NCBI RefSeq assembly: GCF_009812055.1
Contig: NZ_WQNH01000039.1
Coordinates: forward strand, 1 to 64,000
DNA: 64,000 nt
Source: Chelativorans xinjiangensis
GTDB lineage: Bacteria; Pseudomonadota; Alphaproteobacteria; Rhizobiales; Rhizobiaceae
Reading direction: 5' to 3'
The notes beneath the pieces were generated by a model, which saw only the letters and a list, made by a program, of their open reading frames with translations, did no database searches and was not told where the DNA came from. Both the position numbers and the translations under genes were made by a program. Shown here piece by piece: positions 1 to 64,000 of this stretch (position 1 is its first letter; each line of letters starts with the position of its first letter).

Positions 1-200
1 CTGGGTTCTCATCGCCAGCATCCGCATGCTCACGCGGCGGCTCGCAAGACCATGAAATCCAACCGATCTTTATGATTCAGGCACTGAGCTCGACCTGATG
101 GCCTGCCATATAACGTGAGCAAGCGCAGGGGCACACTTCTTACCGCGACCGACCCAGATAGCTGGAATGCTCTTATGCGAGGTGATCAGCCCAAAAGCGC

Positions 201-308
201 ACGATCAAGGAGACCTGGCGACACATCGGCCACCTCGTCTCAACCATTGAACCCAGCGAATGCGAAAACTGCTTCGCAAACGCCGGATACGCTTCCGTCA
301 AATCGTGA
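201..308 (+). pseudogene. IS630-family transposase, C-terminal remnant
   Basis: Read from 201 to the TGA at 306-308, the frame gives a short tail with the order ETWRHIG, EPSECENCF, NAGYAS. This matches the typical end of IS630-type transposases (a TWRxIG segment, then PxEC-N-F and a GYAS terminus). The catalytic DDE part is absent and no start codon fits, so it is a relic. It lies just upstream of a recombinase relic, so the left edge of the window is old mobile-element debris. Confidence 0.6.
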
Positions 309-317
309 ACCACTCTA

Positions 318-557
318 GTGTCGATCGAAGACAGGGGCGGCGCGACATCGCATCAGCTGATGGCGATCCACGGTTGGGAAACGCTGAAGGAAGCGGAACG
401 CTACACGCGCCGCGCCAATCGCAAACGGCTTGCCGCCGAGGCTATGCACTTGCTGGTGCCCGTGGACGAAACGGCAACAGACTTTCCCACTTCTTTCGAG
501 GATACCAACCCGGTGGGAAAATTAGGGCGAAAAACATCAATGATGTCAGTAACTTAA
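318..557 (+). pseudogene. Tyrosine recombinase (integrase), C-terminal remnant
   Basis: The frame encodes the end of a phage-type integrase: a GATSHQLMAIHGW block (the HxLMxxxGW region around the second catalytic His/Trp), then AERYTRRANRKRLA containing the nucleophile-type Tyr (Y of RYT), then an AMHLL tail. Everything upstream, including the catalytic Arg and the core-binding domain, is missing and replaced by the IS630 relic. Residues after about position 55 do not look like integrase. The nominal GTG start is not a true start. Confidence 0.6.
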
Positions 558-635
558 GAAATGAATGGTGCCAGGAGCGAAGGCAAAGCCACAGTCTTCC
601 GAGGCTGTCAGGCCGTCATACCTGAAGCCAACGTC

Positions 636-2384
636 ATGATATGCAGGCGCGATCTGCTCTTAACCGGGGCCGGTCTGACCGTGGGGCTTCTCTCGTTGCC
701 GCAGGCATGGGCGGAGACGAGACCCATGCCGACTCGCAGTGGCGGCCCGGATTGGACTGCGCTGGCTAGCCGGGTGGGAGACCGGCTCGCTTCGGTGGAA
801 TGGCCATTGGAGCGCTGCCTTGCCGAGCCCGGAGGCAAGGACTGCGCCGCCTTCTTCGCATCGGCCCGCAACCCCTATTTTCTTGGCGACAACCCGGCTC
901 TCACGCAAACTATGGGGTGGGTGGATGCGTGGGTCAGCCAGCCGAGCAACAGGGTGCTGGAAGCGGCCTCCGCGGCCGACATCGCCGCAGCGATCAATTT
1001 CGCCCGCGACCAAGGAATCCGGCTTGTCGTGAAGGGCGGCGGCCACAGCTATGCCGGCGGCTCCAATGCAGCGGACTCGTTGCTAATCTGGACACGCCGG
1101 ATGAATGCTATCGAAGTGCACGATGCCTTCACGCCGGACGGCAGCGATGTGGAACCAACGCCAGCCGTGTCTGTCGGCGCAGGGGCGATATGGGGAGAAG
1201 TCTACAAGCAAGTCTGCGCCGGGGCCGGCCGCTACGTTCAGGGGGGCGGCTGCCTGACAGTCGGCGTCGCCGGTCTCATCCAGAGCGGTGGCTTCGGCAG
1301 CCTCTCGAAGGCGTTCGGTACGGCGGCCTCGAGCCTTGTGGAGGCGGAAGTCGTGACGGCGGACGGTGTGATACGCATCGTCAATGCTGTTCGGGATCCC
1401 GAGCTTTTCTTCGCTCTCAAGGGTGGCGGCGGTGGGACCTTCGGTGTCGTTACGCGCGTCACTTTGCGCACGCATGACATGCCGGCGACGATCGGCGCGG
1501 TGTTCGCCGATATTTCCGCACGGTCGGACGAGGCCTATCGCGCCCTCATCGCACGGATGCTGCAGTTCTACGCCGATGATCTCTACAACCCGCATTGGGG
1601 CGAGCAGATCGGCTTCCGGCCGGACAATGTGCTCAGGATTTCGATGCTCTGCCAAGGCCTCAGTCAGCAGCAGGTCGAAACGCTTTGGGGGCCATTCTGG
1701 GCCTGGCTGCGCGATCGTCCTGACGACTTTGCCTTTTCCGACCCGACAGCCATCGTTCTCGAGGCACGGCAGTTCTGGGATCCAGATTTTCTGAGGACGC
1801 TTCCGGGCATCGTACTTACGGATGACCAACCCGGAGCCAATCAGGACCGGATCTACTGGGCCGGCAACAGGGGGGAATCTGGCCAGTTCCTGCATGCTTT
1901 CGCATCGGCTTGGGTGCCGAGCACCTCGCTCGAACCGGCATTGCAAGGATCACTCGCTGCCGGGCTGTTCGAGGCATCACGGCATTGGAGCATTACACTC
2001 CACACCAACAAGGGCCTCGCCGGATCCCCTGACGATGTTCGCGAACGCGTACGTACGCAAACTGCCACCAATCCCGTTGTGACCGACAGCTTCGCGCTTG
2101 CTATCTGTGGTGCGGAAGGTCCGCCGGCCTATCCCGGCGTTCGCGGCTTCGAACCCGATGTTGGCCTTGCACGGCGGCAGGCGGAGCGGGTCCGCTCCGC
2201 CATGAATGCGCTTAAGGCCCACGTCCCGGCGGAAGGATCATATGTCTCCGAGAGCGACTACTTTGAAGCTGATTGGGAACAAGCCTTCTGGGGCGAGAAC
2301 TATGCGCGCCTGCAGAAGGTCAAGGTCACTTATGATCCCGACAATCTTTTCCGAATCCACCATGGGGTTGCTCCAAAGAGTTGA
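636..2384 (+). CDS. Exported FAD-linked oxidoreductase, berberine-bridge-enzyme type
   Basis: A 582-residue flavoprotein of the PCMH/BBE family, which oxidises alcohols, sugars or related small molecules with covalently bound FAD. I start at the ATG at 636 because it begins a signal-like N-terminus (MICRRDLLL, hydrophobic stretch, ending AWA before ETRP). The arginine pair suggests Tat export of a folded flavoprotein. The FAD loop GGGHSYAGGS lies near residues 134-143, with the His near 137 the likely covalent FAD ligand. A GGGGGTFGVVT segment follows, and the C-terminus has the BBE ending NYARLQKVKVTYDPDNLF. The substrate cannot be predicted. A second family member lies at 36.4-37.8 kb without a signal peptide. 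It is flanked by mobile relics on the left and a gene-poor stretch on the right. Confidence 0.85.
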   Translation: MICRRDLLLTGAGLTVGLLSLPQAWAETRPMPTRSGGPDWTALASRVGDRLASVEWPLERCLAEPGGKDCAAFFASARNPYFLGDNPALTQTMGWVDAWVSQPSNRVLEAASAADIAAAINFARDQGIRLVVKGGGHSYAGGSNAADSLLIWTRRMNAIEVHDAFTPDGSDVEPTPAVSVGAGAIWGEVYKQVCAGAGRYVQGGGCLTVGVAGLIQSGGFGSLSKAFGTAASSLVEAEVVTADGVIRIVNAVRDPELFFALKGGGGGTFGVVTRVTLRTHDMPATIGAVFADISARSDEAYRALIARMLQFYADDLYNPHWGEQIGFRPDNVLRISMLCQGLSQQQVETLWGPFWAWLRDRPDDFAFSDPTAIVLEARQFWDPDFLRTLPGIVLTDDQPGANQDRIYWAGNRGESGQFLHAFASAWVPSTSLEPALQGSLAAGLFEASRHWSITLHTNKGLAGSPDDVRERVRTQTATNPVVTDSFALAICGAEGPPAYPGVRGFEPDVGLARRQAERVRSAMNALKAHVPAEGSYVSESDYFEADWEQAFWGENYARLQKVKVTYDPDNLFRIHHGVAPKS

Positions 2385-2750
2385 GCAACCAGAATTGCGG
2401 ACCATGTTGAACGACCAATCAGGGGCCGGGAGCAAGCTGACCGCTTCTTGCATCTGCGAGGCCAATAGGGGACGTCCGATTGAGGAGGCTGAACCTGCTG
2501 GGATTGAGGTCACGATCGAGCCGAAACGGTCATTACCGCAGCACAGGTAATGACGCTAAAGGGTGGTTTTGCTGCCGATCAATGTTTCACCGTTGTTTGA
2601 CCCGTATCCGCTTGGAACCAGCAATTCTACCTATAGTAGTTTGACGAGGATCAATGACGGGCCTGAGCACCATAATAACGATTCCCACTTCACTGCCGAC
2701 GCTGCGCCAACGGAGGCCATTTAACTGTTGGATAAGTGGGGAGGTTCTAA
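2385..2750. other. Intergenic stretch, no gene seen
   Basis: About 365 bases without a frame that looks like protein. A GGGGAGG ribosome-binding site at its right end serves the small gene starting at 2751. I see no repeat or terminator hairpin. Confidence 0.5.
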
Positions 2751-3017
2751 ATGGCTGGTCAACACGAAACCCACAACGATGCTTTAGGACAGTCGGATTT
2801 TCGCGTGAGCTACTCCAAAAGCACAGGATGGCTGGTGGCGATCGTGACTAGGGAGGCGCATCTGTGGGCGCGGCAGAACGCAAACTCGGCTTTCTTCAGC
2901 AACAACGGTGACCACATCATAACCGATCTCGCGGGCGTCAACCTTCTGGTCCGCAATGCCCGGAATGACGGCCTAAGGACTGAATATATCGGCCCACATC
3001 GTCTGGTTAGATTTTGA
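2751..3017 (+). CDS. Small hypothetical protein
   Basis: An 88-residue frame with a good ribosome-binding site (GGGGAGG, about 6 nt before the ATG). I do not recognise the family. It is soluble-looking, with a central segment SKSTGWLVAIVTREAHLWAR that could be a beta-alpha unit and a basic C-terminus (HRLVRF). There are no cysteines and no membrane segments. It sits alone, between the flavoprotein gene and a broken GAF gene, in the accessory half. Possibly a real small gene of island origin; coding status rests on the ribosome-binding site and unbroken frame only. Confidence 0.4.
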   Translation: MAGQHETHNDALGQSDFRVSYSKSTGWLVAIVTREAHLWARQNANSAFFSNNGDHIITDLAGVNLLVRNARNDGLRTEYIGPHRLVRF

Positions 3018-3143
3018 ACGGCGCCTCCGGGCACATGAGAAGCCCACCCCTAACGTTTGACGTAGCCGCCGTGTTGGAACGTGCCGACGGCGCGTTCCTA
3101 ACCTTCTGCCACTTTCCAGCTAAAACGAAGATCGGCTCGTCCC

Positions 3144-3838
3144 TTGAGCATGGCACATCGCCCGCTGTATGATGTCGCCACACTCTCCGGAGACCTTCCA
3201 ATGTGGCGCTTCATCTTACGAGAGAATGCCGCGAACTACCGCAGACTGATGCAAGCGGAGAGCGATGGAGAGCGGCGACTGTCCCTGAAGCTGCTTGTTG
3301 AGGCTGCCGAACGCGAACTGACGGAGTTGGATGAGGCGTCGCATCACGCACACGCCGCAAGGGAAGTCGCGGTCGGAAGGTTGCTCCAAGTGTTTCTCGA
3401 CGACGCGGTAAGGATGCACAAGGCCGACTTCGGCAATATTCAGCTATATGAACCGGAAACTCAGAGCCTGCTGATCGGCGCGCAGCGCAATTTTCGTAAG
3501 CCGTTTCTAGACCATTTCGCGTTGTGACGGCGAATGACGGTTCGGCCTGTGGCGCCCTGGCCCAAGGAGCCTCTATTTGGCTCGAAGACATCAATGACGA
3601 CCCCGCATTTTCCTCTATCGTCGACATAGCTCGCGAAACAGGCTTCCGGGCTGTGCAATCAACGCCCCTCACCGCATCCGGAACAATCATAGGAATGCCG
3701 TCGACGCATTTCGGATCGCCCCGGAAATGGTCTTTTGATGAAAAGAGGCAAACCGCTGCCTATGCAAATCGGGTTGGCAACCATTTGGCCGGTCTGTTGA
3801 ATAGGGCGGATACACCGACCGCGGGTTTCGGGCGTTAA
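3144..3838 (+). pseudogene. GAF-domain protein, broken by a frameshift
   Basis: Two frames together encode one GAF protein. The first (3144-3527) carries an N-terminal helical region and the beginning of a GAF domain (DFGNIQLYEPETQSLLIGAQRNF, then PFLDHFAL). The second, from about 3524, continues with VTANDGSACG, LEDINDDPAF, GFRAVQSTPL and MPSTHFGSPRKW, which is exactly how this GAF subfamily continues. The join needs one missing or extra base near 3520. Such proteins usually sit at the input end of PAS/GAF histidine kinases; no kinase follows here. Either a true pseudogene or a sequencing error. Confidence 0.7.
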
Positions 3839-4066
3839 GACGGCAGGATGCAGGGGAAGGTACCTGCAGCCCCAACTGCCAACAGGAAGTTGGACGCCCT
3901 GCAACCAATGCGCCAGCCGTGGACGTCGGCTCGCCTATCGTACGGAACCGAGTAGCATGCCCGAAGCGTCAGCACTGTTGTCGCCACTACGTTCACCGAC
4001 CGTCTGGACTGATTACTGGCCTTGCTCGTCATAAGCCTACGAAGCCAACCCCAATCGACCGCGCGA

Positions 4067-4462
4067 TCACTCGGTCGTTTTGCCGTCGAAATGCTCCTCG
4101 TGCGCCTCGCCATCGGCTTTGGTGGTGTGTATCGTTCCGTCACGGTGCTCGGGCGGCCCGTAGATCGTGTAGAGGCGAAGTGGTTCGTTTCCGGAGCATT
4201 TTACGTTATGGCGGGCACCGGCGGGCACGATAAATGCATCGTCAGCCTCCACCTGTGACCGATTTCCGTCAATCCACACCTCACCCTTTCCTTGTTCAAC
4301 ACGAAAGAACTGATCGCGGTCTTCGTGCACTTCCTCACCGAGGTCATCGCCGGGTTGAACAGACATCAGAACGAGCTGCAGGTTCTTTCCCGTATAGAGA
4401 ACGCGCCGGAAATCGGTGTTTTCCGCGGTCAACTTTTCGATATCGTCCACAAAGCCGTGCAT
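4067..4462 (-). CDS. Cupin-domain protein
   Basis: A 131-residue single cupin, a small beta-barrel metal-binding fold. I start at the ATG at 4462 (MHGFVDDIE) because it has an AGGGG ribosome-binding site and matches how this subfamily begins; an upstream ATG would add 20 residues of unlikely sequence. The region around residues 37-58 (PGDDLGEEVHEDRDQFFRVEQGKG) is cupin motif 1, with the His and Glu ligands partly changed (VHEDRDQ). PAGARHNVKC is motif 2. Close relatives are annotated as mannose-6-phosphate-isomerase-like cupins of unknown substrate. The tail is unusually acidic and His-rich. Next on the same strand upstream is a small zinc-binding protein, 76 nt away. Confidence 0.75.
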   Translation of the reverse strand: MHGFVDDIEKLTAENTDFRRVLYTGKNLQLVLMSVQPGDDLGEEVHEDRDQFFRVEQGKGEVWIDGNRSQVEADDAFIVPAGARHNVKCSGNEPLRLYTIYGPPEHRDGTIHTTKADGEAHEEHFDGKTTE

Positions 4463-4538
4463 TTCGATCCCCTGGTTCGTCTGCCTGTCGGCAACATTTG
4501 CAATAATCGAAGGATTGTTCAAAACCCACCGGGGCGCG

Positions 4539-4772
4539 TCAGATCCTGTCGCGCAAGCCGCTCACGCCTTCGGCTTTTGCGCAGTGCTTGCAGCAGAAGA
4601 AGGTGCCGCTGCGTTCCAGGCCGTGGCCGACGATGCGCGTGCCGCAGTGGGCACAAACCGGAGCGAGCGCTCTTATGGCGCATTCAAAACTGTCGAACAC
4701 ATGTTTCTCGCCGTGCATCAGGAGTTCGAACGTCTTGTCGTAGTCGTTCCCACAAGTTTCGCATATCGGCAT
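4539..4772 (-). CDS. Small cysteine-rich zinc-binding protein
   Basis: A 77-residue protein starting at the ATG at 4772 (MPICETCGND), which has a GAGGTGA ribosome-binding site. Eight cysteines fall in pairs: C4/C7, C40/C43, and C60, C61 and C64, with C31 between. The arrangement CxxC-(n)-CxHCG-(n)-CCxHC suggests two treble-clef or zinc-ribbon-like metal sites. The family is a conserved hypothetical common in proteobacterial accessory DNA; its role is unknown. It shares strand and near neighbourhood with the cupin gene downstream and could be co-transcribed with it. Confidence 0.65.
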   Translation of the reverse strand: MPICETCGNDYDKTFELLMHGEKHVFDSFECAIRALAPVCAHCGTRIVGHGLERSGTFFCCKHCAKAEGVSGLRDRI

Positions 4773-5119
4773 AATCGTCACCTCGATGGTGTTTGCCGGC
4801 AGTGAGCTCATAGATCGGCCTGACACGCCACAGAGGCGCCTTTTCTCGTTTCCGTTCAACTGCCCGCATTTTGATATCATTGAATGAATTGAAGGCCGCT
4901 GCGTTGACTTCGGTCAAATGCCGCTCTTGACGCTCGTATCGTAGGTTGATTCCGGAAATCCTCGTCACTGGGAGCACTGAGAATGGACTTTGCACAAAAT
5001 GCCCAATTGTTCCTGCTGATGGAGCCCCATCGTTCTTCCTGTTGATTGGAATCAAAGCGCAATGCGCTGCACGGAGTAGAAATTACGCGATCAGCGAAAT
5101 TGGGATGAGGACAAGCATC

Positions 5120-5305
5120 ATGAAGAGGAATCGCCTCACGCCGTGGGTTGTAGGTGCTGTGATGATCCTCGCGGCGGTTCTGTATGTCGGGTATCGAATG
5201 TGGCTGACCAACTGCGCTCCCTTGGGGATCGAGTTGGGCGTGCTGACCGCGATTCCTGTGATCTATCTGGTGCTGATGTATCTGACGTTTGTCAGCCAGG
5301 AATAG
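5120..5305 (+). CDS. Small inner-membrane protein, two transmembrane helices
   Basis: A 61-residue protein. I choose the ATG at 5120 (MKRNRLTPW), about 10 nt after a GAGG motif; an in-frame ATG at 5105 is possible. Two hydrophobic helices are clear: VVGAVMILAAVLYVGYRMWL and LGVLTAIPVIYLVLMYLTFV, separated by a short loop with one cysteine. No family recognised. The next gene begins 37 nt downstream on the same strand, so the two may be co-transcribed. Confidence 0.5.
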   Translation: MKRNRLTPWVVGAVMILAAVLYVGYRMWLTNCAPLGIELGVLTAIPVIYLVLMYLTFVSQE

Positions 5306-5342
5306 TCAGCGCTCGACATGCCGCAGATCTTGGGGGGTGATC

Positions 5343-5660
5343 ATGCCTGCTGAATTCGAGAAGGCGGTTCAGGACCCTGCCTCGTTCTTTGCCCAGCCAA
5401 AGGACGTCCTCCACGATGCGTCACTCACGCGAGATCAGAAGATCGAGATCCTGCGCCGCTGGGAGTATAACGCCTCGGAGGAAGCGGTGGCCCTCGAAGA
5501 AGGCATGCCGGGAGATGAAACCGGGATATTGAGACGGATCCTGATTGCGCTCGGCGAGGTCGCCGGTCCCGTTAATCTCAATTTGACCGCACCCATCAAG
5601 CAGCACGGCCTATCCCGGAAGGCAGTGGGGCTGCCGAACACGCCGAACACCGGGAAGTAG
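5343..5660 (+). CDS. Conserved hypothetical small protein
   Basis: A 105-residue acidic protein starting at 5343 with a GGGGGGTGAT stretch immediately upstream. The sequence (FEKAVQDPASFFAQPKDVLHDASLTRDQKIEILRRWEYNA, then EEAVALEEGMPG) is mainly helical and matches a hypothetical family often found in alphaproteobacterial accessory regions, where it is taken to be a stress-associated small protein. No catalytic motif, cysteine or membrane segment is visible. It belongs to a row of three small plus-strand genes (5120, 5343, 5725). Confidence 0.6.
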   Translation: MPAEFEKAVQDPASFFAQPKDVLHDASLTRDQKIEILRRWEYNASEEAVALEEGMPGDETGILRRILIALGEVAGPVNLNLTAPIKQHGLSRKAVGLPNTPNTGK

Positions 5661-5724
5661 TAGTCTCGGGGGCCATACTGCCAGGCGATGCATGGGAACT
5701 ACCACACGCGGAGCACGAATCCTG

Positions 5725-5940
5725 ATGCCAATCTGGCTGGTGAAGACGACATGGCTCGAAGACGAGACCGAAGCGACCGAGCAATGGGAAGTGAATGCGG
5801 ACACTGAGCAGACCGCTGTGGAGGAGATCAGCAAGCTTGTGCGGTTTCGGCCGCATCATATCGAGGCGAGCCTGCGCCCCGTGGCCAGAGGCGATGAACC
5901 TCTTCTTTTACCTGGTCAAGTTCGAAGGCTGTCTCCCTGA
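5725..5940 (+). CDS. Small hypothetical protein
   Basis: A 71-residue protein starting at ATG 5725 (MPIWLVKTTW). The opening beta strand (IWLVKTTWLEDETEATEQWEV) followed by a helix (TEQTAVEEISKLV) and RFRPHHIEA looks like a small alpha/beta fold of the kind annotated as hypothetical in rhizobia. The upstream ATG at 5692 would add 11 unconvincing residues. No function can be given. Confidence 0.5.
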   Translation: MPIWLVKTTWLEDETEATEQWEVNADTEQTAVEEISKLVRFRPHHIEASLRPVARGDEPLLLPGQVRRLSP

Positions 5941-6305
5941 TCGGGCCTAGATTCAGGCGTGATATCCCGGTCTTTGCCGCTTGGCGAAATGGGCTGTGTG
6001 AGCACCCCTTGAGGCGCTTGGCTTTGCTGTTCCAGGATGTGGCAAGGCCTTCGGGATCACGCTTGGAAATCGCTTACTTTGTCACGGCGTCGATCAGGCG
6101 CTCGCAACTGACGCCATCATCGCCGGCAATTGCGGCTGCCGTGGTCGGATCCATCGACATATCGCGCCCTGACAAGTCTTCGGATTTCGCTATCTGAGAG
6201 CTATAATATTATGGAGTCCGTTAGAATCGAGACCGGACCATTGAATGCGTAGACCAATTGGCTGTCATGGACGCCGCGCCGACCGGAGCGAGCGCATCGT
6301 ACGCG
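5941..6305. other. Intergenic stretch, no gene seen
   Basis: About 365 bases between a plus-strand small gene and the convergent sulfite-dehydrogenase operon. One short plus frame (6009-6197) has no family features or ribosome-binding site. Base composition around 6180-6260 is AT-richer than the neighbours, but I see no inverted repeat strong enough to call a terminator. Confidence 0.45.
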
Positions 6306-6749
6306 TCATCTCTCCGATGAGAAATGGCGTTTGAGATAGTCAAGAATGCGCTGCTTCGTTCCCCCGTCCGGTTCAGGCATCTTCTGTACCTCAATCATCC
6401 ACCTCAATGTATAATCCCAGCGGGCATCCGTCAGCCGCTGCTGTTTTACGATCGCAAGCGAATGGCAACCTGAACACGTATAGTAGACATCCTCCACACC
6501 GGGAGTATCCGGGAGGCCGCCGAACTCCGTGTTCAGGGGAACTTCGATCTTCGGTTCGGCTCTGCCGCGGCGCGGCGCCATCGGATCATACCTGCCCGCC
6601 GACTGCGCCACAGCGGGCTTGCTGATCGGGAAGACGAACGGGCCGAGACCCCCGAGAATCACGGCCATGGCAATGGATACGGACCGGCCGATCAGCGAGT
6701 GTTTCAGTCCGCGACCTTGCGCCAACGCCACTTTCGCTACAAGTCTCAA
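6306..6749 (-). CDS. sorB: Cytochrome c subunit of sulfite dehydrogenase
   Basis: A 147-residue monohaem cytochrome c. An N-terminal hydrophobic segment (residues 24-45) ending PAVAQS is a signal peptide for export. The single haem site is C92-S-G-C95-H96, and M124 in VQKMPEP is the likely axial ligand. Its ATG overlaps the stop codon of the molybdenum subunit by 4 bases (ATGA), so the two are translationally coupled. In SorAB enzymes this subunit takes electrons from periplasmic sulfite oxidation and passes them to the respiratory chain. The pairing and size support this; the exact class of cytochrome is inferred. Confidence 0.75.
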   Translation of the reverse strand: MRLVAKVALAQGRGLKHSLIGRSVSIAMAVILGGLGPFVFPISKPAVAQSAGRYDPMAPRRGRAEPKIEVPLNTEFGGLPDTPGVEDVYYTCSGCHSLAIVKQQRLTDARWDYTLRWMIEVQKMPEPDGGTKQRILDYLKRHFSSER

Positions 6750-8089
6750 ACGGCTAGCAACGCAATGCGGTGCTGCATGTTGTTGCCGTACCCGCGCGGG
6801 TTCCAGCCTGGAACGACAGGGGGTTGCATCATGCCATCTCCGTCTGTCGCACGGGCCCAGACCTCGTAGTAGCCTGCCTCCGGCAGCGTCACGCTGGCCC
6901 GCCAGCTCTGCCAGGCGAATTTATTGGCCGGCGGGTCGATTTCGGCCTCCGCCCAGGTCTGGCCGAAATCGATGGAGATGTGCATCGCCACGACGTCGCC
7001 CTTGCCACACCAGGCCTTGCCGCGGACCTCGCTCGCCTGGCCGGTCGGCACTTCCGCCCCGGTCTGTGGGAAGGTGATGATCGATTTCACGGGCATCACG
7101 GTGAGGATCTCCATGTCCTGTTCCGGCACCTCCGTTCCCGGTGCCACCGGATAAGCCGGAAGCCGGTACGAGTAGCCGGTCATTTTCGCGCCATCATGCT
7201 CCTTGTCGCGCACCCAAATGCGGGTCAGGTACTTCTGCGAGGCCGATCCCGGATAGCCGGTGATGATGAGACGCAGCGGGAAACCGTGCAGTGCCGGCAC
7301 GGGCTCGCCATTCATCTCCCAGGCGATCAAGTTTTCCGGCTCCATCGCCTTTTCGATGGGCACCCCGCGCGAGATGACGACCTTGTCGGAATCGCCCGAA
7401 ACATCGACGTCGTTGCCGTAGTGACCAGTATATACCGCGCTATCCCTTATGCCGGCGGCATTCAGCACATCGCGCAGCCGCACACCTGTCCACTCCGAAC
7501 AGCCGACGGCGCCGACGGTCCACTGATTGCCCGAGGCGCCTGGCTCGAAATAGGCGCGGCCATTGCCGCCGCACTCGATCCACAACCGTTGGGTCACTGT
7601 CTCAAAGTTGTTCTTCAGATCGTCGATCGTCAACTCGAGCTCGTTGTCGACCTCGCCGTCGATTGTAAGTTTCCAGCCCTCGGCGTTTTGATCCAATGCG
7701 GTCTGCGGCACGAGCCCATTGAAGCGCAGGAAGTGCCGGGAATAGGGCGTCACCTCATCGTCAAGGAGATAAGGCGGGGTCTCGGCATTGAGCGGCCGGT
7801 CGTTCAGCACGGTCAGCCCGTCCTTGCCATTCATGAGTTCCATTCCGGTTTCTTGTGCGAAGGCGACTGGCATCAGTCCTGCCGGCATGTTGCGGTGGAA
7901 AGGTATCGATGCGCCGAGCATCGCACCCATCGTGGCGAGGCCGGCTCCCCGCAGGAATCCTCGGCGATCGGAATTTGCCAATCGCCCGAAAACCAGCCAG
8001 TCAGCCTGCTCAGGCCGCTCGGCGTAAAGTTGGCGAACCTCGTGTGCAGAAAGCTGCCGCTGCGGGTGGCGCGAAACCTGTCGTGTCAT
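6746..8089 (-). CDS. sorA: Molybdopterin sulfite dehydrogenase, catalytic subunit
   Basis: A 447-residue protein of the sulfite oxidase family. Residues 41-51 carry a twin-arginine export motif (SDRRGFLRGAG), preceded by an unusually long 40-residue N-region. The Mo-ligating cysteine is C173 in WIECGGNGR, and GFPLRLIITGYPGSASQKYLTRI is the family's conserved cofactor-domain segment. The C-terminal 110 residues form the dimerisation domain (VRGKAWCGKGDVVAMHISID). A GGAGGAG ribosome-binding site sits just upstream of the start. With the cytochrome gene it forms a two-gene operon oxidising sulfite to sulfate in the periplasm. Other substrates (for example other S- or N-oxides) are possible within the fold. 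Confidence 0.85.
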   Translation of the reverse strand: MTRQVSRHPQRQLSAHEVRQLYAERPEQADWLVFGRLANSDRRGFLRGAGLATMGAMLGASIPFHRNMPAGLMPVAFAQETGMELMNGKDGLTVLNDRPLNAETPPYLLDDEVTPYSRHFLRFNGLVPQTALDQNAEGWKLTIDGEVDNELELTIDDLKNNFETVTQRLWIECGGNGRAYFEPGASGNQWTVGAVGCSEWTGVRLRDVLNAAGIRDSAVYTGHYGNDVDVSGDSDKVVISRGVPIEKAMEPENLIAWEMNGEPVPALHGFPLRLIITGYPGSASQKYLTRIWVRDKEHDGAKMTGYSYRLPAYPVAPGTEVPEQDMEILTVMPVKSIITFPQTGAEVPTGQASEVRGKAWCGKGDVVAMHISIDFGQTWAEAEIDPPANKFAWQSWRASVTLPEAGYYEVWARATDGDGMMQPPVVPGWNPRGYGNNMQHRIALLAV

Positions 8090-8755
8090 GATCTCCTCCC
8101 GTCATGGCGGATTATCCGCCTTTGCTAGAGGAGACGTCATGGCCTGCCGGATTGTTCCACGTCGGGACGAAAAAGGCATCAGCCCAGGCAGGACGCGGCT
8201 ATGAGATCGGGGGTGGCGGCCATGCGCACTGGCTCCCGCGACCGGCGGGTGACATGAACCAGATATTCGGCCACGGCACGGAAGCGGGCTGTATCCATGT
8301 CACGCGCGACAATCCTGTAGCCTGTGTTCGCTACACACCAGGTCGCCCGGAGTATCTTGCCGACCGGCACGATGACGAGGTCATCATAGGCGCATTGCCG
8401 TTGGACAGAATCTGAACTTGGAGCTCGCCAGCAGCTCGGGGGCCGGTAGCGGGCGGTCACCTTCCGGTGTTCGGAATGGGGGTAACGGGCGTTGAAGCGC
8501 CTTGTGCATCCTGAATGTTTTCCGCTGGATCGCAACTCGCTAGGATGAGCTGACCGGCGGACGTACCTGGCCAATCCAGGTGGAGGGCGGCATCGTCTTG
8601 CAAGAGACGCGGCCCTGCCGGCTGTTCGGCATTGTCACGGCGGGCGAGGTCTCGGTGAGAAAGGAACTCGCTTTCGTTTTCCGATGATTACCATATTTTC
8701 ATTGAAGGATGTCCGCGCTGCCGCTAGACGTGCCGAAAAATGAGCAATTGCGCAG
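8090..8755. other. Gene-poor stretch, nothing firmly supported
   Basis: About 665 bases upstream of the divergent sulfite-dehydrogenase operon and the cold-shock gene. It must hold both promoters. Open frames exist on both strands (8104-8415 plus, 8179-8574 minus), but neither has a ribosome-binding site, family motif or plausible composition; the minus frame could be decayed coding sequence. Confidence 0.4.
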
Positions 8756-9367
8756 ATGACCAGACACCGCAGTGACAAGAGAGGTTCCCGAAGGGGCGAA
8801 TGGGGCGACGAAGGCCCCGGCGACTTTCAGGAGCCCAGTTACTTCAGCCGCCGGCCGGAACCGGTTCGGTCGGCAACATCCCAACCCGATCCTGTTGAAG
8901 CTGACGTACTTTGGTTCAACGCTCCAAAGGGATTTGGTTTTGTTCAGCCGCCGGGCGGCGACAAGGCCTTCCTTCATGTCAAGCAGTTGGAAGCTGCCGG
9001 CCTCAGTGACATCGCTGAAGGCGCTCGACTTCGCGTCGTCATCGAACCTGGCCCGAAAGGATTGAACGTCACCAGGGTCACGGAAATCCTGTCGTCGCCT
9101 GCCGTTCCTGCCGATCGACAGGAACGACACCGGAGTTCAGCCAGCCACGATGGAACGGAAGACGAGGCTTTTGGCACGGTCAAATGGTACAATGCCGAAA
9201 AGGGGTTTGGCTTCATCGGACGCTCCGACGGGGGCCCGGACATCTTCGTTCATGCAACGGCGCTGAACCGATCGGGCATCACCACGCTGGAAGAAGGCCA
9301 GGCGGTGATTGTCCGTTATGTCGAAGGGAAGAAGGGGCCGGAGGCCAGGGCGCTAGAGCAGACCTAA
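8756..9367 (+). CDS. Cold-shock protein with two cold-shock domains
   Basis: A 203-residue protein with two cold-shock domains joined by a charged linker. The first (about residues 47-112) has [22 protein letters not shown]; the second (about 138-202) has the canonical [25 protein letters not shown]. Both keep the aromatic RNP1 and RNP2 residues that stack on single-stranded nucleic acid. The N-terminal 45 residues are arginine-rich and disordered. Double-domain versions of about 200 residues are typical of alphaproteobacteria and act as RNA chaperones in cold or stationary phase. The first domain departs from the norm (DVLWFNAP in place of GTVKWFN). Monocistronic. Confidence 0.85.
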
Positions 9368-9601
9368 TTGCTGCTGACCTCATCAACCAGGCGGTCGGAC
9401 CCGTTGGCCCCATATCTATCTTGAAAGCTTCCACGGACATGGCATGATTGGCGCATGACGGTCGCGCAGTGAGTGTCGGTAGACACATGTCAACCTTCAG
9501 CACTCGCGCATCAAACCAGCATATTGAAGCGAATTGTCCGCCCGAAGCAGGTTTGCGCTCATCCTTCAGCGGCACGGCTCGGTTGTAACAGCGATCAGCA
9601 T

Positions 9602-10567
9602 CTAGCCGGGGCGAGAATAGGCCCGAAATGGGTTGTCCTCAGACAACACTTTCAGCGTCCCGTCGTCGACGCCTGAAGCTTTGAGCGACGGCATCATGAC
9701 GTCGGAAAGATGCGTATAGGAGCGCGGCACGCCACCCCCGGGCTTGGCCGGATCGAACCAGCCAACATCGTGGCTGATGAGTAAGTTGTTGGCGTAACCC
9801 GCCTCTAGCGCTCGCAATATCAGGGATTTGACCTCCTCATCCGGGGCTCGGGACACATGGTCATACTCAATCCAGGCTCCACGCGAAACGGCCTCGTCAT
9901 GGTAGCCAAGATCTGTCTCGTTCTGGGTGTGTATCCAGAGGAAGCGGTCGGGCGAATGGCCCTCCTGTTCAATGACATCGAGCTGTGCCATCGCAACGCG
10001 ACCGCGCATTGTGTGGCTTCCGATGACCGCGCCAGTGCGAGCAGCGGCACGGGCCGCAGCACGCAGGATCCGTTCTTCCAACCATGTGATACCATCGTCC
10101 CCGGCGCTAAGCTTGATCCACCCGGCGCGATAATCCGCCTCTTCAAAGCGCTCGGATAGTTCGTGGAACATCCAGGCCTCCAGGGCCTCGTCGTCGGCCT
10201 CCCGAACCGATGGCGTGATCCATGGTTCGCGATAGCTGCCGGTCGGCACAACGATCGGAAAGCTGGTCGCGCGGGACACCGCCAGGTCGAAATCGGCTCG
10301 GCGCCCGACGCCGGTGGTCGAGCATTCGACCAGTGCAGTAACACCACGCCGCTTGATCTCTTCGATCTTGGGCGCCATCACCGCCACGACTTCAGCCTCG
10401 TCGGCCTCACCATAGCCGGGTTTGTCGGGCGTGCGTAGATCGACGAAGACGTGCTCGTGAGGAAGGATCATCCCCAGCTTGTCACGACCGAGCAACCCCA
10501 GAGTGGTATAGAGGTAGCGCTCGGCATCATCCACTGTGGCGGATGTGCCTGGGTATTCGTGGTTCAT
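9602..10567 (-). CDS. Phosphotriesterase-family metal-dependent hydrolase
   Basis: A 321-residue TIM-barrel amidohydrolase of the phosphotriesterase (PTE) family. Metal ligands are visible: H37 and H39 in PHEHVFVD, the bridging carboxylated Lys in GWIKLSAGD, His in IGSHT, His in LWIHTQNE, and the proton-shuttle Asp in LISHDVGWF. All catalytic positions are kept. Natural members of this branch are mostly lactonases or esterases; the substrate here is not predictable from sequence. No signal peptide, so cytoplasmic. The gene stands alone and runs away from the ECF operon at 11 kb; no regulator is adjacent. Confidence 0.8.
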   Translation of the reverse strand: MNHEYPGTSATVDDAERYLYTTLGLLGRDKLGMILPHEHVFVDLRTPDKPGYGEADEAEVVAVMAPKIEEIKRRGVTALVECSTTGVGRRADFDLAVSRATSFPIVVPTGSYREPWITPSVREADDEALEAWMFHELSERFEEADYRAGWIKLSAGDDGITWLEERILRAAARAAARTGAVIGSHTMRGRVAMAQLDVIEQEGHSPDRFLWIHTQNETDLGYHDEAVSRGAWIEYDHVSRAPDEEVKSLILRALEAGYANNLLISHDVGWFDPAKPGGGVPRSYTHLSDVMMPSLKASGVDDGTLKVLSEDNPFRAYSRPG

Positions 10568-11077
10568 CTTGTGGTCCCATCGTCGAGGTTGGAGTGGACC
10601 CGCTGCGACGGTTGGGTTTGGGCACCGGGGTGTCAGAACTGTCGCGGCAAGCGGTATGCAGCGGGAATCCGAGCGGACCTCAGACTAGTCTCCATACATT
10701 GCGGCAGCAAGGCTGGGACGGTGCCGACATTCGGGAAGATGACGACAGAAGCGTTTCACACTTCAAGGTTCTTGACGAAAGCCCTCGCTTTCAAATCGGC
10801 AGAGTCAAGCGACTGTACGGAAGCCTAAAAAGCTCGCGTTGGGGCCGAAAGGCGACTGGCAGGTTCTGGCACCCAAACGGCGAGAGACGACATTCAGGTC
10901 ACCAGACGTAATGAAAATAGGTGACCGATAGCGCTGACAAAGGCGCTCATTGAAATGAATGACCGCATGATGGCGCGCCGCTGACAGGCGCGGCCGCCCG
11001 ATGCGCAGCTGTCAGGATTGTTATCCCATCCGCAAATCAGGTCTCAGGCATCATCGGTTTTACGGCTGGCGGGTCCG
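10568..11077. other. Intergenic stretch before the ECF operon
   Basis: About 510 bases between two divergent units. Frames across it show no family features. Only its right end is interpretable, where the ECF-type promoter and a 50-nt leader precede the DsrE gene. It also marks a change in base composition: the operon to the right is clearly more GC-rich than the DNA to the left. Confidence 0.45.
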
Positions 11078-11103
11078 GGAACTTTTTTCGCACTCCTCGC
11101 GTC
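11078..11103 (+). promoter_or_regulatory. Candidate ECF sigma promoter
   Basis: GGAAC at 11078-11082, a 17-nt spacer that starts with six T residues, then CGTC at 11100-11103. This is the layout of group-IV sigma promoters (GGAAC -35 and CGT-type -10). The start codon of the first operon gene is 50 nt downstream with a GGAGGAG ribosome-binding site. Because the operon encodes an ECF sigma factor, autoregulation is the obvious reading; which sigma factor uses it is inference. Confidence 0.55.
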
Positions 11104-11153
11104 CTTGCCGACGCCGGGTAAGGGAACACCCGGGTCAAGCCAGGGAGGAGAAC

Positions 11154-11522
11154 ATGGCTGAGGGGACGCGCGAGCTCGTCGTTCTGATGAGCCACGGTGC
11201 GGACAACGAGATGTCGTCCGTGGGATTCACCATCGCCAACGGAGGCATGACCGCCGGCCTGAAGGTCTCGATCTTCCTCACGAGCGCCGCGGTGGATCTC
11301 GTGCGCAGGAAGGCGGTCGACATGACCCAGGTCCAGCCGCTCGAGCCGCTTGCCGCGCTCATCCAGGATTTCATCAAGCGCGGCGGGCAACTGTGGGCCT
11401 GCACGCCCTGTGTGAAGTCGCGCGGCTACGAGCAGGGCGACCTCATCGAAGGCGTCGAGATCGTCGGCTCCAGCAAGATGCACGAGCGCATCAAGGCGGG
11501 TGCCGCCACGCTCTCTTTCTGA
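11154..11522 (+). CDS. DsrE-family protein with CxxC motif
   Basis: A 122-residue DsrE/DsrF-like protein, the fold used in sulfur relay (TusD, DsrE). The start at 11154 is set by a GGAGGAG ribosome-binding site. The N-terminus (ELVVLMSHGADNEMSSVGFTIANGG) and the segment KVSIFLTSAAVDLV are typical. C83 and C86 in LWACTPCVKSRGY form a CxxC just where sulfur-carrying cysteines occur in this family. First gene of the six-gene operon running to 14587. Expected role: moving or sensing sulfane sulfur or thiols in the cytoplasm; the partner is unknown. Confidence 0.8.
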   Translation: MAEGTRELVVLMSHGADNEMSSVGFTIANGGMTAGLKVSIFLTSAAVDLVRRKAVDMTQVQPLEPLAALIQDFIKRGGQLWACTPCVKSRGYEQGDLIEGVEIVGSSKMHERIKAGAATLSF

Positions 11523-11600
11523 GCCGCCCCGGCGCCCCGCTGGCGCCGAACGAAGCGATGACGCGCCGCCCCGCGCGTCCCAAAGAGGAGGAGAAGAAAA

Positions 11601-12041
11601 ATGATACGCACAAGCCTGAAGACGCTCGCCATCGCCGCGGCAATCGGCTTCGCGCCCTGGTCCGCGCTCGCGCAGGACGATGCGCTGCCGGAAGGCTTCA
11701 CCACCGAGCCGCTGCTCAAGACCAGCGTCACCCGCGACGATGAGCCGATCACCTACCCGACCGGCAAGCCTGAGATCATCTCGGTCATCGGCACGCTGGA
11801 GAAGGGCGGGCGCACCGCGCTGCACGAGCATCCGGTGCCGGTCTACGTCTACCTGCTGGAAGGCGAGATCGAGCTGAAATCGGAAGGCGGCGAGCCGCAT
11901 CGCTACAAGGCCGGCGAGGCCTTCATCGAGGCGCAGAACCGCAAGCACCAGGCCTTCAACGTCGCCGACGGGCCGAGCAGGCTGCTCGTCGTCTTCGTCG
12001 GCGAGGAAGGCAAGCCGACCAGCGTGGCCGCCACTCAGTAA
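11601..12041 (+). CDS. Exported cupin-domain protein
   Basis: A 146-residue cupin with a Sec signal peptide (residues 1-24, basic start, hydrophobic core, cleavage after SALA before QDD). Motif 1 contains H75 and H77 (LHEHPVPVYVYLLEGEIEL) and motif 2 has H116 (NRKHQAFN), giving a plausible mononuclear metal site in the periplasm. An AGAGGAGGAG ribosome-binding site precedes the ATG at 11601. It lies 78 nt after the DsrE gene and 62 nt before the first methyltransferase. Similar exported cupins are poorly characterised; metal or small-anion binding in the periplasm is inference. Confidence 0.75.
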   Translation: MIRTSLKTLAIAAAIGFAPWSALAQDDALPEGFTTEPLLKTSVTRDDEPITYPTGKPEIISVIGTLEKGGRTALHEHPVPVYVYLLEGEIELKSEGGEPHRYKAGEAFIEAQNRKHQAFNVADGPSRLLVVFVGEEGKPTSVAATQ

Positions 12042-12103
12042 AGGGCAGAACGCGGCAATGCTCCGGCCGGAGCACCCGCCGGGCAACAGGAGGAATGATC
12101 ACA

Positions 12104-12883
12104 ATGACCGCGACGACCGTAGCGTTCGACCCTAGGGATCTGGAAGCCAAGGTGAAGGACATGTACCGCGCCGTGGCCGAGAACCCGCAGGGCGAGTTTC
12201 ATTTCGAGATGGGACGCGGCCTTGCCGAGCGGCTCGGCTATCCGCCGGCCGATCTCGACCGCATCCCGGCCGAATCGATCGCCTCCTTCGCGGGCGTCGG
12301 GTATTACTTCCACCTAGCCGGCCTCAAGCCCGGCGAGACCGTCGTCGACCTCGGCAGCGGCTCGGGCATGGATACCTTCATGGCCGCGCTGCACGTCGGC
12401 GCGAGCGGCACCGTCATCGGCGTCGACATGACCGACGAGCAGCGCCGCAAGGCGGAGCGCCTGCGCGACGCGGGCGGCTTCGTCAATGTCAGCTACATCA
12501 AGGGCTACATCGAGGAGGTGCCGCTGACCGACGCCTGCGCCGACGTGGTCATCAGCAACGGCGTCATCAACCTCGCCACCGACAAGCAGAAGGTCTTTGA
12601 GGAGGTCGCGCGTCTGCTTCGACCCGGCGGCCGTTTCGCGATCTCCGACATCGTCACCGAGGTGCAGTTGCCCGACAGCATCGTGTGCAACTCCACGCTG
12701 TGGGCCGCCTGCATCGGCGGCGCGGCGCAGCAGGACAGTTACCGCGACCAGATCGAGCGCGCCGGCATGCGCGTCGAGACCGTTGAGGACAATCCGGCCT
12801 ACGCCTTCATCTCCGACAACGCCAAGTGCGCCAGCCGCAAATACGGCGTCAAGAGCGTGTCGATTCTGGCGGTCAAGGCCTGA
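12104..12883 (+). CDS. SAM-dependent methyltransferase, ArsM-like (copy 1)
   Basis: A 259-residue class I methyltransferase. I start at ATG 12104, 10 nt after AGGAGG; the ATG at 12095 lies too close to that site. The SAM loop is DLGSGSGMD (residues 82-90), followed by GVDMT and the [13 protein letters not shown] segment. The N-terminal block [19 protein letters not shown] and the SFAGVGYYF segment are shared with copy 2 at 13799. As in arsenite methyltransferases, a cysteine occurs in LWAACIGGA (C203), with C195 and C242 nearby (AKCASRKYG); the N-terminal ArsM cysteine is not seen. The methyl acceptor could be a metalloid or a thiol compound; this is inference. Confidence 0.75.
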
Positions 12884-12936
12884 GCGGTCGCGCTCCGCCC
12901 GATTGCGGGCGGGCGCGCCAGATGGCAGGATGCGAC

Positions 12937-13533
12937 ATGGGCGAGGACCCGGACCGTGCCTTCTTCAGGGCCGAGATCGAGAGGCTGACCGACTGCCTCT
13001 ACGGGACCGCCTTGCGGCTGACGCGCAATCCGGCCGACGCCGAGGATCTGGTGGCCGAGACCGTGCTCAAGGCCTGGGCGCATTTCGGCCAGCTCTCGGA
13101 CCGTCAGTCCTTCCCCAAATGGGTGTTGCGCATCCTCGCCAACACCTTCGTGTCAAACCGGCGCCGCGTCCGCCCCGAAAGCTTCGAGCCGCTCGATATC
13201 GACGACGAGGAGTGCTGCTTCTCGCTGTTCGAGAAGATGCACCAGCCCTTCCTGCTCTGGTGGAGCAATCCCGAGCAGGAGTTGATCTCCAAGATGCTGC
13301 GCGAGGACATAGAAGCCGCGATCGACGCGATCCCGGATGCGTTCCGCACCGTGCTGATCCTCGTCGAAACCAACGGACAGTCTTACGCGGAAGCCGCCGA
13401 TGCACTCGGCCTGCCGGTCGGCACGGTGCGCTCGCGGCTCAGCCGCGCCCGCTGCCTGCTGCAGAAAGCTCTGTGGGAGCAGGCGCTTGAGACTGGTTTG
13501 CATCCACAGGAGCGGAAGGTGGCAGATGCCTGA
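12937..13533 (+). CDS. ECF-family RNA polymerase sigma factor
   Basis: A 198-residue group-IV sigma factor. Region 2 is LYGTALRLTRNPADAEDLVAETVLKAW; region 4 is the helix-turn-helix AIPDAFRTVLILVETNGQSYAEAADALGLPVGTVRSRLSRAR. Between them is a long linker with FSLFEKMHQPFLLWW and two adjacent cysteines (EECC). I prefer ATG 12937, 7 nt after an AGGA; ATG 12922 in frame is possible. The last 8 bases overlap the anti-sigma gene, which is the classic sigma/anti-sigma coupling. Likely target: the GGAAC/CGTC promoter at 11078 and its own operon. Confidence 0.85.
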   Translation: MGEDPDRAFFRAEIERLTDCLYGTALRLTRNPADAEDLVAETVLKAWAHFGQLSDRQSFPKWVLRILANTFVSNRRRVRPESFEPLDIDDEECCFSLFEKMHQPFLLWWSNPEQELISKMLREDIEAAIDAIPDAFRTVLILVETNGQSYAEAADALGLPVGTVRSRLSRARCLLQKALWEQALETGLHPQERKVADA

Positions 13534-13765
13534 AAGCAAGTACATTCGCTGCGAAGAGGTGGTGGAACATCTCCTGACATTCCTCGACGGAGAAGCCGAG
13601 GAGAGCCGCAGGAAGCTCATCGCGCAGCACCTGGAGGAATGTCGGAGCTGCTGCTCCAGGGTCGATTTCGAGCTCGCCCTGCGCCACAAGGTTCAGGAAA
13701 CCGCGACGCGGAAACCGACCGTGCGGCTCAAGCAAAAGATCAGGCAGCTCATCGACGAGTTCTAA
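13526..13765 (+). CDS. Soluble zinc-type anti-sigma factor (zf-HC2)
   Basis: A 79-residue protein with the ZAS signature H35-x3-C39-x2-C42 plus C9 as probable fourth zinc ligand and an extra C43. There is no membrane segment, so it works in the cytoplasm. In RsrA-like members, oxidation or metal exchange at this centre releases the sigma factor. The gene starts inside the sigma gene (8-base overlap), so the pair is made together. The small size (only the zinc helices and a basic tail) is typical of the minimal ZAS group. What it senses is unknown; thiol oxidants or thiophilic metals are the natural guesses. Confidence 0.8.
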   Translation: MPESKYIRCEEVVEHLLTFLDGEAEESRRKLIAQHLEECRSCCSRVDFELALRHKVQETATRKPTVRLKQKIRQLIDEF

Positions 13766-13798
13766 CCGGAGAGAAAAAACAAGAAAGGCAGGTGCGCC

Positions 13799-14587
13799 AT
13801 GGTTGCGGTGTTGGGGTTCAATCGGGAGCAGATCCTGAATGCCGTCCGCGACATGTACACGGACGTCGCGCGCGAACCGGGAAGGGTCTTCCACTTTCCC
13901 ACCGGCCGGGAGGCCTGCCTCTTCGTCGGCTACCCGCAGGAGTGGCTGGACGCCCTCCCTGCCACCGCGGTGGAATCCTTCGCCGGCGTCGGCTTCCCGT
14001 TCCGCGCCGGAATCATCAAGCCCGGCGACCGCGTGCTCGACATCGGCTCCGGGTCGGGCACCGACGTTCTGAGCGCCGCACGGCTGGTCGGCCTCATGGG
14101 CAAGGTCTACGCGCTCGACATGACGCCGGCCATGCTCAACAAGCTGCGCGACAATGTCGAACACTGCTGGGCCGAGAACGTCGTCGTGCTGGAAGGCAAC
14201 GCTGAGGCGATCCCGCTCCCGGACGCCAGCGTCGACGTGGTCACCAGCAACGGCGTACTCAACCTGGTGCCGGACAAGCCGCGCGCATTCGCCGAGATCT
14301 TTCGCGTGCTGCCCCCGGGCGGCTCCGTGCAGATCGCCGACATCGTCGTCGGCAAGCCGATCAGCGAGAACTCGCGCGCCAACCCGAAGCTCTGGGCCGA
14401 ATGCGTCGTCGGCGCCTCGATCGAGGACGATTATCTCAACATGTTCCGCGACGCCGGCTTCGAGGACGTCAGCGTCCTGCGCGGCTTCGACTATTTCGCA
14501 GCGAGTTCCAGCGACGACACCCGCCGCGTCGCCGGCGCTCTCGGCGCCAGGGCGGTGGAGATACGAATGACCAAACCGGAGTGTTGA
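13799..14587 (+). CDS. SAM-dependent methyltransferase, ArsM-like (copy 2)
   Basis: A 262-residue paralogue of the methyltransferase at 12104. Shared landmarks are DMYTDVAREPGRVFHFPTGR, a GYP, SFAGVGFPFRAG, the SAM loop DIGSGSGTD (residues 81-89), LDMTPAML, SNGVLNLVPDKPRAFAEIFRVL and ADIVVG. A cysteine aligned with the ArsM active-site region is kept (C202 in LWAECVVGA), whereas the C-terminal KYG-type ending of copy 1 is replaced by another tail ending in cysteine. The two enzymes may act in sequence or on different acceptors. It is the last complete gene of the operon, 33 nt after the anti-sigma gene; only a hydrolase fragment follows. Confidence 0.75.
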   Translation: MVAVLGFNREQILNAVRDMYTDVAREPGRVFHFPTGREACLFVGYPQEWLDALPATAVESFAGVGFPFRAGIIKPGDRVLDIGSGSGTDVLSAARLVGLMGKVYALDMTPAMLNKLRDNVEHCWAENVVVLEGNAEAIPLPDASVDVVTSNGVLNLVPDKPRAFAEIFRVLPPGGSVQIADIVVGKPISENSRANPKLWAECVVGASIEDDYLNMFRDAGFEDVSVLRGFDYFAASSSDDTRRVAGALGARAVEIRMTKPEC

Positions 14588-14604
14588 ACGCAACAAAGCG
14601 GGAG

Positions 14605-14736
14605 GCAATACGCAGTCAGCACGATGCCCGGCTTGTCATCTACGACACCGGTGGGCACATGCTCGTGGGCCTCGACGAGGACGCAAGAAAGCTGGTCCGC
14701 GGCTTACTTGAAAGCGTTGGTGCAGCGCCCTCTGTC
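14605..14736 (+). pseudogene. Alpha/beta-hydrolase, C-terminal fragment
   Basis: The plus frame reads AIRSQHDARLVIYDTGGHMLVGLDEDARKLVRGLL, the usual ending of an alpha/beta hydrolase, with the catalytic His in GGHMLVG and a closing helix. No upstream part exists: it begins about 17 nt after the methyltransferase stop. Similarity stops near 14730, where the tyrosine recombinase on the other strand begins. The operon may once have continued into a hydrolase gene that was deleted by recombination here, or the fragment arrived with the mobile element. Confidence 0.55.
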
Positions 14737-15356
14737 CCCTCTGCCAATGCGAGAGCATCCTCGGTGTCCACGCCGAGATAGCGGACGGTGTTCTCGATCT
14801 TGGTGTGGCGAAGCAGGATCTGCACCGCGCGCAAGTTGCCTGTCGCCTTATAGATTATTGAGGCCTTGGTCCGCCGCAGAGAATGCGTGCCGTACTCCTC
14901 GCGGCGAAGGCCGATGGCCGAAACCCATTCATCGACCAGACGGGCATATTGGCGCGTGCTCATGTGTGCCGAATGATCGATCCGGCTCGGGAAGGCATAG
15001 TCGTTGATCGTTCCGCCACGCCGCTCAAGCCAAGCGAGCAGGCTCGCCCGTGCGTCGGCCATTAGCTCAAACTGAACAGGACGACCAGTCTTCTGCTGAA
15101 TCACCAATGCACGAGTCCGAATCTCCGGCCCGATGACCAAGGTGGCAATCTTGATCTTCACGAGGTCGCAGCCTTGCAGTTTACTGTCGATGGCGAGATC
15201 GAACAGCGCGCGATCTCGCAATCGACGTTCGCGATCAAGGAAGAAGCGGATTGCCCATATCTGTCGCGGCTTCAACGCTCGTTTCGCGCCGACCTTCTTG
15301 CCGGCATTCCAGGCACGCCGCTCCTGCACAGCAGGGTCATATTGTGAATGTCCCAT
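14640..15356 (-). CDS. Tyrosine recombinase (integrase), probably inactive
   Basis: A 238-residue site-specific recombinase of a compact type found in rhizobial accessory DNA. The C-terminal catalytic boxes are present: THSLRR (HxxR), the ILLRHTKIENT region and RYLG with the Tyr nucleophile. The box-I Arg position, however, reads SKLQGCDLV, where the related copy at 28.8 kb has SKLRGCDLV (CAA versus CGA, one base), and the LLGH glycine is Arg. The last 25-30 residues run into the hydrolase fragment on the other strand and are not integrase; the natural end was probably near 14740. I infer loss of activity. Confidence 0.75.
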   Translation of the reverse strand: MGHSQYDPAVQERRAWNAGKKVGAKRALKPRQIWAIRFFLDRERRLRDRALFDLAIDSKLQGCDLVKIKIATLVIGPEIRTRALVIQQKTGRPVQFELMADARASLLAWLERRGGTINDYAFPSRIDHSAHMSTRQYARLVDEWVSAIGLRREEYGTHSLRRTKASIIYKATGNLRAVQILLRHTKIENTVRYLGVDTEDALALAEGTEGAAPTLSSKPRTSFLASSSRPTSMCPPVS

Positions 15357-15592
15357 GATACTTCTCCTTCGGCCACCATTGGCCAGAAGGAGAACGCAGC
15401 TTGGAACACGCCTGCCCGGGGGTCGGTACCGGACTGGCGGCTATTGGCATTCTAAAATAGATAGCAGACGCGCTCTAGGTGTTCATTGCCGTTTCCGAGT
15501 TGGATTTCTGTTGGTCTCTTTATCCAAGGCCGCGTCCAAAGTACGATGTTTGCCTGTCTTCGCCTCCCGCATCACTGGCACGACCTCCGCCT

Positions 15593-17104
15593 TCAATTGT
15601 TCGCACTCTCCGTGTCGCTCTTGCTTCGGCTTCGTCGTCGCATCGCGAACCATACAGCGCCTGCGATTAGAAGCACATTGATCGCCAACAAGGTAGCCGA
15701 AACCGGTCGGTCCAGAAATATCCAGTAGCCCTCGCGGGAGATGAGGAGCGACCGCCGCAGATTGTTTTCGAGAAGCGGGCCGAGGATTACGCCGATCACC
15801 AGGGGCGCCAGCGGATAGTTTGCCGATCTGAGCAGAATCCCGAGCAATCCGAAGCCCAGCATGACCCAGAGGTCGAAGACCGATGCCTGCAACGCAAAGG
15901 TTCCGATCACGCAGAGCAACAGGACCGTGGGAACGAGATAGCTCTTCCGGATGCGCAGCACGTAAACGAAGAGCGGCGTTGCCAGGATGCCGGCGATGAA
16001 CAGGAAGACGTTGGAGATCATGTAGACGAGGAACACTCCGCCCACGATCTCGGGTTGCTGTTCGAAGAGTGTGGGCCCCGGAAAGTAGCCCAGGATCAGA
16101 AGCGCACCGATGAGGACAGCCGAAGAAGCGTCCCCTGGGATGCCGAGGGCGAGCGAGGGTATCAGCGTTCCGCCGACCGTGGCGTTATTGGCGCTTTCGG
16201 CGGCGACGACGCCGCCTTCGGCTCCGTCGCCGTAGGGCTCGTGCGGCTTCGCGGCGGCTTTGGCGACAGCGTAAGCGCAGAACGAGCTGATGACGCCGCC
16301 AGCACCGGGCAGCGACCCGAAGAACGCGCCGATGGCGGAGGACCTCAGAAGATTGAACCAGTGGCGCAGTGTTATCAGGACTGAACGGAAGCCCGGCCGC
16401 GCTATGGAGATTTCCGGCTTGTCGCACAGTCCAGGGCGCGTCACCTGAAAGGCCATTTCGGACACTGCGAACAGTCCGACAACGATGGCGACGATGTGAA
16501 ACCCGTCAAGCATCTGGTAAGCGCCGAAAGTGAAGCGGTAGCCAGTAGAGAATTCGTCCGTGCCGATGGTGGCGACCAGTAGACCCAGGACTCCGGTCAT
16601 CAGCCCCTTGAGGACCGAGCCATCTGATACGACGGCTATGGCGATCAATCCTGTAATCGCTAGGGCCGTATACTCGGGCGGTGCGAAACCGCTGGCGAAC
16701 CCGGCCAGAAGGGGCGCGAACAGGATCAGCACGACGCCGCCGAAAAGCCCGCCAAGGGCCGAGGCGGAGATGGCGATACCGATGGCGTCCGCGGCCCGTC
16801 CCTTCTGCGCCATGGGATAGCCGTCGAACAGAGTTGCGGCCGCCAGCGGCGTGCCGGGTATCCGCAGCAGAATGGCCGATATCGAGCCGCCGCACGAGCC
16901 GCCGATGAAGATCGCGATTAGGAAACCCATCGCCGCGACAGGCGGCAGGCCGATCGCAACCGGCAGAAGCAGGATGATGCCCATAAGCGGCCCGAGACCG
17001 GGAAGCGCTCCGACCATGAGACCGAACATGACGCCAAGAAAGGTCAGCCCGATCGCCAACGGCGTTGCGACCAGAGTAAGGCCGCTGGCCAGAGAATCCA
17101 GCAT
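15593..17104 (-). CDS. tctA: Tripartite tricarboxylate transporter, large permease (TctA family)
   Basis: A 503-residue multi-spanning membrane protein. GALPGLGPLMGIILLLP near the N-terminus is the TctA signature, repeated in pseudo-symmetry by GSLPGAGGVISSFCAY in the second half. I start at ATG 17104, 6 nt after AAGGTG; a GTG at 17113 is also in frame. It is the last gene of a sulfatase-tctC-tctB-tctA operon, 10 nt after the small permease gene. It forms the channel for sodium- or proton-coupled uptake of a carboxylate delivered by TctC. The sulfatase suggests the cargo may be a sulfated or desulfated aromatic or organic acid; that is inference. Confidence 0.85.
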   Translation of the reverse strand: MLDSLASGLTLVATPLAIGLTFLGVMFGLMVGALPGLGPLMGIILLLPVAIGLPPVAAMGFLIAIFIGGSCGGSISAILLRIPGTPLAAATLFDGYPMAQKGRAADAIGIAISASALGGLFGGVVLILFAPLLAGFASGFAPPEYTALAITGLIAIAVVSDGSVLKGLMTGVLGLLVATIGTDEFSTGYRFTFGAYQMLDGFHIVAIVVGLFAVSEMAFQVTRPGLCDKPEISIARPGFRSVLITLRHWFNLLRSSAIGAFFGSLPGAGGVISSFCAYAVAKAAAKPHEPYGDGAEGGVVAAESANNATVGGTLIPSLALGIPGDASSAVLIGALLILGYFPGPTLFEQQPEIVGGVFLVYMISNVFLFIAGILATPLFVYVLRIRKSYLVPTVLLLCVIGTFALQASVFDLWVMLGFGLLGILLRSANYPLAPLVIGVILGPLLENNLRRSLLISREGYWIFLDRPVSATLLAINVLLIAGAVWFAMRRRSRSKSDTESANN

Positions 17105-17114
17105 CGTCGCCACC

Positions 17115-17603
17115 TTACCAAGGAATGTTTAGCTGGAACACGCCGCCCGGAAGCACGATCTTCAGATACGCTTCGAAGAAGTAGGCGAGCCCAAAAGAGA
17201 TCACGATCGCCTGCGGCAGGATGCGCATTGGCCTGCGCATCCCGCACAGCAGCATGACCGCAGCCAGCATCGGCACGGTCGTCAGGTGATAGCCAAGCCA
17301 ACCGAGCAGGGCCAGATAGACGGCGAAGATGAGCACCAGCAGAGCCGGCCGGCGCAATTGTTTGGCCGAGGCGGGGGGCTCGTCGGGCGCGCGCCGGATG
17401 AACATCAGGATCGACTGAAGCAGTGCCATGCCGCCGAGCAGAATCGCAACCGCCTTCGGATAGGCCGCAGCGTTGTCGTAGGGACTGCCCGAGGCGATTC
17501 CCTGCTCGACCATGTCTGTCGCGATCTGCTGAAAGACGATCCCGACGATCACCAGCAACACGGCGACCGTGAGCCAGTTCGCTTGTCTGACGGTGAAGCT
17601 CAC
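17115..17603 (-). CDS. tctB: Tripartite tricarboxylate transporter, small permease (TctB family)
   Basis: A 162-residue membrane protein with four hydrophobic helices (ANWLTVAVLLVIVGIVFQ, VAILLGGMALLQSILMFI, PALLVLIFAVYLALLGWLGY, then a final pair around PMLAAVMLLCG and AIVISFGLAYFF), the normal TctB topology. It begins with GTG, preceded by GAGGGCGG. It lies 12 nt after tctC and 10 nt before tctA. It stabilises the TctA channel in the inner membrane. Confidence 0.8.
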   Translation of the reverse strand: MSFTVRQANWLTVAVLLVIVGIVFQQIATDMVEQGIASGSPYDNAAAYPKAVAILLGGMALLQSILMFIRRAPDEPPASAKQLRRPALLVLIFAVYLALLGWLGYHLTTVPMLAAVMLLCGMRRPMRILPQAIVISFGLAYFFEAYLKIVLPGGVFQLNIPW

Positions 17604-17615
17604 AGCCGCCCTCGC

Positions 17616-18617
17616 TCAGTTGCGCAGCTGCTCTAGCTGTTTCTCTTCCCAAGCGAGCGCGTCGCCCATGGCAGACAACTGTCCGGCCACGGGCCCCACC
17701 ACCTCCTCATAATCGGCGTGATCCCACTCCAGCGGGACGAAACCGACACGCTCGATCTTCTCACGCACGTCCTCGCGCGCCATCGCCTTGCTCATCGCCT
17801 CCCGGAGCACGGCTACACGGTCCTCGGGCGTGTCGGGGTGAACCACCCACCAGTTCCAACCCATCGGGGCCAGGCCCGAAAGTCCGAGATCAATATCGAG
17901 ATCGGCAATGCTGGGTGCGCCGTCATAAGAGGCCTTCGCGCCTGGCAGTTCCGACAGAACCAGCAGGATGTCGTATCCGTCCTTGTCCTGCAGGTAGGCG
18001 CCTACGTTGATGAAGGCGAAGTCAAGCACCCCGGCCTGGAGATCCTTCCTTGCGTCGCCATCCGTCTTGTAAGGGATGTTTTGGGCGACCACTCCGTAGG
18101 ATTGCAGAACCTTGGCGATCACCATATGCGGGAGGTTGTTGCGCGATCCAGAAGAGTAGCGCAGTTCGCCCGGGTGCTCCCGGCCATATTCCATCATGCC
18201 CTCGAAATCGGTCCAGCGATCTTCGCCCTTCCGGACACCTATCGAGAACGCATTGGAGACGCCCGCGTGAAGCGGTGTGAAGTCCTTGTAGGTCCAGTCC
18301 GCGTTACCGAGCAACGGTTGCAGAACCAATGGAGCCACATAGCCGTCGATGATCGTGTAGCCGTCGGCGGGTTTGTTCATTGCTGTGCGGAAGGCCTTGG
18401 TTCCGGCAGCACCAGGCGTTGAGATCACAGGGATGGAAACCCCCAACTCGTCACCCATCGCTTCGGCAATGATCTGGCTGACAGACATCGCCACTCCCGC
18501 AGTCCAGGGAAAGATGTTCTCGACCGTGCGTTCCGGGAAGTTGGCTCGGGCTATGCTCGGCAGTGCGATCAGCGCCGCAATGGCAGACACGATCGACAGT
18601 TTCAACTTGGATTTCAT
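17616..18617 (-). CDS. tctC: Tripartite tricarboxylate transporter, substrate-binding protein (TctC/Bug family)
   Basis: A 333-residue periplasmic binding protein with a signal peptide (residues 1-25, ending SIARA). The Bug-family pattern is present: FPERTVENIFPWTAGVAMSV at the ligand loop, STPGAAGTKAFRTAM, and ADGYTIIDGY. A GGAGGAGGAAACC ribosome-binding site precedes the ATG. The ligand-loop residues are not those of the common citrate or nicotinate binders, so the substrate is open. It lies 31 nt after the sulfatase gene; all four genes probably form one transcript. Confidence 0.85.
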   Translation of the reverse strand: MKSKLKLSIVSAIAALIALPSIARANFPERTVENIFPWTAGVAMSVSQIIAEAMGDELGVSIPVISTPGAAGTKAFRTAMNKPADGYTIIDGYVAPLVLQPLLGNADWTYKDFTPLHAGVSNAFSIGVRKGEDRWTDFEGMMEYGREHPGELRYSSGSRNNLPHMVIAKVLQSYGVVAQNIPYKTDGDARKDLQAGVLDFAFINVGAYLQDKDGYDILLVLSELPGAKASYDGAPSIADLDIDLGLSGLAPMGWNWWVVHPDTPEDRVAVLREAMSKAMAREDVREKIERVGFVPLEWDHADYEEVVGPVAGQLSAMGDALAWEEKQLEQLRN

Positions 18618-18648
18618 GGTTTCCTCCTCCTCTGTTTGTTCAGCCTGT

Positions 18649-20241
18649 TCACACGGTTCCGGCGACCATTCCTCCTTCCGGCCGTTCTGTGACTAACGCG
18701 TAGTGCGCAAACACCTCCGGCGCTGCGTCGTGTAACCGAAGATGGTCCTCGATCAGCGACGTTAGCCGCTCGACCGTTTGCGGATCGCGGATCGGCTCTG
18801 ACTGATCAGGATCCCGTTCGAGATCAAACAGGCAAGACCCGTCTTGCCATCTGGCCACGAGTTCAAACCCCGCCTCACCCACTCCTGGCGACATGTGCAT
18901 GCGCATCAACTTGACCCCCTTGGTGAAGTCGAAGGGCTCCACAAGTTGGGCGCCGGCTAGTTCCTCGACCGAAAACATGTCCTCGAGGTGTGAGGGCATC
19001 ACCGTGTAGAGCGGCAGGGCATTTGGTTCTCGGTTCTCTGGAAAGCGGAAATAGGTATAGCGCCCATCGGTTACGCAAATTGGTCCTGCGAACATGCCGA
19101 AGATCGCGCTTTCGCGCTCGCCGTTCTCGCCGCGCAACAGGCCCTCCATAGAGAACGAGGTGACCTCCTTCGGGACGTCCACCTCATGGAAACCCAGGAT
19201 AGTCGGCATCAGATCGGTCGTCTGAGTCAGATCCGACACGCGCGCACCGGCGCGATCTGCCGTGCCGGGATGCCAGATCATCAGGGGGATGTGGGAGATT
19301 TCTTCATAGTAGGGCATCTTGTTCTTGCCCCACCATTCGTGTTCACCCAGCAGAAAGCCGTGGTCGGTGGTGAGGATCAGCGCCGTGTCTTTCCAGGCGT
19401 CAGTTTCGTCCATCCAGTCCAAGAGCCGCCCGAAGTATTCGTCGCACATGGCAACGAGGGCTGCGTAGTTGGCGCGAATCTCCGCCACCTCAAGTTCCGA
19501 GTTGGTCACCTTCTCGTACACTGGCCAGTCGAGTATCCGGCCACCATATCCAGACTTGTAGGCATCGCGGAACCGTTCGGGCGCTGCGAAGGGCTCATGT
19601 GGGTCGAAACACTCGATCTGTAGAAACCAGTCGTCCGCCTCCCTGTTTGTATTCAGGAAGTCGACGGCACGCGCGAAACATTGTGGTGTCGGATACTGTT
19701 CCTCCTCCTCAGTGAAAAGCATATTGGTCGCGTGTCGCGACCGCCTCCAACTGTCCTTCGGGGTGGTCGCCCGCGTTGCCGTCTTGCCTTCCTCCAGGCC
19801 GTCGAGCGGGTAGTGGCGTTCATCGAATCTCTCGCGAAGCCGCGCTACAGGCGGCGTCGTCATCACCTTGACCGGGTCGTATTCCTGTCCACGAACAAAG
19901 TCCCAGCTGTCGAACGCGTTGGCATAGCCCCAGCCGCCATTTTCAAGATAGTGAAGGTGGTCAGACACCAGATGTGTGTAGACGCCGTTTTGCCCCAGAA
20001 GCTTCGTGTAGGAGTTGTCGAAGGGCTCAAGCGGTCCCCATGGCCGGTGCGTAAAATTGAGCCGGCCGGTATGCATGTCGCGCCGCGCGGGCATGCAGGG
20101 AAGGCTGCCAACATAGTGCGTGTCGAACGTGACGGCCCGCTGGGCGAAACGGTCGAAGTTGGGCGTTGCGACGGCTGTTCCGCCGTATGCCCCCAGCGCA
20201 CGACGGTTCAACGAATCGAAGAGCACGAAGATCGTCCGCAC
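18649..20241 (-). CDS. Sulfatase (formylglycine-dependent, type I)
   Basis: A 530-residue sulfatase starting with GTG after GGGAGGA. The formylglycine motif is C49-M-P-A-R53 (CxPxR), which the maturation enzyme converts; metal-binding Asp9 lies in VLFDSLNRRAL. The second signature ILTTDHGFLLGEHEWWGK supplies the Asp/His pair at the calcium site. No signal peptide is visible, so it probably acts in the cytoplasm after import, as choline-sulfatase-like enzymes do. It heads the operon with the tripartite transporter and faces a LysR gene across 99 nt. Together these suggest uptake and desulfation of one compound, controlled by that regulator. Confidence 0.85.
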   Translation of the reverse strand: MRTIFVLFDSLNRRALGAYGGTAVATPNFDRFAQRAVTFDTHYVGSLPCMPARRDMHTGRLNFTHRPWGPLEPFDNSYTKLLGQNGVYTHLVSDHLHYLENGGWGYANAFDSWDFVRGQEYDPVKVMTTPPVARLRERFDERHYPLDGLEEGKTATRATTPKDSWRRSRHATNMLFTEEEEQYPTPQCFARAVDFLNTNREADDWFLQIECFDPHEPFAAPERFRDAYKSGYGGRILDWPVYEKVTNSELEVAEIRANYAALVAMCDEYFGRLLDWMDETDAWKDTALILTTDHGFLLGEHEWWGKNKMPYYEEISHIPLMIWHPGTADRAGARVSDLTQTTDLMPTILGFHEVDVPKEVTSFSMEGLLRGENGERESAIFGMFAGPICVTDGRYTYFRFPENREPNALPLYTVMPSHLEDMFSVEELAGAQLVEPFDFTKGVKLMRMHMSPGVGEAGFELVARWQDGSCLFDLERDPDQSEPIRDPQTVERLTSLIEDHLRLHDAAPEVFAHYALVTERPEGGMVAGTV

Positions 20242-20340
20242 TTGTTCCTCCCTGGCACTTTAGGCCCCAATATTGCGGCGGCAGAGAGATACTGTAAAAT
20301 CGCTTTTATGGGCACTAGAAATAGATTTTGGGAATGTCTC

Positions 20341-21264
20341 ATGGACAAGAACCTCCGGGCCTTCATGACGATAGCGAAGGACAGAAATCTCACGTCGGCC
20401 GCGAAGATGCTGGGGATCACGCAGCCTTCACTGACAAAGCGACTAATCAACCTCGAGGAAACTCTCGGCTGCCGGCTGTTCGTCAGGCACCGACGCGGCA
20501 TGAGCCTGACTGCAGAGGGCAGGGTTCTGATGCGGCATGGAACGCGGATCGAGCAAGAATACCTTCAGGCCCAAGAAGAGCTGCAGGGGTTGATGCATGC
20601 TGGTACAGAGGTATTGCGGATAGGTGCCGGTCCTCTTTTCCATTTGCGCTATGTGGCTCCAGCCTATGCCCGGACAAGGCAGATTTATCCGCAACTGCGG
20701 CTGGATCTTGTCGCAGACAACAACTCACGCACGCTGCCGCTGCTTGTCGACGGTCGGCTCGACCTTGTCCTTGGGGCTCTCGAGCCGGTCGACCCCGACC
20801 ATTTGATCAGCGTGCTTCCAATGGTGCAGGTGGAGCAAAGCGTCGTGCTGCGGCAGGACGATCCGCTCGTTGACAACGAGGTTCTACTTCCGCCGCAGAT
20901 CAAGCAGCTTACATGGGTCGCCTACAGTGAGCCACGGGACAACAGGCGAATGCTGAGCGACTACTTCGCGGCGCACAACCTCGGTGTTCCTGATTTTGCG
21001 GCCACCACCAGCTCTTTCTCGACGGGCCTCGACATTGTTCGCTGCACGAGTTTTGCGATGATGGCGCCGCTGCAACTCGCGTCCGCTATTGCAGAGCGCG
21101 GGCTGAGGGCGATCCCCGCCTCGCCTTCCATTTCCCCGCTCGCCGCCGGCGCCTACCTCCGCGAAAGCACCAGAACCATTCCCGCAGTCCGAACCTTCCT
21201 GGACGAAGTCGAACGCGAGATTCTGTCAACGCCGGGCCAAAATGGACCCACTTGGCTGAAGTGA
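20341..21264 (+). CDS. LysR-family transcriptional regulator
   Basis: A 307-residue LysR protein. The helix-turn-helix is in residues 1-60 (MDKNLRAFMTIAKDRNLTSAAKMLGITQPSLTKRL), followed by the coiled linker and the two-lobed effector domain from about residue 90 (LRIGAGPLFHLRYVAPAY). The start at 20341 fits the family N-terminus; an ATG at 20308 would add 11 residues. It is divergent from the sulfatase gene with 99 nt between the starts, the standard layout for a regulator acting on that operon and on itself. The inducer is presumably the transported or desulfated compound. Confidence 0.85.
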   Translation: MDKNLRAFMTIAKDRNLTSAAKMLGITQPSLTKRLINLEETLGCRLFVRHRRGMSLTAEGRVLMRHGTRIEQEYLQAQEELQGLMHAGTEVLRIGAGPLFHLRYVAPAYARTRQIYPQLRLDLVADNNSRTLPLLVDGRLDLVLGALEPVDPDHLISVLPMVQVEQSVVLRQDDPLVDNEVLLPPQIKQLTWVAYSEPRDNRRMLSDYFAAHNLGVPDFAATTSSFSTGLDIVRCTSFAMMAPLQLASAIAERGLRAIPASPSISPLAAGAYLRESTRTIPAVRTFLDEVEREILSTPGQNGPTWLK

Positions 21265-21658
21265 GTCGTGCCTACCGCCGTCGCGCAGCAGGGGCGGGAA
21301 GCGAAAGAACCGCACAAGGTTTAGGAGATGGAACGGTTAGCGTCCGAATGCATGCTTCTCACCTTAAGGCGGAATGACCGCACCTGGCACACCTCGCCCG
21401 TGGCATTGATACCAGCGATGTCCGCTTCTGGAGGACGGCCGACGGAATGACGGGGCACACTGCCAATCGGCTGCAAGGATGGGGCCGGAAGGGGGCCGTC
21501 AGCTTTCGGGGCAGGGAGGCGAATAGTGGACATTTGGCATCTCCGATGCAGCCTCGTTTGTTTGTGTCACTTTCTGCATATTTGCCGAGACCTCCCTCCT
21601 GGGTGTCGGAACCGAAGCAGTTCATGCGTCCTTTGGATGTCAATCAAAGAGACATTCC
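21265..21658. other. Intergenic stretch, no gene seen
   Basis: About 395 bases downstream of the LysR gene and upstream of the VOC gene. No frame has a plausible protein. A GC-rich piece around 21470-21520 resembles pieces near 22680 and 23880, which may be a decayed dispersed repeat. Confidence 0.4.
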
Positions 21659-22042
21659 ATGAATGCACTCAACGACAAGTCTTCTTCGGCCATTGTCGCG
21701 GTGAGCGACATCGATCGGGCGAGGCGTTTCTACAGTGATATGCTGGGGCTTGAACTCAACGACGAAGGCATGGAAGGCGTGTTGGTCTACAAGACGGGTG
21801 CGACGTATCTCGTCGTCTACCCTTCGCAATTTGCCGGCACCAACAAGGCCAATGCCGTGGTGTGGGACTGCGGACCAGATATCGACGCCATCGTTGCCGA
21901 CCTGGGTGCCAAGGGTGTGACGTTCGAGCGCTATGAGATGGAGGGCGTGTCATACAAGGACGGAGTCCACGACGCGAGCGGGTTTAAGATGGTCTGGTTC
22001 AAGGACCCTGACGGCAACATCCTCCATCTGAACAGCGCATGA
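21659..22042 (+). CDS. VOC-family (glyoxalase/dioxygenase fold) protein
   Basis: A 127-residue single-module vicinal-oxygen-chelate protein. The pattern SSSAIVAVSDIDRARRFYSDMLGLEL, GATYLVVYPSQF and GFKMVWFKDPDGNILHL is that of small VOC members, in which two modules or two chains form one metal site. The final EDPDGN-like turn is intact (KDPDGNILHL). The first-strand His ligand is replaced (SSAIVAV), so the classical metal site may be incomplete. Function unknown; relatives include antibiotic-binding and glyoxalase-like proteins. Not obviously in an operon. Confidence 0.75.
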   Translation: MNALNDKSSSAIVAVSDIDRARRFYSDMLGLELNDEGMEGVLVYKTGATYLVVYPSQFAGTNKANAVVWDCGPDIDAIVADLGAKGVTFERYEMEGVSYKDGVHDASGFKMVWFKDPDGNILHLNSA

Positions 22043-22210
22043 GCGTTTCACCGACGTAAGGAGGGGACGACCAGATAGCGCACTTTGCCGCACCAGATAT
22101 CCAGAGATTGGAACCGCGATGCAGGGCTATTCGGGTCGCGGCCCTGGATACGCCGGCGGGCTTCATACTGAACTGCGAAATACAGAGATGGACCATTCGC
22201 GAGAGATGAC

Positions 22211-22600
22211 ATGACGCGCAATGATTTCGACGTCAATTCTGTCAGGCCAAGCGGAAGCGCGCCTGCTCAGGCAACGCTTTTCGATCCAGGTGCTGACGGT
22301 CCCTGGCGTGGCTCTTTGCCGGGTGAAGCGCTCGGAGCACCGGTGACCGTGCTCGCTTACGGCACCGACCGCACTGGCGGAGGCCCACGTCTTCACGTGC
22401 ATCCTTATGACGAGGTGTTTGTCGTGACCGAGGGTCGGGCCCGCTTTTTCGTTGGAGACACAGTTCTCGACGCGACTGCCGGTCAGGTTGTGTTTGGCCC
22501 GGCCGGCATCCCGCACCGGTTCGAAAATCTGGGACCAGGGCGCTTACAGACGATAGACATCCACCATTCGCCGCGTTGGATCCAGACCGACCTCGACTAG
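22211..22600 (+). CDS. Cupin-domain protein
   Basis: A 129-residue cytoplasmic cupin. Motif 1 is GGGPRLHVHPYDEVFVVTEGRARF with the His-x-His and Glu ligands, motif 2 is PAGIPHRFENLG with the final His. All four metal-ligand positions are kept, unlike the cupin at 4067. The family includes small dioxygenases and binding proteins; no substrate is suggested. It lies 168 nt after the VOC gene on the same strand. Confidence 0.75.
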   Translation: MTRNDFDVNSVRPSGSAPAQATLFDPGADGPWRGSLPGEALGAPVTVLAYGTDRTGGGPRLHVHPYDEVFVVTEGRARFFVGDTVLDATAGQVVFGPAGIPHRFENLGPGRLQTIDIHHSPRWIQTDLD

Positions 22601-22897
22601 ATGGCCCGGCACTACCACCTAGCACCGTAGGCGTTTTTATGCCCCCATACAATTTGCGGCGTAGATCCTTGAGACGAAAAGGCTCAACGGCCAACTGGGG
22701 GCCGTTTGCTGCCCGTCTGGTTGTGGCGGCGCAACTATGCAAGCCGCCGTTAACGCTTGCAAGAATCGTTACCCGCGATTGATCCATCTCCAACTTGGCT
22801 TCGCCCAGGGTCCGTCAAGGCGCGGAAAAAGTTCTACCAGGATTGTCGCAAGGCGGACGGGTCGTTCGTCCTAGGGATGGACCCCAAGGAGATCAAA

Positions 22898-23824
22898 ATG
22901 ACTAAACGCGCCTTACTTTCCATTGTCGCCGCGGCAACCCTGTGCCTTGCCGCACCGATCGCCACACTGGCGCAGGAGACCTTTCAGATGCCACAGCTCC
23001 CAACCCCTATCGAGTCCGGTTTCGCCGACGTCAATGGCGTCAAGATCTGGTACCAGACCTATGGCGAGGGCGACCCGTTGATCCTGATTCACGGCGGCTT
23101 CGGTTCGGTCGAGATGTTCGGACCCAACCTCGAAGCCCTGTCGCAGGACCGCAAGGTCATCGGCGTCGACCTCCAGGCACATGGCGGCACCGGTCCGCTC
23201 GGCCGCCCCATGAGCTTCGAGGCCATGGCGACCGACATCGCCGAATTCATCACGACGCTCGGCTACGATAACGCCGATGTCATGGGTTACTCTCTGGGCG
23301 GTGCCGTAGCGCTTCGCGTCGCCATCGACCATCCGGAGGTCGTCGACCGATTGGTTATCGTCTCGGCTGCCTACGCCTACAGCAACTGGCACGAATACAA
23401 CTTCGAGGGCATGAGAGCGATCAACGCCGATCCCGAGGGTACGGCCGAGAGTATGGTCGGCTCCCCCATGCACCAGGGCTACGTGATGAAGGCGCCGGGC
23501 GGCGAGGCGAGCTGGGTCGACGCGGTCAAGGAGTTTGGTGCCTTCATCGGCACCGACTACGACTGGTCCGCCGAGGTACCCAACGTCACCGCACCGACAC
23601 TGGTCGTCGTCGGCGACTGGGATGCCGTCCGTATCGGTGCCGCTACCAGATTTTTCGAGATGCTCGGGGGCGGCGCGCAGGACGCCCAGTGGGACCGTTC
23701 CGGAATGGGCCAGAACCACTTCGCGGTGATCCCCAACGCCACCCACTACGACATCATCAACTCGACCGCAGTGAGCGAGATCGCGATCCCCTTTTTCGAC
23801 GGCTACACGCAGCCTCCGCAGTAG
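22898..23824 (+). CDS. Exported alpha/beta hydrolase
   Basis: A 308-residue alpha/beta-fold hydrolase with a clear signal peptide (MTKRALLSIVAAATLCLAAP, cleavage after TLA before QET). The start at 22898 has AAGGAG at the right distance. The oxyanion segment is LIHGGFGS, the nucleophile elbow GYSLGGAV, the acid Asp in VVGDWDAV, and the catalytic His in IPNATHYDI. Export is unusual for the epoxide-hydrolase/haloperoxidase-like branch it resembles. A role in degrading an external ester or similar compound is likely, but the substrate is unknown. Confidence 0.8.
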   Translation: MTKRALLSIVAAATLCLAAPIATLAQETFQMPQLPTPIESGFADVNGVKIWYQTYGEGDPLILIHGGFGSVEMFGPNLEALSQDRKVIGVDLQAHGGTGPLGRPMSFEAMATDIAEFITTLGYDNADVMGYSLGGAVALRVAIDHPEVVDRLVIVSAAYAYSNWHEYNFEGMRAINADPEGTAESMVGSPMHQGYVMKAPGGEASWVDAVKEFGAFIGTDYDWSAEVPNVTAPTLVVVGDWDAVRIGAATRFFEMLGGGAQDAQWDRSGMGQNHFAVIPNATHYDIINSTAVSEIAIPFFDGYTQPPQ

Positions 23825-24014
23825 CGCAGTAAAGCGCAATCACTGGGGGCTGGCTCGCTTCAAGCACAGAGGGGGCCGTCTGCTGACTGTCCGGTTCTGG
23901 CCGAAAAACTGAGTAAGCCGCCGTTCGGCAACCGACCCCATGGCGGACACTAAGGCTGCCGTCGCCGATCCCAAAAGCTGCCTCTTCAGCGGTCCGTCAG
24001 GCTAATCGCCGTGA

Positions 24015-24545
24015 CTATGCTGGAACGTATGTCAACCTGATCACGTCCTCGCCGATACGATCGCTCGCCACGAGGCGCAGCGGGGGCCGCGGGCCGGCGA
24101 AGAACGGCTTGCCGCCGCCGAGCACAACGGGATGGAGGTATAATTGATACTCATCGACAAGGCCCAGGTTGGTCAGACTTCCCGCCAACTCTGGTCCGGA
24201 AACTTCAATCACCCCATCGAGTTGAGCTTTCAACCCGCGTATCGCCGCCTCGACCTCACCCTCGACAAGGGTGGCGTTCGGGCCAACCGACTTCAACGAG
24301 CGCGACACGACCCACTTCGGTTGGCTCCGCCACGCCGCCGCATAGTCACGTTCTGCCTCGTCCCACTCGGAATGATCCTCGTCCCAATACCGCATCACCT
24401 CATACATGCGGCGACCGTACACACTGCCGGCTAGACCGCGCACGTCGTCGATGAAATGACGAAAAAGTACAGGATCGGGTGCAAATGCCGTGTGGTCGAC
24501 ATAGCCGTCCAGCGACTGGTTCAATCCAAAGACGAGCTTCGCCAT
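24015..24545 (-). CDS. Dihydrofolate-reductase-like (RibD C-terminal) protein
   Basis: A 176-residue protein of the RibD_C/DHFR-like reductase family, which binds NADPH. MAKLVFGLNQSLDGYVD is the standard start, and VYGRRMYEVMRYW, KWVVSRSL, IEVSGPELAGSL and LHPVVLGGGKPFF are the family landmarks. I start at 24545, ignoring 32 upstream residues in frame without character. It is a stand-alone version and is not in a riboflavin context. Reductase or tetracycline-like drug-modifying roles are only guesses. Confidence 0.75.
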   Translation of the reverse strand: MAKLVFGLNQSLDGYVDHTAFAPDPVLFRHFIDDVRGLAGSVYGRRMYEVMRYWDEDHSEWDEAERDYAAAWRSQPKWVVSRSLKSVGPNATLVEGEVEAAIRGLKAQLDGVIEVSGPELAGSLTNLGLVDEYQLYLHPVVLGGGKPFFAGPRPPLRLVASDRIGEDVIRLTYVPA

Positions 24546-24933
24546 ATGGGATCTTCTCCTCGCCATCTTCTCGGAGGCTGCCGAGGGTACGCAAAAATGA
24601 AGCGGGCTACAATCCGGCGACCCACTTGCCGCCATGACCAATTATCAGAAGTCCTCTTTCCGGCCCATCGCGCACAAAGCAGACTATCGCCTAACCACCA
24701 TGGCAGCCGATTAGGCGACTTCGGGGCCGAAACCAGACTGTCCGGTTTTGGTGTCTGATCGCGGGAAACTGCCGTTCGGCCAGACGATAAGACGCTCCTA
24801 GCAGGCCGAAATGACCGTATCGGCGCGGTCCTTGGATGAAGCGCTTCGTCCAAGGCCCGCGCGCGGGGCCAATCTGGCAAGCAGATACGTTGCAGGTGGA
24901 AGGGCTGCGAATACCCTCATTCTCCCCGAGTCC
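24546..24933. other. Intergenic stretch, no gene seen
   Basis: About 390 bases between two minus-strand genes. Frames here have no family features. A short piece at 24740-24783 (CTGTCCGGTTTTGG ... TGCCGTTCGGC) resembles 23890-23930, perhaps a small dispersed repeat. Confidence 0.4.
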
Positions 24934-25851
24934 TCACGGACGAACGCGGATAACCGTCTTCCCCGCGCGTCGCTCGGTCGCGTTGAAGGTGGCGACGGCA
25001 TCGTCGAGGGTCGAGACTTTGCCGATGTTCGTCCGCAGTCGTCCGTCCCGCACCCGCGGGACGATCTCACTCAGTTGGGCACGATCGGACTCGACGACGA
25101 AGTCGACCGCCAGGCCATCTGCGGGCCGCGCCTCGGCCGGTCCGACGACGGTCACCAACGTTCCTCCGGCTCGGATCAGGACTGCGGACCGCTTTTGGAT
25201 GTCGCCGCCGATGACATCGAACACCAGATCGACTCCACCGACGTCTTCCAGGGCGTCGTTCTCGAGGTCGACGAATTCATTTGCGCCGAAGTCGAGCGCC
25301 TTCTGACGGTCGGCGGCGCGTCCGGTGCCGATGACATAGGCGCCAGCCTCTCGCGCGAGCTGCGTCACCATCGAACCGACTGCGCCGGCCGCGCCGTGCG
25401 CGAGGACGCTCTGCCCCGCCTGAAGGCGGCCGTGCTGAAACAGTCCCTGCCACGCGGTCAGGCCCGAGATCGGCAGGCTCGCGCCCACCGTGAAGTCGAC
25501 ATCGCCCGGCAATGGCGCGAGGTTGCGTGCCTCCATGGCTACATACTCCGCGAGCGTGCCGTCGCGATGCCAGTCTGCGAGGCCGAACACCCGCTGTCCC
25601 ACCGACAGCCCCGTCGTGCCATAGCCGAGGGCGGTGACCACTCCGGCCAGCTCGTGCCCAGGGATGGACGGTGTTCGGTCACTGTCGCGGCGATCGGTCC
25701 AGGTCGAGGGCCACGCCAGTTCCGTCGGGACGAATCCCGACGCATGAACCTGAACGACGACGTCGTTTATCGCCGCCTGCGGCTCGGGACGCTCCACCAG
25801 CTTCATCCCGGCCGTTCCCGCAGCCTGGTCCGTCACAACGATTGCTTTCAT
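24934..25851 (-). CDS. NADP-dependent quinone-oxidoreductase-like protein (zinc-free MDR)
   Basis: A 305-residue medium-chain dehydrogenase/reductase. I start at ATG 25851 (MKAIVVTD), 8 nt after GAGGAG. The N-terminal GroES-like domain has PSIPGHELAGVV; the cofactor domain has LAHGAAGAVGSMVTQLAREAG with the AxGxxG-type NADPH loop. The zinc-ligand cysteines of alcohol dehydrogenases are missing, placing it with quinone oxidoreductases and enoyl-type reductases. It faces a LysR gene across 244 nt and is probably its target. Such pairs often respond to quinones or reactive aldehydes. Confidence 0.8.
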   Translation of the reverse strand: MKAIVVTDQAAGTAGMKLVERPEPQAAINDVVVQVHASGFVPTELAWPSTWTDRRDSDRTPSIPGHELAGVVTALGYGTTGLSVGQRVFGLADWHRDGTLAEYVAMEARNLAPLPGDVDFTVGASLPISGLTAWQGLFQHGRLQAGQSVLAHGAAGAVGSMVTQLAREAGAYVIGTGRAADRQKALDFGANEFVDLENDALEDVGGVDLVFDVIGGDIQKRSAVLIRAGGTLVTVVGPAEARPADGLAVDFVVESDRAQLSEIVPRVRDGRLRTNIGKVSTLDDAVATFNATERRAGKTVIRVRP

Positions 25852-26006
25852 GATAATTATCTCCTCGGTCATTTTCCGTTTGGTCGAAATGTTGCATGGA
25901 TGGAACGTCCGTTCGGCATCTCATGCCGGGCATGGGAGCGAGCCGTAGCGTTCGTTGATGATCTCAGTTGTGGCAGCGCGGAACGAAGTTTTCCAATAGC
26001 CGGCGT

Positions 26007-26021
26007 GTATAGTTTCCATAC
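26007..26021. promoter_or_regulatory. Candidate LysR-type operator
   Basis: GTATAGTTTCCATAC is an inverted repeat (GTAT/ATAC) that satisfies the T-N11-A rule of LysR boxes (T at 26008, A at 26020). It lies in the divergent interval, 75 nt before the LysR start and 156 nt before the oxidoreductase start. Confidence 0.45.
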
Positions 26022-26095
26022 AACGGCAATTGCTCCGGCCGACAGCGCTTGCCCGGTCTGAAAACGATGCTTGAGGAAGCGACGAAGGAAGAACA

Positions 26096-26971
26096 ATGGA
26101 ACTCAACCAGATTCGATATTTCCTGAACCTGGCGGACACCCTCAGCTTCACCGAAGCAGCCATGCGGAGCGGGGTGTCTCAGCCCACGCTCACCCGCGCG
26201 ATACAGCGGCTCGAACAAGAACTGGGCGGAACGTTGGTCTATCGCGATGGAAAAGATAGTCGCCTGACAGCGCTCGGCCGCGACATCCGATCCGAATTCG
26301 CTGCGATCGCGGACCGTGAGCAGCGGGTTCGGGCGATATCCCTCAATCGGGTTCGCGGTCGCCGCGAGACTTTGACGCTGGGCGTCGTGAATACCATCGC
26401 GCCGGCGCTGATTACCGGGTTCGTTACGCACGCCCTTCGACAGATGCCGATGCTCGAACTGGTTCTTCAGCCAGTCACGCGCGACCAAGGAATGGAGCTG
26501 CTCCTCAGCGGCCAAATTGATGGGTGCTTCTGCACGGATCCAGCAGCCGGAAACTCAAAGATCGCCACCGCCGAAATGTTTCGCGAGCGACTGTTACTGG
26601 CGATGGCGCACGGACACAGCCTGGCAAGCCAGGCCTCGGTGTCTCTTTCGGACCTGTCGGAGCAACCGTACCTCGATCGGCTCCAGTGCGAATTCCGTAC
26701 GCGCGTGCAAAACCATCTGCATGAGCGTGCGGTGATCATGATTCCACGGCTCAGATCCGAACGGGAGGATCTGATTCAACAGGCCGTGGCAGCGGGCGCC
26801 GGCGTTTGCATGCTGCCTGAGCGCTCGGCAATCGTAGAGGGATTGACGTTGCGCCCGGTCGATACGCTGGACCTGTCGCGCACGGTCGCATTCCAATCGA
26901 TTTCGGGATCTGGAACGGCAGCGGCGCTGCGGCAGCTTCGTGTGCTGATCGAGCGTTATGTATGGTCGTGA
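26096..26971 (+). CDS. LysR-family transcriptional regulator
   Basis: A 291-residue LysR protein: MELNQIRYFLNLADTLSFTEAAMRSGVSQPTLTRAIQRLEQELG is the DNA-binding head, followed by the effector-binding domain (ETLTLGVVNTIAPALITGF). An AAGGAAGAACA ribosome-binding site precedes the start. It is divergent from the quinone-oxidoreductase gene and 152 nt upstream of msrB on the same strand, so it may control either or both. With methionine sulfoxide reductases next door, an oxidant-responsive role is reasonable but unproven. Confidence 0.85.
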   Translation: MELNQIRYFLNLADTLSFTEAAMRSGVSQPTLTRAIQRLEQELGGTLVYRDGKDSRLTALGRDIRSEFAAIADREQRVRAISLNRVRGRRETLTLGVVNTIAPALITGFVTHALRQMPMLELVLQPVTRDQGMELLLSGQIDGCFCTDPAAGNSKIATAEMFRERLLLAMAHGHSLASQASVSLSDLSEQPYLDRLQCEFRTRVQNHLHERAVIMIPRLRSEREDLIQQAVAAGAGVCMLPERSAIVEGLTLRPVDTLDLSRTVAFQSISGSGTAAALRQLRVLIERYVWS

Positions 26972-27123
26972 AATTCCGTGGAAGCGCTGGCCTTATGGTG
27001 CGGCGACCGCACAAGCGTTCCCATTTGCATGCCGGTGGCAACATCGAAACTATAGTCGCGGCGTATTGGACACCTCCGGATCGAGTATCCATCTTCTGGG
27101 ACAGGAATTCGAAGGAGGAATTC

Positions 27124-27570
27124 ATGGCTGCCTACAAGAAAACGGAAGCCGCGATCGCCAGGTTGTCGCCTGAGGAATATCGGGTGACGCAGCAGAGTGC
27201 GACCGAGCGTCCTGGAACCGGTGCGCTTCTCCACAATGAAGAACCTGGTATCTATGTCGATATCGTCTCAGGCGAACCGCTGTTCGCATCGTCGGACAAA
27301 TATGAGTCGGGCTGCGGATGGCCGAGCTTCACCAAGCCGATCGAATCCGCAAACGTGAACGAGTTGCGCGACACCAGCCACGGCATGATCCGGACGGAAG
27401 TGCGTTCGACGCATGGCCACAGCCATCTCGGCCACGTTTTCCCGGACGGACCGACCGATCGTGGCGGCCTGCGTTACTGCATCAATTCGGCTTCGCTGCG
27501 CTTCGTGCCACGCGACGAGATGGTGGAGCAGGGTTACGGTGAATATCTCAACCAGGTGGAGGACATCTGA
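27124..27570 (+). CDS. msrB: Peptide-methionine (R)-S-oxide reductase, zinc-free type
   Basis: A 148-residue MsrB. AAGGAGGAATTC precedes the ATG at 27124. Catalytic landmarks are [28 protein letters not shown] and the nucleophile in [11 protein letters not shown]. The two zinc-binding CxxC pairs of E. coli-type MsrB are absent (IVSGE and STHGH at those places), so this is the zinc-less form; a second cysteine is at SGCG. It reduces methionine-R-sulfoxide in proteins in the cytoplasm. It is translationally coupled to msrA (TGATG, sharing one base). Confidence 0.9.
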
Positions 27571-28082
27571 TGACGACTGAACGCGCTGTTCTCGCTGGCG
27601 GCTGCTTCTGGGGCATGCAGGATCTCATCCGCAAGCTGCCCGATGTGATCTCGACCCGGGTCGGGTACACAGGTGGCGACGTGCCGAATGCGACATATCG
27701 CAATCACGGCACCCATGCCGAGGCGATCGAGATCATCTTCGACCCCTCGCAGACCACCTATCGCCGATTGCTCGAGTTCTTTTTTCAGATCCACGATCCG
27801 ACGACGCTGAACCGTCAGGGGAATGATCGTGGCACAAGCTACCGCTCAGCGATTTATTTCACCAGCGACCAGCAGAAGGCCGTTGCGCTCGATACGATCG
27901 CAGACGTTGACGCGTCGGGATTATGGCCAGGCAAGGTCGTCACCGAAGTCGAGCCAGTCGGTGATTTCTGGGAGGCAGAGCCCGAGCACCAGGACTATCT
28001 CGAACGAATTCCCCACGGGTATACCTGCCATTTTGCACGTCCGAACTGGGCGTTGCCGCACAGGACAGGTGCTGCCGCTTAG
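27570..28082 (+). CDS. msrA: Peptide-methionine (S)-S-oxide reductase
   Basis: A 170-residue MsrA with the catalytic GGCFWGMQD motif (C12), then [13 protein letters not shown], the [11 protein letters not shown] segment and [14 protein letters not shown], the standard order. It repairs methionine-S-sulfoxide, complementing the msrB product encoded immediately upstream. The resolving cysteines at the C-terminus are reduced to one (GYTCHF), so it probably relies on thioredoxin or the thioredoxin-like protein encoded 51 nt downstream. Confidence 0.9.
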
Positions 28083-28133
28083 CAAACCCGCGGCTCGCGG
28101 CACAACGCCGCGAGCCTGCTATCGGAGGACTTC

Positions 28134-28622
28134 ATGGAAACGGGAATTGTGGATTTGCCTGCCCCTCCGCTGGAGAATATCCGGTGGATCAATGAAAATG
28201 GCGACGAGCGTAGCCCCTTGACCCTGGCCGAGTTGGGGCAAGGCATCAAGATACTGTACTTCTTTCAGGATTGGTGTGCGGGCTGTCATGCACATGGCTT
28301 TCCCACATTCGTGACACTTGCCGAAGAACTTCGCGATAAAGGTGTTGGCCTGGCAGCCATCCAGACGGTGTTCGAGGGTTCGGAGGTCAACACCTTCGAT
28401 CGTCTGCGGAAAAATCAACGACGATATGGACTGCGTGTTCCCTTTGGGCACGCCGTCACTGACTCGGCCTCAGCAGACGCCGTGCCTGGGATAATGGAGG
28501 CATACCGCTCCGGCGGAACCCCCTGGTTCGTGGTGATCGCGCCCGATGGCCGCGTCGTGTACGACGGGTTTCGGCTCGACGCGAAGAGCCTCGTCCAGAC
28601 ACTTCGGCCGCTCGCCGCCTGA
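28134..28622 (+). CDS. Thioredoxin-fold (TlpA/AhpC-like) protein
   Basis: A 162-residue thioredoxin-fold protein with an active-site C48-A-G-C51 in FFQDWCAGCHAHGFPTF. A cis-Pro loop follows (GGTPWFVVIAPDGRVV). There is no signal peptide, so it should act in the cytoplasm, unlike most TlpA proteins. It follows msrA by 51 nt with its own CGGAGG ribosome-binding site; the likely job is to reduce the two methionine sulfoxide reductases or to remove peroxide. Confidence 0.8.
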   Translation: METGIVDLPAPPLENIRWINENGDERSPLTLAELGQGIKILYFFQDWCAGCHAHGFPTFVTLAEELRDKGVGLAAIQTVFEGSEVNTFDRLRKNQRRYGLRVPFGHAVTDSASADAVPGIMEAYRSGGTPWFVVIAPDGRVVYDGFRLDAKSLVQTLRPLAA

Positions 28623-28767
28623 CAAAAAAAAGGAGCCTGGATACGCAGCTTGCCGGCCCGCCGCAGCCGTGTGTCAGCTTTCTGGAAAGTCCCCGCACAA
28701 ACCAGACTGCCGGCTTCCCACCCCAACGCAGCAACGGCCCCAGCCAGTATGGTGGGGCCGCCGTCGG

Positions 28768-29367
28768 TCAGACTTCCGTCGCTTCGGCCAGCTCCAGCGC
28801 ATCTTCTACGTCCACGCCAAGATATCTTACGGTGTTTTCGACCTTGGTGTGCCCAAGTAAGATTTGAACCGCACGAAGATTGCCAGTCGCTTTATAGATG
28901 ATCGATGCTTTGGTGCGGCGAAGAGAGTGTGTGCCGTACTCCTCACGGCGTAGACCTATCGCCGAGACCCGTTCATCTACCAATCGCGCGTATTGCCGGG
29001 TGCTCAAATGGCCCAGGGAATCTACCCGGCTGGGAAAAGCGAAGTCATCGACCGTTCCGCTACGTCCTTCAAGCCAAGCCAGTAGGCTCGCCCGGGTATC
29101 TGATGTGATCTCGAATTGAACAGGTCTCCCTGTCTTCTGTTGGATGATCAGCGACCGAGCTCGTATTTCCGGACCTGCCACAAGCGTGCCGATCTTGATC
29201 TTGACCAGATCGCATCCTCGTAACTTGCTATCGATAGCGAGGTCGAAGAACGGACACCGCGAAGCCTGGGCAAACCACGCGCTCGACGGTCGCGCCCATA
29301 CGTACTGCCGACCTCGCCGGCATGCCTCCGTGTTCCACCTACCGCGACACAGCTGAACGCATCGCAT
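28768..29367 (-). pseudogene. Tyrosine recombinase, N-terminally truncated
   Basis: From FDLAIDSKLRGCDLVKIKIG onward this 199-residue frame is a close homologue of the recombinase at 14640 and keeps the box-I Arg (SKLRGCD), THSLRR, LLGHTKVENT and RYLG. It ends naturally at ALELAEATEV. The first 40 residues are unrelated, so the N-terminal arm region has been lost or replaced near 29250. It has the same orientation as the other copy. Confidence 0.7.
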
Positions 29368-29506
29368 GGCTAGTTGCTAAGACGACCGCTTGCTAGGTCG
29401 GGAGGCAGTACTCGCCCGACACCGCGCATGGTGCGAACCGATACGAATCAGTCGTCTGGATCGACCGGGGTGAGGCCGTCTGACAATCCAGGAGAGGATG
29501 AGGCGC

Positions 29507-30419
29507 ATGAGTTGGAACCCAGCAATCGAACCGGGCTGTCCCGATGAGGTTGGCCTCGACGCAATCGAAACCCTCATCGTCCCGCGCGCCCGAGGCATTG
29601 GCAGCTTCGAGGTCCGGCGCGCCTTGCCGGCGCCGAAGCGGCAGATGGTCGGGCCGTTCATCTTCTTCGATCAGGCCGGGCCGGCCGAGCTATTGACCGG
29701 GCAGGGCGTCGACGTTCGGCCGCACCCGCATATCGGTCTCGGCACCGTTACGTACCTTTTTCGCGGCGATTTCCATCACCGCGACAGCACCGGGGCAGAC
29801 CAGATGATCCGTCCGGGCGCGCTGAACTGGATGGTTGCCGGGCGCGGTGTGTCCCATTCGGAGCGCACCTCCGCAGCAGCCCGAACCGGTCCGAACAGCC
29901 TGTTCGGAATACAGACCTGGCTGGCGCTGCCCGACCGCCAGGAGGACATGGCGCCCATGTTCGAGCACCACGGCAAAGAGGCGCTGCCGGTGATTGAGGA
30001 TTGCGGCGTTTCGGTCCGGCTCATCCTCGGGGACGCCTATGGCCAGAAGGCCCCCGCGACGATGTTCTCGGAGACGTTCTACGCCGATGTGACGGTCGAA
30101 GCCGGACGATCACGAAGACAGGGGAATCTACATCGTCGAAGGTTCGATCTCGGTTGCTGGCCAGGAATATGAGGCATCTCAGCTGATGGTCTTCAGGCCT
30201 GGTGACAGGATCACGATCGCTGCCGGCGGCCAAGGTGCACGGCTGATGATCCTCGGCGGCGCAACGCTCAGCGGACCGCGCTATATCTGGTGGAACTTCG
30301 TCGCCTCCTCGAAGGACCACATCGAAGAAGCGAAGGCCGAATGGCGCGCCGAGGACTGGGGCAAGGGTCGTTTCGATCTCCCGATCGATGACCGAGATGA
30401 GCACATTCCCCTAAGGTAG
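29507..30419 (+). pseudogene. Pirin-family protein, broken by a frameshift
   Basis: The first frame from ATG 29507 (GGAGAGG upstream) encodes the pirin N-terminal cupin: FEVRRALPAPKRQMVGPFIFFDQAGP, VRPHPHIGLGTVTYLFRG, HRDSTGADQMIRPGALNWMVAGRGVSHSER. At about 30100 the pirin sequence moves to another frame (DHEDRGIYIVEGSISVAGQEYEA) and continues to 30419 (GGATLSGPRYIWWNFV, ending in an acidic tail). All four iron ligands of the first cupin are present. The join needs a one-base change, so the gene is broken unless the sequence is in error. Confidence 0.75.
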
Positions 30420-30625
30420 ATCAACAGCAACTGGATGTCATGGGACGGCCAAGGCCAAGCGCATTGCCCACCAGCAGAGCACTGAAGACGGACGCTGCCG
30501 CTCCTCGGTTCATCGGAGTTCGTGAGCACGTCGCGGACGCCCTCGGCGATTGTCCAGTGTCCTGGCGCCCGTGGTCTGCCCTGAATTGGGTTACGCGAAA
30601 GCAGATGCCGGACCATCAACAAACT

Positions 30626-30850
30626 TCAGGAAAACCCGACGACGGAGTGGGGAATATAGTCGCTTTCAAGGGCTTGTATTTCTGCGGGAGTGAGCTTGAT
30701 GGCCAGCGAACCCACAGCATCATCCAGGTGTTGCAACTTCGTCGCCCCGACTATGGGTGCGGAAAGCCGGGGATCAGGACGACCGGGGGTGCCGACGACA
30801 ACCCGTTGTGCTGTGATCGCGCCGCCCGCAGCCTTCTCACCCGAGATGAA
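30626..30850 (-). pseudogene. Aldo/keto reductase, C-terminal remnant
   Basis: On the minus strand a continuous frame ends at 30626 and reads RLSAPIVGATKLQHLDDAVGS then LAIKLTPAEIQALES, which is the standard aldo/keto reductase ending (APIVGAT, then LTxEEI-LE). Upstream of about 30850 nothing matches the rest of the enzyme, so the barrel and the active site are gone. Confidence 0.65.
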
Positions 30851-31531
30851 CTACGAATGCCCACAAAACGCACCAAAATCGCCATCCAGTTGAAAGGGCC
30901 GAATGACAGTTGTAGTGCACCCAGGACCTCCCGCGTGGGCGCCAACGATGTCCGCTTTTAGTATGCAGCGAAGCTGATCGCAACGATCGATATAAGGCGC
31001 ACTGCGGTCGTCGTAAGGCGTGGCGGGAACGACTGGACTGGGCTCAATCGCGCCCTTCATAGCGACGGTTGCGGATACCAGCAGAGGGTCGATTTTTCCG
31101 GTGACAAGAGTGGAGAGCCGCGCTTCATTCTCAGGTCTAGGAAAGCTTCCGGGAGGCGATCTCGGTGACTGGCGGCCACTCAAGAGCATCTGCCACATCG
31201 AAGGACAGGGAGAATGACTCTATCGGCTCATCAGCAAATGCCTTAGCCGCCAACCTTTGCTGGACGATCATGGCGTTATCTGGTTTGCTTCAAAGCGGCC
31301 ACCTTCTGAACGAGCACATCAACGAACTCGACGCGCGATGGGCATCATTGACACCGATTGCACTGCTGGCTATCGGTATCTCATGACTAAGGGCTTTTTC
31401 CTCGCCGGAATGTATTACGCGCCGCTGAATTAGCGGCCGGGTGCTTTGTCGTCCTTCAACCGCTGCGTGGCCAGCGGTTGTGATCCGGCAGAAAGCTCTG
31501 GCTCCGCAGCCTGTTAGCGGAGTTTTTCGAA
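30851..31531. other. Gene-poor stretch with probable decayed coding sequence
   Basis: About 680 bases between the aldo/keto reductase relic and the prephenate-dehydrogenase-like gene. Frames on both strands (for example 30851-31198 minus) are open but match no family I know. I consider it decayed accessory DNA. Confidence 0.4.
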
Positions 31532-32302
31532 ATGTCTTTCCTCCATCCTGCCCAAGCTGCCTCACGGCAGCATAGGCCTCGTCGTCCCCGGTCCATCGGC
31601 CTGATTGGCTTTGGCGCCTTCGGTCGTTTGGCTGCTTCCCACCTGGCGTCGCACTTTGCTCTGCATGTTTTCGATCCCGCTTTCGACGGGACGGCTGGGT
31701 TGGCCGAGACCGCCCGATGCCAGGTAGTGGTGATAGCTGTTCCCGTTGCGCAGATGGCCGATGTCTTGAGGGCAATTGCACCCCATCTCCGGCGTGGAAC
31801 GCTAGTTCTCGACGTAGGGTCTGTGAAGGTCGAGCCCGCACGCCTCATGCGAGAATTGCTTCCTGAGTATGTCGACATCATCGCTACGCACCCGCTCTTT
31901 GGTCCGCAAAGCGCGCTACAGGGAGTACGAGACCTCAAGATCGCCCTGTGTCCAATAAGGGGATTCACCCATAGGCGAGTCGCCGCCTTCCTCAAGGGTG
32001 CACTCGGACTTGAGGTGATCTGGACGACCCCGGAGGCGCACGATCGGGACGCCGCGTTGGCGCAAGGGCTTACCCACCTCATCGCTAAGGTGCTCGTGAA
32101 GATGGAGCCACTGCCGGATCTGATCACGACACGCAGCTTCGAATTGTTGCGTGAGGCAGTGGAAATGGTGCGCCATGATGCGCCCGAGGTTTTCGACGCG
32201 ATCGAACGCTTGAACCCTTACGCCTTGGAGGTGCGCCGCCGCTTCTTCGACTTGGCCTCAGCGCTCGACGCCGAGCTGCATGGGCCTCATGACCTTACGT
32301 GA
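31532..32302 (+). CDS. Prephenate/arogenate dehydrogenase-like protein
   Basis: A 256-residue protein of the TyrA dehydrogenase family. The NAD loop is IGLIGFGAFGRLAASHL near residue 22; VVVIAVPVAQMADVL, DVGSVKVEPARLM and the active-site segment IIATHPLFGPQSA follow, then a helical dimerisation region. It lacks the chorismate mutase and ACT domains and is short for a biosynthetic TyrA. No ribosome-binding site is obvious before the ATG, so the first 20 residues (Arg/His-rich) are uncertain. It is isolated from aromatic-pathway genes, so it may be a specialised paralogue rather than the main tyrosine enzyme. Confidence 0.75.
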   Translation: MSFLHPAQAASRQHRPRRPRSIGLIGFGAFGRLAASHLASHFALHVFDPAFDGTAGLAETARCQVVVIAVPVAQMADVLRAIAPHLRRGTLVLDVGSVKVEPARLMRELLPEYVDIIATHPLFGPQSALQGVRDLKIALCPIRGFTHRRVAAFLKGALGLEVIWTTPEAHDRDAALAQGLTHLIAKVLVKMEPLPDLITTRSFELLREAVEMVRHDAPEVFDAIERLNPYALEVRRRFFDLASALDAELHGPHDLT

Positions 32303-32535
32303 AAGCCGCGCCACAAGCCCAGAGCGATGGACAGCATAGAAAAAGACACGAGCGCCAGCCACCTACGCCGTCGGTTGGCCGGCGGCTGGATGACGGCAAA
32401 CTGGCCGACCGTTTCCGGCACCAACGCGTCTCTCATCCCGGACCTCGACAGGCCGATATCCTTCAACTGATGGTCGGAGAGCGCATTGAGCGGGCACTGT
32501 GTTGATGCCCGGCGACTCCAGTGAAATCCCGTCAT
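32287..32535 (-). CDS. DUF1127-domain small protein
   Basis: An 82-residue protein with AAGGAG 8 nt before the ATG. Residues 16-37 (LNALSDHQLKDIGLSRSGMRDA) are the DUF1127 motif, an Arg-rich RNA-associated helix typical of alphaproteobacteria. A hydrophobic helix follows near the C-terminus (WLALVSFSMLSIALGLW), unusual for this family, whose members are normally soluble and about 45 residues long. The 3' end overlaps the convergent prephenate-dehydrogenase-like gene by 16 bases. Function in this family includes control of phosphate and carbon RNA metabolism; here unknown. Confidence 0.7.
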   Translation of the reverse strand: MTGFHWSRRASTQCPLNALSDHQLKDIGLSRSGMRDALVPETVGQFAVIQPPANRRRRWLALVSFSMLSIALGLWRGFHVRS

Positions 32536-32642
32536 CGGAATTCTCCTTGGTTGCGCATGAACTGGAGACGCCGGTCGCCGCGTGGCGCCATCGCGAAGAT
32601 GAAGGCGATAGCACCGCGCGGTTTCCTGCGTTGCTCCGGCTG

Positions 32643-34373
32643 CTACAGACGATCAAGAGCAAGCAGGGATTTGTCGCCGAGCCAGACCTCGACGAATGTC
32701 GCCTCGAGGTCGGAGACGTTCCGCTCGCCCGCCGCGATCTGCGCCTGCATGAAGCCCCACAACGCCCAGCCGTTGCGCGGCATCTCCTCAAGCGCCTTGC
32801 CGAACGTGGCGACGGCTTCCTCAGCGCGGCCCTGCTGGAGAAAGACGGCGCCGAGCGTCTGACGCACCGGATAATACCAGTAGGGCGGCTCCATATAGGC
32901 GATGCCGTCCTGTAGGCGGATCGCCTCATGCAGGTGGCGCTCCGCCGCGACATAGTTACGGCGTGCCTGGGCGATACGGGCCTCGACCACATGGCCGGCA
33001 ATGCCGAGCACGTCCCTTGCCGGCAGGCCTTGTTCCTCGAGACCAGTCATATCCGCCTCCGCGACCAGCCGCTCGATCTCGCCGACCTCGCCTGCCGCCG
33101 CTTCGAGGTTGCCGTTGAAGGCGAAGGCGATGCCGCGCGCGTAGTGCCAGTAGCCCTTGACGAAGGGAAAGCGGTCGCCGGGATCAGCAAGAGCCAGGAT
33201 GGTGTCCGGGGTGCTGAACTGGGCATGCGCGCTGTACGGCGCCGTCTTGATCGCCTGCACCCAGGCCAGTTCCTCCGACACCTCGTCGGAGGTCACGGCG
33301 ACGAGCTTTTCGGCAGAAGAGATTACGTCCTCGCCCACCCCGGACATCTGGGCGGACACCATCAGATAGTGCAGGTTGTGAGGATAATATCCGTAGCGAT
33401 AGAGCGGACTGGCCGCCTCGCCGGCCTGCGCTAGGAATGCCTCGTCGGCGGCGATTGCCTCGCGATTGACCCGCATGGAATCGTGATGGCGTCCGACCCG
33501 CGCATAAATGTGGGCAGGCATATGGGTGAGATGCCCGGCTGCGGGCATGGCGCCGCGCAGACCGTCGGCGACGGCTTCCGCGCGTTCGGGCGTCGCCGAT
33601 GCCTCGACGGCGTGAATATAAAGATGCGCCGCCGCCGGATGCACAGGGTCGATCTCAAGGACGTGTTCCAGGGTCGCGACGATTTCGGCGGTATTGCCCT
33701 TCGGCGTCACGCCGTCGGCTTCCCACAGGTCCCACGGCTGCAGGTTCATCAATGCGTCGGCGTAGAAGACGAGGACGTTGGAATTGTCCGGATATGCCTT
33801 GGCCACGTCGCGCATGGAATCGGCCCACGCCTTGTCGAGCGGCGGTCGGCTAGCCATCAGATTGGCGCCGTAGCGTTTCTCCAGTGCCTCGATCAGCGCC
33901 CGCTCCTTGGCTGCCACGCCCTCCTTCAGCGCCAGGGCGCGCTGAACGGCATCATGGGCGGGAGCCGCCGCCTCGTCGTGCATGGCGTCGTTGATGTTCG
34001 GGCCGAGCGCGAAAGCCTCGCCCCAGAAGCACATGGCGCAGTTCGGGTCCAGCCTCTGGGCTTCCTGGAAGGAGCGCCGCGCCTCGGCGTGGTTGAAGGC
34101 CCAGGTCAGGCGAAGACCCTGATCGAAATAGGCCTGTGCTTCGGCGCTGTCCGTGGTGACAGGCATGGTCATGTCGCCGAGCCCTTCATAGAGAGGAGGC
34201 CGGATCCCCGCCGCGGCAACCTCCGCACCCTCGGCGAAGGCGACGCCGGGCTTGTAGAATTCGGTTTTTGGTTGTGCGGTCTCATGCGCCGAAGCTGCGA
34301 AGGCGAAGGCGGATGCGGTCAGCATCAGTCCTCCGGCAATCGCATGCAGGGAAGTGTTTGGCTTGAGTTTCAT
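32643..34373 (-). CDS. Exported tetratricopeptide-repeat protein
   Basis: A 576-residue protein starting at 34373 (AAAGGAACCGACC upstream) with a signal peptide (residues 1-29, ending ASAHE). It is built of TPR units: AQAYFDQGLRLTWAFNHAEARRSFQEAQRLDPNCAMCFWGEAFALGPNIN is the start, with further repeats to the end (ALEEMPRNGWALWGFMQAQIA). The CAMCFWG segment gives a CxxC pair. Homologues are annotated only as TPR proteins, often next to hydrolases or redox enzymes. It probably sits in the periplasm. The hydrolase gene upstream on the same strand is 82 nt away. Confidence 0.75.
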   Translation of the reverse strand: MKLKPNTSLHAIAGGLMLTASAFAFAASAHETAQPKTEFYKPGVAFAEGAEVAAAGIRPPLYEGLGDMTMPVTTDSAEAQAYFDQGLRLTWAFNHAEARRSFQEAQRLDPNCAMCFWGEAFALGPNINDAMHDEAAAPAHDAVQRALALKEGVAAKERALIEALEKRYGANLMASRPPLDKAWADSMRDVAKAYPDNSNVLVFYADALMNLQPWDLWEADGVTPKGNTAEIVATLEHVLEIDPVHPAAAHLYIHAVEASATPERAEAVADGLRGAMPAAGHLTHMPAHIYARVGRHHDSMRVNREAIAADEAFLAQAGEAASPLYRYGYYPHNLHYLMVSAQMSGVGEDVISSAEKLVAVTSDEVSEELAWVQAIKTAPYSAHAQFSTPDTILALADPGDRFPFVKGYWHYARGIAFAFNGNLEAAAGEVGEIERLVAEADMTGLEEQGLPARDVLGIAGHVVEARIAQARRNYVAAERHLHEAIRLQDGIAYMEPPYWYYPVRQTLGAVFLQQGRAEEAVATFGKALEEMPRNGWALWGFMQAQIAAGERNVSDLEATFVEVWLGDKSLLALDRL

Positions 34374-34455
34374 GGTCGGTTCCTTTGAGTTTGGTGCGCC
34401 GGCGGGAGCATCCGCGCCACGGCTCATTGATCTGATGGGTGGAAAAATCTGTGTG

Positions 34456-35274
34456 CTATCGGGGCAGACTCGCGACAAACCCGGCTACGTCGACGGCGAA
34501 ACGACGCGGTTCTTCCCAATGAATCGCGTGTCCAGCACCGGCGTAGGTGACGAGTCGCGCGCCTGGGATCGTTCGCATGAGAACGTCCTGTTCGGCGCGC
34601 GGGAAGAATGCGTCCTGGTCGCCCCAGACCACGAGCGTCGGAACGGCAATCTCGTGCAGGCGTGCCGAATGATCGTCGCGCGAAAGGGATTTCACCGCCT
34701 CCTGCCAGACACGTGCGGGAACCTTGAGGCTCTCGCCGATGATGGCGTCGAGGAATTCGGCGGATATCGTCCGGGCCAGCGTGCTCTCCTGAAAGCTGCG
34801 AACGAAATTCGGATCGATCGGATCGACGAGAGCCGAGACGGCGTCCTTCAGTTCCTCGACCTCGCCATTGCCCTTGGCCGTCGGATAAGATCCGGCAAGG
34901 ATCAGCCCGCGCGTGCGGTGCGGATTGTCGATGGCGAAGCGCTGCGCAGTGTAGCTGCCCATCGAGTGCCCGACGATAACGGCGGATTCGATTGCACGGG
35001 CATCCATGAAGGATGCCAGATCGGCGGCAAGGTCGGAAGCGCGGTAGCCCGATATGGGGCGGTCGGCGTCGCCGTGACCGCGCTGGGAAATCGCGATTGC
35101 ACGGATCGAATGTGGCAGAAGCGGCAGAACCCCCTCGAACGATCGCCATGAGTCCGTGTACCCGTGCAGAAACAGGACCGGGAAACCGCCAGGGTCGCCC
35201 TGCTCGACAAACGGGATTTTCACGCCGTCGCGAATGGTCGCCACACCAGTTTGGAGATTTGCATTCAGCAGCAT
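34456..35274 (-). CDS. Alpha/beta hydrolase
   Basis: A 272-residue alpha/beta hydrolase. GAAAGGAATTCCC precedes the ATG at 35274. The oxyanion segment is LFLHGYTDSW, the nucleophile Ser in VGHSMGSYTAQ, the acid in WGDQDAFFP, and the catalytic His in AGAGHAIHWEEP. No signal peptide; cytoplasmic. The family includes esterases, C-C hydrolases and peroxidases; the substrate is unknown. It probably shares a transcript with the downstream TPR gene. Confidence 0.8.
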   Translation of the reverse strand: MLLNANLQTGVATIRDGVKIPFVEQGDPGGFPVLFLHGYTDSWRSFEGVLPLLPHSIRAIAISQRGHGDADRPISGYRASDLAADLASFMDARAIESAVIVGHSMGSYTAQRFAIDNPHRTRGLILAGSYPTAKGNGEVEELKDAVSALVDPIDPNFVRSFQESTLARTISAEFLDAIIGESLKVPARVWQEAVKSLSRDDHSARLHEIAVPTLVVWGDQDAFFPRAEQDVLMRTIPGARLVTYAGAGHAIHWEEPRRFAVDVAGFVASLPR

Positions 35275-35456
35275 GGGAATTCCTTTCGGAGCGCGCCACT
35301 CTGACCGCAGTTCCGCTGGATACTTCCGGCGGTGCAGGGGGATGGCGGGCCTCTTTGCGACGATCACGAGCCTCATGGCCGCGATGCCGTGTTTGTTAGT
35401 GAGATGTCATCAGGTTCCGCCGCGGTCTGAGTGCGACGGCAGGACGCCGAGACGGA

Positions 35457-36425
35457 TCAGGCCGTTTTCCTGCCCCGCGACAGACGTGGTCTCAAGCTTT
35501 TTGCGATTTCGCGCAGATGCTTGTCGCCCGTGCCGCAGCAGCCTCCGAAAACGTCCATATGTGGGTACCGGGCATGCAGGTTGCTTAGCTGCGTTGCGAG
35601 CTCGACCGGATGTCCGTCTTCAAGATGGTTCAATTTGCACAGTTCCATTTTTTCCATCTTCGACGCGTTTGGTCGCACGCCGCGCAGTCGCCTGGTCCAC
35701 GCGCCATCGTCGAGCGCAGGCTCATATTCCAACGGATGAGAACAGTTCACCAGGTAGTAGTCGGGCGCATCAAGCCCGGTCTGCGCATCGATCTCGGCAA
35801 TCGCTTCGCCAAGGGTTGGGCCGGACTTGAGGCGATGGGTCCTATCGAGCGTCAGCGCAACCGAGAGCGGAACGCCGATCCGCGCAGCGGCGCGTGCGGC
35901 GCCGACGGCCTCCGGGATGTTGTTGAAGGTCATTGCGCAGGTAAAATCCACCTGCGTCCGTTTCAGCGTTTCAAGCTGAACCGCGTGATACGCCTCCGCA
36001 CTTTCGGCGGTTATATCGCGGTTCAGCCCGTAGGCGTCGCCACGCGGGCCCAGGATTCCCCCGATCAAAAGGCTTGGGATCTGGTCGCGGTAGTCGCCTG
36101 CGATCTCCCGCAGAAAGCCGATGGCCGCGATGTTGGCATCCGCCAGCGCCGTCGCCGAATAGCCCAGTTTGGCGCCCCAGTCCGGGCTCGCGCGATAGTC
36201 GAGCCCGGATAGCAGAAAACCAAGGCCGAACTCGGCTGCCACATCCAGTTGTGCACGGAACATGTCGCGCATGGCGGTGACGGCGCTTGGGATGTCAAGC
36301 AATGGGAACATGGCGAATTCGGGCAGTTCGAACCCACGACGGTACATGATTTCGGTTTCGGACCCGCCTTCGGTAAGGAAGACTGGGCCCGACCCGGCTA
36401 CGGGAAGCGGTGACGGCGCGCGCAT
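35457..36425 (-). CDS. Homocysteine S-methyltransferase-family protein
   Basis: A 322-residue barrel of the homocysteine/selenocysteine methyltransferase family. The zinc-binding cysteines are visible: NCSHP and, near the end, GGCCGT. FLTEGGSETEIMYRRGFELP at the start is the typical substrate loop. Its ATG lies one base after the stop of the flavoprotein gene (TGATATG), so the two are translationally coupled. The methyl donor may be S-methylmethionine or a betaine-like compound. Given the flavoprotein and GlxA regulator next door, catabolic demethylation of a methylated substrate is more likely than methionine synthesis, but this is inference. Confidence 0.8.
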   Translation of the reverse strand: MRAPSPLPVAGSGPVFLTEGGSETEIMYRRGFELPEFAMFPLLDIPSAVTAMRDMFRAQLDVAAEFGLGFLLSGLDYRASPDWGAKLGYSATALADANIAAIGFLREIAGDYRDQIPSLLIGGILGPRGDAYGLNRDITAESAEAYHAVQLETLKRTQVDFTCAMTFNNIPEAVGAARAAARIGVPLSVALTLDRTHRLKSGPTLGEAIAEIDAQTGLDAPDYYLVNCSHPLEYEPALDDGAWTRRLRGVRPNASKMEKMELCKLNHLEDGHPVELATQLSNLHARYPHMDVFGGCCGTGDKHLREIAKSLRPRLSRGRKTA

Positions 36426-36426
36426 A

Positions 36427-37821
36427 TCAAGCCCCCGGGGCGATGTTCTGGTTGAAGCGGAACCGGTTTTCAGGGTCGTACTTCGTCTTGATCTCCACAA
36501 GACGCTGGTAATTCGGTCCGAAACTGGCGCGGGTCAGCACGGCTCCGTCTTCGCCGTGGCCGGGGAAGTTGAGATAGACGCGGCCGTGATGGCCGAAGCG
36601 CTCCGACGCCTCCCAACCATCGCGGGCCCAGGCAATGTTGGCGGCATCTTCGCCAGGATCGGACCAGACACCGTCCAGGGAATACATCCAGCCCATGGAC
36701 CGGTCGCCGAAAGCCGTGGCCTCGGCCGGGACCTGCGCCGTCGCCCCACCGAAATTCCACAGGGATGACAGCGTATTGTCCGAGGGCGCAGCCTTGGCGT
36801 TCTGCATTGCAAGGTCGATCATCTCGTCGGTCAGGCCGGTCAGATACCGTGCTTTCCAGTAGCAACGGAAATCGCCCGATGGCATCAGCGTATCGAAGAG
36901 CTGCTGAACATCGCAGTAGGCCATCCGACCGGAAAAATCGGCGACCGTGGTCCCAAGTTCGCGCAAGGGCTGAAGCAACGTCTCGCCTTCCGCGGCATCG
37001 CCGTTATAGACGCAAGCCAGCGTATAGACGCGTTTTCCCCGATACTTTTCGGGAAAATCCTCGCCGCCGGCAGTGGAGAACTCGCAGAGCGATCCGACAC
37101 GATCGCCATGCTCGGCCAGAAAATCGCGCCACGCGCGGATCGGGCCGGGGCCGTCGTCGAGGGCATATATGGGGGCCGCGAACATCACTTCGGGGCCGAT
37201 CGGGTGAAGCGCGAATTCGAACCGTACGACGACGCCAAAATTACCGCCCCCGCCCTTGAGCGCCCAGAGCAGGTCAGGGTTTTCATCGTCACTGGCACGG
37301 ACAAGCACGCCATCTGCCGTGACCACATCCGCCGCGATCAGATTGTCGACCGAAAGTCCGTGCTTGGCGCGCAGCCATCCGATCCCGCCGGAAAGGGCCA
37401 ACCCGGCCACCCCAGTCTCCGAGATGAGACCGCCGGGCGTCGCAAGGCCATGCGCCTGGCTGGCCTTGTCGACATCGCTCCACAGGGCGCCACCTTCGAC
37501 GATAGCGACACGCGCCTTGGCATCCACCGTGACGCCGCGCATAAGCGACAAATCGATCATTACGCCATCGTCGCAGACTGCGTGACCCGCCACATTGTGG
37601 CCGCCGCCACGGATTGCTATGGGCAGATCCCGCGCCACAGCTAGCGATACGGCCGCTATCACGTCATCCACGTTCTTGCAGCGCGCGATAAGCGCCGGTC
37701 GCCGGTCGATCATGGCGTTCCAGACCATTCTTGCCTCGTCGAACCCCGGGTCGCCGGGTCGAAACATCTCTCCGCCAAAATCTTCAGTGATCGGGTTGAG
37801 AGCCGTTGTCAGATCGTCCAT
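36427..37821 (-). CDS. FAD-linked oxidoreductase, berberine-bridge-enzyme type
   Basis: A 464-residue PCMH/BBE flavoprotein with CAAGGGAG before the ATG. The FAD-linkage segment is IRGGGHNVAGHAV (His likely joined to FAD), followed by GLATPGGLISETGVAGLALSGG, which often carries the second covalent cysteine but here has none visible. The C-terminal BBE ending is FGPNYQRLVEIKTKYDPENRF. There is no signal peptide. It forms a coupled pair with the methyltransferase-like gene and faces a GlxA/AraC regulator across 144 nt. The substrate is unknown. Confidence 0.85.
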   Translation of the reverse strand: MDDLTTALNPITEDFGGEMFRPGDPGFDEARMVWNAMIDRRPALIARCKNVDDVIAAVSLAVARDLPIAIRGGGHNVAGHAVCDDGVMIDLSLMRGVTVDAKARVAIVEGGALWSDVDKASQAHGLATPGGLISETGVAGLALSGGIGWLRAKHGLSVDNLIAADVVTADGVLVRASDDENPDLLWALKGGGGNFGVVVRFEFALHPIGPEVMFAAPIYALDDGPGPIRAWRDFLAEHGDRVGSLCEFSTAGGEDFPEKYRGKRVYTLACVYNGDAAEGETLLQPLRELGTTVADFSGRMAYCDVQQLFDTLMPSGDFRCYWKARYLTGLTDEMIDLAMQNAKAAPSDNTLSSLWNFGGATAQVPAEATAFGDRSMGWMYSLDGVWSDPGEDAANIAWARDGWEASERFGHHGRVYLNFPGHGEDGAVLTRASFGPNYQRLVEIKTKYDPENRFRFNQNIAPGA

Positions 37822-37965
37822 TTCAAAACTCCCTTGCAGTGTTGCGATGGAGCTACGACGGTTTCAGCGGTCAGGGCAGTGGCGATTTGGTCATGAACAG
37901 GCCATACTGGACAGGCGACCGAGGCATATGCGCCAAAACCGTGCCAAGACGGTCAGAGGACCGCT

Positions 37966-39003
37966 GTGAACAGTTCAAAAAAGCCTTTGATCGTGTTGTT
38001 GGCGGAGCCAGAAACCTCGGCCTCGGTCCTCTATGGCCTTTATGACGTATTGCTATCGGCCGGGGCGGTCTACACCGATATGGTCGCCGGCACACCGGGG
38101 CGAGAGTTGCTGGAGGTCAAGATCGTCTCGGTGGACGGCAAGGCGTTTCACTGTTTGGGCAATATCCCAGTCGAGCCGCACGCAGCCATCGACGATTTAG
38201 ACAAGGCGGACGTCGTGATCGTCTGCGACATGTATACGTCGATCTATGATGTGCCCACGGGCCGCTACCCACGAGAGGTGGCCTGGCTGAAGAGGCTCCA
38301 TCGAGATGGGGCGCTCATCTGCTCGGTTTGTTCCGGGGCCCTCCTGATCGCGGAAACCGGCCTCTTGAATGGGCATGGGGCGACGGCCCATTGGGCCTAT
38401 CGAAACATGTTCCAGCGCAACTATCCCAAAATCGCGTTTCGCAACGAGTCCGTCCTTTGTCTGGAGGCGGAAGGCGACCGCATCGTTACCGCCGGCGGGG
38501 TCAGCGCCTGGCACGATCTGGCGGTCTATCTGATCGCTAGGTACTGCGGATATCAGCAAGCGATTGAGACCGCGAAAGTATTCCTGATCAGCGGGCATTC
38601 CGAAGGCCAATCCCCCTATGCGGTGATGACCCGTCCAATGACGTCGGAAGACGGGCCGATCTCGGATTGCCAAACCTGGATCGCCGACAACTACGCAATG
38701 GCCAAACCGGTGGAGCGAATGGTCGCGCGATCCGGTCTGAATGCGCGCACCTTTTCGCGCCGTTTCAAGGCGGCCACGGGCTTTGCGCCGATAGAATATG
38801 TGCAGGCATTGCGAATCGAGGAAGCGAAGCAAATGTTGGAGACTGACACTCTGTCGGTAGACGAGGTCGGCGCTTCGATCGGGTATGATGATTCGGCGTC
38901 TTTTCGGAGGGTCTTCAAGCGTGGCGTAGGGTTATCGCCGTCTGCCTACAGGAAGAAGTTCCAGCGTATCGCGCAGATCGCCAGACCGCTTGAGGTCCAT
39001 TAA
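37966..39003 (+). CDS. GlxA-type AraC-family transcriptional regulator
   Basis: A 345-residue regulator starting with GTG after AGAGGA. The N-terminal two-thirds is a DJ-1/PfpI-like domain (VVIVCDMYTSI; ICSVCSGALLIAETGLLNGHGATAHW), in which the elbow cysteine C-S-G-A is kept but the domain acts as a ligand sensor. The C-terminal 100 residues are the AraC double helix-turn-helix (RTFSRRFKAATGFAPIEYVQALRIEEAKQML). It is divergent from the flavoprotein/methyltransferase operon and likely controls it. Confidence 0.85.
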   Translation: MNSSKKPLIVLLAEPETSASVLYGLYDVLLSAGAVYTDMVAGTPGRELLEVKIVSVDGKAFHCLGNIPVEPHAAIDDLDKADVVIVCDMYTSIYDVPTGRYPREVAWLKRLHRDGALICSVCSGALLIAETGLLNGHGATAHWAYRNMFQRNYPKIAFRNESVLCLEAEGDRIVTAGGVSAWHDLAVYLIARYCGYQQAIETAKVFLISGHSEGQSPYAVMTRPMTSEDGPISDCQTWIADNYAMAKPVERMVARSGLNARTFSRRFKAATGFAPIEYVQALRIEEAKQMLETDTLSVDEVGASIGYDDSASFRRVFKRGVGLSPSAYRKKFQRIAQIARPLEVH

Positions 39004-39128
39004 TTTCGCATTGTGCCACGCAGCGAACCGCGCCTCGCTCTATTCGCGTGCCACCTGTCGCGATGCGCCGAAGCGAACGTTTGGAGTCGACGTGACGCTG
39101 CATCAGCGGGCGATGCACTGCCAGGCGA

Positions 39129-40067
39129 TCATGACGCGCCTTTCAGCCGGACGCGGCCGATGCTGCCGAGCGCGGCGACAAGGGCGCCGAACATGTAGAT
39201 CGTGAGGCCGCAAAGCGTCATCGGCGCGTAAGCGACGCGCGCGTCGAAGACCTGCAGGCCGAAGGCGGCGACCGGCCCGAGCGCCGTGAAGGCGGCGATC
39301 ACCGTCGCGGATACCAGGGGGACGGCGCGCTGCACGGCGTAGAGGGGCAATGCGATCGCTATCAGCCCGATCAGCCAGATGACGGCGAGATCGCCGGCCC
39401 CGGTTTCGACGCCCTTGTCGTCGACCCCCAGCCACAGGCCGATCCCGCAGATCGGCACGTAGAGCAGGAACCGTAGGCCGAACTGGGCCAGGGGTCCGAC
39501 GCCGCGGGCGTTCAGGCGCGTCGAGTAAAGCACGATGACCGCCGTGAGCGTGCCGGACAGCGCCGCAAGCGCGATGCCCGCGACACCGTGCCCGAGCCCG
39601 CCGCGCAGGAAGCCGGATTCGCCTGCCAGGGTGATAGTGGCGAGCCAGCCGATGCTCAGGGCGATGAGGCACATCCCGGCTGCGGCCATCCGGTTGCAGC
39701 CGCTGCCCGCCTCTCGCATGCCGCGCTTTGACGCCGCGACGGTCGCCAGCGGCACACAACCGGAGAAGACCGCGAAGACAACCGCGGGCTCCACGAGCTG
39801 GATCGAGAGAAAATAGGTGATCCAGGCAATGGCGGCCGAAACGTTCATGATCGCGAGAATGCCCGGTGACCGGAACGCTGCAGCCAGTTCTCGGGGCCTG
39901 CGGATCAGGGTCGCGGCAAGCGACAGCGCCGTGGTCGTACCGAACACCGCAACGGCCACGAGAAACGAGTCAACCCGCTGGAACGTTGCGCCGAAATAGA
40001 CGGCCTGAACGGCTTCCAGCGTCACGAAGAGCAGGCACCACGACAGGCCGATGGTCACGTTGTTCAT
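39129..40067 (-). CDS. EamA/DMT-family transporter
   Basis: A 312-residue inner-membrane protein with about ten hydrophobic helices in two EamA halves (first half ending ATITLAGES, second beginning GLGHGVAGIALAALSG). The helices GLSWCLLFVTLEAVQAVYFGATF, ILAIMNVSAAIAWITYFLSI and TVIAAFTALGPVAAFGLQVF are typical of drug/metabolite exporters. It is divergent from an Lrp-family gene, 109 nt apart, a common regulator/exporter pair for amino acids or their analogues. Confidence 0.75.
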   Translation of the reverse strand: MNNVTIGLSWCLLFVTLEAVQAVYFGATFQRVDSFLVAVAVFGTTTALSLAATLIRRPRELAAAFRSPGILAIMNVSAAIAWITYFLSIQLVEPAVVFAVFSGCVPLATVAASKRGMREAGSGCNRMAAAGMCLIALSIGWLATITLAGESGFLRGGLGHGVAGIALAALSGTLTAVIVLYSTRLNARGVGPLAQFGLRFLLYVPICGIGLWLGVDDKGVETGAGDLAVIWLIGLIAIALPLYAVQRAVPLVSATVIAAFTALGPVAAFGLQVFDARVAYAPMTLCGLTIYMFGALVAALGSIGRVRLKGAS

Positions 40068-40146
40068 GAAGGTTCGCCGACTTGACAGGATATGGCGAGA
40101 ATAGCCTGCCGCACTTGACGGTTGTGGTCAAAATCTCCGAAAATCT

Positions 40147-40159
40147 GGAGAAATTCTCC
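40147..40159. promoter_or_regulatory. Palindromic operator candidate for the Lrp-family regulator
   Basis: GGAGAAATTCTCC is a perfect palindrome around one central base, 17 nt before the Lrp start. A related half-match, CTCCGAAAATCTGGAG (40135-40150), overlaps it, giving phased GGAG/CTCC pairs of the kind Lrp/AsnC dimers bind. It also lies in the promoter region of the divergent exporter gene. Confidence 0.5.
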
Positions 40160-40176
40160 AAGTCGGAGCTTGCGGC

Positions 40177-40662
40177 ATGGACCGGTTGGACGTTCGAATC
40201 CTCGAGGCTCTCCAGCACAGCGGAGACCTGACCCACGCCGAGCTCGCCGAGAAGGTGGGCTCCACCCAGTCGACCTGCCTGCGCCGAGTCCAGCGGTTGA
40301 AGGACAGCGGGCATCTGAACAAGAGCGTCTATCTCGCCGATCCTGCACGTCTGGAACGCGGCTTACGGGTGTTCATTGTCGTCACCACGAAGGAGCACGA
40401 TCGCCGCAAGCGCATGGCCTTCGCCGCAAAACTGAAGGGGGAATCGGCGATCACCCTTGCCTATGGCGTTACCGGAGAGGTCGACGCCCTTCTGATGGGA
40501 AACTTCGCGAGCATGGCGGAGTATCAGGAGACCTGCGACAGGCTTTTCGATGGTGATGACAACGTAGTTCGCTACACGACGTTTTTTGTCGCCGAGACCT
40601 ACAAGGAGACGACGGCAATTCCCTGCGATGCGCTTCTCGCCAGGCTCAGTGACCTGATCTGA
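40177..40662 (+). CDS. Lrp/AsnC-family transcriptional regulator
   Basis: A 161-residue regulator with an N-terminal helix-turn-helix (MDRLDVRILEALQHSGDLTHAELAEKVGSTQSTCLRRVQRL) and a C-terminal RAM ligand domain (LRVFIVVTTKEHD, LAYGVTGEVDALLMGNFAS). It is divergent from the EamA transporter gene and presumably controls it in response to an amino acid. Confidence 0.85.
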   Translation: MDRLDVRILEALQHSGDLTHAELAEKVGSTQSTCLRRVQRLKDSGHLNKSVYLADPARLERGLRVFIVVTTKEHDRRKRMAFAAKLKGESAITLAYGVTGEVDALLMGNFASMAEYQETCDRLFDGDDNVVRYTTFFVAETYKETTAIPCDALLARLSDLI

Positions 40663-41009
40663 AGCACAATGTCGTGCTGGCCAGTGAACGTCCGCAAGGG
40701 CCGTTCTCCCGTCATCGGATTCCTAACTCAGGATGTCCACAAGGGGTCGGAGCCAGAATTTGACCGTATGTCCGCTCTGCCCGCAACCTCGAGCGCCGCC
40801 GCAGGCAAATGTCTGCTGACGGGAAGTGGCAAAGCTAGCCTCTACGGCCGACATGAGGGCGCATTACTGTCATTTGCAGCGCTGACAATGTCGGTCTCCA
40901 AACGGGTCACAAGTGTCGGTTGCCGGAGCGAGAACGCTGCTTTTTCCCAAGGATGCGATTCCGGTGAAAAGAGGCAGAAAGCTCAATTATTTCAATAGCT
41001 TATAGTGCA
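40663..41009. other. Intergenic stretch next to tRNA-Phe, no gene seen
   Basis: About 345 bases between the Lrp gene and the 3' end of tRNA-Phe. I find no protein, repeat or clear terminator. This is the place where an integration border would be expected. Confidence 0.4.
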
Positions 41010-41085
<76 letters not shown>

Positions 41086-41268
41086 GTGCCACTTTGCCGT
41101 CGGGCGGGAGCCCGTTCTTGTCCGGCTGGCGGGGTTGGTGCTCCGCCGAAGGCGCGTGGGTTATAGCATGAGATTTTGCCCTGTCCAGCGTCCTGCGCCG
41201 GGAATTGGCGAGAGTTTTTTCAAGTCGCCCGAAGCCGCGGCCGGCCGTCGGGCCGGCGCGGCGTGGGC

Positions 41269-42117
41269 TCATGCGCGCCAGGCGAGAAGCGCCCGCTCAG
41301 TGCGGCCGATCAGCCAGGCGATGGCAAGGCCGAGCGTCGATAAAAGTGCCACGCCGGCGATCAGCTGGTCGAGCGCGAAAAGCGCGCCGGCCATCAGGAT
41401 ATAGGCGCCGATGCCCGTCTCCGCGCCGATCATCTCCGCCGCCACCAGGAGCACGATGGCGATGGAGGCGGAGATGCGGAAGCCGGAGAGGATCGCCGGC
41501 ATGGCGCCGGGGATGATGATCTTCCTGACGATGGACAGCCACGAAAGCCCGAAGGACTGGCCCATGCGGATCAGGTTCCGGTCGACATTGTCGACGCCGC
41601 CATAGGTGGCGATCACCGTGGGGAAGAAGGTGCCGAACAGGATCGTCGCCACCTTCGAGCCTTCGCCGATGCCAAACCAGATGATGAAGAGCGGCAGGAG
41701 CGCGATCTTCGGGATGGGGAAGAGGGCCGAGACCAGCGGCAGGAGCCCGGCGCGCGCCAGCGAGAACAGGCCGATCATCAGCCCGACCGAGATGCCCAGG
41801 AGGCTGCCCAGCGCCCAGCCGAGGCTGAGCCGGTAGAGGCTGGCACCGACATGCTTCCACAGCATGCCCGTAGCGACGAGATCGGCCAGAGCGCCGAGCG
41901 CTTCCGATGGGGCGGGCAGAGCGACAGGGCTGATGGCGCCCGTGCGCGAGCCGACCTCCCACAGGGCGATGATGGCAAGAAAGACAATCGGCGCCACCGG
42001 CCCCAGCCGCCGGTGTGTGAAGCCGCCGCCGCGGAAGGGCACCGGGCGTGCGGCCTCGCGCGCCGCCACGTCCTCTTCGGCGCGCTCTCGGCCTTCGGCC
42101 GCGGCCTCATGTGACAT
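41269..42117 (-). CDS. ABC transporter permease, NitT/TauT type
   Basis: A 282-residue permease with six helices and the BPD_transp_1 coupling loop (IRMGQSFGLSWLSIVRKIIIPGAMPAILSGFRIS, with the EAA-like GAMPAILSG). The N-terminal 35 residues are charged and cytoplasmic. Its start lies inside the ATPase gene (11-base overlap). It forms the membrane part of an importer with the ATPase and the binding protein at 43092. This family carries nitrate, alkanesulfonates, taurine or thiamine precursors. Confidence 0.85.
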   Translation of the reverse strand: MSHEAAAEGRERAEEDVAAREAARPVPFRGGGFTHRRLGPVAPIVFLAIIALWEVGSRTGAISPVALPAPSEALGALADLVATGMLWKHVGASLYRLSLGWALGSLLGISVGLMIGLFSLARAGLLPLVSALFPIPKIALLPLFIIWFGIGEGSKVATILFGTFFPTVIATYGGVDNVDRNLIRMGQSFGLSWLSIVRKIIIPGAMPAILSGFRISASIAIVLLVAAEMIGAETGIGAYILMAGALFALDQLIAGVALLSTLGLAIAWLIGRTERALLAWRA

Positions 42118-42877
42118 CGGAAATCTCCCTGTCGGCCTCGCGCGCTTCCTCGCGCATGATCTCCCACACCCGCCGCTGCAGCTTTTCCAGTTCGACCAGC
42201 CGCCCCGGCCGCTCGGTCAGCGGCATGTCGATCTCCACCACCTCGCGGATGCGCCCCGGCCGCCGCGACAAGACGACGATGCGCCGGCCGAGCCGAACGG
42301 CCTCGGCCAGGTTGTGCGTGACATAGCAGGCGGAGAAGCGCTCGCGCTGCCACAGGGCCACGAGGTCGTCCATGAGCAGTTCCCGCGTCTGACTGTCGAG
42401 CGCCGACAGCGGCTCGTCCATCAGCATGATCGCCGGCTTGACGGCGAGCGCCCGGGCGATCGCCACGCGCTGTTTCATGCCGCCGGAGAGCTGGCGCGGC
42501 AGGGCATGCGAAAAGTCGGAAAGGTTGGTGCGCGAAAGCACGTCGTCGATGATGGCGCGCCGCTTCTTGGCTTCGATGCCATGGTCCTCCAGCACCAGGC
42601 TGACGTTGCCCGCCACCGTGCGCCACGGCAGCAGCGCGAAATCCTGGAAGATGTAGGTGAGCGGGTTGAGGGAGCCGTCCGGCGCCGTTCCCGCCACCAG
42701 CACCTCGCCCGCGTCCGGCCGCTCCAGCCCGCCGGCGATGCGAAGCAGCGTGGACTTGCCGCAGCCCGAAGGCCCGACGATGCAGACGATCTCGCCGTCG
42801 CCGACGGCAAACGAGATGTCCTCCAGCACGTTCGTGCCGCCGTAGCGGTGGCTGATGCCTCGAAGGATGAGTTGCAT
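42107..42877 (-). CDS. ABC transporter ATP-binding protein, NitT/TauT type
   Basis: A 256-residue ATPase: Walker A GPSGCGKST (residues 35-43), signature LSGGMKQRVAIARAL, Walker B IMLMDEPLSALD, then the switch His in YVTHNLAEAV. It is 214 nt downstream of the binding-protein gene, and this gap holds a long inverted repeat (42935-43088). Overlap with the permease gene shows coupled synthesis. Confidence 0.9.
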   Translation of the reverse strand: MQLILRGISHRYGGTNVLEDISFAVGDGEIVCIVGPSGCGKSTLLRIAGGLERPDAGEVLVAGTAPDGSLNPLTYIFQDFALLPWRTVAGNVSLVLEDHGIEAKKRRAIIDDVLSRTNLSDFSHALPRQLSGGMKQRVAIARALAVKPAIMLMDEPLSALDSQTRELLMDDLVALWQRERFSACYVTHNLAEAVRLGRRIVVLSRRPGRIREVVEIDMPLTERPGRLVELEKLQRRVWEIMREEAREADREISDVT

Positions 42878-42934
42878 GGGCCGTTCGCGCTTCTGTTCAG
42901 GCCGCCCTGGGGTGGGGCGGCTGGCGTCCTATAT

Positions 42935-43088
42935 CGAGGGAGCGAACGGATTGACCGCTCTGGCCGGAGGTATCGCATGTCGTGGCAAGGCGCGCCGCGC
43001 GCCGTGATGCCTGTGCATCATAAGCACGGCGCAACGTCGCTACGGCGCGCAAGGATCCGGTCAGGGCGGCCAATCGTTCGCTCCCTCG
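42935..43088. repeat. MITE-like inverted-repeat element inside an ABC operon
   Basis: The ends CGAGGGAGCGAACG (42935-42948) and CGTTCGCTCCCTCG (43075-43088) are a perfect 14-bp inverted repeat. Similarity continues inward for about 15 more bases (ATTGxCCGCxCTGxCC). The 154-bp unit has no coding content and could form one long hairpin in the mRNA between the binding-protein and ATPase genes. Confidence 0.6.
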
Positions 43089-43091
43089 GTA

Positions 43092-44114
43092 TTAATAGGT
43101 CTCCACGAAGCTCGCGTCGACCAGCTTCTCCATGCTCACACCCTCCGGCACCAGGCCTTCCGACTTGAACCACTCGAGCTGGTCTTCGACGCTGGCGAGG
43201 TTCAACGCCGCATTGGGGCTCATGCGCATGGCGCCGGTGCTGATGCGCGGGGCCGCCTTGTCGAGGGGTTGGTCGGCATAGATGTATTCGTGGATCGCCG
43301 CGACGATTTCCGCCGTCTCGTCCTCGCCCATCGTCTTGTCGACCAGGGCCGCGTTGTAGTCGTCCATGCCCTTGGAAAGGCCGCCCAGGAAGCGCTTCAC
43401 GAGGTCTGGCTTTTCCTGCGTGTTGGCGGTCGAGGTGAAAATGGTGGTCACCTGATAATCGTCGATATAGTCGGAGACCTTGCCGATCTCGACCACGTCG
43501 CCGCCCGCCGTCAGGCTGCCGGCGATGTTGGGTACGATGGACCAGGCGTCGATCTGCCCGCTCTTCAGCGCGGCGATCACCGCCGGCACCTTCTGCAGCG
43601 GTCTGAGGTGGATCTCGGAGCGCGCGAAGCCTTCTCCGTCGGCGATCTTATGCGCCATGTAGTGGAAGGAGGAGCCGGTGGTGGTGATGCCGAAGCTGCG
43701 TCCCTTCAGGTCCGCCGGGCTTGTCACGCCGGCATCATGCGCCGCCTTGGAGACGAGGATCTTCTGCCCCTCGATCTCCGGCGTCTCCTGCAGCGCTCCG
43801 CCGATCACCTTGATCACACCCTTGTCGGCCAGGCTGATGAGCCCGCCGGAAATCGCCGTCATGCCGAAATCGACGTCTCCCGAGGCGATCGCCACCGCCA
43901 TCGGCTGGGCCGACTGGAAGCTGACGAACTCCACCTCGAGGTCCTGATCGGCGAAATAGCCCTTGGCCTCGGCGATGATGCTCGGCGAATGCGAGGTGAG
44001 CGAGGGGATGATGCCGACATTGATCTTGTCGGCGGCCTGCGCGCCGGCGGCCACAAGGCCTGCCGCCCCGGCAAGTGTCGCCACCACGAACGACCTGCGT
44101 GTAACTGTGAACAT
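43092..44114 (-). CDS. ABC transporter substrate-binding protein, NMT1/SsuA type
   Basis: A 340-residue periplasmic protein with a signal peptide (TRRSFVVATLAGAAGLVAAGAQA, residues 5-27, Tat-like start). The mature part begins ADKINVGIIPSLTSHSPSIIAEAKGYFADQDLEVEF, the NMT1/THI5-like opening, and has the GDVDFGMTAISGG pocket segment and DLKGRSFGITTTGSS. It binds the substrate of the 41-44 kb importer. The facing oxidoreductase gene suggests an organic substrate that is then catabolised. Confidence 0.85.
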   Translation of the reverse strand: MFTVTRRSFVVATLAGAAGLVAAGAQAADKINVGIIPSLTSHSPSIIAEAKGYFADQDLEVEFVSFQSAQPMAVAIASGDVDFGMTAISGGLISLADKGVIKVIGGALQETPEIEGQKILVSKAAHDAGVTSPADLKGRSFGITTTGSSFHYMAHKIADGEGFARSEIHLRPLQKVPAVIAALKSGQIDAWSIVPNIAGSLTAGGDVVEIGKVSDYIDDYQVTTIFTSTANTQEKPDLVKRFLGGLSKGMDDYNAALVDKTMGEDETAEIVAAIHEYIYADQPLDKAAPRISTGAMRMSPNAALNLASVEDQLEWFKSEGLVPEGVSMEKLVDASFVETY

Positions 44115-44216
44115 AAGCTCCTCCCTTGGTCACGTCCTGATCTATGCTCGGCTCCTCGCACAGCGCTCCCGGACGGGCAAGGGAAAAAGCCGGTTCTCCG
44201 CCCGCCGGGCGACCTG

Positions 44217-44328
44217 GTGGTCTGACCCAAACGGATGGCACCCGTTTGGAAAAGCCAGCCCACAAGCTGTTGGTCTGGTGGGGCGATTTGCCCTGACAGA
44301 TGGGTACCATCTGTCAGGATCGCACCAC
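44217..44328. repeat. 112-bp palindromic repeat, family A copy 1
   Basis: The unit begins GTGGTCTGACCC and ends GATCGCACCAC, giving short imperfect terminal inverted repeats. Inside are two stem-loops: CCAAACGG/CCGTTTGG and CTGACAGATGG/CCATCTGTCAG with loop GTA. The same unit recurs at 56825-56940 and, internally deleted, at 59612-59652. It sits in the divergent interval between the importer and the oxidoreductase gene. Confidence 0.75.
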
Positions 44329-44392
44329 TAGGTTGACAAAGCGCCGTGCCGGCCCTCTATCTCCGGCCATCTCTCATGCCGGGAAACCACTG

Positions 44393-45721
44393 ATGACCAA
44401 TGTCGCCCTCACTGGCCTTGCCCGCGATCTCGCCCGCCGCGCCGAGGAGGGGCGGCCGGTGCGCATCGGCGTCATCGGCTGCGGCGAGATGGGCACCGAC
44501 ATCGTCACCCAGGTCGCCCTCATGCGCGGCATCGAGGTCGCCGCCATCGCCGACCGCCGCTACGTGAATGCAGAGGCTGCTATTCGCACCGCCGGCCGCG
44601 CGCCGGAAAGTGCCATGCGCGCCGCCTCCGTCGGCGCCATGGCCGATGCCATCCGCGCGGGCCGCACGGCCATCGTCGGTGACGCCATGCATCTCATGGA
44701 GAGTGAACACGTCGACGTTATCGTCGATGCCACGGGCAGGCCCACCGCCGGCGCCGAATATGGCCTTGCCGCCATTGAGGCGGGCAAGCATCTCGTCATG
44801 ATGAATGTCGAGGCCGACGTCACCATCGGCGCCTATCTGCGGCGCCTGGCCGACAGGCGCGGCGTCGTCTATTCGCTGGGCGCCGGCGACGAGCCGTCCT
44901 CCTGCATGGAACTGGTCGAGTTCGTCACCGCCATGGGGCACGACGTCGTGGCCGCCGGCAAGGGCAAGAACAACCCTCTCAACCACGACGCCACGCCGGA
45001 CGATTATCGCCAGGAGGCCGAGCGCCGCAACATGAACCCGCGCATGCTGGTGGAGTTCGTCGACGGCTCCAAGACCATGGTGGAGATGGCGGCGATCGCC
45101 AATGCCACCGGCCTCGTGCCCGACAAGCCCGGCATGCACGGCCCCGCCGCCAGCCTGGAAGATCTGCCGCGCGTGCTCTGCCCGGCGGCCGACGGCGGCG
45201 TGCTGTCGAAGAAGGGGTGCGTGGATTTCACGATCGGCAAGGGCGTCGCCCCCGGCGTTTTCGTGATCGCCGACATGGCCCACCCGCGCCTGCACGAGCG
45301 CATGGCCGACCTGAAGCTGGGCGAGGGGCCTTACTTCACCTTCTACCGCCCCCATCACCTGACGAGCCTCGAAGTGCCGCTCACCTGTGCCCGTGCCGTC
45401 CTCTACGGCAAACCCGACATGGTGCCGCTCGACAGGCCCGTGGCCGAGGTCTGCGCGGTCGCCAAGCGCGACCTCGCCTCCGGCGAAAAGCTCGATGCCA
45501 TCGGCGAATACACCTACCGTTCATGGATCATGACGGCCGAAGACGCCCGCGCCGCGGGCGCCGCCCCCTGCGGCCTTCTCGAAGGCGGCACGGTCACCGC
45601 GCCGGTGAAGAAGGGCGCGCTCATCACCCACGACAACACCGCCCCCATCCCCGGCACGAAGCTGATGGAACTGCGCCGGCTGCAGGACGAGATGGTGTTG
45701 TCAGGCACGGCCCAGCTCTAA
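44393..45721 (+). CDS. NAD(P)-dependent oxidoreductase with SAF domain
   Basis: A 442-residue protein: residues 24-40 hold the Rossmann loop (IGVIGCGEMGTDIVTQ) of a homoserine-dehydrogenase-like domain, with VDVIVDATGRPTAG and GKHLVMMNVEADVTIG following. The C-terminal 100 residues are a SAF domain (VAKRDLASGEKLDAIGEYTYRSW). Members often appear in sugar-acid or branched polyol catabolism and are mis-named flagellar FlgA. It faces the NMT1-type importer across 278 nt; import and oxidation of one compound is a fair inference. Confidence 0.75.
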   Translation: MTNVALTGLARDLARRAEEGRPVRIGVIGCGEMGTDIVTQVALMRGIEVAAIADRRYVNAEAAIRTAGRAPESAMRAASVGAMADAIRAGRTAIVGDAMHLMESEHVDVIVDATGRPTAGAEYGLAAIEAGKHLVMMNVEADVTIGAYLRRLADRRGVVYSLGAGDEPSSCMELVEFVTAMGHDVVAAGKGKNNPLNHDATPDDYRQEAERRNMNPRMLVEFVDGSKTMVEMAAIANATGLVPDKPGMHGPAASLEDLPRVLCPAADGGVLSKKGCVDFTIGKGVAPGVFVIADMAHPRLHERMADLKLGEGPYFTFYRPHHLTSLEVPLTCARAVLYGKPDMVPLDRPVAEVCAVAKRDLASGEKLDAIGEYTYRSWIMTAEDARAAGAAPCGLLEGGTVTAPVKKGALITHDNTAPIPGTKLMELRRLQDEMVLSGTAQL

Positions 45722-45753
45722 ATCGGGATGAATATTCACTGGGTCACCCCAAT

Positions 45754-45907
45754 CGCGCGTCATCCCGGAAGTCGGAGCCCGCAGGGCGGAGGCTGTCCGG
45801 GACCCATTCCGGAATGTCGAAGCCACGGAATGGGTCCCGGCCCTCACTGAGCCTGTCCTCGGGCTCGCCGAAGGCGAGACCCGGGGGTTCGGCCGGGATG
45901 ACGCGCG
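45754..45907. repeat. RIME-like intergenic repeat, family B copy 1
   Basis: A 154-bp unit bounded by perfect 15-bp inverted ends (CGCGCGTCATCCCGG and its complement). The interior has further inverted pieces such as GGGACCCATTCCG with CGGAATGGGTCCC. Copies also lie at 46781-46908 and 51557-51702. The style is that of rhizobial intergenic mosaic elements. Confidence 0.75.
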
Positions 45908-45933
45908 GTTGGGTAACCCGGTCTCATCTGGCT

Positions 45934-46737
45934 TCACTTCCCCAACTCGACAGACCGCCGCTTCGCCGCCTCCACCGCCGCGCTCACCAGCTCCACCAGC
46001 CGCTCCTCGCCCATCAGCACGCCGAGCGCGGCCGCCGTGGTGCCGCCCGGGCTCGTCACCTCTTCGCGCAGCGTTCCCGGCTCCTCGCCGCTTTCCTTGG
46101 CAAGGCACGCCGCGCCGTAGACGGTCTGCATGGCAAGCAGCTTGGCGGTGTCGGCCGGCAGCCCGGCCTTCTCGCCCGCCGCCGCCAGGCACTCGATGAA
46201 GTGGAACACGTAGGCCGGCCCCGAGCCCGAGACCGCCGTCACCGCGTCCATCAGCGCCTCGTCCGCAACCGTCGCGACGGCGCCGCTGGCCGCCAGCAGC
46301 CCGTCCACGAACGCCTTCGTCTCCGGTCGCACGTTGCGGTTGGCGAACACCACTATCATGCCCTTGCCGATGGCCGCCGGCGTGTTGGGCATGCAGCGCA
46401 TGACGGCCGCCTCGCCGCCGAGAAGGTCCTCGAATGTCGCCACGCCCGTCCCCGCGGCAACGCTCAGATAGGTCGCGCCCTCAAGATCCCGATACGCCGG
46501 CACCACGTCGCCGATCACCTGCGGCTTCACCGCGAAGACGACGAGATCGGCCGCAGTTTCCAGCTCCCGCGCATCCGCCGCCACCGTGACGCCGTGCGTG
46601 GCCGCCCGCGCCCGCAGCCCCTCGTTCGGCTCCACCACCGTGACATCGCCCGCGGCCAGCCTGCCGGCCGCCAGCCAGCCCTTCAGCATCGCGTAGCCCA
46701 TATTGCCGCAGCCAACCAGAACAACCTTCCTGCCCAT
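45934..46737 (-). CDS. proC: Pyrroline-5-carboxylate reductase
   Basis: A 267-residue ProC that makes proline from pyrroline-5-carboxylate with NAD(P)H. GAAGGAGGCGTTG precedes the ATG at 46737. The cofactor loop is VVLVGCGNMGYAMLKGWL, then VFAVKPQVI, RCMPNTPAAIGKGMIV, and the C-terminal signature AVSGSGPAYVFHFIECLAAAGEKAG and REEVTSPGGTT. Repeats of family B flank it on both sides, so it is probably monocistronic. Confidence 0.92.
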   Translation of the reverse strand: MGRKVVLVGCGNMGYAMLKGWLAAGRLAAGDVTVVEPNEGLRARAATHGVTVAADARELETAADLVVFAVKPQVIGDVVPAYRDLEGATYLSVAAGTGVATFEDLLGGEAAVMRCMPNTPAAIGKGMIVVFANRNVRPETKAFVDGLLAASGAVATVADEALMDAVTAVSGSGPAYVFHFIECLAAAGEKAGLPADTAKLLAMQTVYGAACLAKESGEEPGTLREEVTSPGGTTAAALGVLMGEERLVELVSAAVEAAKRRSVELGK

Positions 46738-46780
46738 CAACGCCTCCTTCGGTTACAGCCAGATTAGGTCGGGTCACCCA

Positions 46781-46908
46781 CCGCGGGGAGAAGCGGAGGC
46801 TGTCCGGGACCCATTCTCGCCTCGCTGAAGCTCCGGCGAAGCGGGCCGGAACGTCGATGTCACGGAATGGATCCCGGACAAGCCTTCAGCTTTCCGGGAT
46901 GACGCGCG
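46781..46908. repeat. RIME-like intergenic repeat, family B copy 2 (left end lost)
   Basis: Matches family B from the CGGAGGCTGTCCGGGACCC segment to the right end CCGGGATGACGCGCG (46894-46908), but lacks the matching left terminal repeat. It lies between proC and folD, which are divergent. Confidence 0.7.
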
Positions 46909-47121
46909 GTGGATGGCTTCGGTTGAATTCATCCCGCTCTAGACGAAGCAATGGCGCTTTTGGCCTGCCGATGCAACCGCCTCAGAGTCGATGCGCCCGC
47001 CGCCACGGCCGGGCCCCGCATTCGCGATTGCGTCAAAAGGCGGCGCATGTGCGGGATTGCACGCGCCGCCATTGCCGCATATGCGAGGGATCGGCAAAAA
47101 CCGGACACGGGAGGGTGCCTC

Positions 47122-48018
47122 ATGGCAGAGTTGATCGACGGCAGGGCGGTGGCTGCCGAGGTGGTGGAGAAGGTGACCGCGCAGGCGGCCGGGCTGATCG
47201 CCGCCGGCACGACGCCGGGCCTTGCCGTCGTCATTGTCGGAGAGGACCCCGCAAGCCAGGTCTATGTCGCCTCCAAGTCGAAAAAGGCCAGGGAGTGCGG
47301 CTTCCATTCCGTCCAGCACACGCTCCCCGCCGAAACCCCCGAGGAAGAGCTCGTCGCCCTGGTCGAGGCGCTCAACCGCGATCCCGCGATCCACGGCATC
47401 CTGGTGCAGCTTCCCCTGCCGGACCACGTCGACGCCGGCCGCATCATCCAGACGATCGCGCCGGAAAAGGACGTCGACGGCTTCCATTTCATCAATGTCG
47501 GCAAGCTCGGCACCGGCGAGCTCGCCACCGCCTTCGTCCCCTGCACGCCGGCCGGCTCCATGCTCCTCCTGCAGCGTGTGCGCGGCAAGGACCTTTCCGG
47601 CCTTTCCGCCGTCGTCGTCGGCCGTTCCAACATCGTCGGCAAGCCGATGGCCAACCTGCTTCTGGCCGCCAACGCCACCGTCACCATCGCCCACAGCCGC
47701 ACGGCGGACCTTCCCGCGCTCGCCCGCACGGCCGACATCCTGGTCGCCGCCGTCGGCAGGCCCGAGATGGTCAAGGGCGACTGGGTCAAGCCCGGCGCCA
47801 CCGTCATCGACGTCGGCATCAACCGCATCCCCGCCCCGGAAAAGGGCGAGGGCAAGACGCGGCTCGTCGGCGACGTCGCCTTCGAAGAGGCGAGGGCGGT
47901 GGCCGGCGCCATCACGCCGGTTCCCGGCGGCGTCGGCCCCATGACCATCGCCATGCTGATGGCCAACACGCTCACCTCCGCCTGCCGCGCCGCTGGGCGC
48001 AAGCCGCCCGTCTTCTGA
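47122..48018 (+). CDS. folD: Bifunctional methylenetetrahydrofolate dehydrogenase/cyclohydrolase
   Basis: A 298-residue FolD. The start at 47122 follows [25 protein letters not shown] carries the active-site Tyr and Lys; [27 protein letters not shown] and the NADP segment [18 protein letters not shown] are all present, as is [15 protein letters not shown] near the end. It interconverts 5,10-methylene- and 10-formyl-tetrahydrofolate. A GlxA-type regulator gene begins 57 nt downstream. Confidence 0.93.
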
Positions 48019-48075
48019 CCGCCCATCCCCGGCATGGCTTTCCGCGCTCCGCCATATCCTGTAGAAAGCCCCTCC

Positions 48076-49038
48076 ATGACCGAGGGCACGGCGGAGGGCC
48101 GGCAGTTCGCGTTCCTGCTGGTCGACAGGTTCTCCATGTTTTCGCTCGCCGCGGCGATCGACACCTTCCGCTCGGCCAACCGTCTGCTCGACCGCGATTT
48201 CTACAGGTGGATCACGGTGTCGGCCGACGGCGAGGCCGTCATGGCCTCCAACGGCCTGCCCATCAAGGTCGACTATGCAGTCGCCGACCTGCCGACAGCC
48301 GACATCCTCTTCGTCTGCGTCGGCCTTGCCACCGAGTTTCCCGGCAAGAGCAAGGTGCTTGCCGCGCTCCGCGCCTGGGGCCGCCAGGGCCGCGCGCTCG
48401 GCGCCATCGCCGCCGGTTCCCTGCTTCTTGCCGAGGCCGGCCAGCTCGACGGCCACCGCTGCACCATCCACTGGGAAAACCGCGCCGGCTTCAAGGAGCG
48501 CTTCCCGGAGATCGAGTGCACCGGCAACGTCTACGAGATCGACCGCAAGCGCTACACCTGCGCCGGCGTCACCACCTCCATCGATCTGATGCTGGAGATC
48601 GTCCGCGCCGATTTCGGCAACGGCCTCGTCAACGAGGTCGCCAACCAGTTCCAGCACGAGCGCGTCCGCTCTCCGATAGACCGCCAGCGCATCGGCCCGG
48701 AGCGCGACCTCGTCGGCAAGTCCGAGAAGCTGCAGAAGATCGTCGCCCTGATGGCCGAGAACCTCGACGAGCCCTTTTCGGCGGTCGACCTCGCCAAGTC
48801 CGCCGGCCTCTCCGTCCGCCAGGTCGAGCGCCTCTTCCTGCGCCATCTGGGCATGACCCCCGGTCGCTACTACATGCGCCTGCGCCTTGAGCGCGCCCGC
48901 GAGCTCCTGCGCCAGACCAACATGTCCATCCTCGACGTCGCCATCGCCACCGGCTTCACCTCCCACTCCTACTTTGCCCAAAGCTACCGCATGCAATTCG
49001 GCAGGCCGCCGAGCGACGAGAGAAGGACGACGTATTGA
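48076..49038 (+). CDS. GlxA-type AraC-family transcriptional regulator
   Basis: A 320-residue regulator. The N-terminal DJ-1/PfpI-like domain lacks the usual elbow cysteine (LGAIAAGSLLLAEAGQLDGHRCTIHW); the C-terminal AraC domain is clear (AVDLAKSAGLSVRQVERLFLRHLGMTPGRYYMRLRLERARELL). The pattern matches the GbdR/CdhR group that senses glycine betaine, choline or carnitine. If so, it would control one-carbon release, which suits its place after folD. Start at 48076 preferred over 48034. Confidence 0.85.
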   Translation: MTEGTAEGRQFAFLLVDRFSMFSLAAAIDTFRSANRLLDRDFYRWITVSADGEAVMASNGLPIKVDYAVADLPTADILFVCVGLATEFPGKSKVLAALRAWGRQGRALGAIAAGSLLLAEAGQLDGHRCTIHWENRAGFKERFPEIECTGNVYEIDRKRYTCAGVTTSIDLMLEIVRADFGNGLVNEVANQFQHERVRSPIDRQRIGPERDLVGKSEKLQKIVALMAENLDEPFSAVDLAKSAGLSVRQVERLFLRHLGMTPGRYYMRLRLERARELLRQTNMSILDVAIATGFTSHSYFAQSYRMQFGRPPSDERRTTY

Positions 49039-49044
49039 GGCGCC

Positions 49045-50448
49045 TCACGCCATAGCCGTCCAAAAAAGCCCGGCGAGCGCCGACAGGAGCAGCACCGCCA
49101 TCAAGGGAACGCCGAGCCGGAAGATGGCGAAAACGGCGGCCGTCGTGAGCACCAGCGCGGGAAGGCTCACGCTCGACCAGACCGGCACCTCCACCACCAG
49201 CCCGTAGCCGCTCCAGGGCGACACATCGCGAAAGATCGCATGGAGTGCGAACCAGACGGCAAGGTTCATGACGACGCCCACAACGGCGGCCGTGATGGCC
49301 GACATGGCGCCCGTCATGGCGCGATTGTCGCGCAGCGTCTCGATGAAGGGCGCGCCGAGAAAGATCCACAGGAAACAAGGCACGAAGGTCACCCACGTCG
49401 TGAGAACCGCGGCAAGGGTGGCCGCCATCATGGGGCTGAGCGTGCCGGGATCGCGATAGGCGCCGATGAACCCCACGAACTGGACAACCTGGATGAGCGG
49501 CCCCGGCGTCGTCTCCGCCATGCCAAGGCCGTCCAGCATCTCGCCCGGCTGAAGCCAGCCATAGTGCTGCACCGCCTCCTGCGCCACATAAGCGAGCACC
49601 GCATAGGCGCCGCCGAAGGTCACCACCGCCATCTGGCTGAAGAAAAGCGCGATCTGGCTGAACACGTTGTCCATGCCGAGTATGGCGATGATGGCCGCCA
49701 CAGGCCCCAGCCACAGGGCAAGGAGGACGCCCGAGACCTTGAGCGACCAGGCCACGTTGGGTCGCGCGTGGGCCGGCACTCCCTTGCCCAGAGCAGAGTC
49801 CCCGTCGGAGAGAACGTCTTTCGATGCCTTGCCGTGGCCGCCGCCGATCTGGAACAGCGGGGAGCCCATCCGCCCACCGAAATAGCCGATCAGCGCAGCG
49901 GACAGGATAATGAGCGGAAAGGGCACACCGAAGAAAAAGATGGCGATGAAGGCGGCGACCGCGATGGCGATCATCGCCGGGTTCTTCAGCGCGCGCCTGC
50001 CGATGCGCGCCACCGCGTGAAGCACGATGGCGAGCACCGCCGCCTTGAGCCCGAAGAACAGGCCCTCGACGATGCCGACATTGCCGAAGGCGGCGTAGAT
50101 GTAGCTGAGCGCAAGGATGGACAGGAAACCGGGGAGCACGAAGAGCGTGCCGGCAATGATGCCGCCCGCCGTCCGGTGCAGCAGCCAACCGATATAGACG
50201 GCAAGCTGCTGCGCCTCCGGTCCGGGGAGCAGCATGCAGTAGTTGAGTGCGTGGAGAAAGCGGTTCTCGCCGATCCAGCGCTTCTCCTCGACGATGATGC
50301 GGTGCATGACCGCGATCTGCCCGGCGGGCCCGCCGAAGCTGAGGGCCGCCACCCGCAGCCAGACCTTCAGCCCTTCTGCAAAGGAGATGCCGTGCCCACC
50401 GCCGGGCCGGTTCAGGCTCGCGGAGACATCGGAAAGCTGCTCGCTCAT
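49045..50448 (-). CDS. chrA: Chromate transporter
   Basis: A 467-residue ChrA with two homologous halves: LRVAALSFGGPAGQIAVMHRIIVEEKRWIGENRFLHALNYCMLLPGPEAQQLAVYIGWL in the first, and FFSQMAVVTFGGAYAVLAYV then MLDGLGMAETTPGPLIQVVQFVGF in the second, both carrying the FGG and PGP motifs. It exports chromate from the cytoplasm. The ATG overlaps the stop of the upstream rhodanese-ChrB gene by 4 bases. A central loop (GKASKDVLSDGD) is soluble. Confidence 0.9.
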   Translation of the reverse strand: MSEQLSDVSASLNRPGGGHGISFAEGLKVWLRVAALSFGGPAGQIAVMHRIIVEEKRWIGENRFLHALNYCMLLPGPEAQQLAVYIGWLLHRTAGGIIAGTLFVLPGFLSILALSYIYAAFGNVGIVEGLFFGLKAAVLAIVLHAVARIGRRALKNPAMIAIAVAAFIAIFFFGVPFPLIILSAALIGYFGGRMGSPLFQIGGGHGKASKDVLSDGDSALGKGVPAHARPNVAWSLKVSGVLLALWLGPVAAIIAILGMDNVFSQIALFFSQMAVVTFGGAYAVLAYVAQEAVQHYGWLQPGEMLDGLGMAETTPGPLIQVVQFVGFIGAYRDPGTLSPMMAATLAAVLTTWVTFVPCFLWIFLGAPFIETLRDNRAMTGAMSAITAAVVGVVMNLAVWFALHAIFRDVSPWSGYGLVVEVPVWSSVSLPALVLTTAAVFAIFRLGVPLMAVLLLSALAGLFWTAMA

Positions 50449-51269
50449 CTCGTCTGCCTGGGTTTGGCCGAAGGCCAGTTGTGGGTTTCGTCCGTGGCGT
50501 CGCGGCACCAGCGGTAGAAGGCATCGTAGAGCACCATGCCGGCTTCGAGCTGTTGCAGATCGTCGGCGAACATGCGCGACAGCCCAAGCGACGCGGCAAG
50601 CAGGCCGGGTGCTTCAGGGGCGAGGTCGAGCCGCGCGGTGTCGGCGCCACGGATGATCGCCGCAAGCCTCAGGAGCGGCTCGGTGGTCAGGCCGAACTCC
50701 TCAACCATGACGTCGAAGGTGCAAAGCTCGCCGCGGTGGCTCCAGAAGACGTCCTCGATATCGAAGGGAACGGCATTGAACCGCTCGCCCACGGCAATCA
50801 CCTCCTGCGGGGCGACGAACAGGAAGACGGCTTGAGGGTCGACGAAGCGCCGGATAAGCCAGGGGCAGGCGATGCGGTCGATCTTGGGCCGCGCCCGGGT
50901 GACCCAGACCGTTCCGCCCCCGGCGAACGCCCCTGGCAGTCGCTCCGCCGGCACGGCCGGCAACCCCGCATCCAGCCAGGCCTCGAAGCCGCCCTCCAGC
51001 GATTCGGCGGCGATCCCCTGATGGCGCAGCCAGGCAGCCGCCCCTTCGCTGAGTTTCTTGCCGCTTTGGCAGATGACGACCGCGGAGCGCCCTTCGACCG
51101 CAGGGCCCCAGTCGCGCACCTCCTCATGCGGCCGGCGGACCGAGCCGGGTATCAGCCGCGGGTCGGCGGAAAAGTCCTCGTCGTTGCGGACATCGATCAG
51201 GGCAGGGCAGTTGGGCGTGCCGACCAGGCGGGAAAGTTTGTCGATGGAGATAGTGGTGGGAGAGGGCAT
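50445..51269 (-). CDS. Rhodanese domain fused to ChrB C-terminal domain
   Basis: A 274-residue fusion. Residues 1-105 form a rhodanese domain (CPALIDVRNDEDFSADPRLIPGSVRRPHEEV, active-site loop VICQSGKKLSEGAAAWL with its Cys). Residues 115-270 are the ChrB C-terminal domain (WVTRARPKIDRIACPWLIRRFVDPQAVFLFV, TFDVMVEEFGL). Classical ChrB is a chromate-sensing regulator with a different N-terminus; here rhodanese replaces it. The 4-base overlap with chrA shows coupled expression. Function may be chromate handling through thiol chemistry rather than DNA binding. Confidence 0.85.
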   Translation of the reverse strand: MPSPTTISIDKLSRLVGTPNCPALIDVRNDEDFSADPRLIPGSVRRPHEEVRDWGPAVEGRSAVVICQSGKKLSEGAAAWLRHQGIAAESLEGGFEAWLDAGLPAVPAERLPGAFAGGGTVWVTRARPKIDRIACPWLIRRFVDPQAVFLFVAPQEVIAVGERFNAVPFDIEDVFWSHRGELCTFDVMVEEFGLTTEPLLRLAAIIRGADTARLDLAPEAPGLLAASLGLSRMFADDLQQLEAGMVLYDAFYRWCRDATDETHNWPSAKPRQTR

Positions 51270-51556
51270 GACGCGTCCTTCCGTTTAACGGGTTCATGGA
51301 CGCGATTCTTGGGCTGGCGCCTCGTGGGGAGATCGCGATCCCCATGTATAATTTCTTGCGCCCCGCGCGGCGCATGTCAAGCGCTTCGGCCAGAACGCGG
51401 CAGCCCTGATCGTCGAACACGGCGCCAACCTTCGCGCTGGGATAAATCCGGCGGTCAGAATCCGCCAACCCACCCCGCTCCACCTTCGCCCTTCGGTTTC
51501 GGTGGACGGGTCGCGGCGCCCCCTCAGGGCGTCATCCCCCACCCCACCCCACCCCA

Positions 51557-51702
51557 CGCGCGTCATCCCGGAAGTCGGAGCGAAGCGGAGACTGTCCGGG
51601 ACCCATTCTCACCTCGCTGAAGCTCCGGCGAAGCGCGCCGGAAGGTGGACGAGTCACGGAATGGGTCCCGGACAAGCCTTCGGCTTTCCGGGATGACGCG
51701 CG
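51557..51702. repeat. RIME-like intergenic repeat, family B copy 3
   Basis: A 146-bp unit with the same perfect 15-bp inverted ends as copy 1 (51557-51571 and 51688-51702). It shares the CTCGCTGAAGCTCCGGCGAAGC interior with copy 2. A further partial end (GGGATGACGCGCG) follows at 51712-51724, as if a second element had been nested or trimmed. Confidence 0.75.
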
Positions 51703-51896
51703 CGGGCGGGTGGGATGACGCGCGTTGGAAAGGCGGCGGGCGCGCCCTTCACCTCAGCCGGCAGTGCCTTGCCTGCGCGGGGATAAAATGTGGCGACAAT
51801 TTTTTTCTTTCCTGCCAACCCATTGGTTTCACTCACTGCAGAAAAAATTCTCCAACTTTTTCGCGGGAAAATACTCCCCCCTGCCCAGCCCGCCCG

Positions 51897-52190
51897 TACA
51901 ATCCACCCCATCGCCCTCACGGGAACCGGGTCCGGACCGGGGATCAGGGAGAGCGGCGGAGACCTCTCCCTTCGGGCTCGGTACCCGGAGGCCTGAGGGC
52001 CCGCGACAGGCCGGCGGTGCCGGGAGCGCTGGGTGACAGCGTTGCCGGCATTGCGGAGAAGCCGCCAGGGCTTCTCGTCCGGCCCGGCAAAGCCCCAATT
52101 GGGTGCAGCCGGGAAGGACGGGGAGCCCGAGTGACCGGCCGACCGTCGGGACAGCCTCCGGCGGGGCGCGTTGGACGCGCCTTAAAAATA
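51897..52190 (+). ncRNA. Candidate structured RNA between chrB and amn
   Basis: A TACAAT -10-like box (51897-51902) is followed by a protein-free GC-rich stretch able to fold into successive hairpins: GGCCTG/CAGGCC (51990-52012); TGCCGG-gag-CGCTG/CAGCG-ttg-CCGGCA (52018-52050); GAGAAGCC/GGCTTCTC (52056-52076, 8 bp); CCCGGC/GCCGGG enclosing CCCAATTGGG (52083-52113); and GGCGCG/CGCGCC (52165-52181) before an A/T run. No -35 is evident. It matches none of RNase P, tmRNA, 6S, SRP or the common riboswitches as I know them. Strand is inferred from the -10 box and the terminal hairpin. The preceding region from 51270 holds no gene apart from the family B repeat. Confidence 0.35.
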
Positions 52191-52312
52191 AATTGAGTGG
52201 CACGGACAACGCGCCCCGCTTCCCAACTTACCCAAGAGGCCAGACGGTGAAAACCGGGCGTGGCAACGCCGCCGCGCGTCCTCTCTTCCCCGCCACTGCG
52301 AACAGGAGCTCC

Positions 52313-53809
52313 CTATTGAAACGCCGTCTCGGAAAAACTCCGCAACTTCCGCGAATGCAGCCTTTCCGGCGGCATGGCGGCCAGTTTCTCCACCGCGCGG
52401 ATGCCGATTTTCAAGTGCTGGGCCACCTGCCGCTTATAGAAATCCGTCGCCATGCCCGGCAGCTTCAACTCCCCGTGCAGCGGCTTGTCGGAGACGCACA
52501 GAAGCGTTCCGTAGGGCACGCGGAAGCGGTAGCCGTTGGCAGCGATCGTCGCCGATTCCATATCGAGCGCGATCGCCCGCGACTGCGAAAGCCGCTGCAC
52601 CGGCCCGCGCTGGTCGCGCAGCTCCCAGTTGCGGTTGTCGATGGTGGCGACGGTCCCCGTGCGCATGATGCGCTTCAGCTCGTAGCCCGAAAGCCCGGTG
52701 ATCTCCGCCACCGCCTCCTGCAGCGCCACCTGCACCTCGGCAAGCGCGGGCAGCGGCACCCACACGGGCAGGTCGTCGTCCAGCACATGGTCCTCGCGCA
52801 CATAGGCGTGCGCCAAAACGTAGTCGCCGAGCGCCTGGGTATGGCGCAGGCCCGCGCAGTGGCCGAGCATCAGCCAGGCATGCGGGCGCAGGACCGCGAT
52901 ATGGTCGGTGATAGTCTTGGCGTTGGACGGGCCGACGCCGATATTGACCATGGTGATCCCGCTGTGGTCGCCCTTCTTCAGGTGATAGGCGGGCATCTGC
53001 GGCAGGCGCTGAAGCGCCGTTTCCGGCGGCGTTTCGCCGGCGCGCGTGACGATGTTGCCGGGTTCCACGAAGCATTCGTAGCCCCCGCCGCCGGCCGCCA
53101 TCGTCTCCCGCGCGAAGGCGCAGAACTCATCGATATAGAACTGGTAGTTCGTAAAAAGCACGAAGTTCTGGAAGTGCTCCGCCGCCGTCGCCGTGTAGTG
53201 CGACAGCCGGTGCAGGGAATAGTCCATGCGCGGCGCGGTGAAGGGGGCCAGCGGCATCGGCTCGCCCGGCGCCGTCTCGTGGGTGCCGTTGACGATGTCG
53301 TCGTCCATGGCGCTGAGATCGGGAACGTCGAAAAGGTCGCGCAGGGGCCGCTTCAGCCGGTCGGGGATGGACGCCTCCACATAGGTGTCCTTGGTAAAGG
53401 CGAAGTGGAGGGGGATGGGCATCTCCGATTCGGCCACCGTCACCTCGACGCCGTGATTGCGGATGATGAGGTCGAGCTGTTCCGTCAGATAGGTCTCGAA
53501 AAGATCCGGCCGCGTGACCGTGGCGGAATAGGTGCCCGGCGTCGGCACGTGGCCGAAGGCCAGCCGCGTGTCGATCTGCGCGAAGGAAGAGGTGGAAACG
53601 CTGATTTCGGGATAGAAGGCGCGGTAGCGGTGGTCGCTCGCCCCGGTGGTGGACACCTGGGCGAAGGCGTCGCGCAGAAAGGCGGTATTGCGCTCGTAGA
53701 TCGCCTTCAGCGCTTCGACGGCCTTTCCGGCATCGCTGAAGCTTTTCCGGGTGACCGCTCCCGGGCTCGAGATGGTTTCAATGGGTTGAGGATAGATTCG
53801 CTTGTCCAT
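52313..53809 (-). CDS. amn: AMP nucleosidase
   Basis: A 498-residue AMP nucleosidase, which splits AMP into adenine and ribose 5-phosphate. The N-terminal regulatory domain (RKSFSDAGKAVEALKAIYERN; YPEISVSTSSFAQIDTRLAFGHV) is followed by the PNP-like catalytic domain (HSGITMVNIGVGPSNAKTITDHIAVLRPHAWLMLGHCAGLR, DYVLAHAYVREDHVLDDDLP, ALDMESATIAANGYRF). The length is normal. The start is ATG 53809. Monocistronic here. Confidence 0.92.
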   Translation of the reverse strand: MDKRIYPQPIETISSPGAVTRKSFSDAGKAVEALKAIYERNTAFLRDAFAQVSTTGASDHRYRAFYPEISVSTSSFAQIDTRLAFGHVPTPGTYSATVTRPDLFETYLTEQLDLIIRNHGVEVTVAESEMPIPLHFAFTKDTYVEASIPDRLKRPLRDLFDVPDLSAMDDDIVNGTHETAPGEPMPLAPFTAPRMDYSLHRLSHYTATAAEHFQNFVLFTNYQFYIDEFCAFARETMAAGGGGYECFVEPGNIVTRAGETPPETALQRLPQMPAYHLKKGDHSGITMVNIGVGPSNAKTITDHIAVLRPHAWLMLGHCAGLRHTQALGDYVLAHAYVREDHVLDDDLPVWVPLPALAEVQVALQEAVAEITGLSGYELKRIMRTGTVATIDNRNWELRDQRGPVQRLSQSRAIALDMESATIAANGYRFRVPYGTLLCVSDKPLHGELKLPGMATDFYKRQVAQHLKIGIRAVEKLAAMPPERLHSRKLRSFSETAFQ

Positions 53810-53855
53810 AACCCATTATAGGAGTTTCCCGTGGCGGTTTCGAGATGTGATCACC

Positions 53856-54056
53856 TCACCGCATGTGCCGCGGAAACATTCCGTCCGCAGGGCCGGCGCC
53901 GCCCGGTGCCCGGTACGCGCTTTCCAAGGTTTTCTCGCCGTTGCCGTGGTGCACGATTCCCACCGCCATGATGGGCAGCGCCAGCAGGCAGAGAAGGATC
54001 AGCGCCCGCGGCGCGGCGCGGCGCAAGTGAGTGATTGTCGTCTTCATGGTCGGCAT
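53856..54056 (-). CDS. Small exported or membrane protein, uncertain
   Basis: A 66-residue frame with a basic start and one hydrophobic stretch (RALILLCLLALPIMAVGIV), consistent with a signal anchor, followed by a polar tail. A start at the internal ATG 54047 is also possible. The ribosome-binding site is weak (GGGGACAG, 13 nt upstream). No family known. It fills the otherwise empty gap between amn and the glutathione transferase gene. Confidence 0.35.
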   Translation of the reverse strand: MPTMKTTITHLRRAAPRALILLCLLALPIMAVGIVHHGNGEKTLESAYRAPGGAGPADGMFPRHMR

Positions 54057-54229
54057 TGGTCATCTGTCCCCAAGAGCATCTCTTCATCCCTTCCGCGAGA
54101 ATGCCCCGGTGCGGCTGAACGGCCGCTGAGGTGGCCGTTCATGGTGCGTTCAAGATTATTGACGAGGCCTTGAATTGCGAAGCCGGCGCTTTGCCCCTAC
54201 TTCAAAAGGCGTAGACCAAGGAGACGCCC

Positions 54230-54931
54230 ATGACCGAACAGACCCGCCCCATCGAGCTGCATTACTGGCCCACGCCCAACGGCTGGAAAATCAGCATCAT
54301 GCTGGAGGAGCTCGGGCTCCCCTACGCGGTGCACTACGTCAATATCGGTCGTGGCGAGCAGTTCCGGCCGGAATTCCTGAAGATCGCGCCCAACAACCGG
54401 ATGCCCGCCATCGTCGACCCCGAGGGGCCGGACGGCAAACCCATCTCCATTTTCGAATCGGGCGCTATTCTGCAGTATCTTGGGCGCAAGTTCGGCCGCT
54501 TCTATCCCACCGGGGAACGCCAGCGGGTGGAGGTCGACCAGTGGCTGTTCTGGCAGATGGGCGGGCTCGGGCCGATGGCCGGCCAGGCCCATCATTTCCG
54601 TCAGTACGCACCCGAAAAGGTGCCCTATGCCATCGAGCGCTACACCAACGAGTGTAACCGCCTCTACGGCGTCATGAACAAGCGTCTGGCCGACCGCGAC
54701 TATCTGGCGGGCGATTATTCCATCGCCGACATGGCCTGTGTCGGCTGGATCAAGCCGCACGAGAACCAGGGGCAGGATCTGAACGACTTCCCGAACTTGA
54801 AGCGCTGGTTCGAGGCGGTCATGGCGCGCCCCGCGGTGGCGCGCGGCCTGGCCGTCGGCCAGGAGCACCGCCGCAACATCGCCGAGGACGAGGAAGCAAA
54901 GAAGGTGCTGTTCGGCCAGCGCGCGCGCTGA
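54230..54931 (+). CDS. Glutathione S-transferase (YfcG/YghU-like)
   Basis: A 233-residue GST with AAGGAG 7 nt before the ATG. The thioredoxin-like domain opens IELHYWPTPNGWKISIMLEELGLPYAVHYVNIGRGEQF, with the Asn of TPNGWK replacing the usual Tyr/Ser, as in the nu-class enzymes that reduce disulfides using two glutathiones. NNRMPAIVDPEGPDGKPISIFESGAIL is the glutathione-binding segment. The C-terminal helical domain has DYSIADMACVGWI. Cytoplasmic. Confidence 0.88.
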   Translation: MTEQTRPIELHYWPTPNGWKISIMLEELGLPYAVHYVNIGRGEQFRPEFLKIAPNNRMPAIVDPEGPDGKPISIFESGAILQYLGRKFGRFYPTGERQRVEVDQWLFWQMGGLGPMAGQAHHFRQYAPEKVPYAIERYTNECNRLYGVMNKRLADRDYLAGDYSIADMACVGWIKPHENQGQDLNDFPNLKRWFEAVMARPAVARGLAVGQEHRRNIAEDEEAKKVLFGQRAR

Positions 54932-54936
54932 GCGCC

Positions 54937-56721
54937 CTACCGTGTGAAGCGGCTGCGAGGGGCGGCAATCCCTTCCTCGCCCGACACGTCGCGGACCGAG
55001 CCGAGGGAGCCGGCGGTGCCGGCTCCGAAGGTGCCGGAGGTCGTGCGGGTGCGCTTGCCGGAGTTGCGCATCTGCTCGACGATCCGCGCAAGGTCCACAT
55101 CGTCGACCTGGCGGCCGTCGGATGCCGGCGCGGCGTCCCCGAGCTTGTCCTTGACCCCGGGCAGGCGTTCGTCGGGCAGTTTTTCGAACTTCATGCGCAT
55201 GGTCGTTGCCACCCCGTCGCCGAAGGCGATCGCCTCCCGCTGGCCCATCGCCGACAGGAAGGCGAGCGTGGAGGCCGAGGAATCGGCGATTGCCGAGCGG
55301 ATGATCGACTGGTCCTGCTCGTTGGCAAGCCGCATGGCGAACACGGTCGAACACTGCGAAAGCACCGTCGGGTCGAGATCGCCCGGCCGCTGCGTGACGA
55401 CCCCCAGATAGCAGCCGTATTTGCGCCCCTCCTTGGCGATGCGCGACAGCGCATGGCGCGTCGGCGCGAAGCCGAGCCTGGGGTCGGCCGGCATGTAGCG
55501 GTGCGCCTCCTCGCACAAGACGAGAAGCTTCAGCCTGCCGTCGCTCCAAAGCGCCAGGTCGAAGGCGAGCCGCGCCAGGACGGAGCAGACCGAGTTCACC
55601 ACCTCCGACGGCAGGCCGGCCATCTCGAAACAGGTCACCGGCCGGCCCTCGCTCGGAATGCGGAAGATACGGCCGACGGTCTCGTGGATGGAATCCTCGA
55701 TCAGATGCGAGGAGAACATGAAGCGGTAGCGCGGGTCGTTCAGCGCCGCTTCGATGCGCGCGCGCAGCTGTCGATAGTAGGGGCGGTCGGTCTTCGTCTC
55801 CAGTTGCCCCATCCGCTCGTCGATCCCATGCACAAGATCGGCCATGCGGTAGGGCAGGGGCGTATCCGCGGTGATCCCGCTGTCCCCGCCGCGCTTGAGC
55901 ACGCCGCCGCCGGAATTGCGGTAAAGATGCTTGGCGCCGGCGATCAGGTCGCGCAAAAGCTCCACTTCCTCCATCACCGGCTCGCGCCCGCGATAAAGCA
56001 CCTCGACGAACTCCTCCAGCCGGAACAGCCAGAAGGGAAGGTCGAGCGAGCCGGTGTCGACGCGCACGCAGTGTTCGGGAAGGGCGGCGGCGAACTCGTT
56101 ATGCGGGTCGAGAATGAGCACCCTCAAGTCCGGCCGCGCCTCGATCGTCTTGCGCAGGAGCAGCGAGACGGCGGTCGACTTGCCGACGCCCGTGGTGCCG
56201 ACGAAGGCGAAATGGCGGCTGAGCGTCTCGTCCACCGCCAGGCAGGCATCGATGGCGTTGTCCTGCGAGAGCTGGCCGATGGTGACGGAGCGCCGGCCGC
56301 CGAGGTCGTAGATGGCGCGCAGGTCGCGCGCGCGGATGCGGTGGGCAAGCGCGCCGATGTGCGGATACTCGGTGATGCCGCGGTCGAAGATAGGCGCGCC
56401 GTCGCCGTCGCGCACCTCGCCGATCAGTTCGACGCACACCATGATGGGATTGCCCCCCTCGTCCTCCCAGCGCCGCTGCGGGCGCTCGATGGCGTAGATG
56501 AGGCCGACCGTGCGCGTGGTGCCGAGATTGATGGAGATCAGCTTGCCGACCGTCCAGGTGCCGGCGATGGTCGCCTCGTCCTTGCCGATGGTGGCGGCGA
56601 TGACGGCGCGCGCCCCGTCGCACTGCACGACGTGGCCCAGCACGCGGGCGGCCGGCTGGCCCGCGGTCCGGCGCTCCCGCGATGTCGTTTCGCCCTGCAT
56701 GGCATCGCCGTCGATATACAT
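54937..56721 (-). CDS. HerA-like hexameric ATPase (DUF87)
   Basis: A 594-residue ATPase of the HerA/FtsK superfamily. An N-terminal HAS-barrel (ARVLGHVVQCDGARAVIAATI) is followed by Walker A GTTGVGKST, LILDPHNEFAAAL, a Walker B at LLVLCEEAHRYMP, and the sensor/Arg-finger region GVVTQRPGDLDPTVLSQCSTVFAMRLANEQDQ. In archaea HerA works with NurA in end resection; bacterial members like this one stand alone. I start at ATG 56721 after GGGGCGGGCGA; 56700 is possible. No nuclease gene is adjacent. Confidence 0.85.
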   Translation of the reverse strand: MYIDGDAMQGETTSRERRTAGQPAARVLGHVVQCDGARAVIAATIGKDEATIAGTWTVGKLISINLGTTRTVGLIYAIERPQRRWEDEGGNPIMVCVELIGEVRDGDGAPIFDRGITEYPHIGALAHRIRARDLRAIYDLGGRRSVTIGQLSQDNAIDACLAVDETLSRHFAFVGTTGVGKSTAVSLLLRKTIEARPDLRVLILDPHNEFAAALPEHCVRVDTGSLDLPFWLFRLEEFVEVLYRGREPVMEEVELLRDLIAGAKHLYRNSGGGVLKRGGDSGITADTPLPYRMADLVHGIDERMGQLETKTDRPYYRQLRARIEAALNDPRYRFMFSSHLIEDSIHETVGRIFRIPSEGRPVTCFEMAGLPSEVVNSVCSVLARLAFDLALWSDGRLKLLVLCEEAHRYMPADPRLGFAPTRHALSRIAKEGRKYGCYLGVVTQRPGDLDPTVLSQCSTVFAMRLANEQDQSIIRSAIADSSASTLAFLSAMGQREAIAFGDGVATTMRMKFEKLPDERLPGVKDKLGDAAPASDGRQVDDVDLARIVEQMRNSGKRTRTTSGTFGAGTAGSLGSVRDVSGEEGIAAPRSRFTR

Positions 56722-56824
56722 TCGCCCGCCCCATATGCCCTTGGATCGCGGCAAGCTACCGCGGCAAGGTTAAGGCCGGATGAGGGGGGATGGTTGAGGC
56801 GGGGTTAACCGGCGGCTTACCCTG

Positions 56825-56940
56825 ATGGTCTGACCCAAACAGATGGTCCCCATCCGTTTGGAAAAGTCAGCCCACAAGCTGTTGATCCGGTGGGGCGATT
56901 TGCCCTGACAGATGGGTACCATCTGTCAGGATCGCACCAC
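56825..56940. repeat. 116-bp palindromic repeat, family A copy 2
   Basis: Aligns to copy 1 along its whole length with a few substitutions and a 4-base length difference. The CTGACAGATGG/CCATCTGTCAG stem is identical. The right end supplies the last codons and the stop codon (TGA, 56926-56928 on the minus strand) of the acetyltransferase gene. Confidence 0.75.
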
Positions 56941-57489
56941 TTGGAGTGCCGGGTTCCGCTTTCGGTACACCACGTGTGGACGCAAGGGATGACCTTCGGC
57001 GATCCTGGGATGCCGATAGTCGTCCGTAGGGTCGTACACCATGCCGATCTTCTGCATCACCCGCTGGCTCGGAGCGTTCACCCGCGCTGTGAAGGCGACC
57101 ACCTCGGGCAGGCCGATGGACCACGCGTAGTCGAGCCACGCTCGCGCCCCTTCCGGGGCGAGCCCCCGTCCCCAGAACGCCTTCCCGATCACCCAGCCGA
57201 TCTCCACCCGCGGATGGCTGGGGATGGCAGCGCGTATGATGTCCGGAACATACCCCAGCCCGATCAGCCCGATGAATTCGCCGCTGTCCTTCATCTCGGC
57301 TGCCTGAAAATGAAACCCGTTGGCCCGCGCTCGCTCGATCGCCAGGTCGATGTCGGCGTCCGTCTCCTCGGGCGTCAGCACCTTGGGAAAGAAGCGCCGC
57401 ACATGCGCATCGCCATGGATGGCGGCCATCGCCGCTCGGTCGCGATCCTCCCACGAGCGCAGTATGAGACGTTCGGTCGTCAGTTCCAT
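56926..57489 (-). CDS. GNAT-family N-acetyltransferase (RimJ-like)
   Basis: A 187-residue acetyltransferase. METERLxLRxW-type opening (ELTTERLILRSWEDRDRAAM), acceptor loop EIGWVIGKAFWGRGLAPEGARAWLDYAW with the acetyl-CoA loop (GRGLAPEG), and NAPSQRVMQKIGMVY are the RimJ/RimL landmarks. I start at 57489; an upstream in-frame ATG adds residues without family character. The last few codons and the stop lie in a family A repeat, so the C-terminus may have been altered by its insertion. Confidence 0.85.
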   Translation of the reverse strand: MELTTERLILRSWEDRDRAAMAAIHGDAHVRRFFPKVLTPEETDADIDLAIERARANGFHFQAAEMKDSGEFIGLIGLGYVPDIIRAAIPSHPRVEIGWVIGKAFWGRGLAPEGARAWLDYAWSIGLPEVVAFTARVNAPSQRVMQKIGMVYDPTDDYRHPRIAEGHPLRPHVVYRKRNPALQVVRS

Positions 57490-57612
57490 TGAGCGCGATG
57501 TCTTCGGCTGGGTTTGGAGGGAAGCGCGTTGGTAAGTCTGCCCTTCTGGAAGGTCAACCCTGTCGCGCCTTCGCATCTTTCAGCGCTCGGCGATTGCGGC
57601 GCGCTTTATGCG

Positions 57613-57642
57613 TTGACACCGTGCATGGTTGCCCCTTATTGT
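57613..57642 (+). promoter_or_regulatory. Promoter of the ilvBN leader
   Basis: TTGACA (57613-57618), 18 nt, then TATTGT (57637-57642). The expected transcription start, 6-8 nt further on, falls at about 57649-57651, which is the first ATG of the leader peptide, so the leader may be translated without a 5' untranslated region. Confidence 0.6.
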
Positions 57643-57650
57643 CCGCGGTC

Positions 57651-57704
57651 ATGATGATGACAGGCATTCTCGTAGTAGGAACGCACATGGGCAGGGCGGC
57701 GTAG
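57651..57704 (+). CDS. Branched-chain leader peptide of ilvBN
   Basis: A 17-residue peptide, MMMTGILVVGTHMGRAA, with consecutive Ile-Leu-Val-Val codons at 57666-57677. These are the end products of the pathway begun by acetolactate synthase, encoded just downstream, the hallmark of transcription attenuation. Three ATG codons stand in a row at the start with no ribosome-binding site upstream. The stop codon lies in the loop of a GGCGGC/GCCGCC hairpin. Confidence 0.8.
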   Translation: MMMTGILVVGTHMGRAA

Positions 57705-57736
57705 CCGCCGGGCGACAGCCACTCATGTGCGAAATG

Positions 57737-57759
57737 AGGCTCCTCCGGGAGCCTTTTTT
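57737..57759 (+). terminator. Attenuator terminator of ilvBN
   Basis: AGGCTCC-TCC-GGGAGCCT followed by a run of six T: a strong intrinsic terminator about 50 nt before ilvB. An alternative pairing is possible upstream: CGCACATG (57682-57689) with CATGTGCG (57724-57731), enclosing GGCGGC/GCCGCC. Ribosome stalling on the Ile-Leu-Val-Val codons would be expected to decide between the structures. Confidence 0.8.
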
Positions 57760-57809
57760 ATTGGCCGAACGACAGAAAAGACGATGGATCGAGACGGGAC
57801 ACGAAAGCG

Positions 57810-59612
57810 ATGAACGCACAAGCGCCGGCGCCCTTGGGGCAGGAAACGGGCATGCAGGAGATGACGGGCGCCGAGATGGTGGTGCAGGCGCTGAGGGATA
57901 ACGGCGTCAAGCACATTTTCGGCTATCCGGGCGGCGCCGTGCTTCCGATCTACGATGAGCTTTTCCAGCAGGAAGAGGTGCAGCACATCCTGGTGCGCCA
58001 CGAGCAGGGGGCAGGGCATGCCGCCGAGGGCTATGCCCGCTCGACGGGCAAGGCCGGCGTCATGCTGGTCACCTCCGGTCCCGGCGCCACCAACGCGGTC
58101 ACCGCGCTGCAGGATGCGCTGATGGATTCCATTCCGCTGGTCTGCATCACCGGCCAGGTGCCGACGACGCTGATCGGCTCCGACGCCTTCCAGGAGTGCG
58201 ATACGGTGGGCATCACCCGCCCCTGCACCAAGCACAACTGGCTGGTGCGCGACGTCAATCAGCTCGCGGCGGTCCTTCACGAGGCCTTCCATGTCGCCCA
58301 GACGGGGCGGCCGGGCCCTGTCGTGGTCGACATCCCCAAGGACGTCCAGTTTGCCAAGGGCACCTACACGCCGCCGCAGACCGCCCCGCGCACGAGCTAC
58401 AACCCGCGCATCGAAGGCGACCAAGACAAGATCAAGGAGGCTATCGCGCTGATGGCCGCCGCCAGGCGCCCGGTCATCTATTCGGGCGGCGGCGTGGTCA
58501 ACGCGGGGCCGGAGGCGAGCCATCTCTTGCGCGAGTTGGTGGATCTCACGGGCTTTCCCATCACCTCGACCCTGATGGGGCTCGGCGCCTATCCGGCCTC
58601 CGGCAAGAACTGGCTCGGCATGCTGGGAATGCACGGCACGTTCGAAGCCAACATGGCCATGCACGACTGCGACGTGATGGTGTGCATAGGCGCGCGCTTC
58701 GACGACCGCATCACCGGCCGCATCGACGCCTTCTCGCCCGATTCGAAGAAGATCCACATCGACATCGACCCCTCTTCGATCAACAAGAACGTGCATGTCG
58801 ACATTCCCATCATCGGCGACGCCGGGCGGGTGCTCGAAGACATGGTGCGCCTGTGGCGGGCGAGCGCGCACGCGGACAAGGCGGCGCTGAAACCCTGGTG
58901 GGGTGAGATCGCCAAATGGCGGGCGCGCGATTCACTCGCCTATAAGCCAAACAACGATGTCATCATGCCGCAATACGCGGTCCAGCGGCTCTACGAGTTG
59001 ACCAAGGACCGCGACGTCTACATCACCACCGAGGTCGGTCAGCACCAGATGTGGGCCGCGCAGCACTTCGGCTTCGAAAAGCCCAACCGCTGGATGACCT
59101 CGGGTGGGCTCGGCACCATGGGCTACGGCCTGCCGGCCGCGCTCGGCGTGCAGATCGCCCACCCGGACGCGCTCGTCATCGACATTGCCGGCGACGCCTC
59201 GGTGCTGATGACCATGCAGGAGATGAGCTCGGCCGTGCAGCATCGGGCGCCGATAAAGATCTTCATCCTCAACAACCAGTACATGGGCATGGTGCGCCAG
59301 TGGCAGCAGCTCTTGCACGGCAACCGGCTGTCGCATTCCTACACGGAGGCTCTGCCCGACTTCGTCAAGCTGGCGGAGGCCTATGGCTGCAAGGGCATAC
59401 GCTGCGAGAAGCCGGGCGACCTCGACGGGGCCATCAAGGAGATGATCGAGACCGACCAGCCGGTGATCTTCGACTGCCGGGTGGCGAACCTTGCCAACTG
59501 CTTTCCCATGATCCCCTCGGGCAAGGCGCACAACGAGATGCTTCTGCCGGATGAGGCGACCGACGAGGCGGTGGCCAATGCCATCGACGCCAAGGGCAGG
59601 GCGCTGGTCTAG
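57810..59612 (+). CDS. ilvB: Acetolactate synthase, large (catalytic) subunit
   Basis: A 600-residue thiamine-diphosphate enzyme that makes acetolactate or acetohydroxybutyrate, the first step to valine, leucine and isoleucine. TGAEMVVQALRDNGVKHIFGYPGGAVLPIYDEL contains the ThDP region, RHEQGAGHAAEGYARSTGK the catalytic Glu, and GDASVLMTMQEMSSAVQ...NNQYMGMVRQWQ the ThDP-Mg motif. It follows the leader and attenuator. Its stop codon touches a family A repeat remnant, after which ilvN begins 61 nt on. Confidence 0.95.
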   Translation: MNAQAPAPLGQETGMQEMTGAEMVVQALRDNGVKHIFGYPGGAVLPIYDELFQQEEVQHILVRHEQGAGHAAEGYARSTGKAGVMLVTSGPGATNAVTALQDALMDSIPLVCITGQVPTTLIGSDAFQECDTVGITRPCTKHNWLVRDVNQLAAVLHEAFHVAQTGRPGPVVVDIPKDVQFAKGTYTPPQTAPRTSYNPRIEGDQDKIKEAIALMAAARRPVIYSGGGVVNAGPEASHLLRELVDLTGFPITSTLMGLGAYPASGKNWLGMLGMHGTFEANMAMHDCDVMVCIGARFDDRITGRIDAFSPDSKKIHIDIDPSSINKNVHVDIPIIGDAGRVLEDMVRLWRASAHADKAALKPWWGEIAKWRARDSLAYKPNNDVIMPQYAVQRLYELTKDRDVYITTEVGQHQMWAAQHFGFEKPNRWMTSGGLGTMGYGLPAALGVQIAHPDALVIDIAGDASVLMTMQEMSSAVQHRAPIKIFILNNQYMGMVRQWQQLLHGNRLSHSYTEALPDFVKLAEAYGCKGIRCEKPGDLDGAIKEMIETDQPVIFDCRVANLANCFPMIPSGKAHNEMLLPDEATDEAVANAIDAKGRALV

Positions 59613-59652
59613 TGGTCTGACCCAAACGGATGGATACCATCTGTCACCGATC
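59612..59652. repeat. Family A repeat, internally deleted copy 3
   Basis: Starts GTGGTCTGACCCAAACGGATGG, like copy 1, then jumps to ATACCATCTGTCACCGATCG, the right part of the family A unit. The middle (about 70 bp) is missing. Its first base is the last base of the ilvB stop codon; it fills most of the ilvB-ilvN gap. Confidence 0.65.
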
Positions 59653-59673
59653 GTTGAAAAAGAGAACAAACGC

Positions 59674-60246
59674 ATGAACGCCCAGCTCAAGCCGACAGGC
59701 TCCGCCTATTTCATCACCAAGGAAACCGAGACGGACGAAAAGCGGACGCTTGCCGTGCTGGTCGACAACGAGCCGGGCGTTCTGGCCCGTGTCATCGGCC
59801 TTTTCTCCGGCCGCGGCTACAATATCGACAGCCTCACCGTCTCCGAAACCGAGCACGAGCGGCACCTCTCGCGCATCACCATCGTCACCCGCGGCACGCC
59901 GCATGTTCTGGAACAGATCAAGCACCAGCTCGAGCGCATCGTGCCGGTGCACCGGGTGGTGGACCTGACATCCACCGCTTATGAGCGGGGCCATGACCGC
60001 CCGCTGGAGCGCGAATTGGCCATGGTGAAGGTCAGCGGCAAGGGCGACGACCGGGTGGAAGCGCTGAGGCTCGCCGACGCCTTCCGCGCCCAGGTGATTG
60101 ACGCCAACACCGAGCATTTCATCTTCGAGATCACCGGCCGCGTGTCGAAGATCGAGCAGTTCATCTCCATCATGAAGCCGCTCGGCCTCGTTGAAGTCTG
60201 CCGCACGGGCGTGGCGGCGATGAACCGTGGGCCGGAGGGGATGTAA
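59674..60246 (+). CDS. ilvN: Acetolactate synthase, small (regulatory) subunit
   Basis: A 190-residue regulatory subunit. The N-terminal ACT domain is LAVLVDNEPGVLARVIGLFSGRGYNIDSLTVSETE, the site of valine feedback inhibition; the C-terminal half (RELAMVKVSGKGDDRVEALRLADAFRAQVID) is the second ACT-like domain. It partners IlvB. Upstream in-frame sequence before 59674 belongs to ilvB in another frame and to a repeat. Confidence 0.95.
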   Translation: MNAQLKPTGSAYFITKETETDEKRTLAVLVDNEPGVLARVIGLFSGRGYNIDSLTVSETEHERHLSRITIVTRGTPHVLEQIKHQLERIVPVHRVVDLTSTAYERGHDRPLERELAMVKVSGKGDDRVEALRLADAFRAQVIDANTEHFIFEITGRVSKIEQFISIMKPLGLVEVCRTGVAAMNRGPEGM

Positions 60247-60333
60247 GCCTTCCAAATGGCGGATCGAGGTTGAGTTGCGCTTTTGCAGGTCGGCTGAGCC
60301 AGTCACCCGCGAATACTGGCCCTTGGATATCGC

Positions 60334-60362
60334 GAATTAGGTCAATATCATTGACCTAATTC
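60334..60362. promoter_or_regulatory. Perfect 12-bp inverted repeat before the LysE-family gene
   Basis: GAATTAGGTCAA, a 5-base spacer TATCA, then TTGACCTAATTC: a perfect 12-bp dyad, 24 nt before the start codon at 60387. No T-run follows, so it is more like a repressor operator (for example for a MarR, GntR or TetR dimer) than a terminator of ilvN. Confidence 0.6.
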
Positions 60363-60386
60363 GATTCCTCCGAACGGAGCGGAGCC

Positions 60387-60983
60387 ATGTCGCCCGACGT
60401 CTTTATCGCCCTCCTGGTGTTTTCCTTCGTTTCCTCGGTCACACCGGGGCCGAACAACTTCATGCTTCTCGCCTCCGGCGTGAATTTCGGGTTCGTGCGG
60501 ACGATTCCGCACATGTTCGGCATTGCCGTCGGATTCTGCTCGCTCCTGCTTGCGGTGGGTTTCGGCCTTGGGTCGCTGCTGACCGCCTATCCGCAATTGA
60601 GCTTCGCTCTGAAGATCCTGGGTGGTGCCTATCTGCTCTACCTGGCCTGGAGGATCGCGATGTCGCGGGCGCTGGGGCAAGGAGACGAAAGCGGCGCGAA
60701 GCCGATGAGTTTCATGCAGGCCGCAGCCTTCCAGTGGGTCAATCCCAAGGCCTGGGTCATGGCGGTCACGGCCATGGCCGTCTACACCAACCCGCAGGCG
60801 CCGTTCATTTCCGTCCTCCTGGTGGCGCTTGCCTTCACGCTCGTCAATTTTCCAAGTGTCTCCGTCTGGGCCGGTTTCGGGGTTGCGCTGCGCGGCTTTC
60901 TCGCCGATCCCGTGCGGCTCAAATGGTTTAATATCGCGATGGGCGTGGCGCTCGCCGCGACCCTGTGGCCCATGTTGAGATAA
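60387..60983 (+). CDS. LysE-family amino-acid exporter
   Basis: A 198-residue inner-membrane protein of the LysE/RhtB family with six helices. The opening FVSSVTPGPNNFMLLASGVNFGF holds the family's TPGPNN motif, and GGAYLLYLAWRIAMSRAL and AFQWVNPKAWVMAVTAMAVYT are the other signatures. The substrate is an amino acid or related compound. A perfect palindrome directly upstream suggests dedicated control; no regulator gene is adjacent. Confidence 0.88.
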   Translation: MSPDVFIALLVFSFVSSVTPGPNNFMLLASGVNFGFVRTIPHMFGIAVGFCSLLLAVGFGLGSLLTAYPQLSFALKILGGAYLLYLAWRIAMSRALGQGDESGAKPMSFMQAAAFQWVNPKAWVMAVTAMAVYTNPQAPFISVLLVALAFTLVNFPSVSVWAGFGVALRGFLADPVRLKWFNIAMGVALAATLWPMLR

Positions 60984-61052
60984 TCACTACGGCCTAGCAG
61001 GAACTGCGCAGGCGGCCCTGTTCAGGCTGGCCAGAATCTGGTTTCTGGGCCT

Positions 61053-62180
61053 ATGGAGTTTTCGCCGCAACAGGACGAGGCGCTGAAGGCCGTATCGCGC
61101 TGGCTGAAGGATGGGCAGTCGCAGCTCTTCCGGCTGTTCGGCTATGCCGGCACGGGCAAGACCACGCTGGCGCGCTATTTCGCAGAGCATGTGGACGGCG
61201 GCGTGCAGTTTGCCGCCTTCACCGGCAAGGCGGCCCAGGTGCTGCGTTCCAAGGGTGCCGTGAACGCGCGCACCATCCATTCGCTCATCTATCGCCCGCG
61301 CGGCGAGGAGCAGGTGGAAGATGAGGCGACGGGCAAGACCTCCATGTCGCCCACCTTCTCGCTCAACCGGCAAAGCCCGGTCTCGCGCGCCAAGCTCGTC
61401 GTCATCGACGAATGCTCCATGGTGGACGAGGAACTGGGCCGCGATCTCATGTCCTTCGGCACGCCCATCCTGGTTCTGGGTGACCCCGGCCAGCTTCCGC
61501 CCATCTCAGGCGGCGGCTTCTTCACCGAGCACGAGCCGGACTATCTCCTGACCGAGATCCACCGCCAGGCGCGCGACAACCCCATCATCCGCCTGGCGCT
61601 CGACGTGCGCGAGGGCCGGGAGTTCATGTATGGCGACTACGGCACCGCGAAGGTGATCTCGAAAGCCGACGTGAACAGCGACCTGGTGCTTTCCGCCGAC
61701 CAGGTGCTCGTCGGCATCAACCGCACGCGGCGGCGCTACAACCAGCGACTGCGCGAGCTGAAGGGTTTCGAGGGGCTCCTCCCGCAGGCGGGCGACAAGC
61801 TGGTGTGCCTGAGGAACGACCCCAACAAGGGGCTTTTGAACGGCTCGCTGTGGAAAGTCATGACGGCCTCGCGCGAGACGGTGAAGCCGGGCATCAATCT
61901 GCTGGTCTCGCCCGAGGAGGATGATCCGGACCGCGGCGTGGCCAAGATCAAGCTCCTGAAAGGGGCGTTCGAGGACCCGGAATCCGAAATCCCCTGGCAA
62001 ACGAAGAAGCGCTACGACGATTTCGACTTCGGCTACGCGCTCACGGTGCACAAGGCGCAGGGCTCCCAATGGGACGATGTCGTGCTGTTCGATGAGAGCT
62101 TCGCCTTCCGCGACACCCGCCAGCGCTGGCTCTACACGGCGATCACGCGCGCCGCGGAGCGGCTGACGGTGGTGCGCTAA
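61053..62180 (+). CDS. RecD-like ATP-dependent DNA helicase
   Basis: A 375-residue superfamily 1 helicase of the short RecD2/Dda-like type. Motif I is GYAGTGKTTLARYF, motif Ia FAAFTGKAAQVLRSKGA, motif II VVIDECSMVDEELG, motif III LVLGDPGQLPPI, motif IV in LVGINRTRRRYNQ, and motifs V-VI ALTVHKAQGSQWDDVVLFDES plus YTAITRAAERLTVV. It lacks the N-terminal RecD2 domains, so it is a lean 5'-3' helicase, common in alphaproteobacteria and of unknown cellular role. Confidence 0.9.
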   Translation: MEFSPQQDEALKAVSRWLKDGQSQLFRLFGYAGTGKTTLARYFAEHVDGGVQFAAFTGKAAQVLRSKGAVNARTIHSLIYRPRGEEQVEDEATGKTSMSPTFSLNRQSPVSRAKLVVIDECSMVDEELGRDLMSFGTPILVLGDPGQLPPISGGGFFTEHEPDYLLTEIHRQARDNPIIRLALDVREGREFMYGDYGTAKVISKADVNSDLVLSADQVLVGINRTRRRYNQRLRELKGFEGLLPQAGDKLVCLRNDPNKGLLNGSLWKVMTASRETVKPGINLLVSPEEDDPDRGVAKIKLLKGAFEDPESEIPWQTKKRYDDFDFGYALTVHKAQGSQWDDVVLFDESFAFRDTRQRWLYTAITRAAERLTVVR

Positions 62181-62198
62181 AGCGTCCTTTGAATCTAC

Positions 62199-62242
62199 GC
62201 ATCGTGCTTTCCGAAAACCGATTCCGGTTTTCGGGCCGATGC
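62199..62242. repeat. Rhizobial palindromic unit, possible two-way terminator
   Basis: CCGAAAACCG-ATTC-CGGTTTTCGG (62211-62234) within an outer GCATCG/CGATGC pair. This wording (GCTTTCCGAAAACCG ...) is like a palindromic unit scattered through Rhizobiales genomes. It lies between the convergent helicase and SpoIIAA-like genes, where it could end both transcripts. Confidence 0.6.
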
Positions 62243-62250
62243 GGTAGGGC

Positions 62251-62658
62251 TCAAGCCGGGCCGGGAAGCGGGTTGGCGTCGATCCACGCCCACGCCGCAT
62301 CCATCTCCGTGGCCTCGAAGTGCTTCATCTCCACGGAGAAGAGCGGGCGGAAGAGCGCGACCGCGGTGCCGACCCAGCCCGGCCCGCCGACCACGGCGCA
62401 CTTGCGGATGTGCTCGAACGCGCGGGTCTTGCCGAACATGCCCCGATCCTTCCAGGCCGCGCTCCAGTCGAAGCCCTCGTAATCGCGGATGGTGACGATC
62501 AGGTCGATCCGCTCGTGCAGTTCATAGGCGCCTTCCAACAGGCCGTACATGTTCTCCACGTCGGCGGCTGTGATATGGCCGGTGATCTCGAAGGCATAAG
62601 CGTCCTCGCGGTCGGTATCGATGCGGCGCACATGGGGCGGCGTCTCGTTGATCAGCAT
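62251..62658 (-). CDS. SpoIIAA-like (STAS-fold) protein
   Basis: A 135-residue protein of the SpoIIAA-like family (often listed as DUF3478). The start at 62658 follows GGAGACG. The sequence [46 protein letters not shown] is the family's first half, and [22 protein letters not shown] its second. The fold resembles lipid-binding CRAL-TRIO/STAS proteins. Function unknown. Cytoplasmic. Confidence 0.8.
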
Positions 62659-62800
62659 CGCATCGTCTCCTGGACGAGCGCTCATCGGCGCCCGCGGGTC
62701 GTTCGCCTGTCCCTCCCGACAACCGCAATTGGCCCTGTCAGTTCCGCCGAAAGCCGGTATAGGGGTGGAGAGAAAAGCTCTCCATGCAACGGGATTCGCC

Positions 62801-63556
62801 ATGCCGGCCAAGCTCTCCGTCAATCTTAACGCGATCGCCATGCTGCGCAACCGGCGCGATCTGCCGTGGCCGAGCGTGACAGGACTTGGCCGCATCGCGC
62901 TTGCCGCCGGCGCCCACGGGCTGACCGTGCACCCGCGGCCCGACCAGCGCCACATCCGCTTTTCCGACGTGCCGGAAATCCGGGCTCTCATCGACGACGA
63001 GTTTCCCGATCGGGAGTTCAACATCGAAGGCTATCCCACGGAGGAATTTCTGGAACTGGTTCTGGAAACTGAACCGGACCAAGTGACACTGGTGCCCGAC
63101 GATCCCGAGCAGGCCACTTCCGATCACGGATGGAACTTCAAGCGGAATGTCGATCTCCTGAGACCGATGGTCGGCCGGCTCAAGCAGCGCGGCATGCGCG
63201 TCTCGCTCTTCAGCGATCCTGATGCCGACGAGGCGGCGCTTGTAGCCGCCAAGGCAACGGGGGCCAACCGCATCGAGCTTTACACAGGCCCTTACGGCGC
63301 CACATACGATGATCCGAAGAAGGCCGCCAAGGAACTGGAAAAGCTTGGGAAAACGGCAGACGTGGCGGCCGCGCTCGGCCTCGGCGTCAATGCAGGGCAC
63401 GATCTTACCGTCGCCAACCTGCCCGCGCTCGCCGATCGCATCCCGGCGCTGGCGGAAGTCTCCATCGGGCACAGCCTGACTGCCGACGCGCTGGAGTTCG
63501 GCATGGCCGAGACGGTGCGGCGGTTCTTGAGGGCCTGCGGGGCGGGGAGGGGGTGA
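62801..63556 (+). CDS. pdxJ: Pyridoxine 5'-phosphate synthase
   Basis: A 251-residue PdxJ, which closes the ring of vitamin B6 from 1-deoxyxylulose 5-phosphate and 3-amino-2-oxopropyl phosphate. [97 protein letters not shown] and [16 protein letters not shown] are all present. The first segment reads [10 protein letters not shown] where the common form is NIDHVATLRN, a feature of one alphaproteobacterial subgroup. Start at 62801. Confidence 0.92.
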
Positions 63557-63568
63557 TCCCCCTCAACC

Positions 63569-63913
63569 CTACATCCGCGACCAGGATTCGTTGCGGCAGA
63601 TAAGGCCGCCGAGCACGCAGCCGCCCATGGTGAAGACATTGCCCTCCAGGCTCCCTTTGCCCTTATAGGTCTTGTCCTTGTTCGGATCCGTCACCGTGCC
63701 CGCATAGTTGCCCTCGCCCTGCGGTTCGAAGCGGCCGATCTGCTTGCCGGCGTGCGGACCGGTCTTCAGCGTGATGCAGAAGGCGCCGCCACAGGCGGAA
63801 ATCTCCGCCGTGTTGCCCGAGCCGGTCTTCCATCTCCCCTCGATCGGATCGGCCAACGCCGGCCCCACCGCGGCAAGAATTGCCGCCCCCGCAAAGAACA
63901 TCCTGCGTACCAT
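63569..63913 (-). CDS. Exported DUF2147 protein
   Basis: A 114-residue periplasmic protein with a signal peptide (residues 1-21, ending ALA before DPIEG) and GGAGGAAAAGAC before the ATG. The mature part DPIEGRWKTGSGNTAEISACGGAFCITL and a tail with two cysteines in MGGCVLGGLICRN follow the DUF2147 pattern (GxWxT at the start, cysteine pair in the first half). This family is thought to bind lipids or small molecules; its role is unknown. It is convergent with pdxJ, 12 nt apart. Confidence 0.8.
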   Translation of the reverse strand: MVRRMFFAGAAILAAVGPALADPIEGRWKTGSGNTAEISACGGAFCITLKTGPHAGKQIGRFEPQGEGNYAGTVTDPNKDKTYKGKGSLEGNVFTMGGCVLGGLICRNESWSRM

Positions 63914-64000
63914 GTCTTTTCCTCCCTGACGCTGGCGGACCTCTGGTTCCGCCAGTTACGCGAACGTAAGCGTAATGCATTCCGCGCGTCTGCGGAAGAT

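Follow-up and report, generated by a model that had tools for sequence, protein, structure and literature searches.

Six consecutive genes in a 64,000-nucleotide stretch of Chelativorans xinjiangensis DNA (the window) encode a DsrE-family protein, a cupin, a methyltransferase (MT1), an ECF sigma factor, a ZAS anti-sigma factor, and a second methyltransferase (MT2), and the arrangement raises the question of what the regulatory pair senses and what the methyltransferases modify. The initial annotation proposed a response to thiophilic or reactive-sulfur stress with methylation as its output; this stands in outline, with both the inducer and the methylation output still putative. The promoter element, the ECF-ZAS-MT2 core, the MerC fusion, and the Cys/Sec exchange described below are additions to that annotation.

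Gene content and conserved core

All six ORFs are present in the annotated order on the forward strand, from 11154 to 14587 (Table 1), and the 8-base overlap of the ECF and ZAS genes (13526 to 13533), the DsrE CxxC pair, and the ZAS HxxxCxxC motif were likewise found as described. No gene begins at 11078, where the cluster had been said to start; a conserved ECF promoter element opens at this base instead. GC3 is 0.79 to 0.90 in the cluster, with codon usage consistent with genes. Pfam E values are 5.2e-17 for DsrE, 3e-14 for the cupin (Cupin_2), 9.1e-13 (Sigma70_r4_2) and 2.2e-11 (Sigma70_r2) for the ECF sigma factor, and 8.8e-07 for ZAS (zf-HC2), and Methyltransf_31 is the top Pfam match of MT1 and MT2. 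The DsrE protein scores 62.5 bits against a Pfam gathering score of 22.7, and its predicted fold (pLDDT 86.8) gave Foldseek matches to 3mc3, 3pnx, and 1jx7 (DsrE/DsrF-like, YchN), DsrEFH, and TusBCD; score and predicted fold together place it in the DsrE/DsrF family, and a phmmer search of the PDB with it returned no match.

Table 1. Features of the sigma factor-methyltransferase cluster (positions in the window)
Feature	Position	Strand	Basis
ECF promoter element, CGGGAAC-N16-GCGTCCT	11076..11105	+	48 bp 5′ of the DsrE start codon
DsrE-family protein, 122 aa, C83-x-x-C86	11154..11522	+	Pfam DsrE, predicted fold
Small cupin, 146 aa, apparent signal peptide	11601..12041	+	Pfam; N-terminus resembles a signal peptide (judged by eye)
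Methyltransferase 1 (MT1), 259 aa, SNG 151-153, C195/C203/C242	12104..12883; alternative start 12095	+	
ECF sigma factor, 203 aa, distantly SigR/SigH-like	12922..13533	+	Pfam/NCBIfam
ZAS anti-sigma factor, soluble, 79 aa, ligands C9...H35-x3-C39-x2-C42	13526..13765	+	Pfam zf-HC2, motif
Methyltransferase 2 (MT2), 262 aa, short form without MerC domain, SNG 150-152, invariant C202	13799..14587	+	

The cluster was compared across 28 loci, including the window, 26 of which had upstream DNA; neighboring genes were called on the loci with home-made scripts, which may miss or misplace genes. ECF, ZAS, and MT2 genes are adjacent on one strand in 25 of the 26 loci with upstream DNA (window included), and carriers belong to the Alpha-, Beta-, and Gammaproteobacteria, with one Gemmatimonadetes MAG. 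The exact order DsrE-cupin-MT1-ECF-ZAS-MT2 is limited to the window among the 28 loci, and cupin-MT1-ECF-ZAS-MT2 occurs in six others (L028, L029, and L032 to L035; MT1 is truncated in L028 and in both Chelatococcus records). Cupins lie near the core in 17 loci and fall into four groups, related or unrelated. ECF-ZAS-MT2 forms the conserved core, which DsrE, cupin, and MT1 accompany variably. DsrE is found in 6 of the 28 loci and MT1 in 11, which puts a sulfur carrier outside this core and counts against the explanation favored below. The six-family order put forward for a conservation search is thus peculiar to the window in this comparison, but the cluster itself is kept outside the strain, so lack of conservation does not count against it. 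Carriage by phages (no match at 1e-30) and by plasmids (Chelatococcus sp. CO-6 has the cluster) was considered and rejected.

Other genes were noted around the core and its relatives: a CMD gene in L031, a thioredoxin gene 3′ of MT2 in L032 to L035, and AraC-type regulators near the core or next to DsrE. On three haloarchaeal plasmids, MT1 relatives lie behind DUF1059 and OsmC genes (two plasmids) or a CMD gene (one).

Regulatory pair and promoter element

The ECF gene is immediately 5′ of the ZAS gene in 25 of 26 loci, and the C-H-C-C ligands of ZAS are kept in all 26 rows. The window protein has the features of a ZAS, namely, C...H-x3-C-x2-C, an ECF neighbor, and no membrane segment (best 19-residue hydropathy, 0.2). 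An ECF gene directly 5′ of a soluble ZAS with C-H-C-C ligands recalls SigR-RsrA and RpoE-ChrR, and autoregulation is predicted here. The window pair differs from these in scoring below the curated cutoffs for SigR/SigH (SigH_actino, TIGR02947; 118.5 versus 251.55 bits) and RsrA (TIGR03988; 48.7 versus 62.5 bits), in its CGGGAAC...GCGTCCT element, and in its methyltransferase output genes. ChrR carries a cupin fused to its own ZAS, whereas the window cupin is a separate, apparently exported protein.

The stretch from 11078 to 11105, GGAACTTTTTTCGCACTCCTCGCGTCCT, is the element kept in relatives. The CGGGAAC-N15/16-GCGTCCT dyad is present in 22 of 25 loci, and the promoter element was found in 16 of 21 loci, whereas 200 shuffles averaged 0.095, with a maximum of 2; in 10 loci, copies also face away from the ECF gene. 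Autoregulation of the sigma/ZAS pair appears to run through this conserved element, which the ECF sigma factor would use as its promoter, and it is highly probable that the two form an autoregulated unit. With its readable promoter element, this conserved unit would allow the substrate to be found by reporter screening rather than by guesswork.

A copy of the element lies 5′ of an AraC gene in all five congeners, that of G003 being ∼7.3 kb from the ECF gene. No excess of the element was found genome-wide, a point against the explanation favored below: in the window's own genome, the longer pattern matches 3 times (reversed control, 18) and the short pattern 52 times (reversed control, 93). Across 15 genomes, 22 of 50 matches are inside an ECF cluster and one is at the AraC gene of G003. 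A wide regulon was rejected and no wider one is claimed, because own-genome matches fall below the reversed control for both patterns. A sulfite oxidase gene (6746 to 8089) was considered as a candidate regulon member, a GGAAC-N17-CGTC copy lying 43 bp upstream of it; none was seen 5′ of five sulfite oxidase homologues, whose genomes are without an MT2 orthologue.

MT1 and MT2 in relation to ArsM and selenoprotein relatives

Both methyltransferases had been called ArsM-like, and ArsM is indeed their best PDB sequence match (1.7e-25 for MT1 and 9.4e-31 for MT2) and the best fold match for the predicted model of the MT2 relative in L040, and arsenite methyltransferase models rank first in NCBIfam, with scores under curated cutoffs. 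The likeness to ArsM/AS3MT comprises the class I SAM fold and a Cys at the C224 position. Several features set them apart. First, the CmArsM C72/C174/C224 columns hold Val, Gly, and Cys in both proteins, with C224 alone kept. Second, SNC occurs in 30 of 30 NF008823 proteins above cutoff, and SNG occurs in both window methyltransferases, in all seven Sec relatives, and in all three haloarchaeal relatives. Third, MT1, the haloarchaeal and Sec proteins, and MT2 form one clade (SH-aLRT, 99) and ArsM rows another (99), in a quick tree with 8 of the 30 ArsM rows, no bootstrap, and a long-branch warning. Fourth, both miss the NF008823 (ArsM) cutoff of 263 bits (MT1, 220.4; MT2, 199.2). They also differ in their ECF/ZAS neighbors, and relatives differ in a MerC fusion. 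MT1 and MT2 are thus probably not canonical arsenite methyltransferases. Quinone or chlorin methylation (UbiE/MenG) was rejected, the best UbiE-type scores being 53.7 (MT1) and 65.8 (MT2) against a cutoff of 378 bits, and a BchM-ChlM model was absent among the best 25 of 46 (MT1) and best 25 of 56 (MT2) NCBIfam matches; because UbiE-type scores are low and ArsM is the best match, placement in a known biosynthetic family, which would have contradicted the initial annotation, was not found.

C202 of MT2 is invariant in 28 of 28 rows. A second Cys lies close to the invariant one in 10 of 12 MT1 and 14 of 28 MT2 rows, so a metalloid could be held by a Cys pair. In seven sister proteins and in L036, an in-frame TGA (selenocysteine) stands exactly at the conserved C224-position Cys. 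The Sec-type gene of L036, a betaproteobacterial MAG, adjoins the cluster and has its own copy of the promoter element; its SECIS-like hairpin is weak (z, −1.87; 11 of 200 shuffles equally good). selD was over cutoff in seven of seven searched Sec-form genomes and in none of three Cys-form genomes. MT1 and MT2 carry Cys at the LWxxU position and are not Sec-type members, but in clade and in the SNG...LWxx(C/U) signature they agree with seven sampled Sec ArsM-like methyltransferases (NF041536, NF041537, and NF047649; “UxxG” in the accessible part of PMC13188914). These three models are among the best NCBIfam matches of MT1 and MT2 and, unlike them, bear other C-terminal domains.

Arsenic or antimony detoxification, with MT1 and MT2 as divergent As(III) or methylarsenite methyltransferases and arsenite binding to the ZAS thiols as the switch, is an unlikely explanation of these data. 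The ArsM matches and the retained C224 agree with it, and C195 of MT1 might be a second ligand; DMA(III) binds one Cys only (PMC3877260, available portion), and an ArsRM enzyme is reported, from a docking model, to work with non-Cys ligands (PMC10190100, available portion). Against it, C72 and C174 are replaced in both proteins, and CmArsM C174A and C224A were both inactive on iAs and MMA (PMC3877260, same portion), quite apart from the missed cutoff and the separate clade. An excerpt of PMC13188914 lists a Sec “arsenite methyltransferase” (NF008823, UxxG) as an experimentally verified selenoprotein, referring to a 2007 paper, and this listing slightly raised our estimate for arsenic; given SNC in 30 of 30 NF008823 proteins, an enzyme filed there does not have to carry SNG. 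The window's own genome has no protein over the ArsM cutoff and no other ArsM candidate above 78 bits, and no ars gene was recognized among the selected neighbors scanned. Arsenite methylation is disfavored as the best explanation by the Cys and clade tests and is retained as a rival.

Proposed function and alternatives

MT2 ends in a MerC-type membrane domain in 18 of the 28 loci, and nine loci, including the window, have MT2 without it. In the two fusion proteins scanned, PF03203 (MerC) scored 45.9 and 34.2 bits (gathering score, 27.6), and the L040 model predicts four long helices within residues 289 to 401. MerC also stands as a gene of its own, both in L044 and within a DUF302-like/MerC/DsrE/MT3 run; a search of the window's own genome gave no match. 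MerC, typically with paired Cys, takes its name from mercury, a metal not readily methylated by SAM. The above-cutoff matches could suggest that mercury or another metal is handled by the MerC domain, with a methyltransferase part that senses or binds instead of catalyzing, but this is very improbable: the glycine-rich SAM motif is kept in the MT2 family, the nine loci manage without MerC, and the fused domain keeps a single TM Cys (as CYG in all 12 fusions aligned).

Improbable too is a defense against oxidants or electrophiles (peroxide, hypochlorous acid, or singlet-oxygen type), in which the methyltransferases would repair or cap an oxidized or thiol product rather than methylate an element. 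RsrA, which the ZAS resembles, has a redox role; the OsmC or CMD genes beside haloarchaeal MT1 relatives could indicate peroxide stress; and the CMD, thioredoxin, and AraC-type genes noted above point the same way. Such a defense leaves the Cys/Sec at the C224 position and the MerC domain unexplained, and the DsrE-MerC-methyltransferase grouping differs from known peroxide operons.

We favor, tentatively and as something just short of probable, a thiol-stress-triggered, self-amplifying operon that methylates soft, thiol-bound toxic species. The sequences show the gene order, zinc ligands, promoter element, Cys/Sec exchange, MerC fusion, and ArsM-type fold; for the signal, the substrate, transport, and the sigma factor's use of this element, we propose the following. 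(i) ZAS would hold the sigma factor through its Cys/His zinc site until a thiol-reactive signal oxidizes the site or ejects zinc, and the freed sigma factor would transcribe its own operon from CGGGAAC-N15/16-GCGTCCT. (ii) The target would be a toxic species that is soft and bound to thiols, in all likelihood sulfur in a reduced or reactive form or else a chalcogen related to it. The CxxC DsrE would carry this species; MT1 and MT2 would bind it on their single invariant Cys, which is Sec in sister enzymes, and use SAM to methylate it, giving a less reactive and probably volatile product. (iii) The exported cupin would act outside, and the MerC-type domain on MT2 of most relatives may move substrate or product across the inner membrane. 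Methylation of sulfur- or selenium-type species is possible, if somewhat doubtful. TPMT methylates hydrosulfide, polysulfides, and persulfides (accessible part of PMC13089183), a chemical precedent; the likeness lies in the proposed SAM methylation of hydrosulfide, persulfide, or selenide, and TPMT is an animal enzyme, unlike the bacterial MT1 and MT2, known here from sequence.

Should the substrate prove to be reactive sulfur or selenium, bacteria would own a dedicated, sigma-controlled methylation route for it. That the whole forms an undescribed pathway, a zinc-thiol ECF switch with Cys/Sec methyltransferases acting on reactive sulfur or selenium, coupled to a MerC-type domain and an exported cupin, is on the unlikely side; if true, it would be a non-oxidative, methylation-based counterpart of persulfide dioxygenase systems. 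No description of the gene set was found in titles and abstract openings of the open-license literature, a scope outside which the main ECF reclassification and selenoprotein-neighborhood papers lie, so an existing ECF group number or an account of the Sec relatives' neighbors is possible; the accessible part of PMC7406223 holds nothing on the gene set, and terms for it have no match in that of PMC8103513.

The Cys/Sec branch of “arsenite methyltransferase-like” proteins is hereby placed in an apparent inducible stress operon, with a Sec version alongside in one genome, and “arsenite methyltransferase” labels on SNG (not SNC) proteins may be wrong. Gene calls within ∼4.6 kb of the seven lone Sec methyltransferases included no ECF, ZAS, or MerC relative and no neighbor common to all seven; the close pair L158 and L159 have genes in common, and the genes adjacent in L162 and L164 are related.

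Gene content and the conserved core

The initial annotation had placed a same-strand run of six genes here, for DsrE, a cupin, methyltransferase 1 (MT1), an ECF sigma factor, a soluble zinc-finger anti-sigma factor (ZAS), and methyltransferase 2 (MT2), with an 8-base overlap of the ECF and ZAS genes. The overlap was confirmed, and the families were borne out by open reading frames and Pfam. The cupin is small, with an apparent signal peptide, and the ZAS has 79 residues.

Coordinates of the cluster and of associated features
Feature	Record	Position	Strand	Remark
DsrE, small cupin, MT1, ECF sigma factor, ZAS, MT2	window	11154-14587	co-directional	Pfam supports each assignment
GGAAC-N16-GCGTCCT	window	11078 (first base)		ends 48 bp upstream of DsrE start codon
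Sulfite-oxidase-type molybdopterin gene	window	6746-8089	-	
GGAAC-N17-CGTC	window	8158-8133	-	43 bp before start of sulfite-oxidase-type gene
Tyrosine recombinase ORF	window	14640-15356	-	just after MT2
tRNA-Phe gene	window	41010-41085	-	at GC boundary
Fused SoxY-SoxZ gene	L023 (congener G003)	10792-11565	-	two gene calls upstream of DsrE
Shortened MT1	L028 (Chelatococcus)	8712-9068		
Shortened MT1	L120 (Chelatococcus)	4712-5071		
Sec-form methyltransferase gene	L036 (betaproteobacterial MAG, BroJett031)	11774-12541		TGA at codon 200
Element copy of Sec-form gene	L036	11711-11737		
MT3, first copy	L099 (G115)	5403-6272		
MT3, second copy	L099 (G115)	9254-10123		own copy of element
DUF302-like, MerC, DsrE, MT3	L125 (G047)	6151-8317	-	

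MT2 orthologues, at 60 to 63% identity, were present in 5 of the 15 congeneric genomes (G003, G004, G006, G007, and G011), in 1 of 384 further genomes of the class sample (G115), and in 3 of 397 further genomes of the phylum sample (G554, G598, and G822). A short-peptide-pattern scan of named genomes gave 28 loci, 18 of which (L028 to L045) show at least 51% identity and come from Chelatococcus, Nitratireductor, Aromatoleum, Azoarcus, Thioalkalivibrio, Aquisalimonas, Aidingimonas, Saccharospirillum, and MAGs, one of them named Gemmatimonadetes (6.6-kb contig). The compared set of 28 loci (the window, five congeners, L028 to L045, and four further genomes) does not amount to 28 independent cases, several being closely related (four are Aromatoleum/Azoarcus).

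L043 and L045 start within MT2, so upstream order was counted over the remaining 26 loci. All 26 have ZAS immediately before MT2 in the same orientation, and 25 have ECF immediately before ZAS (the ECF copy of L030 is partial at the contig end); in L026, the sigma factor was found only as a 28-residue remnant. The conserved core is therefore ECF-ZAS-MT2, and the other genes are variable partners. Of the 28 loci, 17 carry cupins, which fall into four groups, and 11 carry MT1 (truncated in L028, with the Sec gene of L036 left out of the count). DsrE and a third methyltransferase (MT3) are each present in 6 loci, with a further weak MT3 label of 44 bits in L022, and AraC is present in 5. The order cupin-MT1-ECF-ZAS-MT2 was found again in L028, L029, and L032 to L035 and, in public annotation, on plasmid pCO-6 of Chelatococcus sp. 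CO-6, where the MT1 gene has 360 bases. A gene order absent outside this strain had been named as fatal to the proposed ECF operon with two ArsM-like methyltransferases; since the core and the five-gene order from cupin to MT2 recur in other genomes, that objection fails.

In two Chelatococcus records, MT1 has only 119 to 120 residues, with ECF, ZAS, MT2, and cupin of normal length. Two nearly identical MT3 copies flank the ECF cluster of L099, and congener G003 encodes a fused SoxY-SoxZ protein near DsrE.

MT2 carries a C-terminal MerC domain in 18 of the 28 loci (16 complete fusions, 400 to 419 residues); nine loci, the window included, have a short MT2 lacking it, and in L044 MT2 is cut and MerC is a separate gene. 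Two fusions scanned with Pfam MerC scored 34.2 and 45.9 bits (cut-off, 27.6), the remaining assignments being made by similarity to MerC of L044, and the MerC domain of the L040 model has four long helices. MerC had no match in the window's own genome. The CxxC of DsrE is conserved in 10/10 aligned rows, and the DsrE model (pLDDT, 86.8) matched DsrE/DsrF-like proteins, YchN, DsrEFH, and TusBCD. DsrE homologues without an MT2 orthologue occur in G010, G045, and G047. In G047, a run of DUF302-like, MerC, DsrE, and MT3 genes adjoins a winged-helix/TPR regulator, with ECF, ZAS, and MT2 absent among its gene calls; DsrE, MerC, and a methyltransferase therefore also associate without the switch.

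The sigma/anti-sigma switch and its promoter-like element

The ECF/ZAS pair is similar to SigR/RsrA, yet each protein scores below its curated cut-off. The ZAS ligands C9, H35, C39, and C42 (window numbering) are conserved in 26/26 aligned rows. RsrA-type factors are known to sense thiols or metals, and by analogy the switch would sense thiol stress or a metal.

When all 5-mer/4-mer dyads were counted over the intergenic segments of 21 loci, GGAAC plus GCGTC at a fixed distance ranked first, with one exact spacing in 13 loci. Of the 21 loci, 16 have GGAAC-N15/16-GCGTC in front of a cluster gene, whereas 200 dinucleotide shuffles gave 0.095 such loci on average and never more than 2; in the window, the first base of the element is the operon start proposed in the initial annotation. 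When the search was extended to at most 4.7 kb upstream and 2.5 kb downstream of the start of the MT2 frame (shorter near contig ends), the element, with the consensus CGGGAAC-N15/16-GCGTCCT, was present in 22 of 25 loci (L030, L043, and L045, cut at the start, were left out) and was not found in L023, L031, and L037. Ten loci (L038 to L042, L044, and L099 to L102) have copies oriented away from the ECF gene, in several cases toward a divergent cupin, MT1, or MT3. All five congeners have a copy before an AraC gene or the homologous region, the one in G003 at a distance of about 7.3 kb from ECF.

A longer pattern gave 50 matches over 15 whole genomes, 22 by position within an ECF cluster and one at the AraC gene of G003. 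There was no genome-wide excess, a reversed control being commoner than the element pattern in most of the 15 genomes, and the regulon therefore looks local. Such a distribution would be expected of an autoregulated ECF system, and we infer that the ECF sigma factor uses the element.

The related GGAAC-N17-CGTC before the sulfite-oxidase-type gene is one of three matches in the window (0.94 expected), a number compatible with chance; none was seen upstream of five homologues of that gene.

Methyltransferase chemistry and candidate substrates

SAM methylates nucleophiles, so that S, Se, Te, and trivalent As are chemically possible acceptors and Hg(II) is not. Our best explanation, held tentatively and with slightly less than even confidence, is a thiol-stress-triggered, autoregulated operon methylating soft, thiol-bound toxic species, most likely reduced or reactive sulfur or a related chalcogen. 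Soft species would be taken up on thiols, methylated while held there, and then passed on. A sulfur or selenium species is favored because of DsrE, the Sec form (an ArsM-like methyltransferase with in-frame TGA), and the loss of C174; the position of DsrE outside the core (6/28 loci) counts against it. TPMT is reported to methylate hydrosulfide, polysulfides, and persulfides, and selenite-derived anions appear in a section title of the same paper (PMC13089183), which gives a precedent for the proposed chemistry.

The alternative, that MT1 and MT2 methylate arsenic, seems less likely. ArsM structures are the top sequence matches of both METHYLTRANSFERASES (1.7e-25 for MT1 and 9.4e-31 for MT2) and the first structural match of the AlphaFold model of the L040 MT2-MerC protein (mean pLDDT, 85.0), but of the As-binding C72, C174, and C224 of CmArsM, which align with Val, Gly, and Cys in both proteins, C224 alone is kept. 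According to PMC3877260, CmArsM C174A is inactive, as is C224A. The C174 column reads SNC in 30/30 NF008823 proteins above the cut-off, most of which belong to a single family, and in 5/5 other fetched relatives, and SNG in 7/7 Sec proteins, 3/3 haloarchaeal proteins, MT1, and MT2. In a 70-row tree, built by a quick method with no bootstrap and with a program warning of long branches meeting, MT1, haloarchaeal, Sec, and MT2 proteins formed one clade (SH-aLRT, 99) separate from the 8 ArsM rows used.

C202 of MT2 is conserved in 28/28 rows and its MT1 equivalent, C203, in 11/11 rows with a letter there. A second nearby Cys (C195 in 10/12 MT1 rows; 14/28 MT2 rows, absent from the window's MT2) counts against a strict one-Cys picture. 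Seven same-class relatives have an in-frame TGA exactly at the conserved Cys (LWT[A/S]-TGA-IAGG), and selenocysteine at this site argues for a chemically active residue. In L036, such a presumed selenoprotein methyltransferase gene, with its own element copy, lies 540 bases after MT2-MerC, past a small opposite-strand gene, in a genome with selD. The selD gene was above the cut-off in all seven Sec-form genomes covered (Sec genome G387 was outside the search) and in none of three Cys-form genomes (G000, G003, and G007).

In a table of PMC13188914, the "Experimentally verified" entries include "arsenite methyltransferase" (NF008823, UxxG), for which Fomenko 2007 is cited; the fused forms NF041536, NF041537, and NF047649 come lower, past the "Predicted with high confidence" heading, and the accompanying text calls most of these selenoproteins largely uncharacterized in function. 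The verified entry speaks for arsenic, in a member of the ArsM model (NF008823), and because of it we slightly lowered our confidence in the thiol-stress explanation and slightly raised that in arsenic. An ArsRM enzyme reported, from a docking model, with non-Cys ligands (PMC10190100) also favors arsenic.

The OsmC or CMD genes adjoining haloarchaeal MT1 relatives would also fit oxidant defense, which counts against our best explanation. These relatives are carried on haloarchaeal plasmids (L121, L122, and L123), two downstream of DUF1059 and OsmC genes and upstream of a small hydrophobic protein gene and the third downstream of a CMD-family gene.

Novelty and genomic setting

Every part of the cluster is of a known kind. 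In the titles and abstract openings listed by searches of open-license papers, no description was found of the gene combination, the element, or the SNG/Cys-Sec methyltransferase-MerC fusion. The GC content of the window is 60.4% in 1-41000 (operon left out) and 65.9% in 41100-64000, with 65.7% in the operon. This step at the tRNA-Phe gene, together with the tyrosine recombinase ORF beside MT2, suggests an island.
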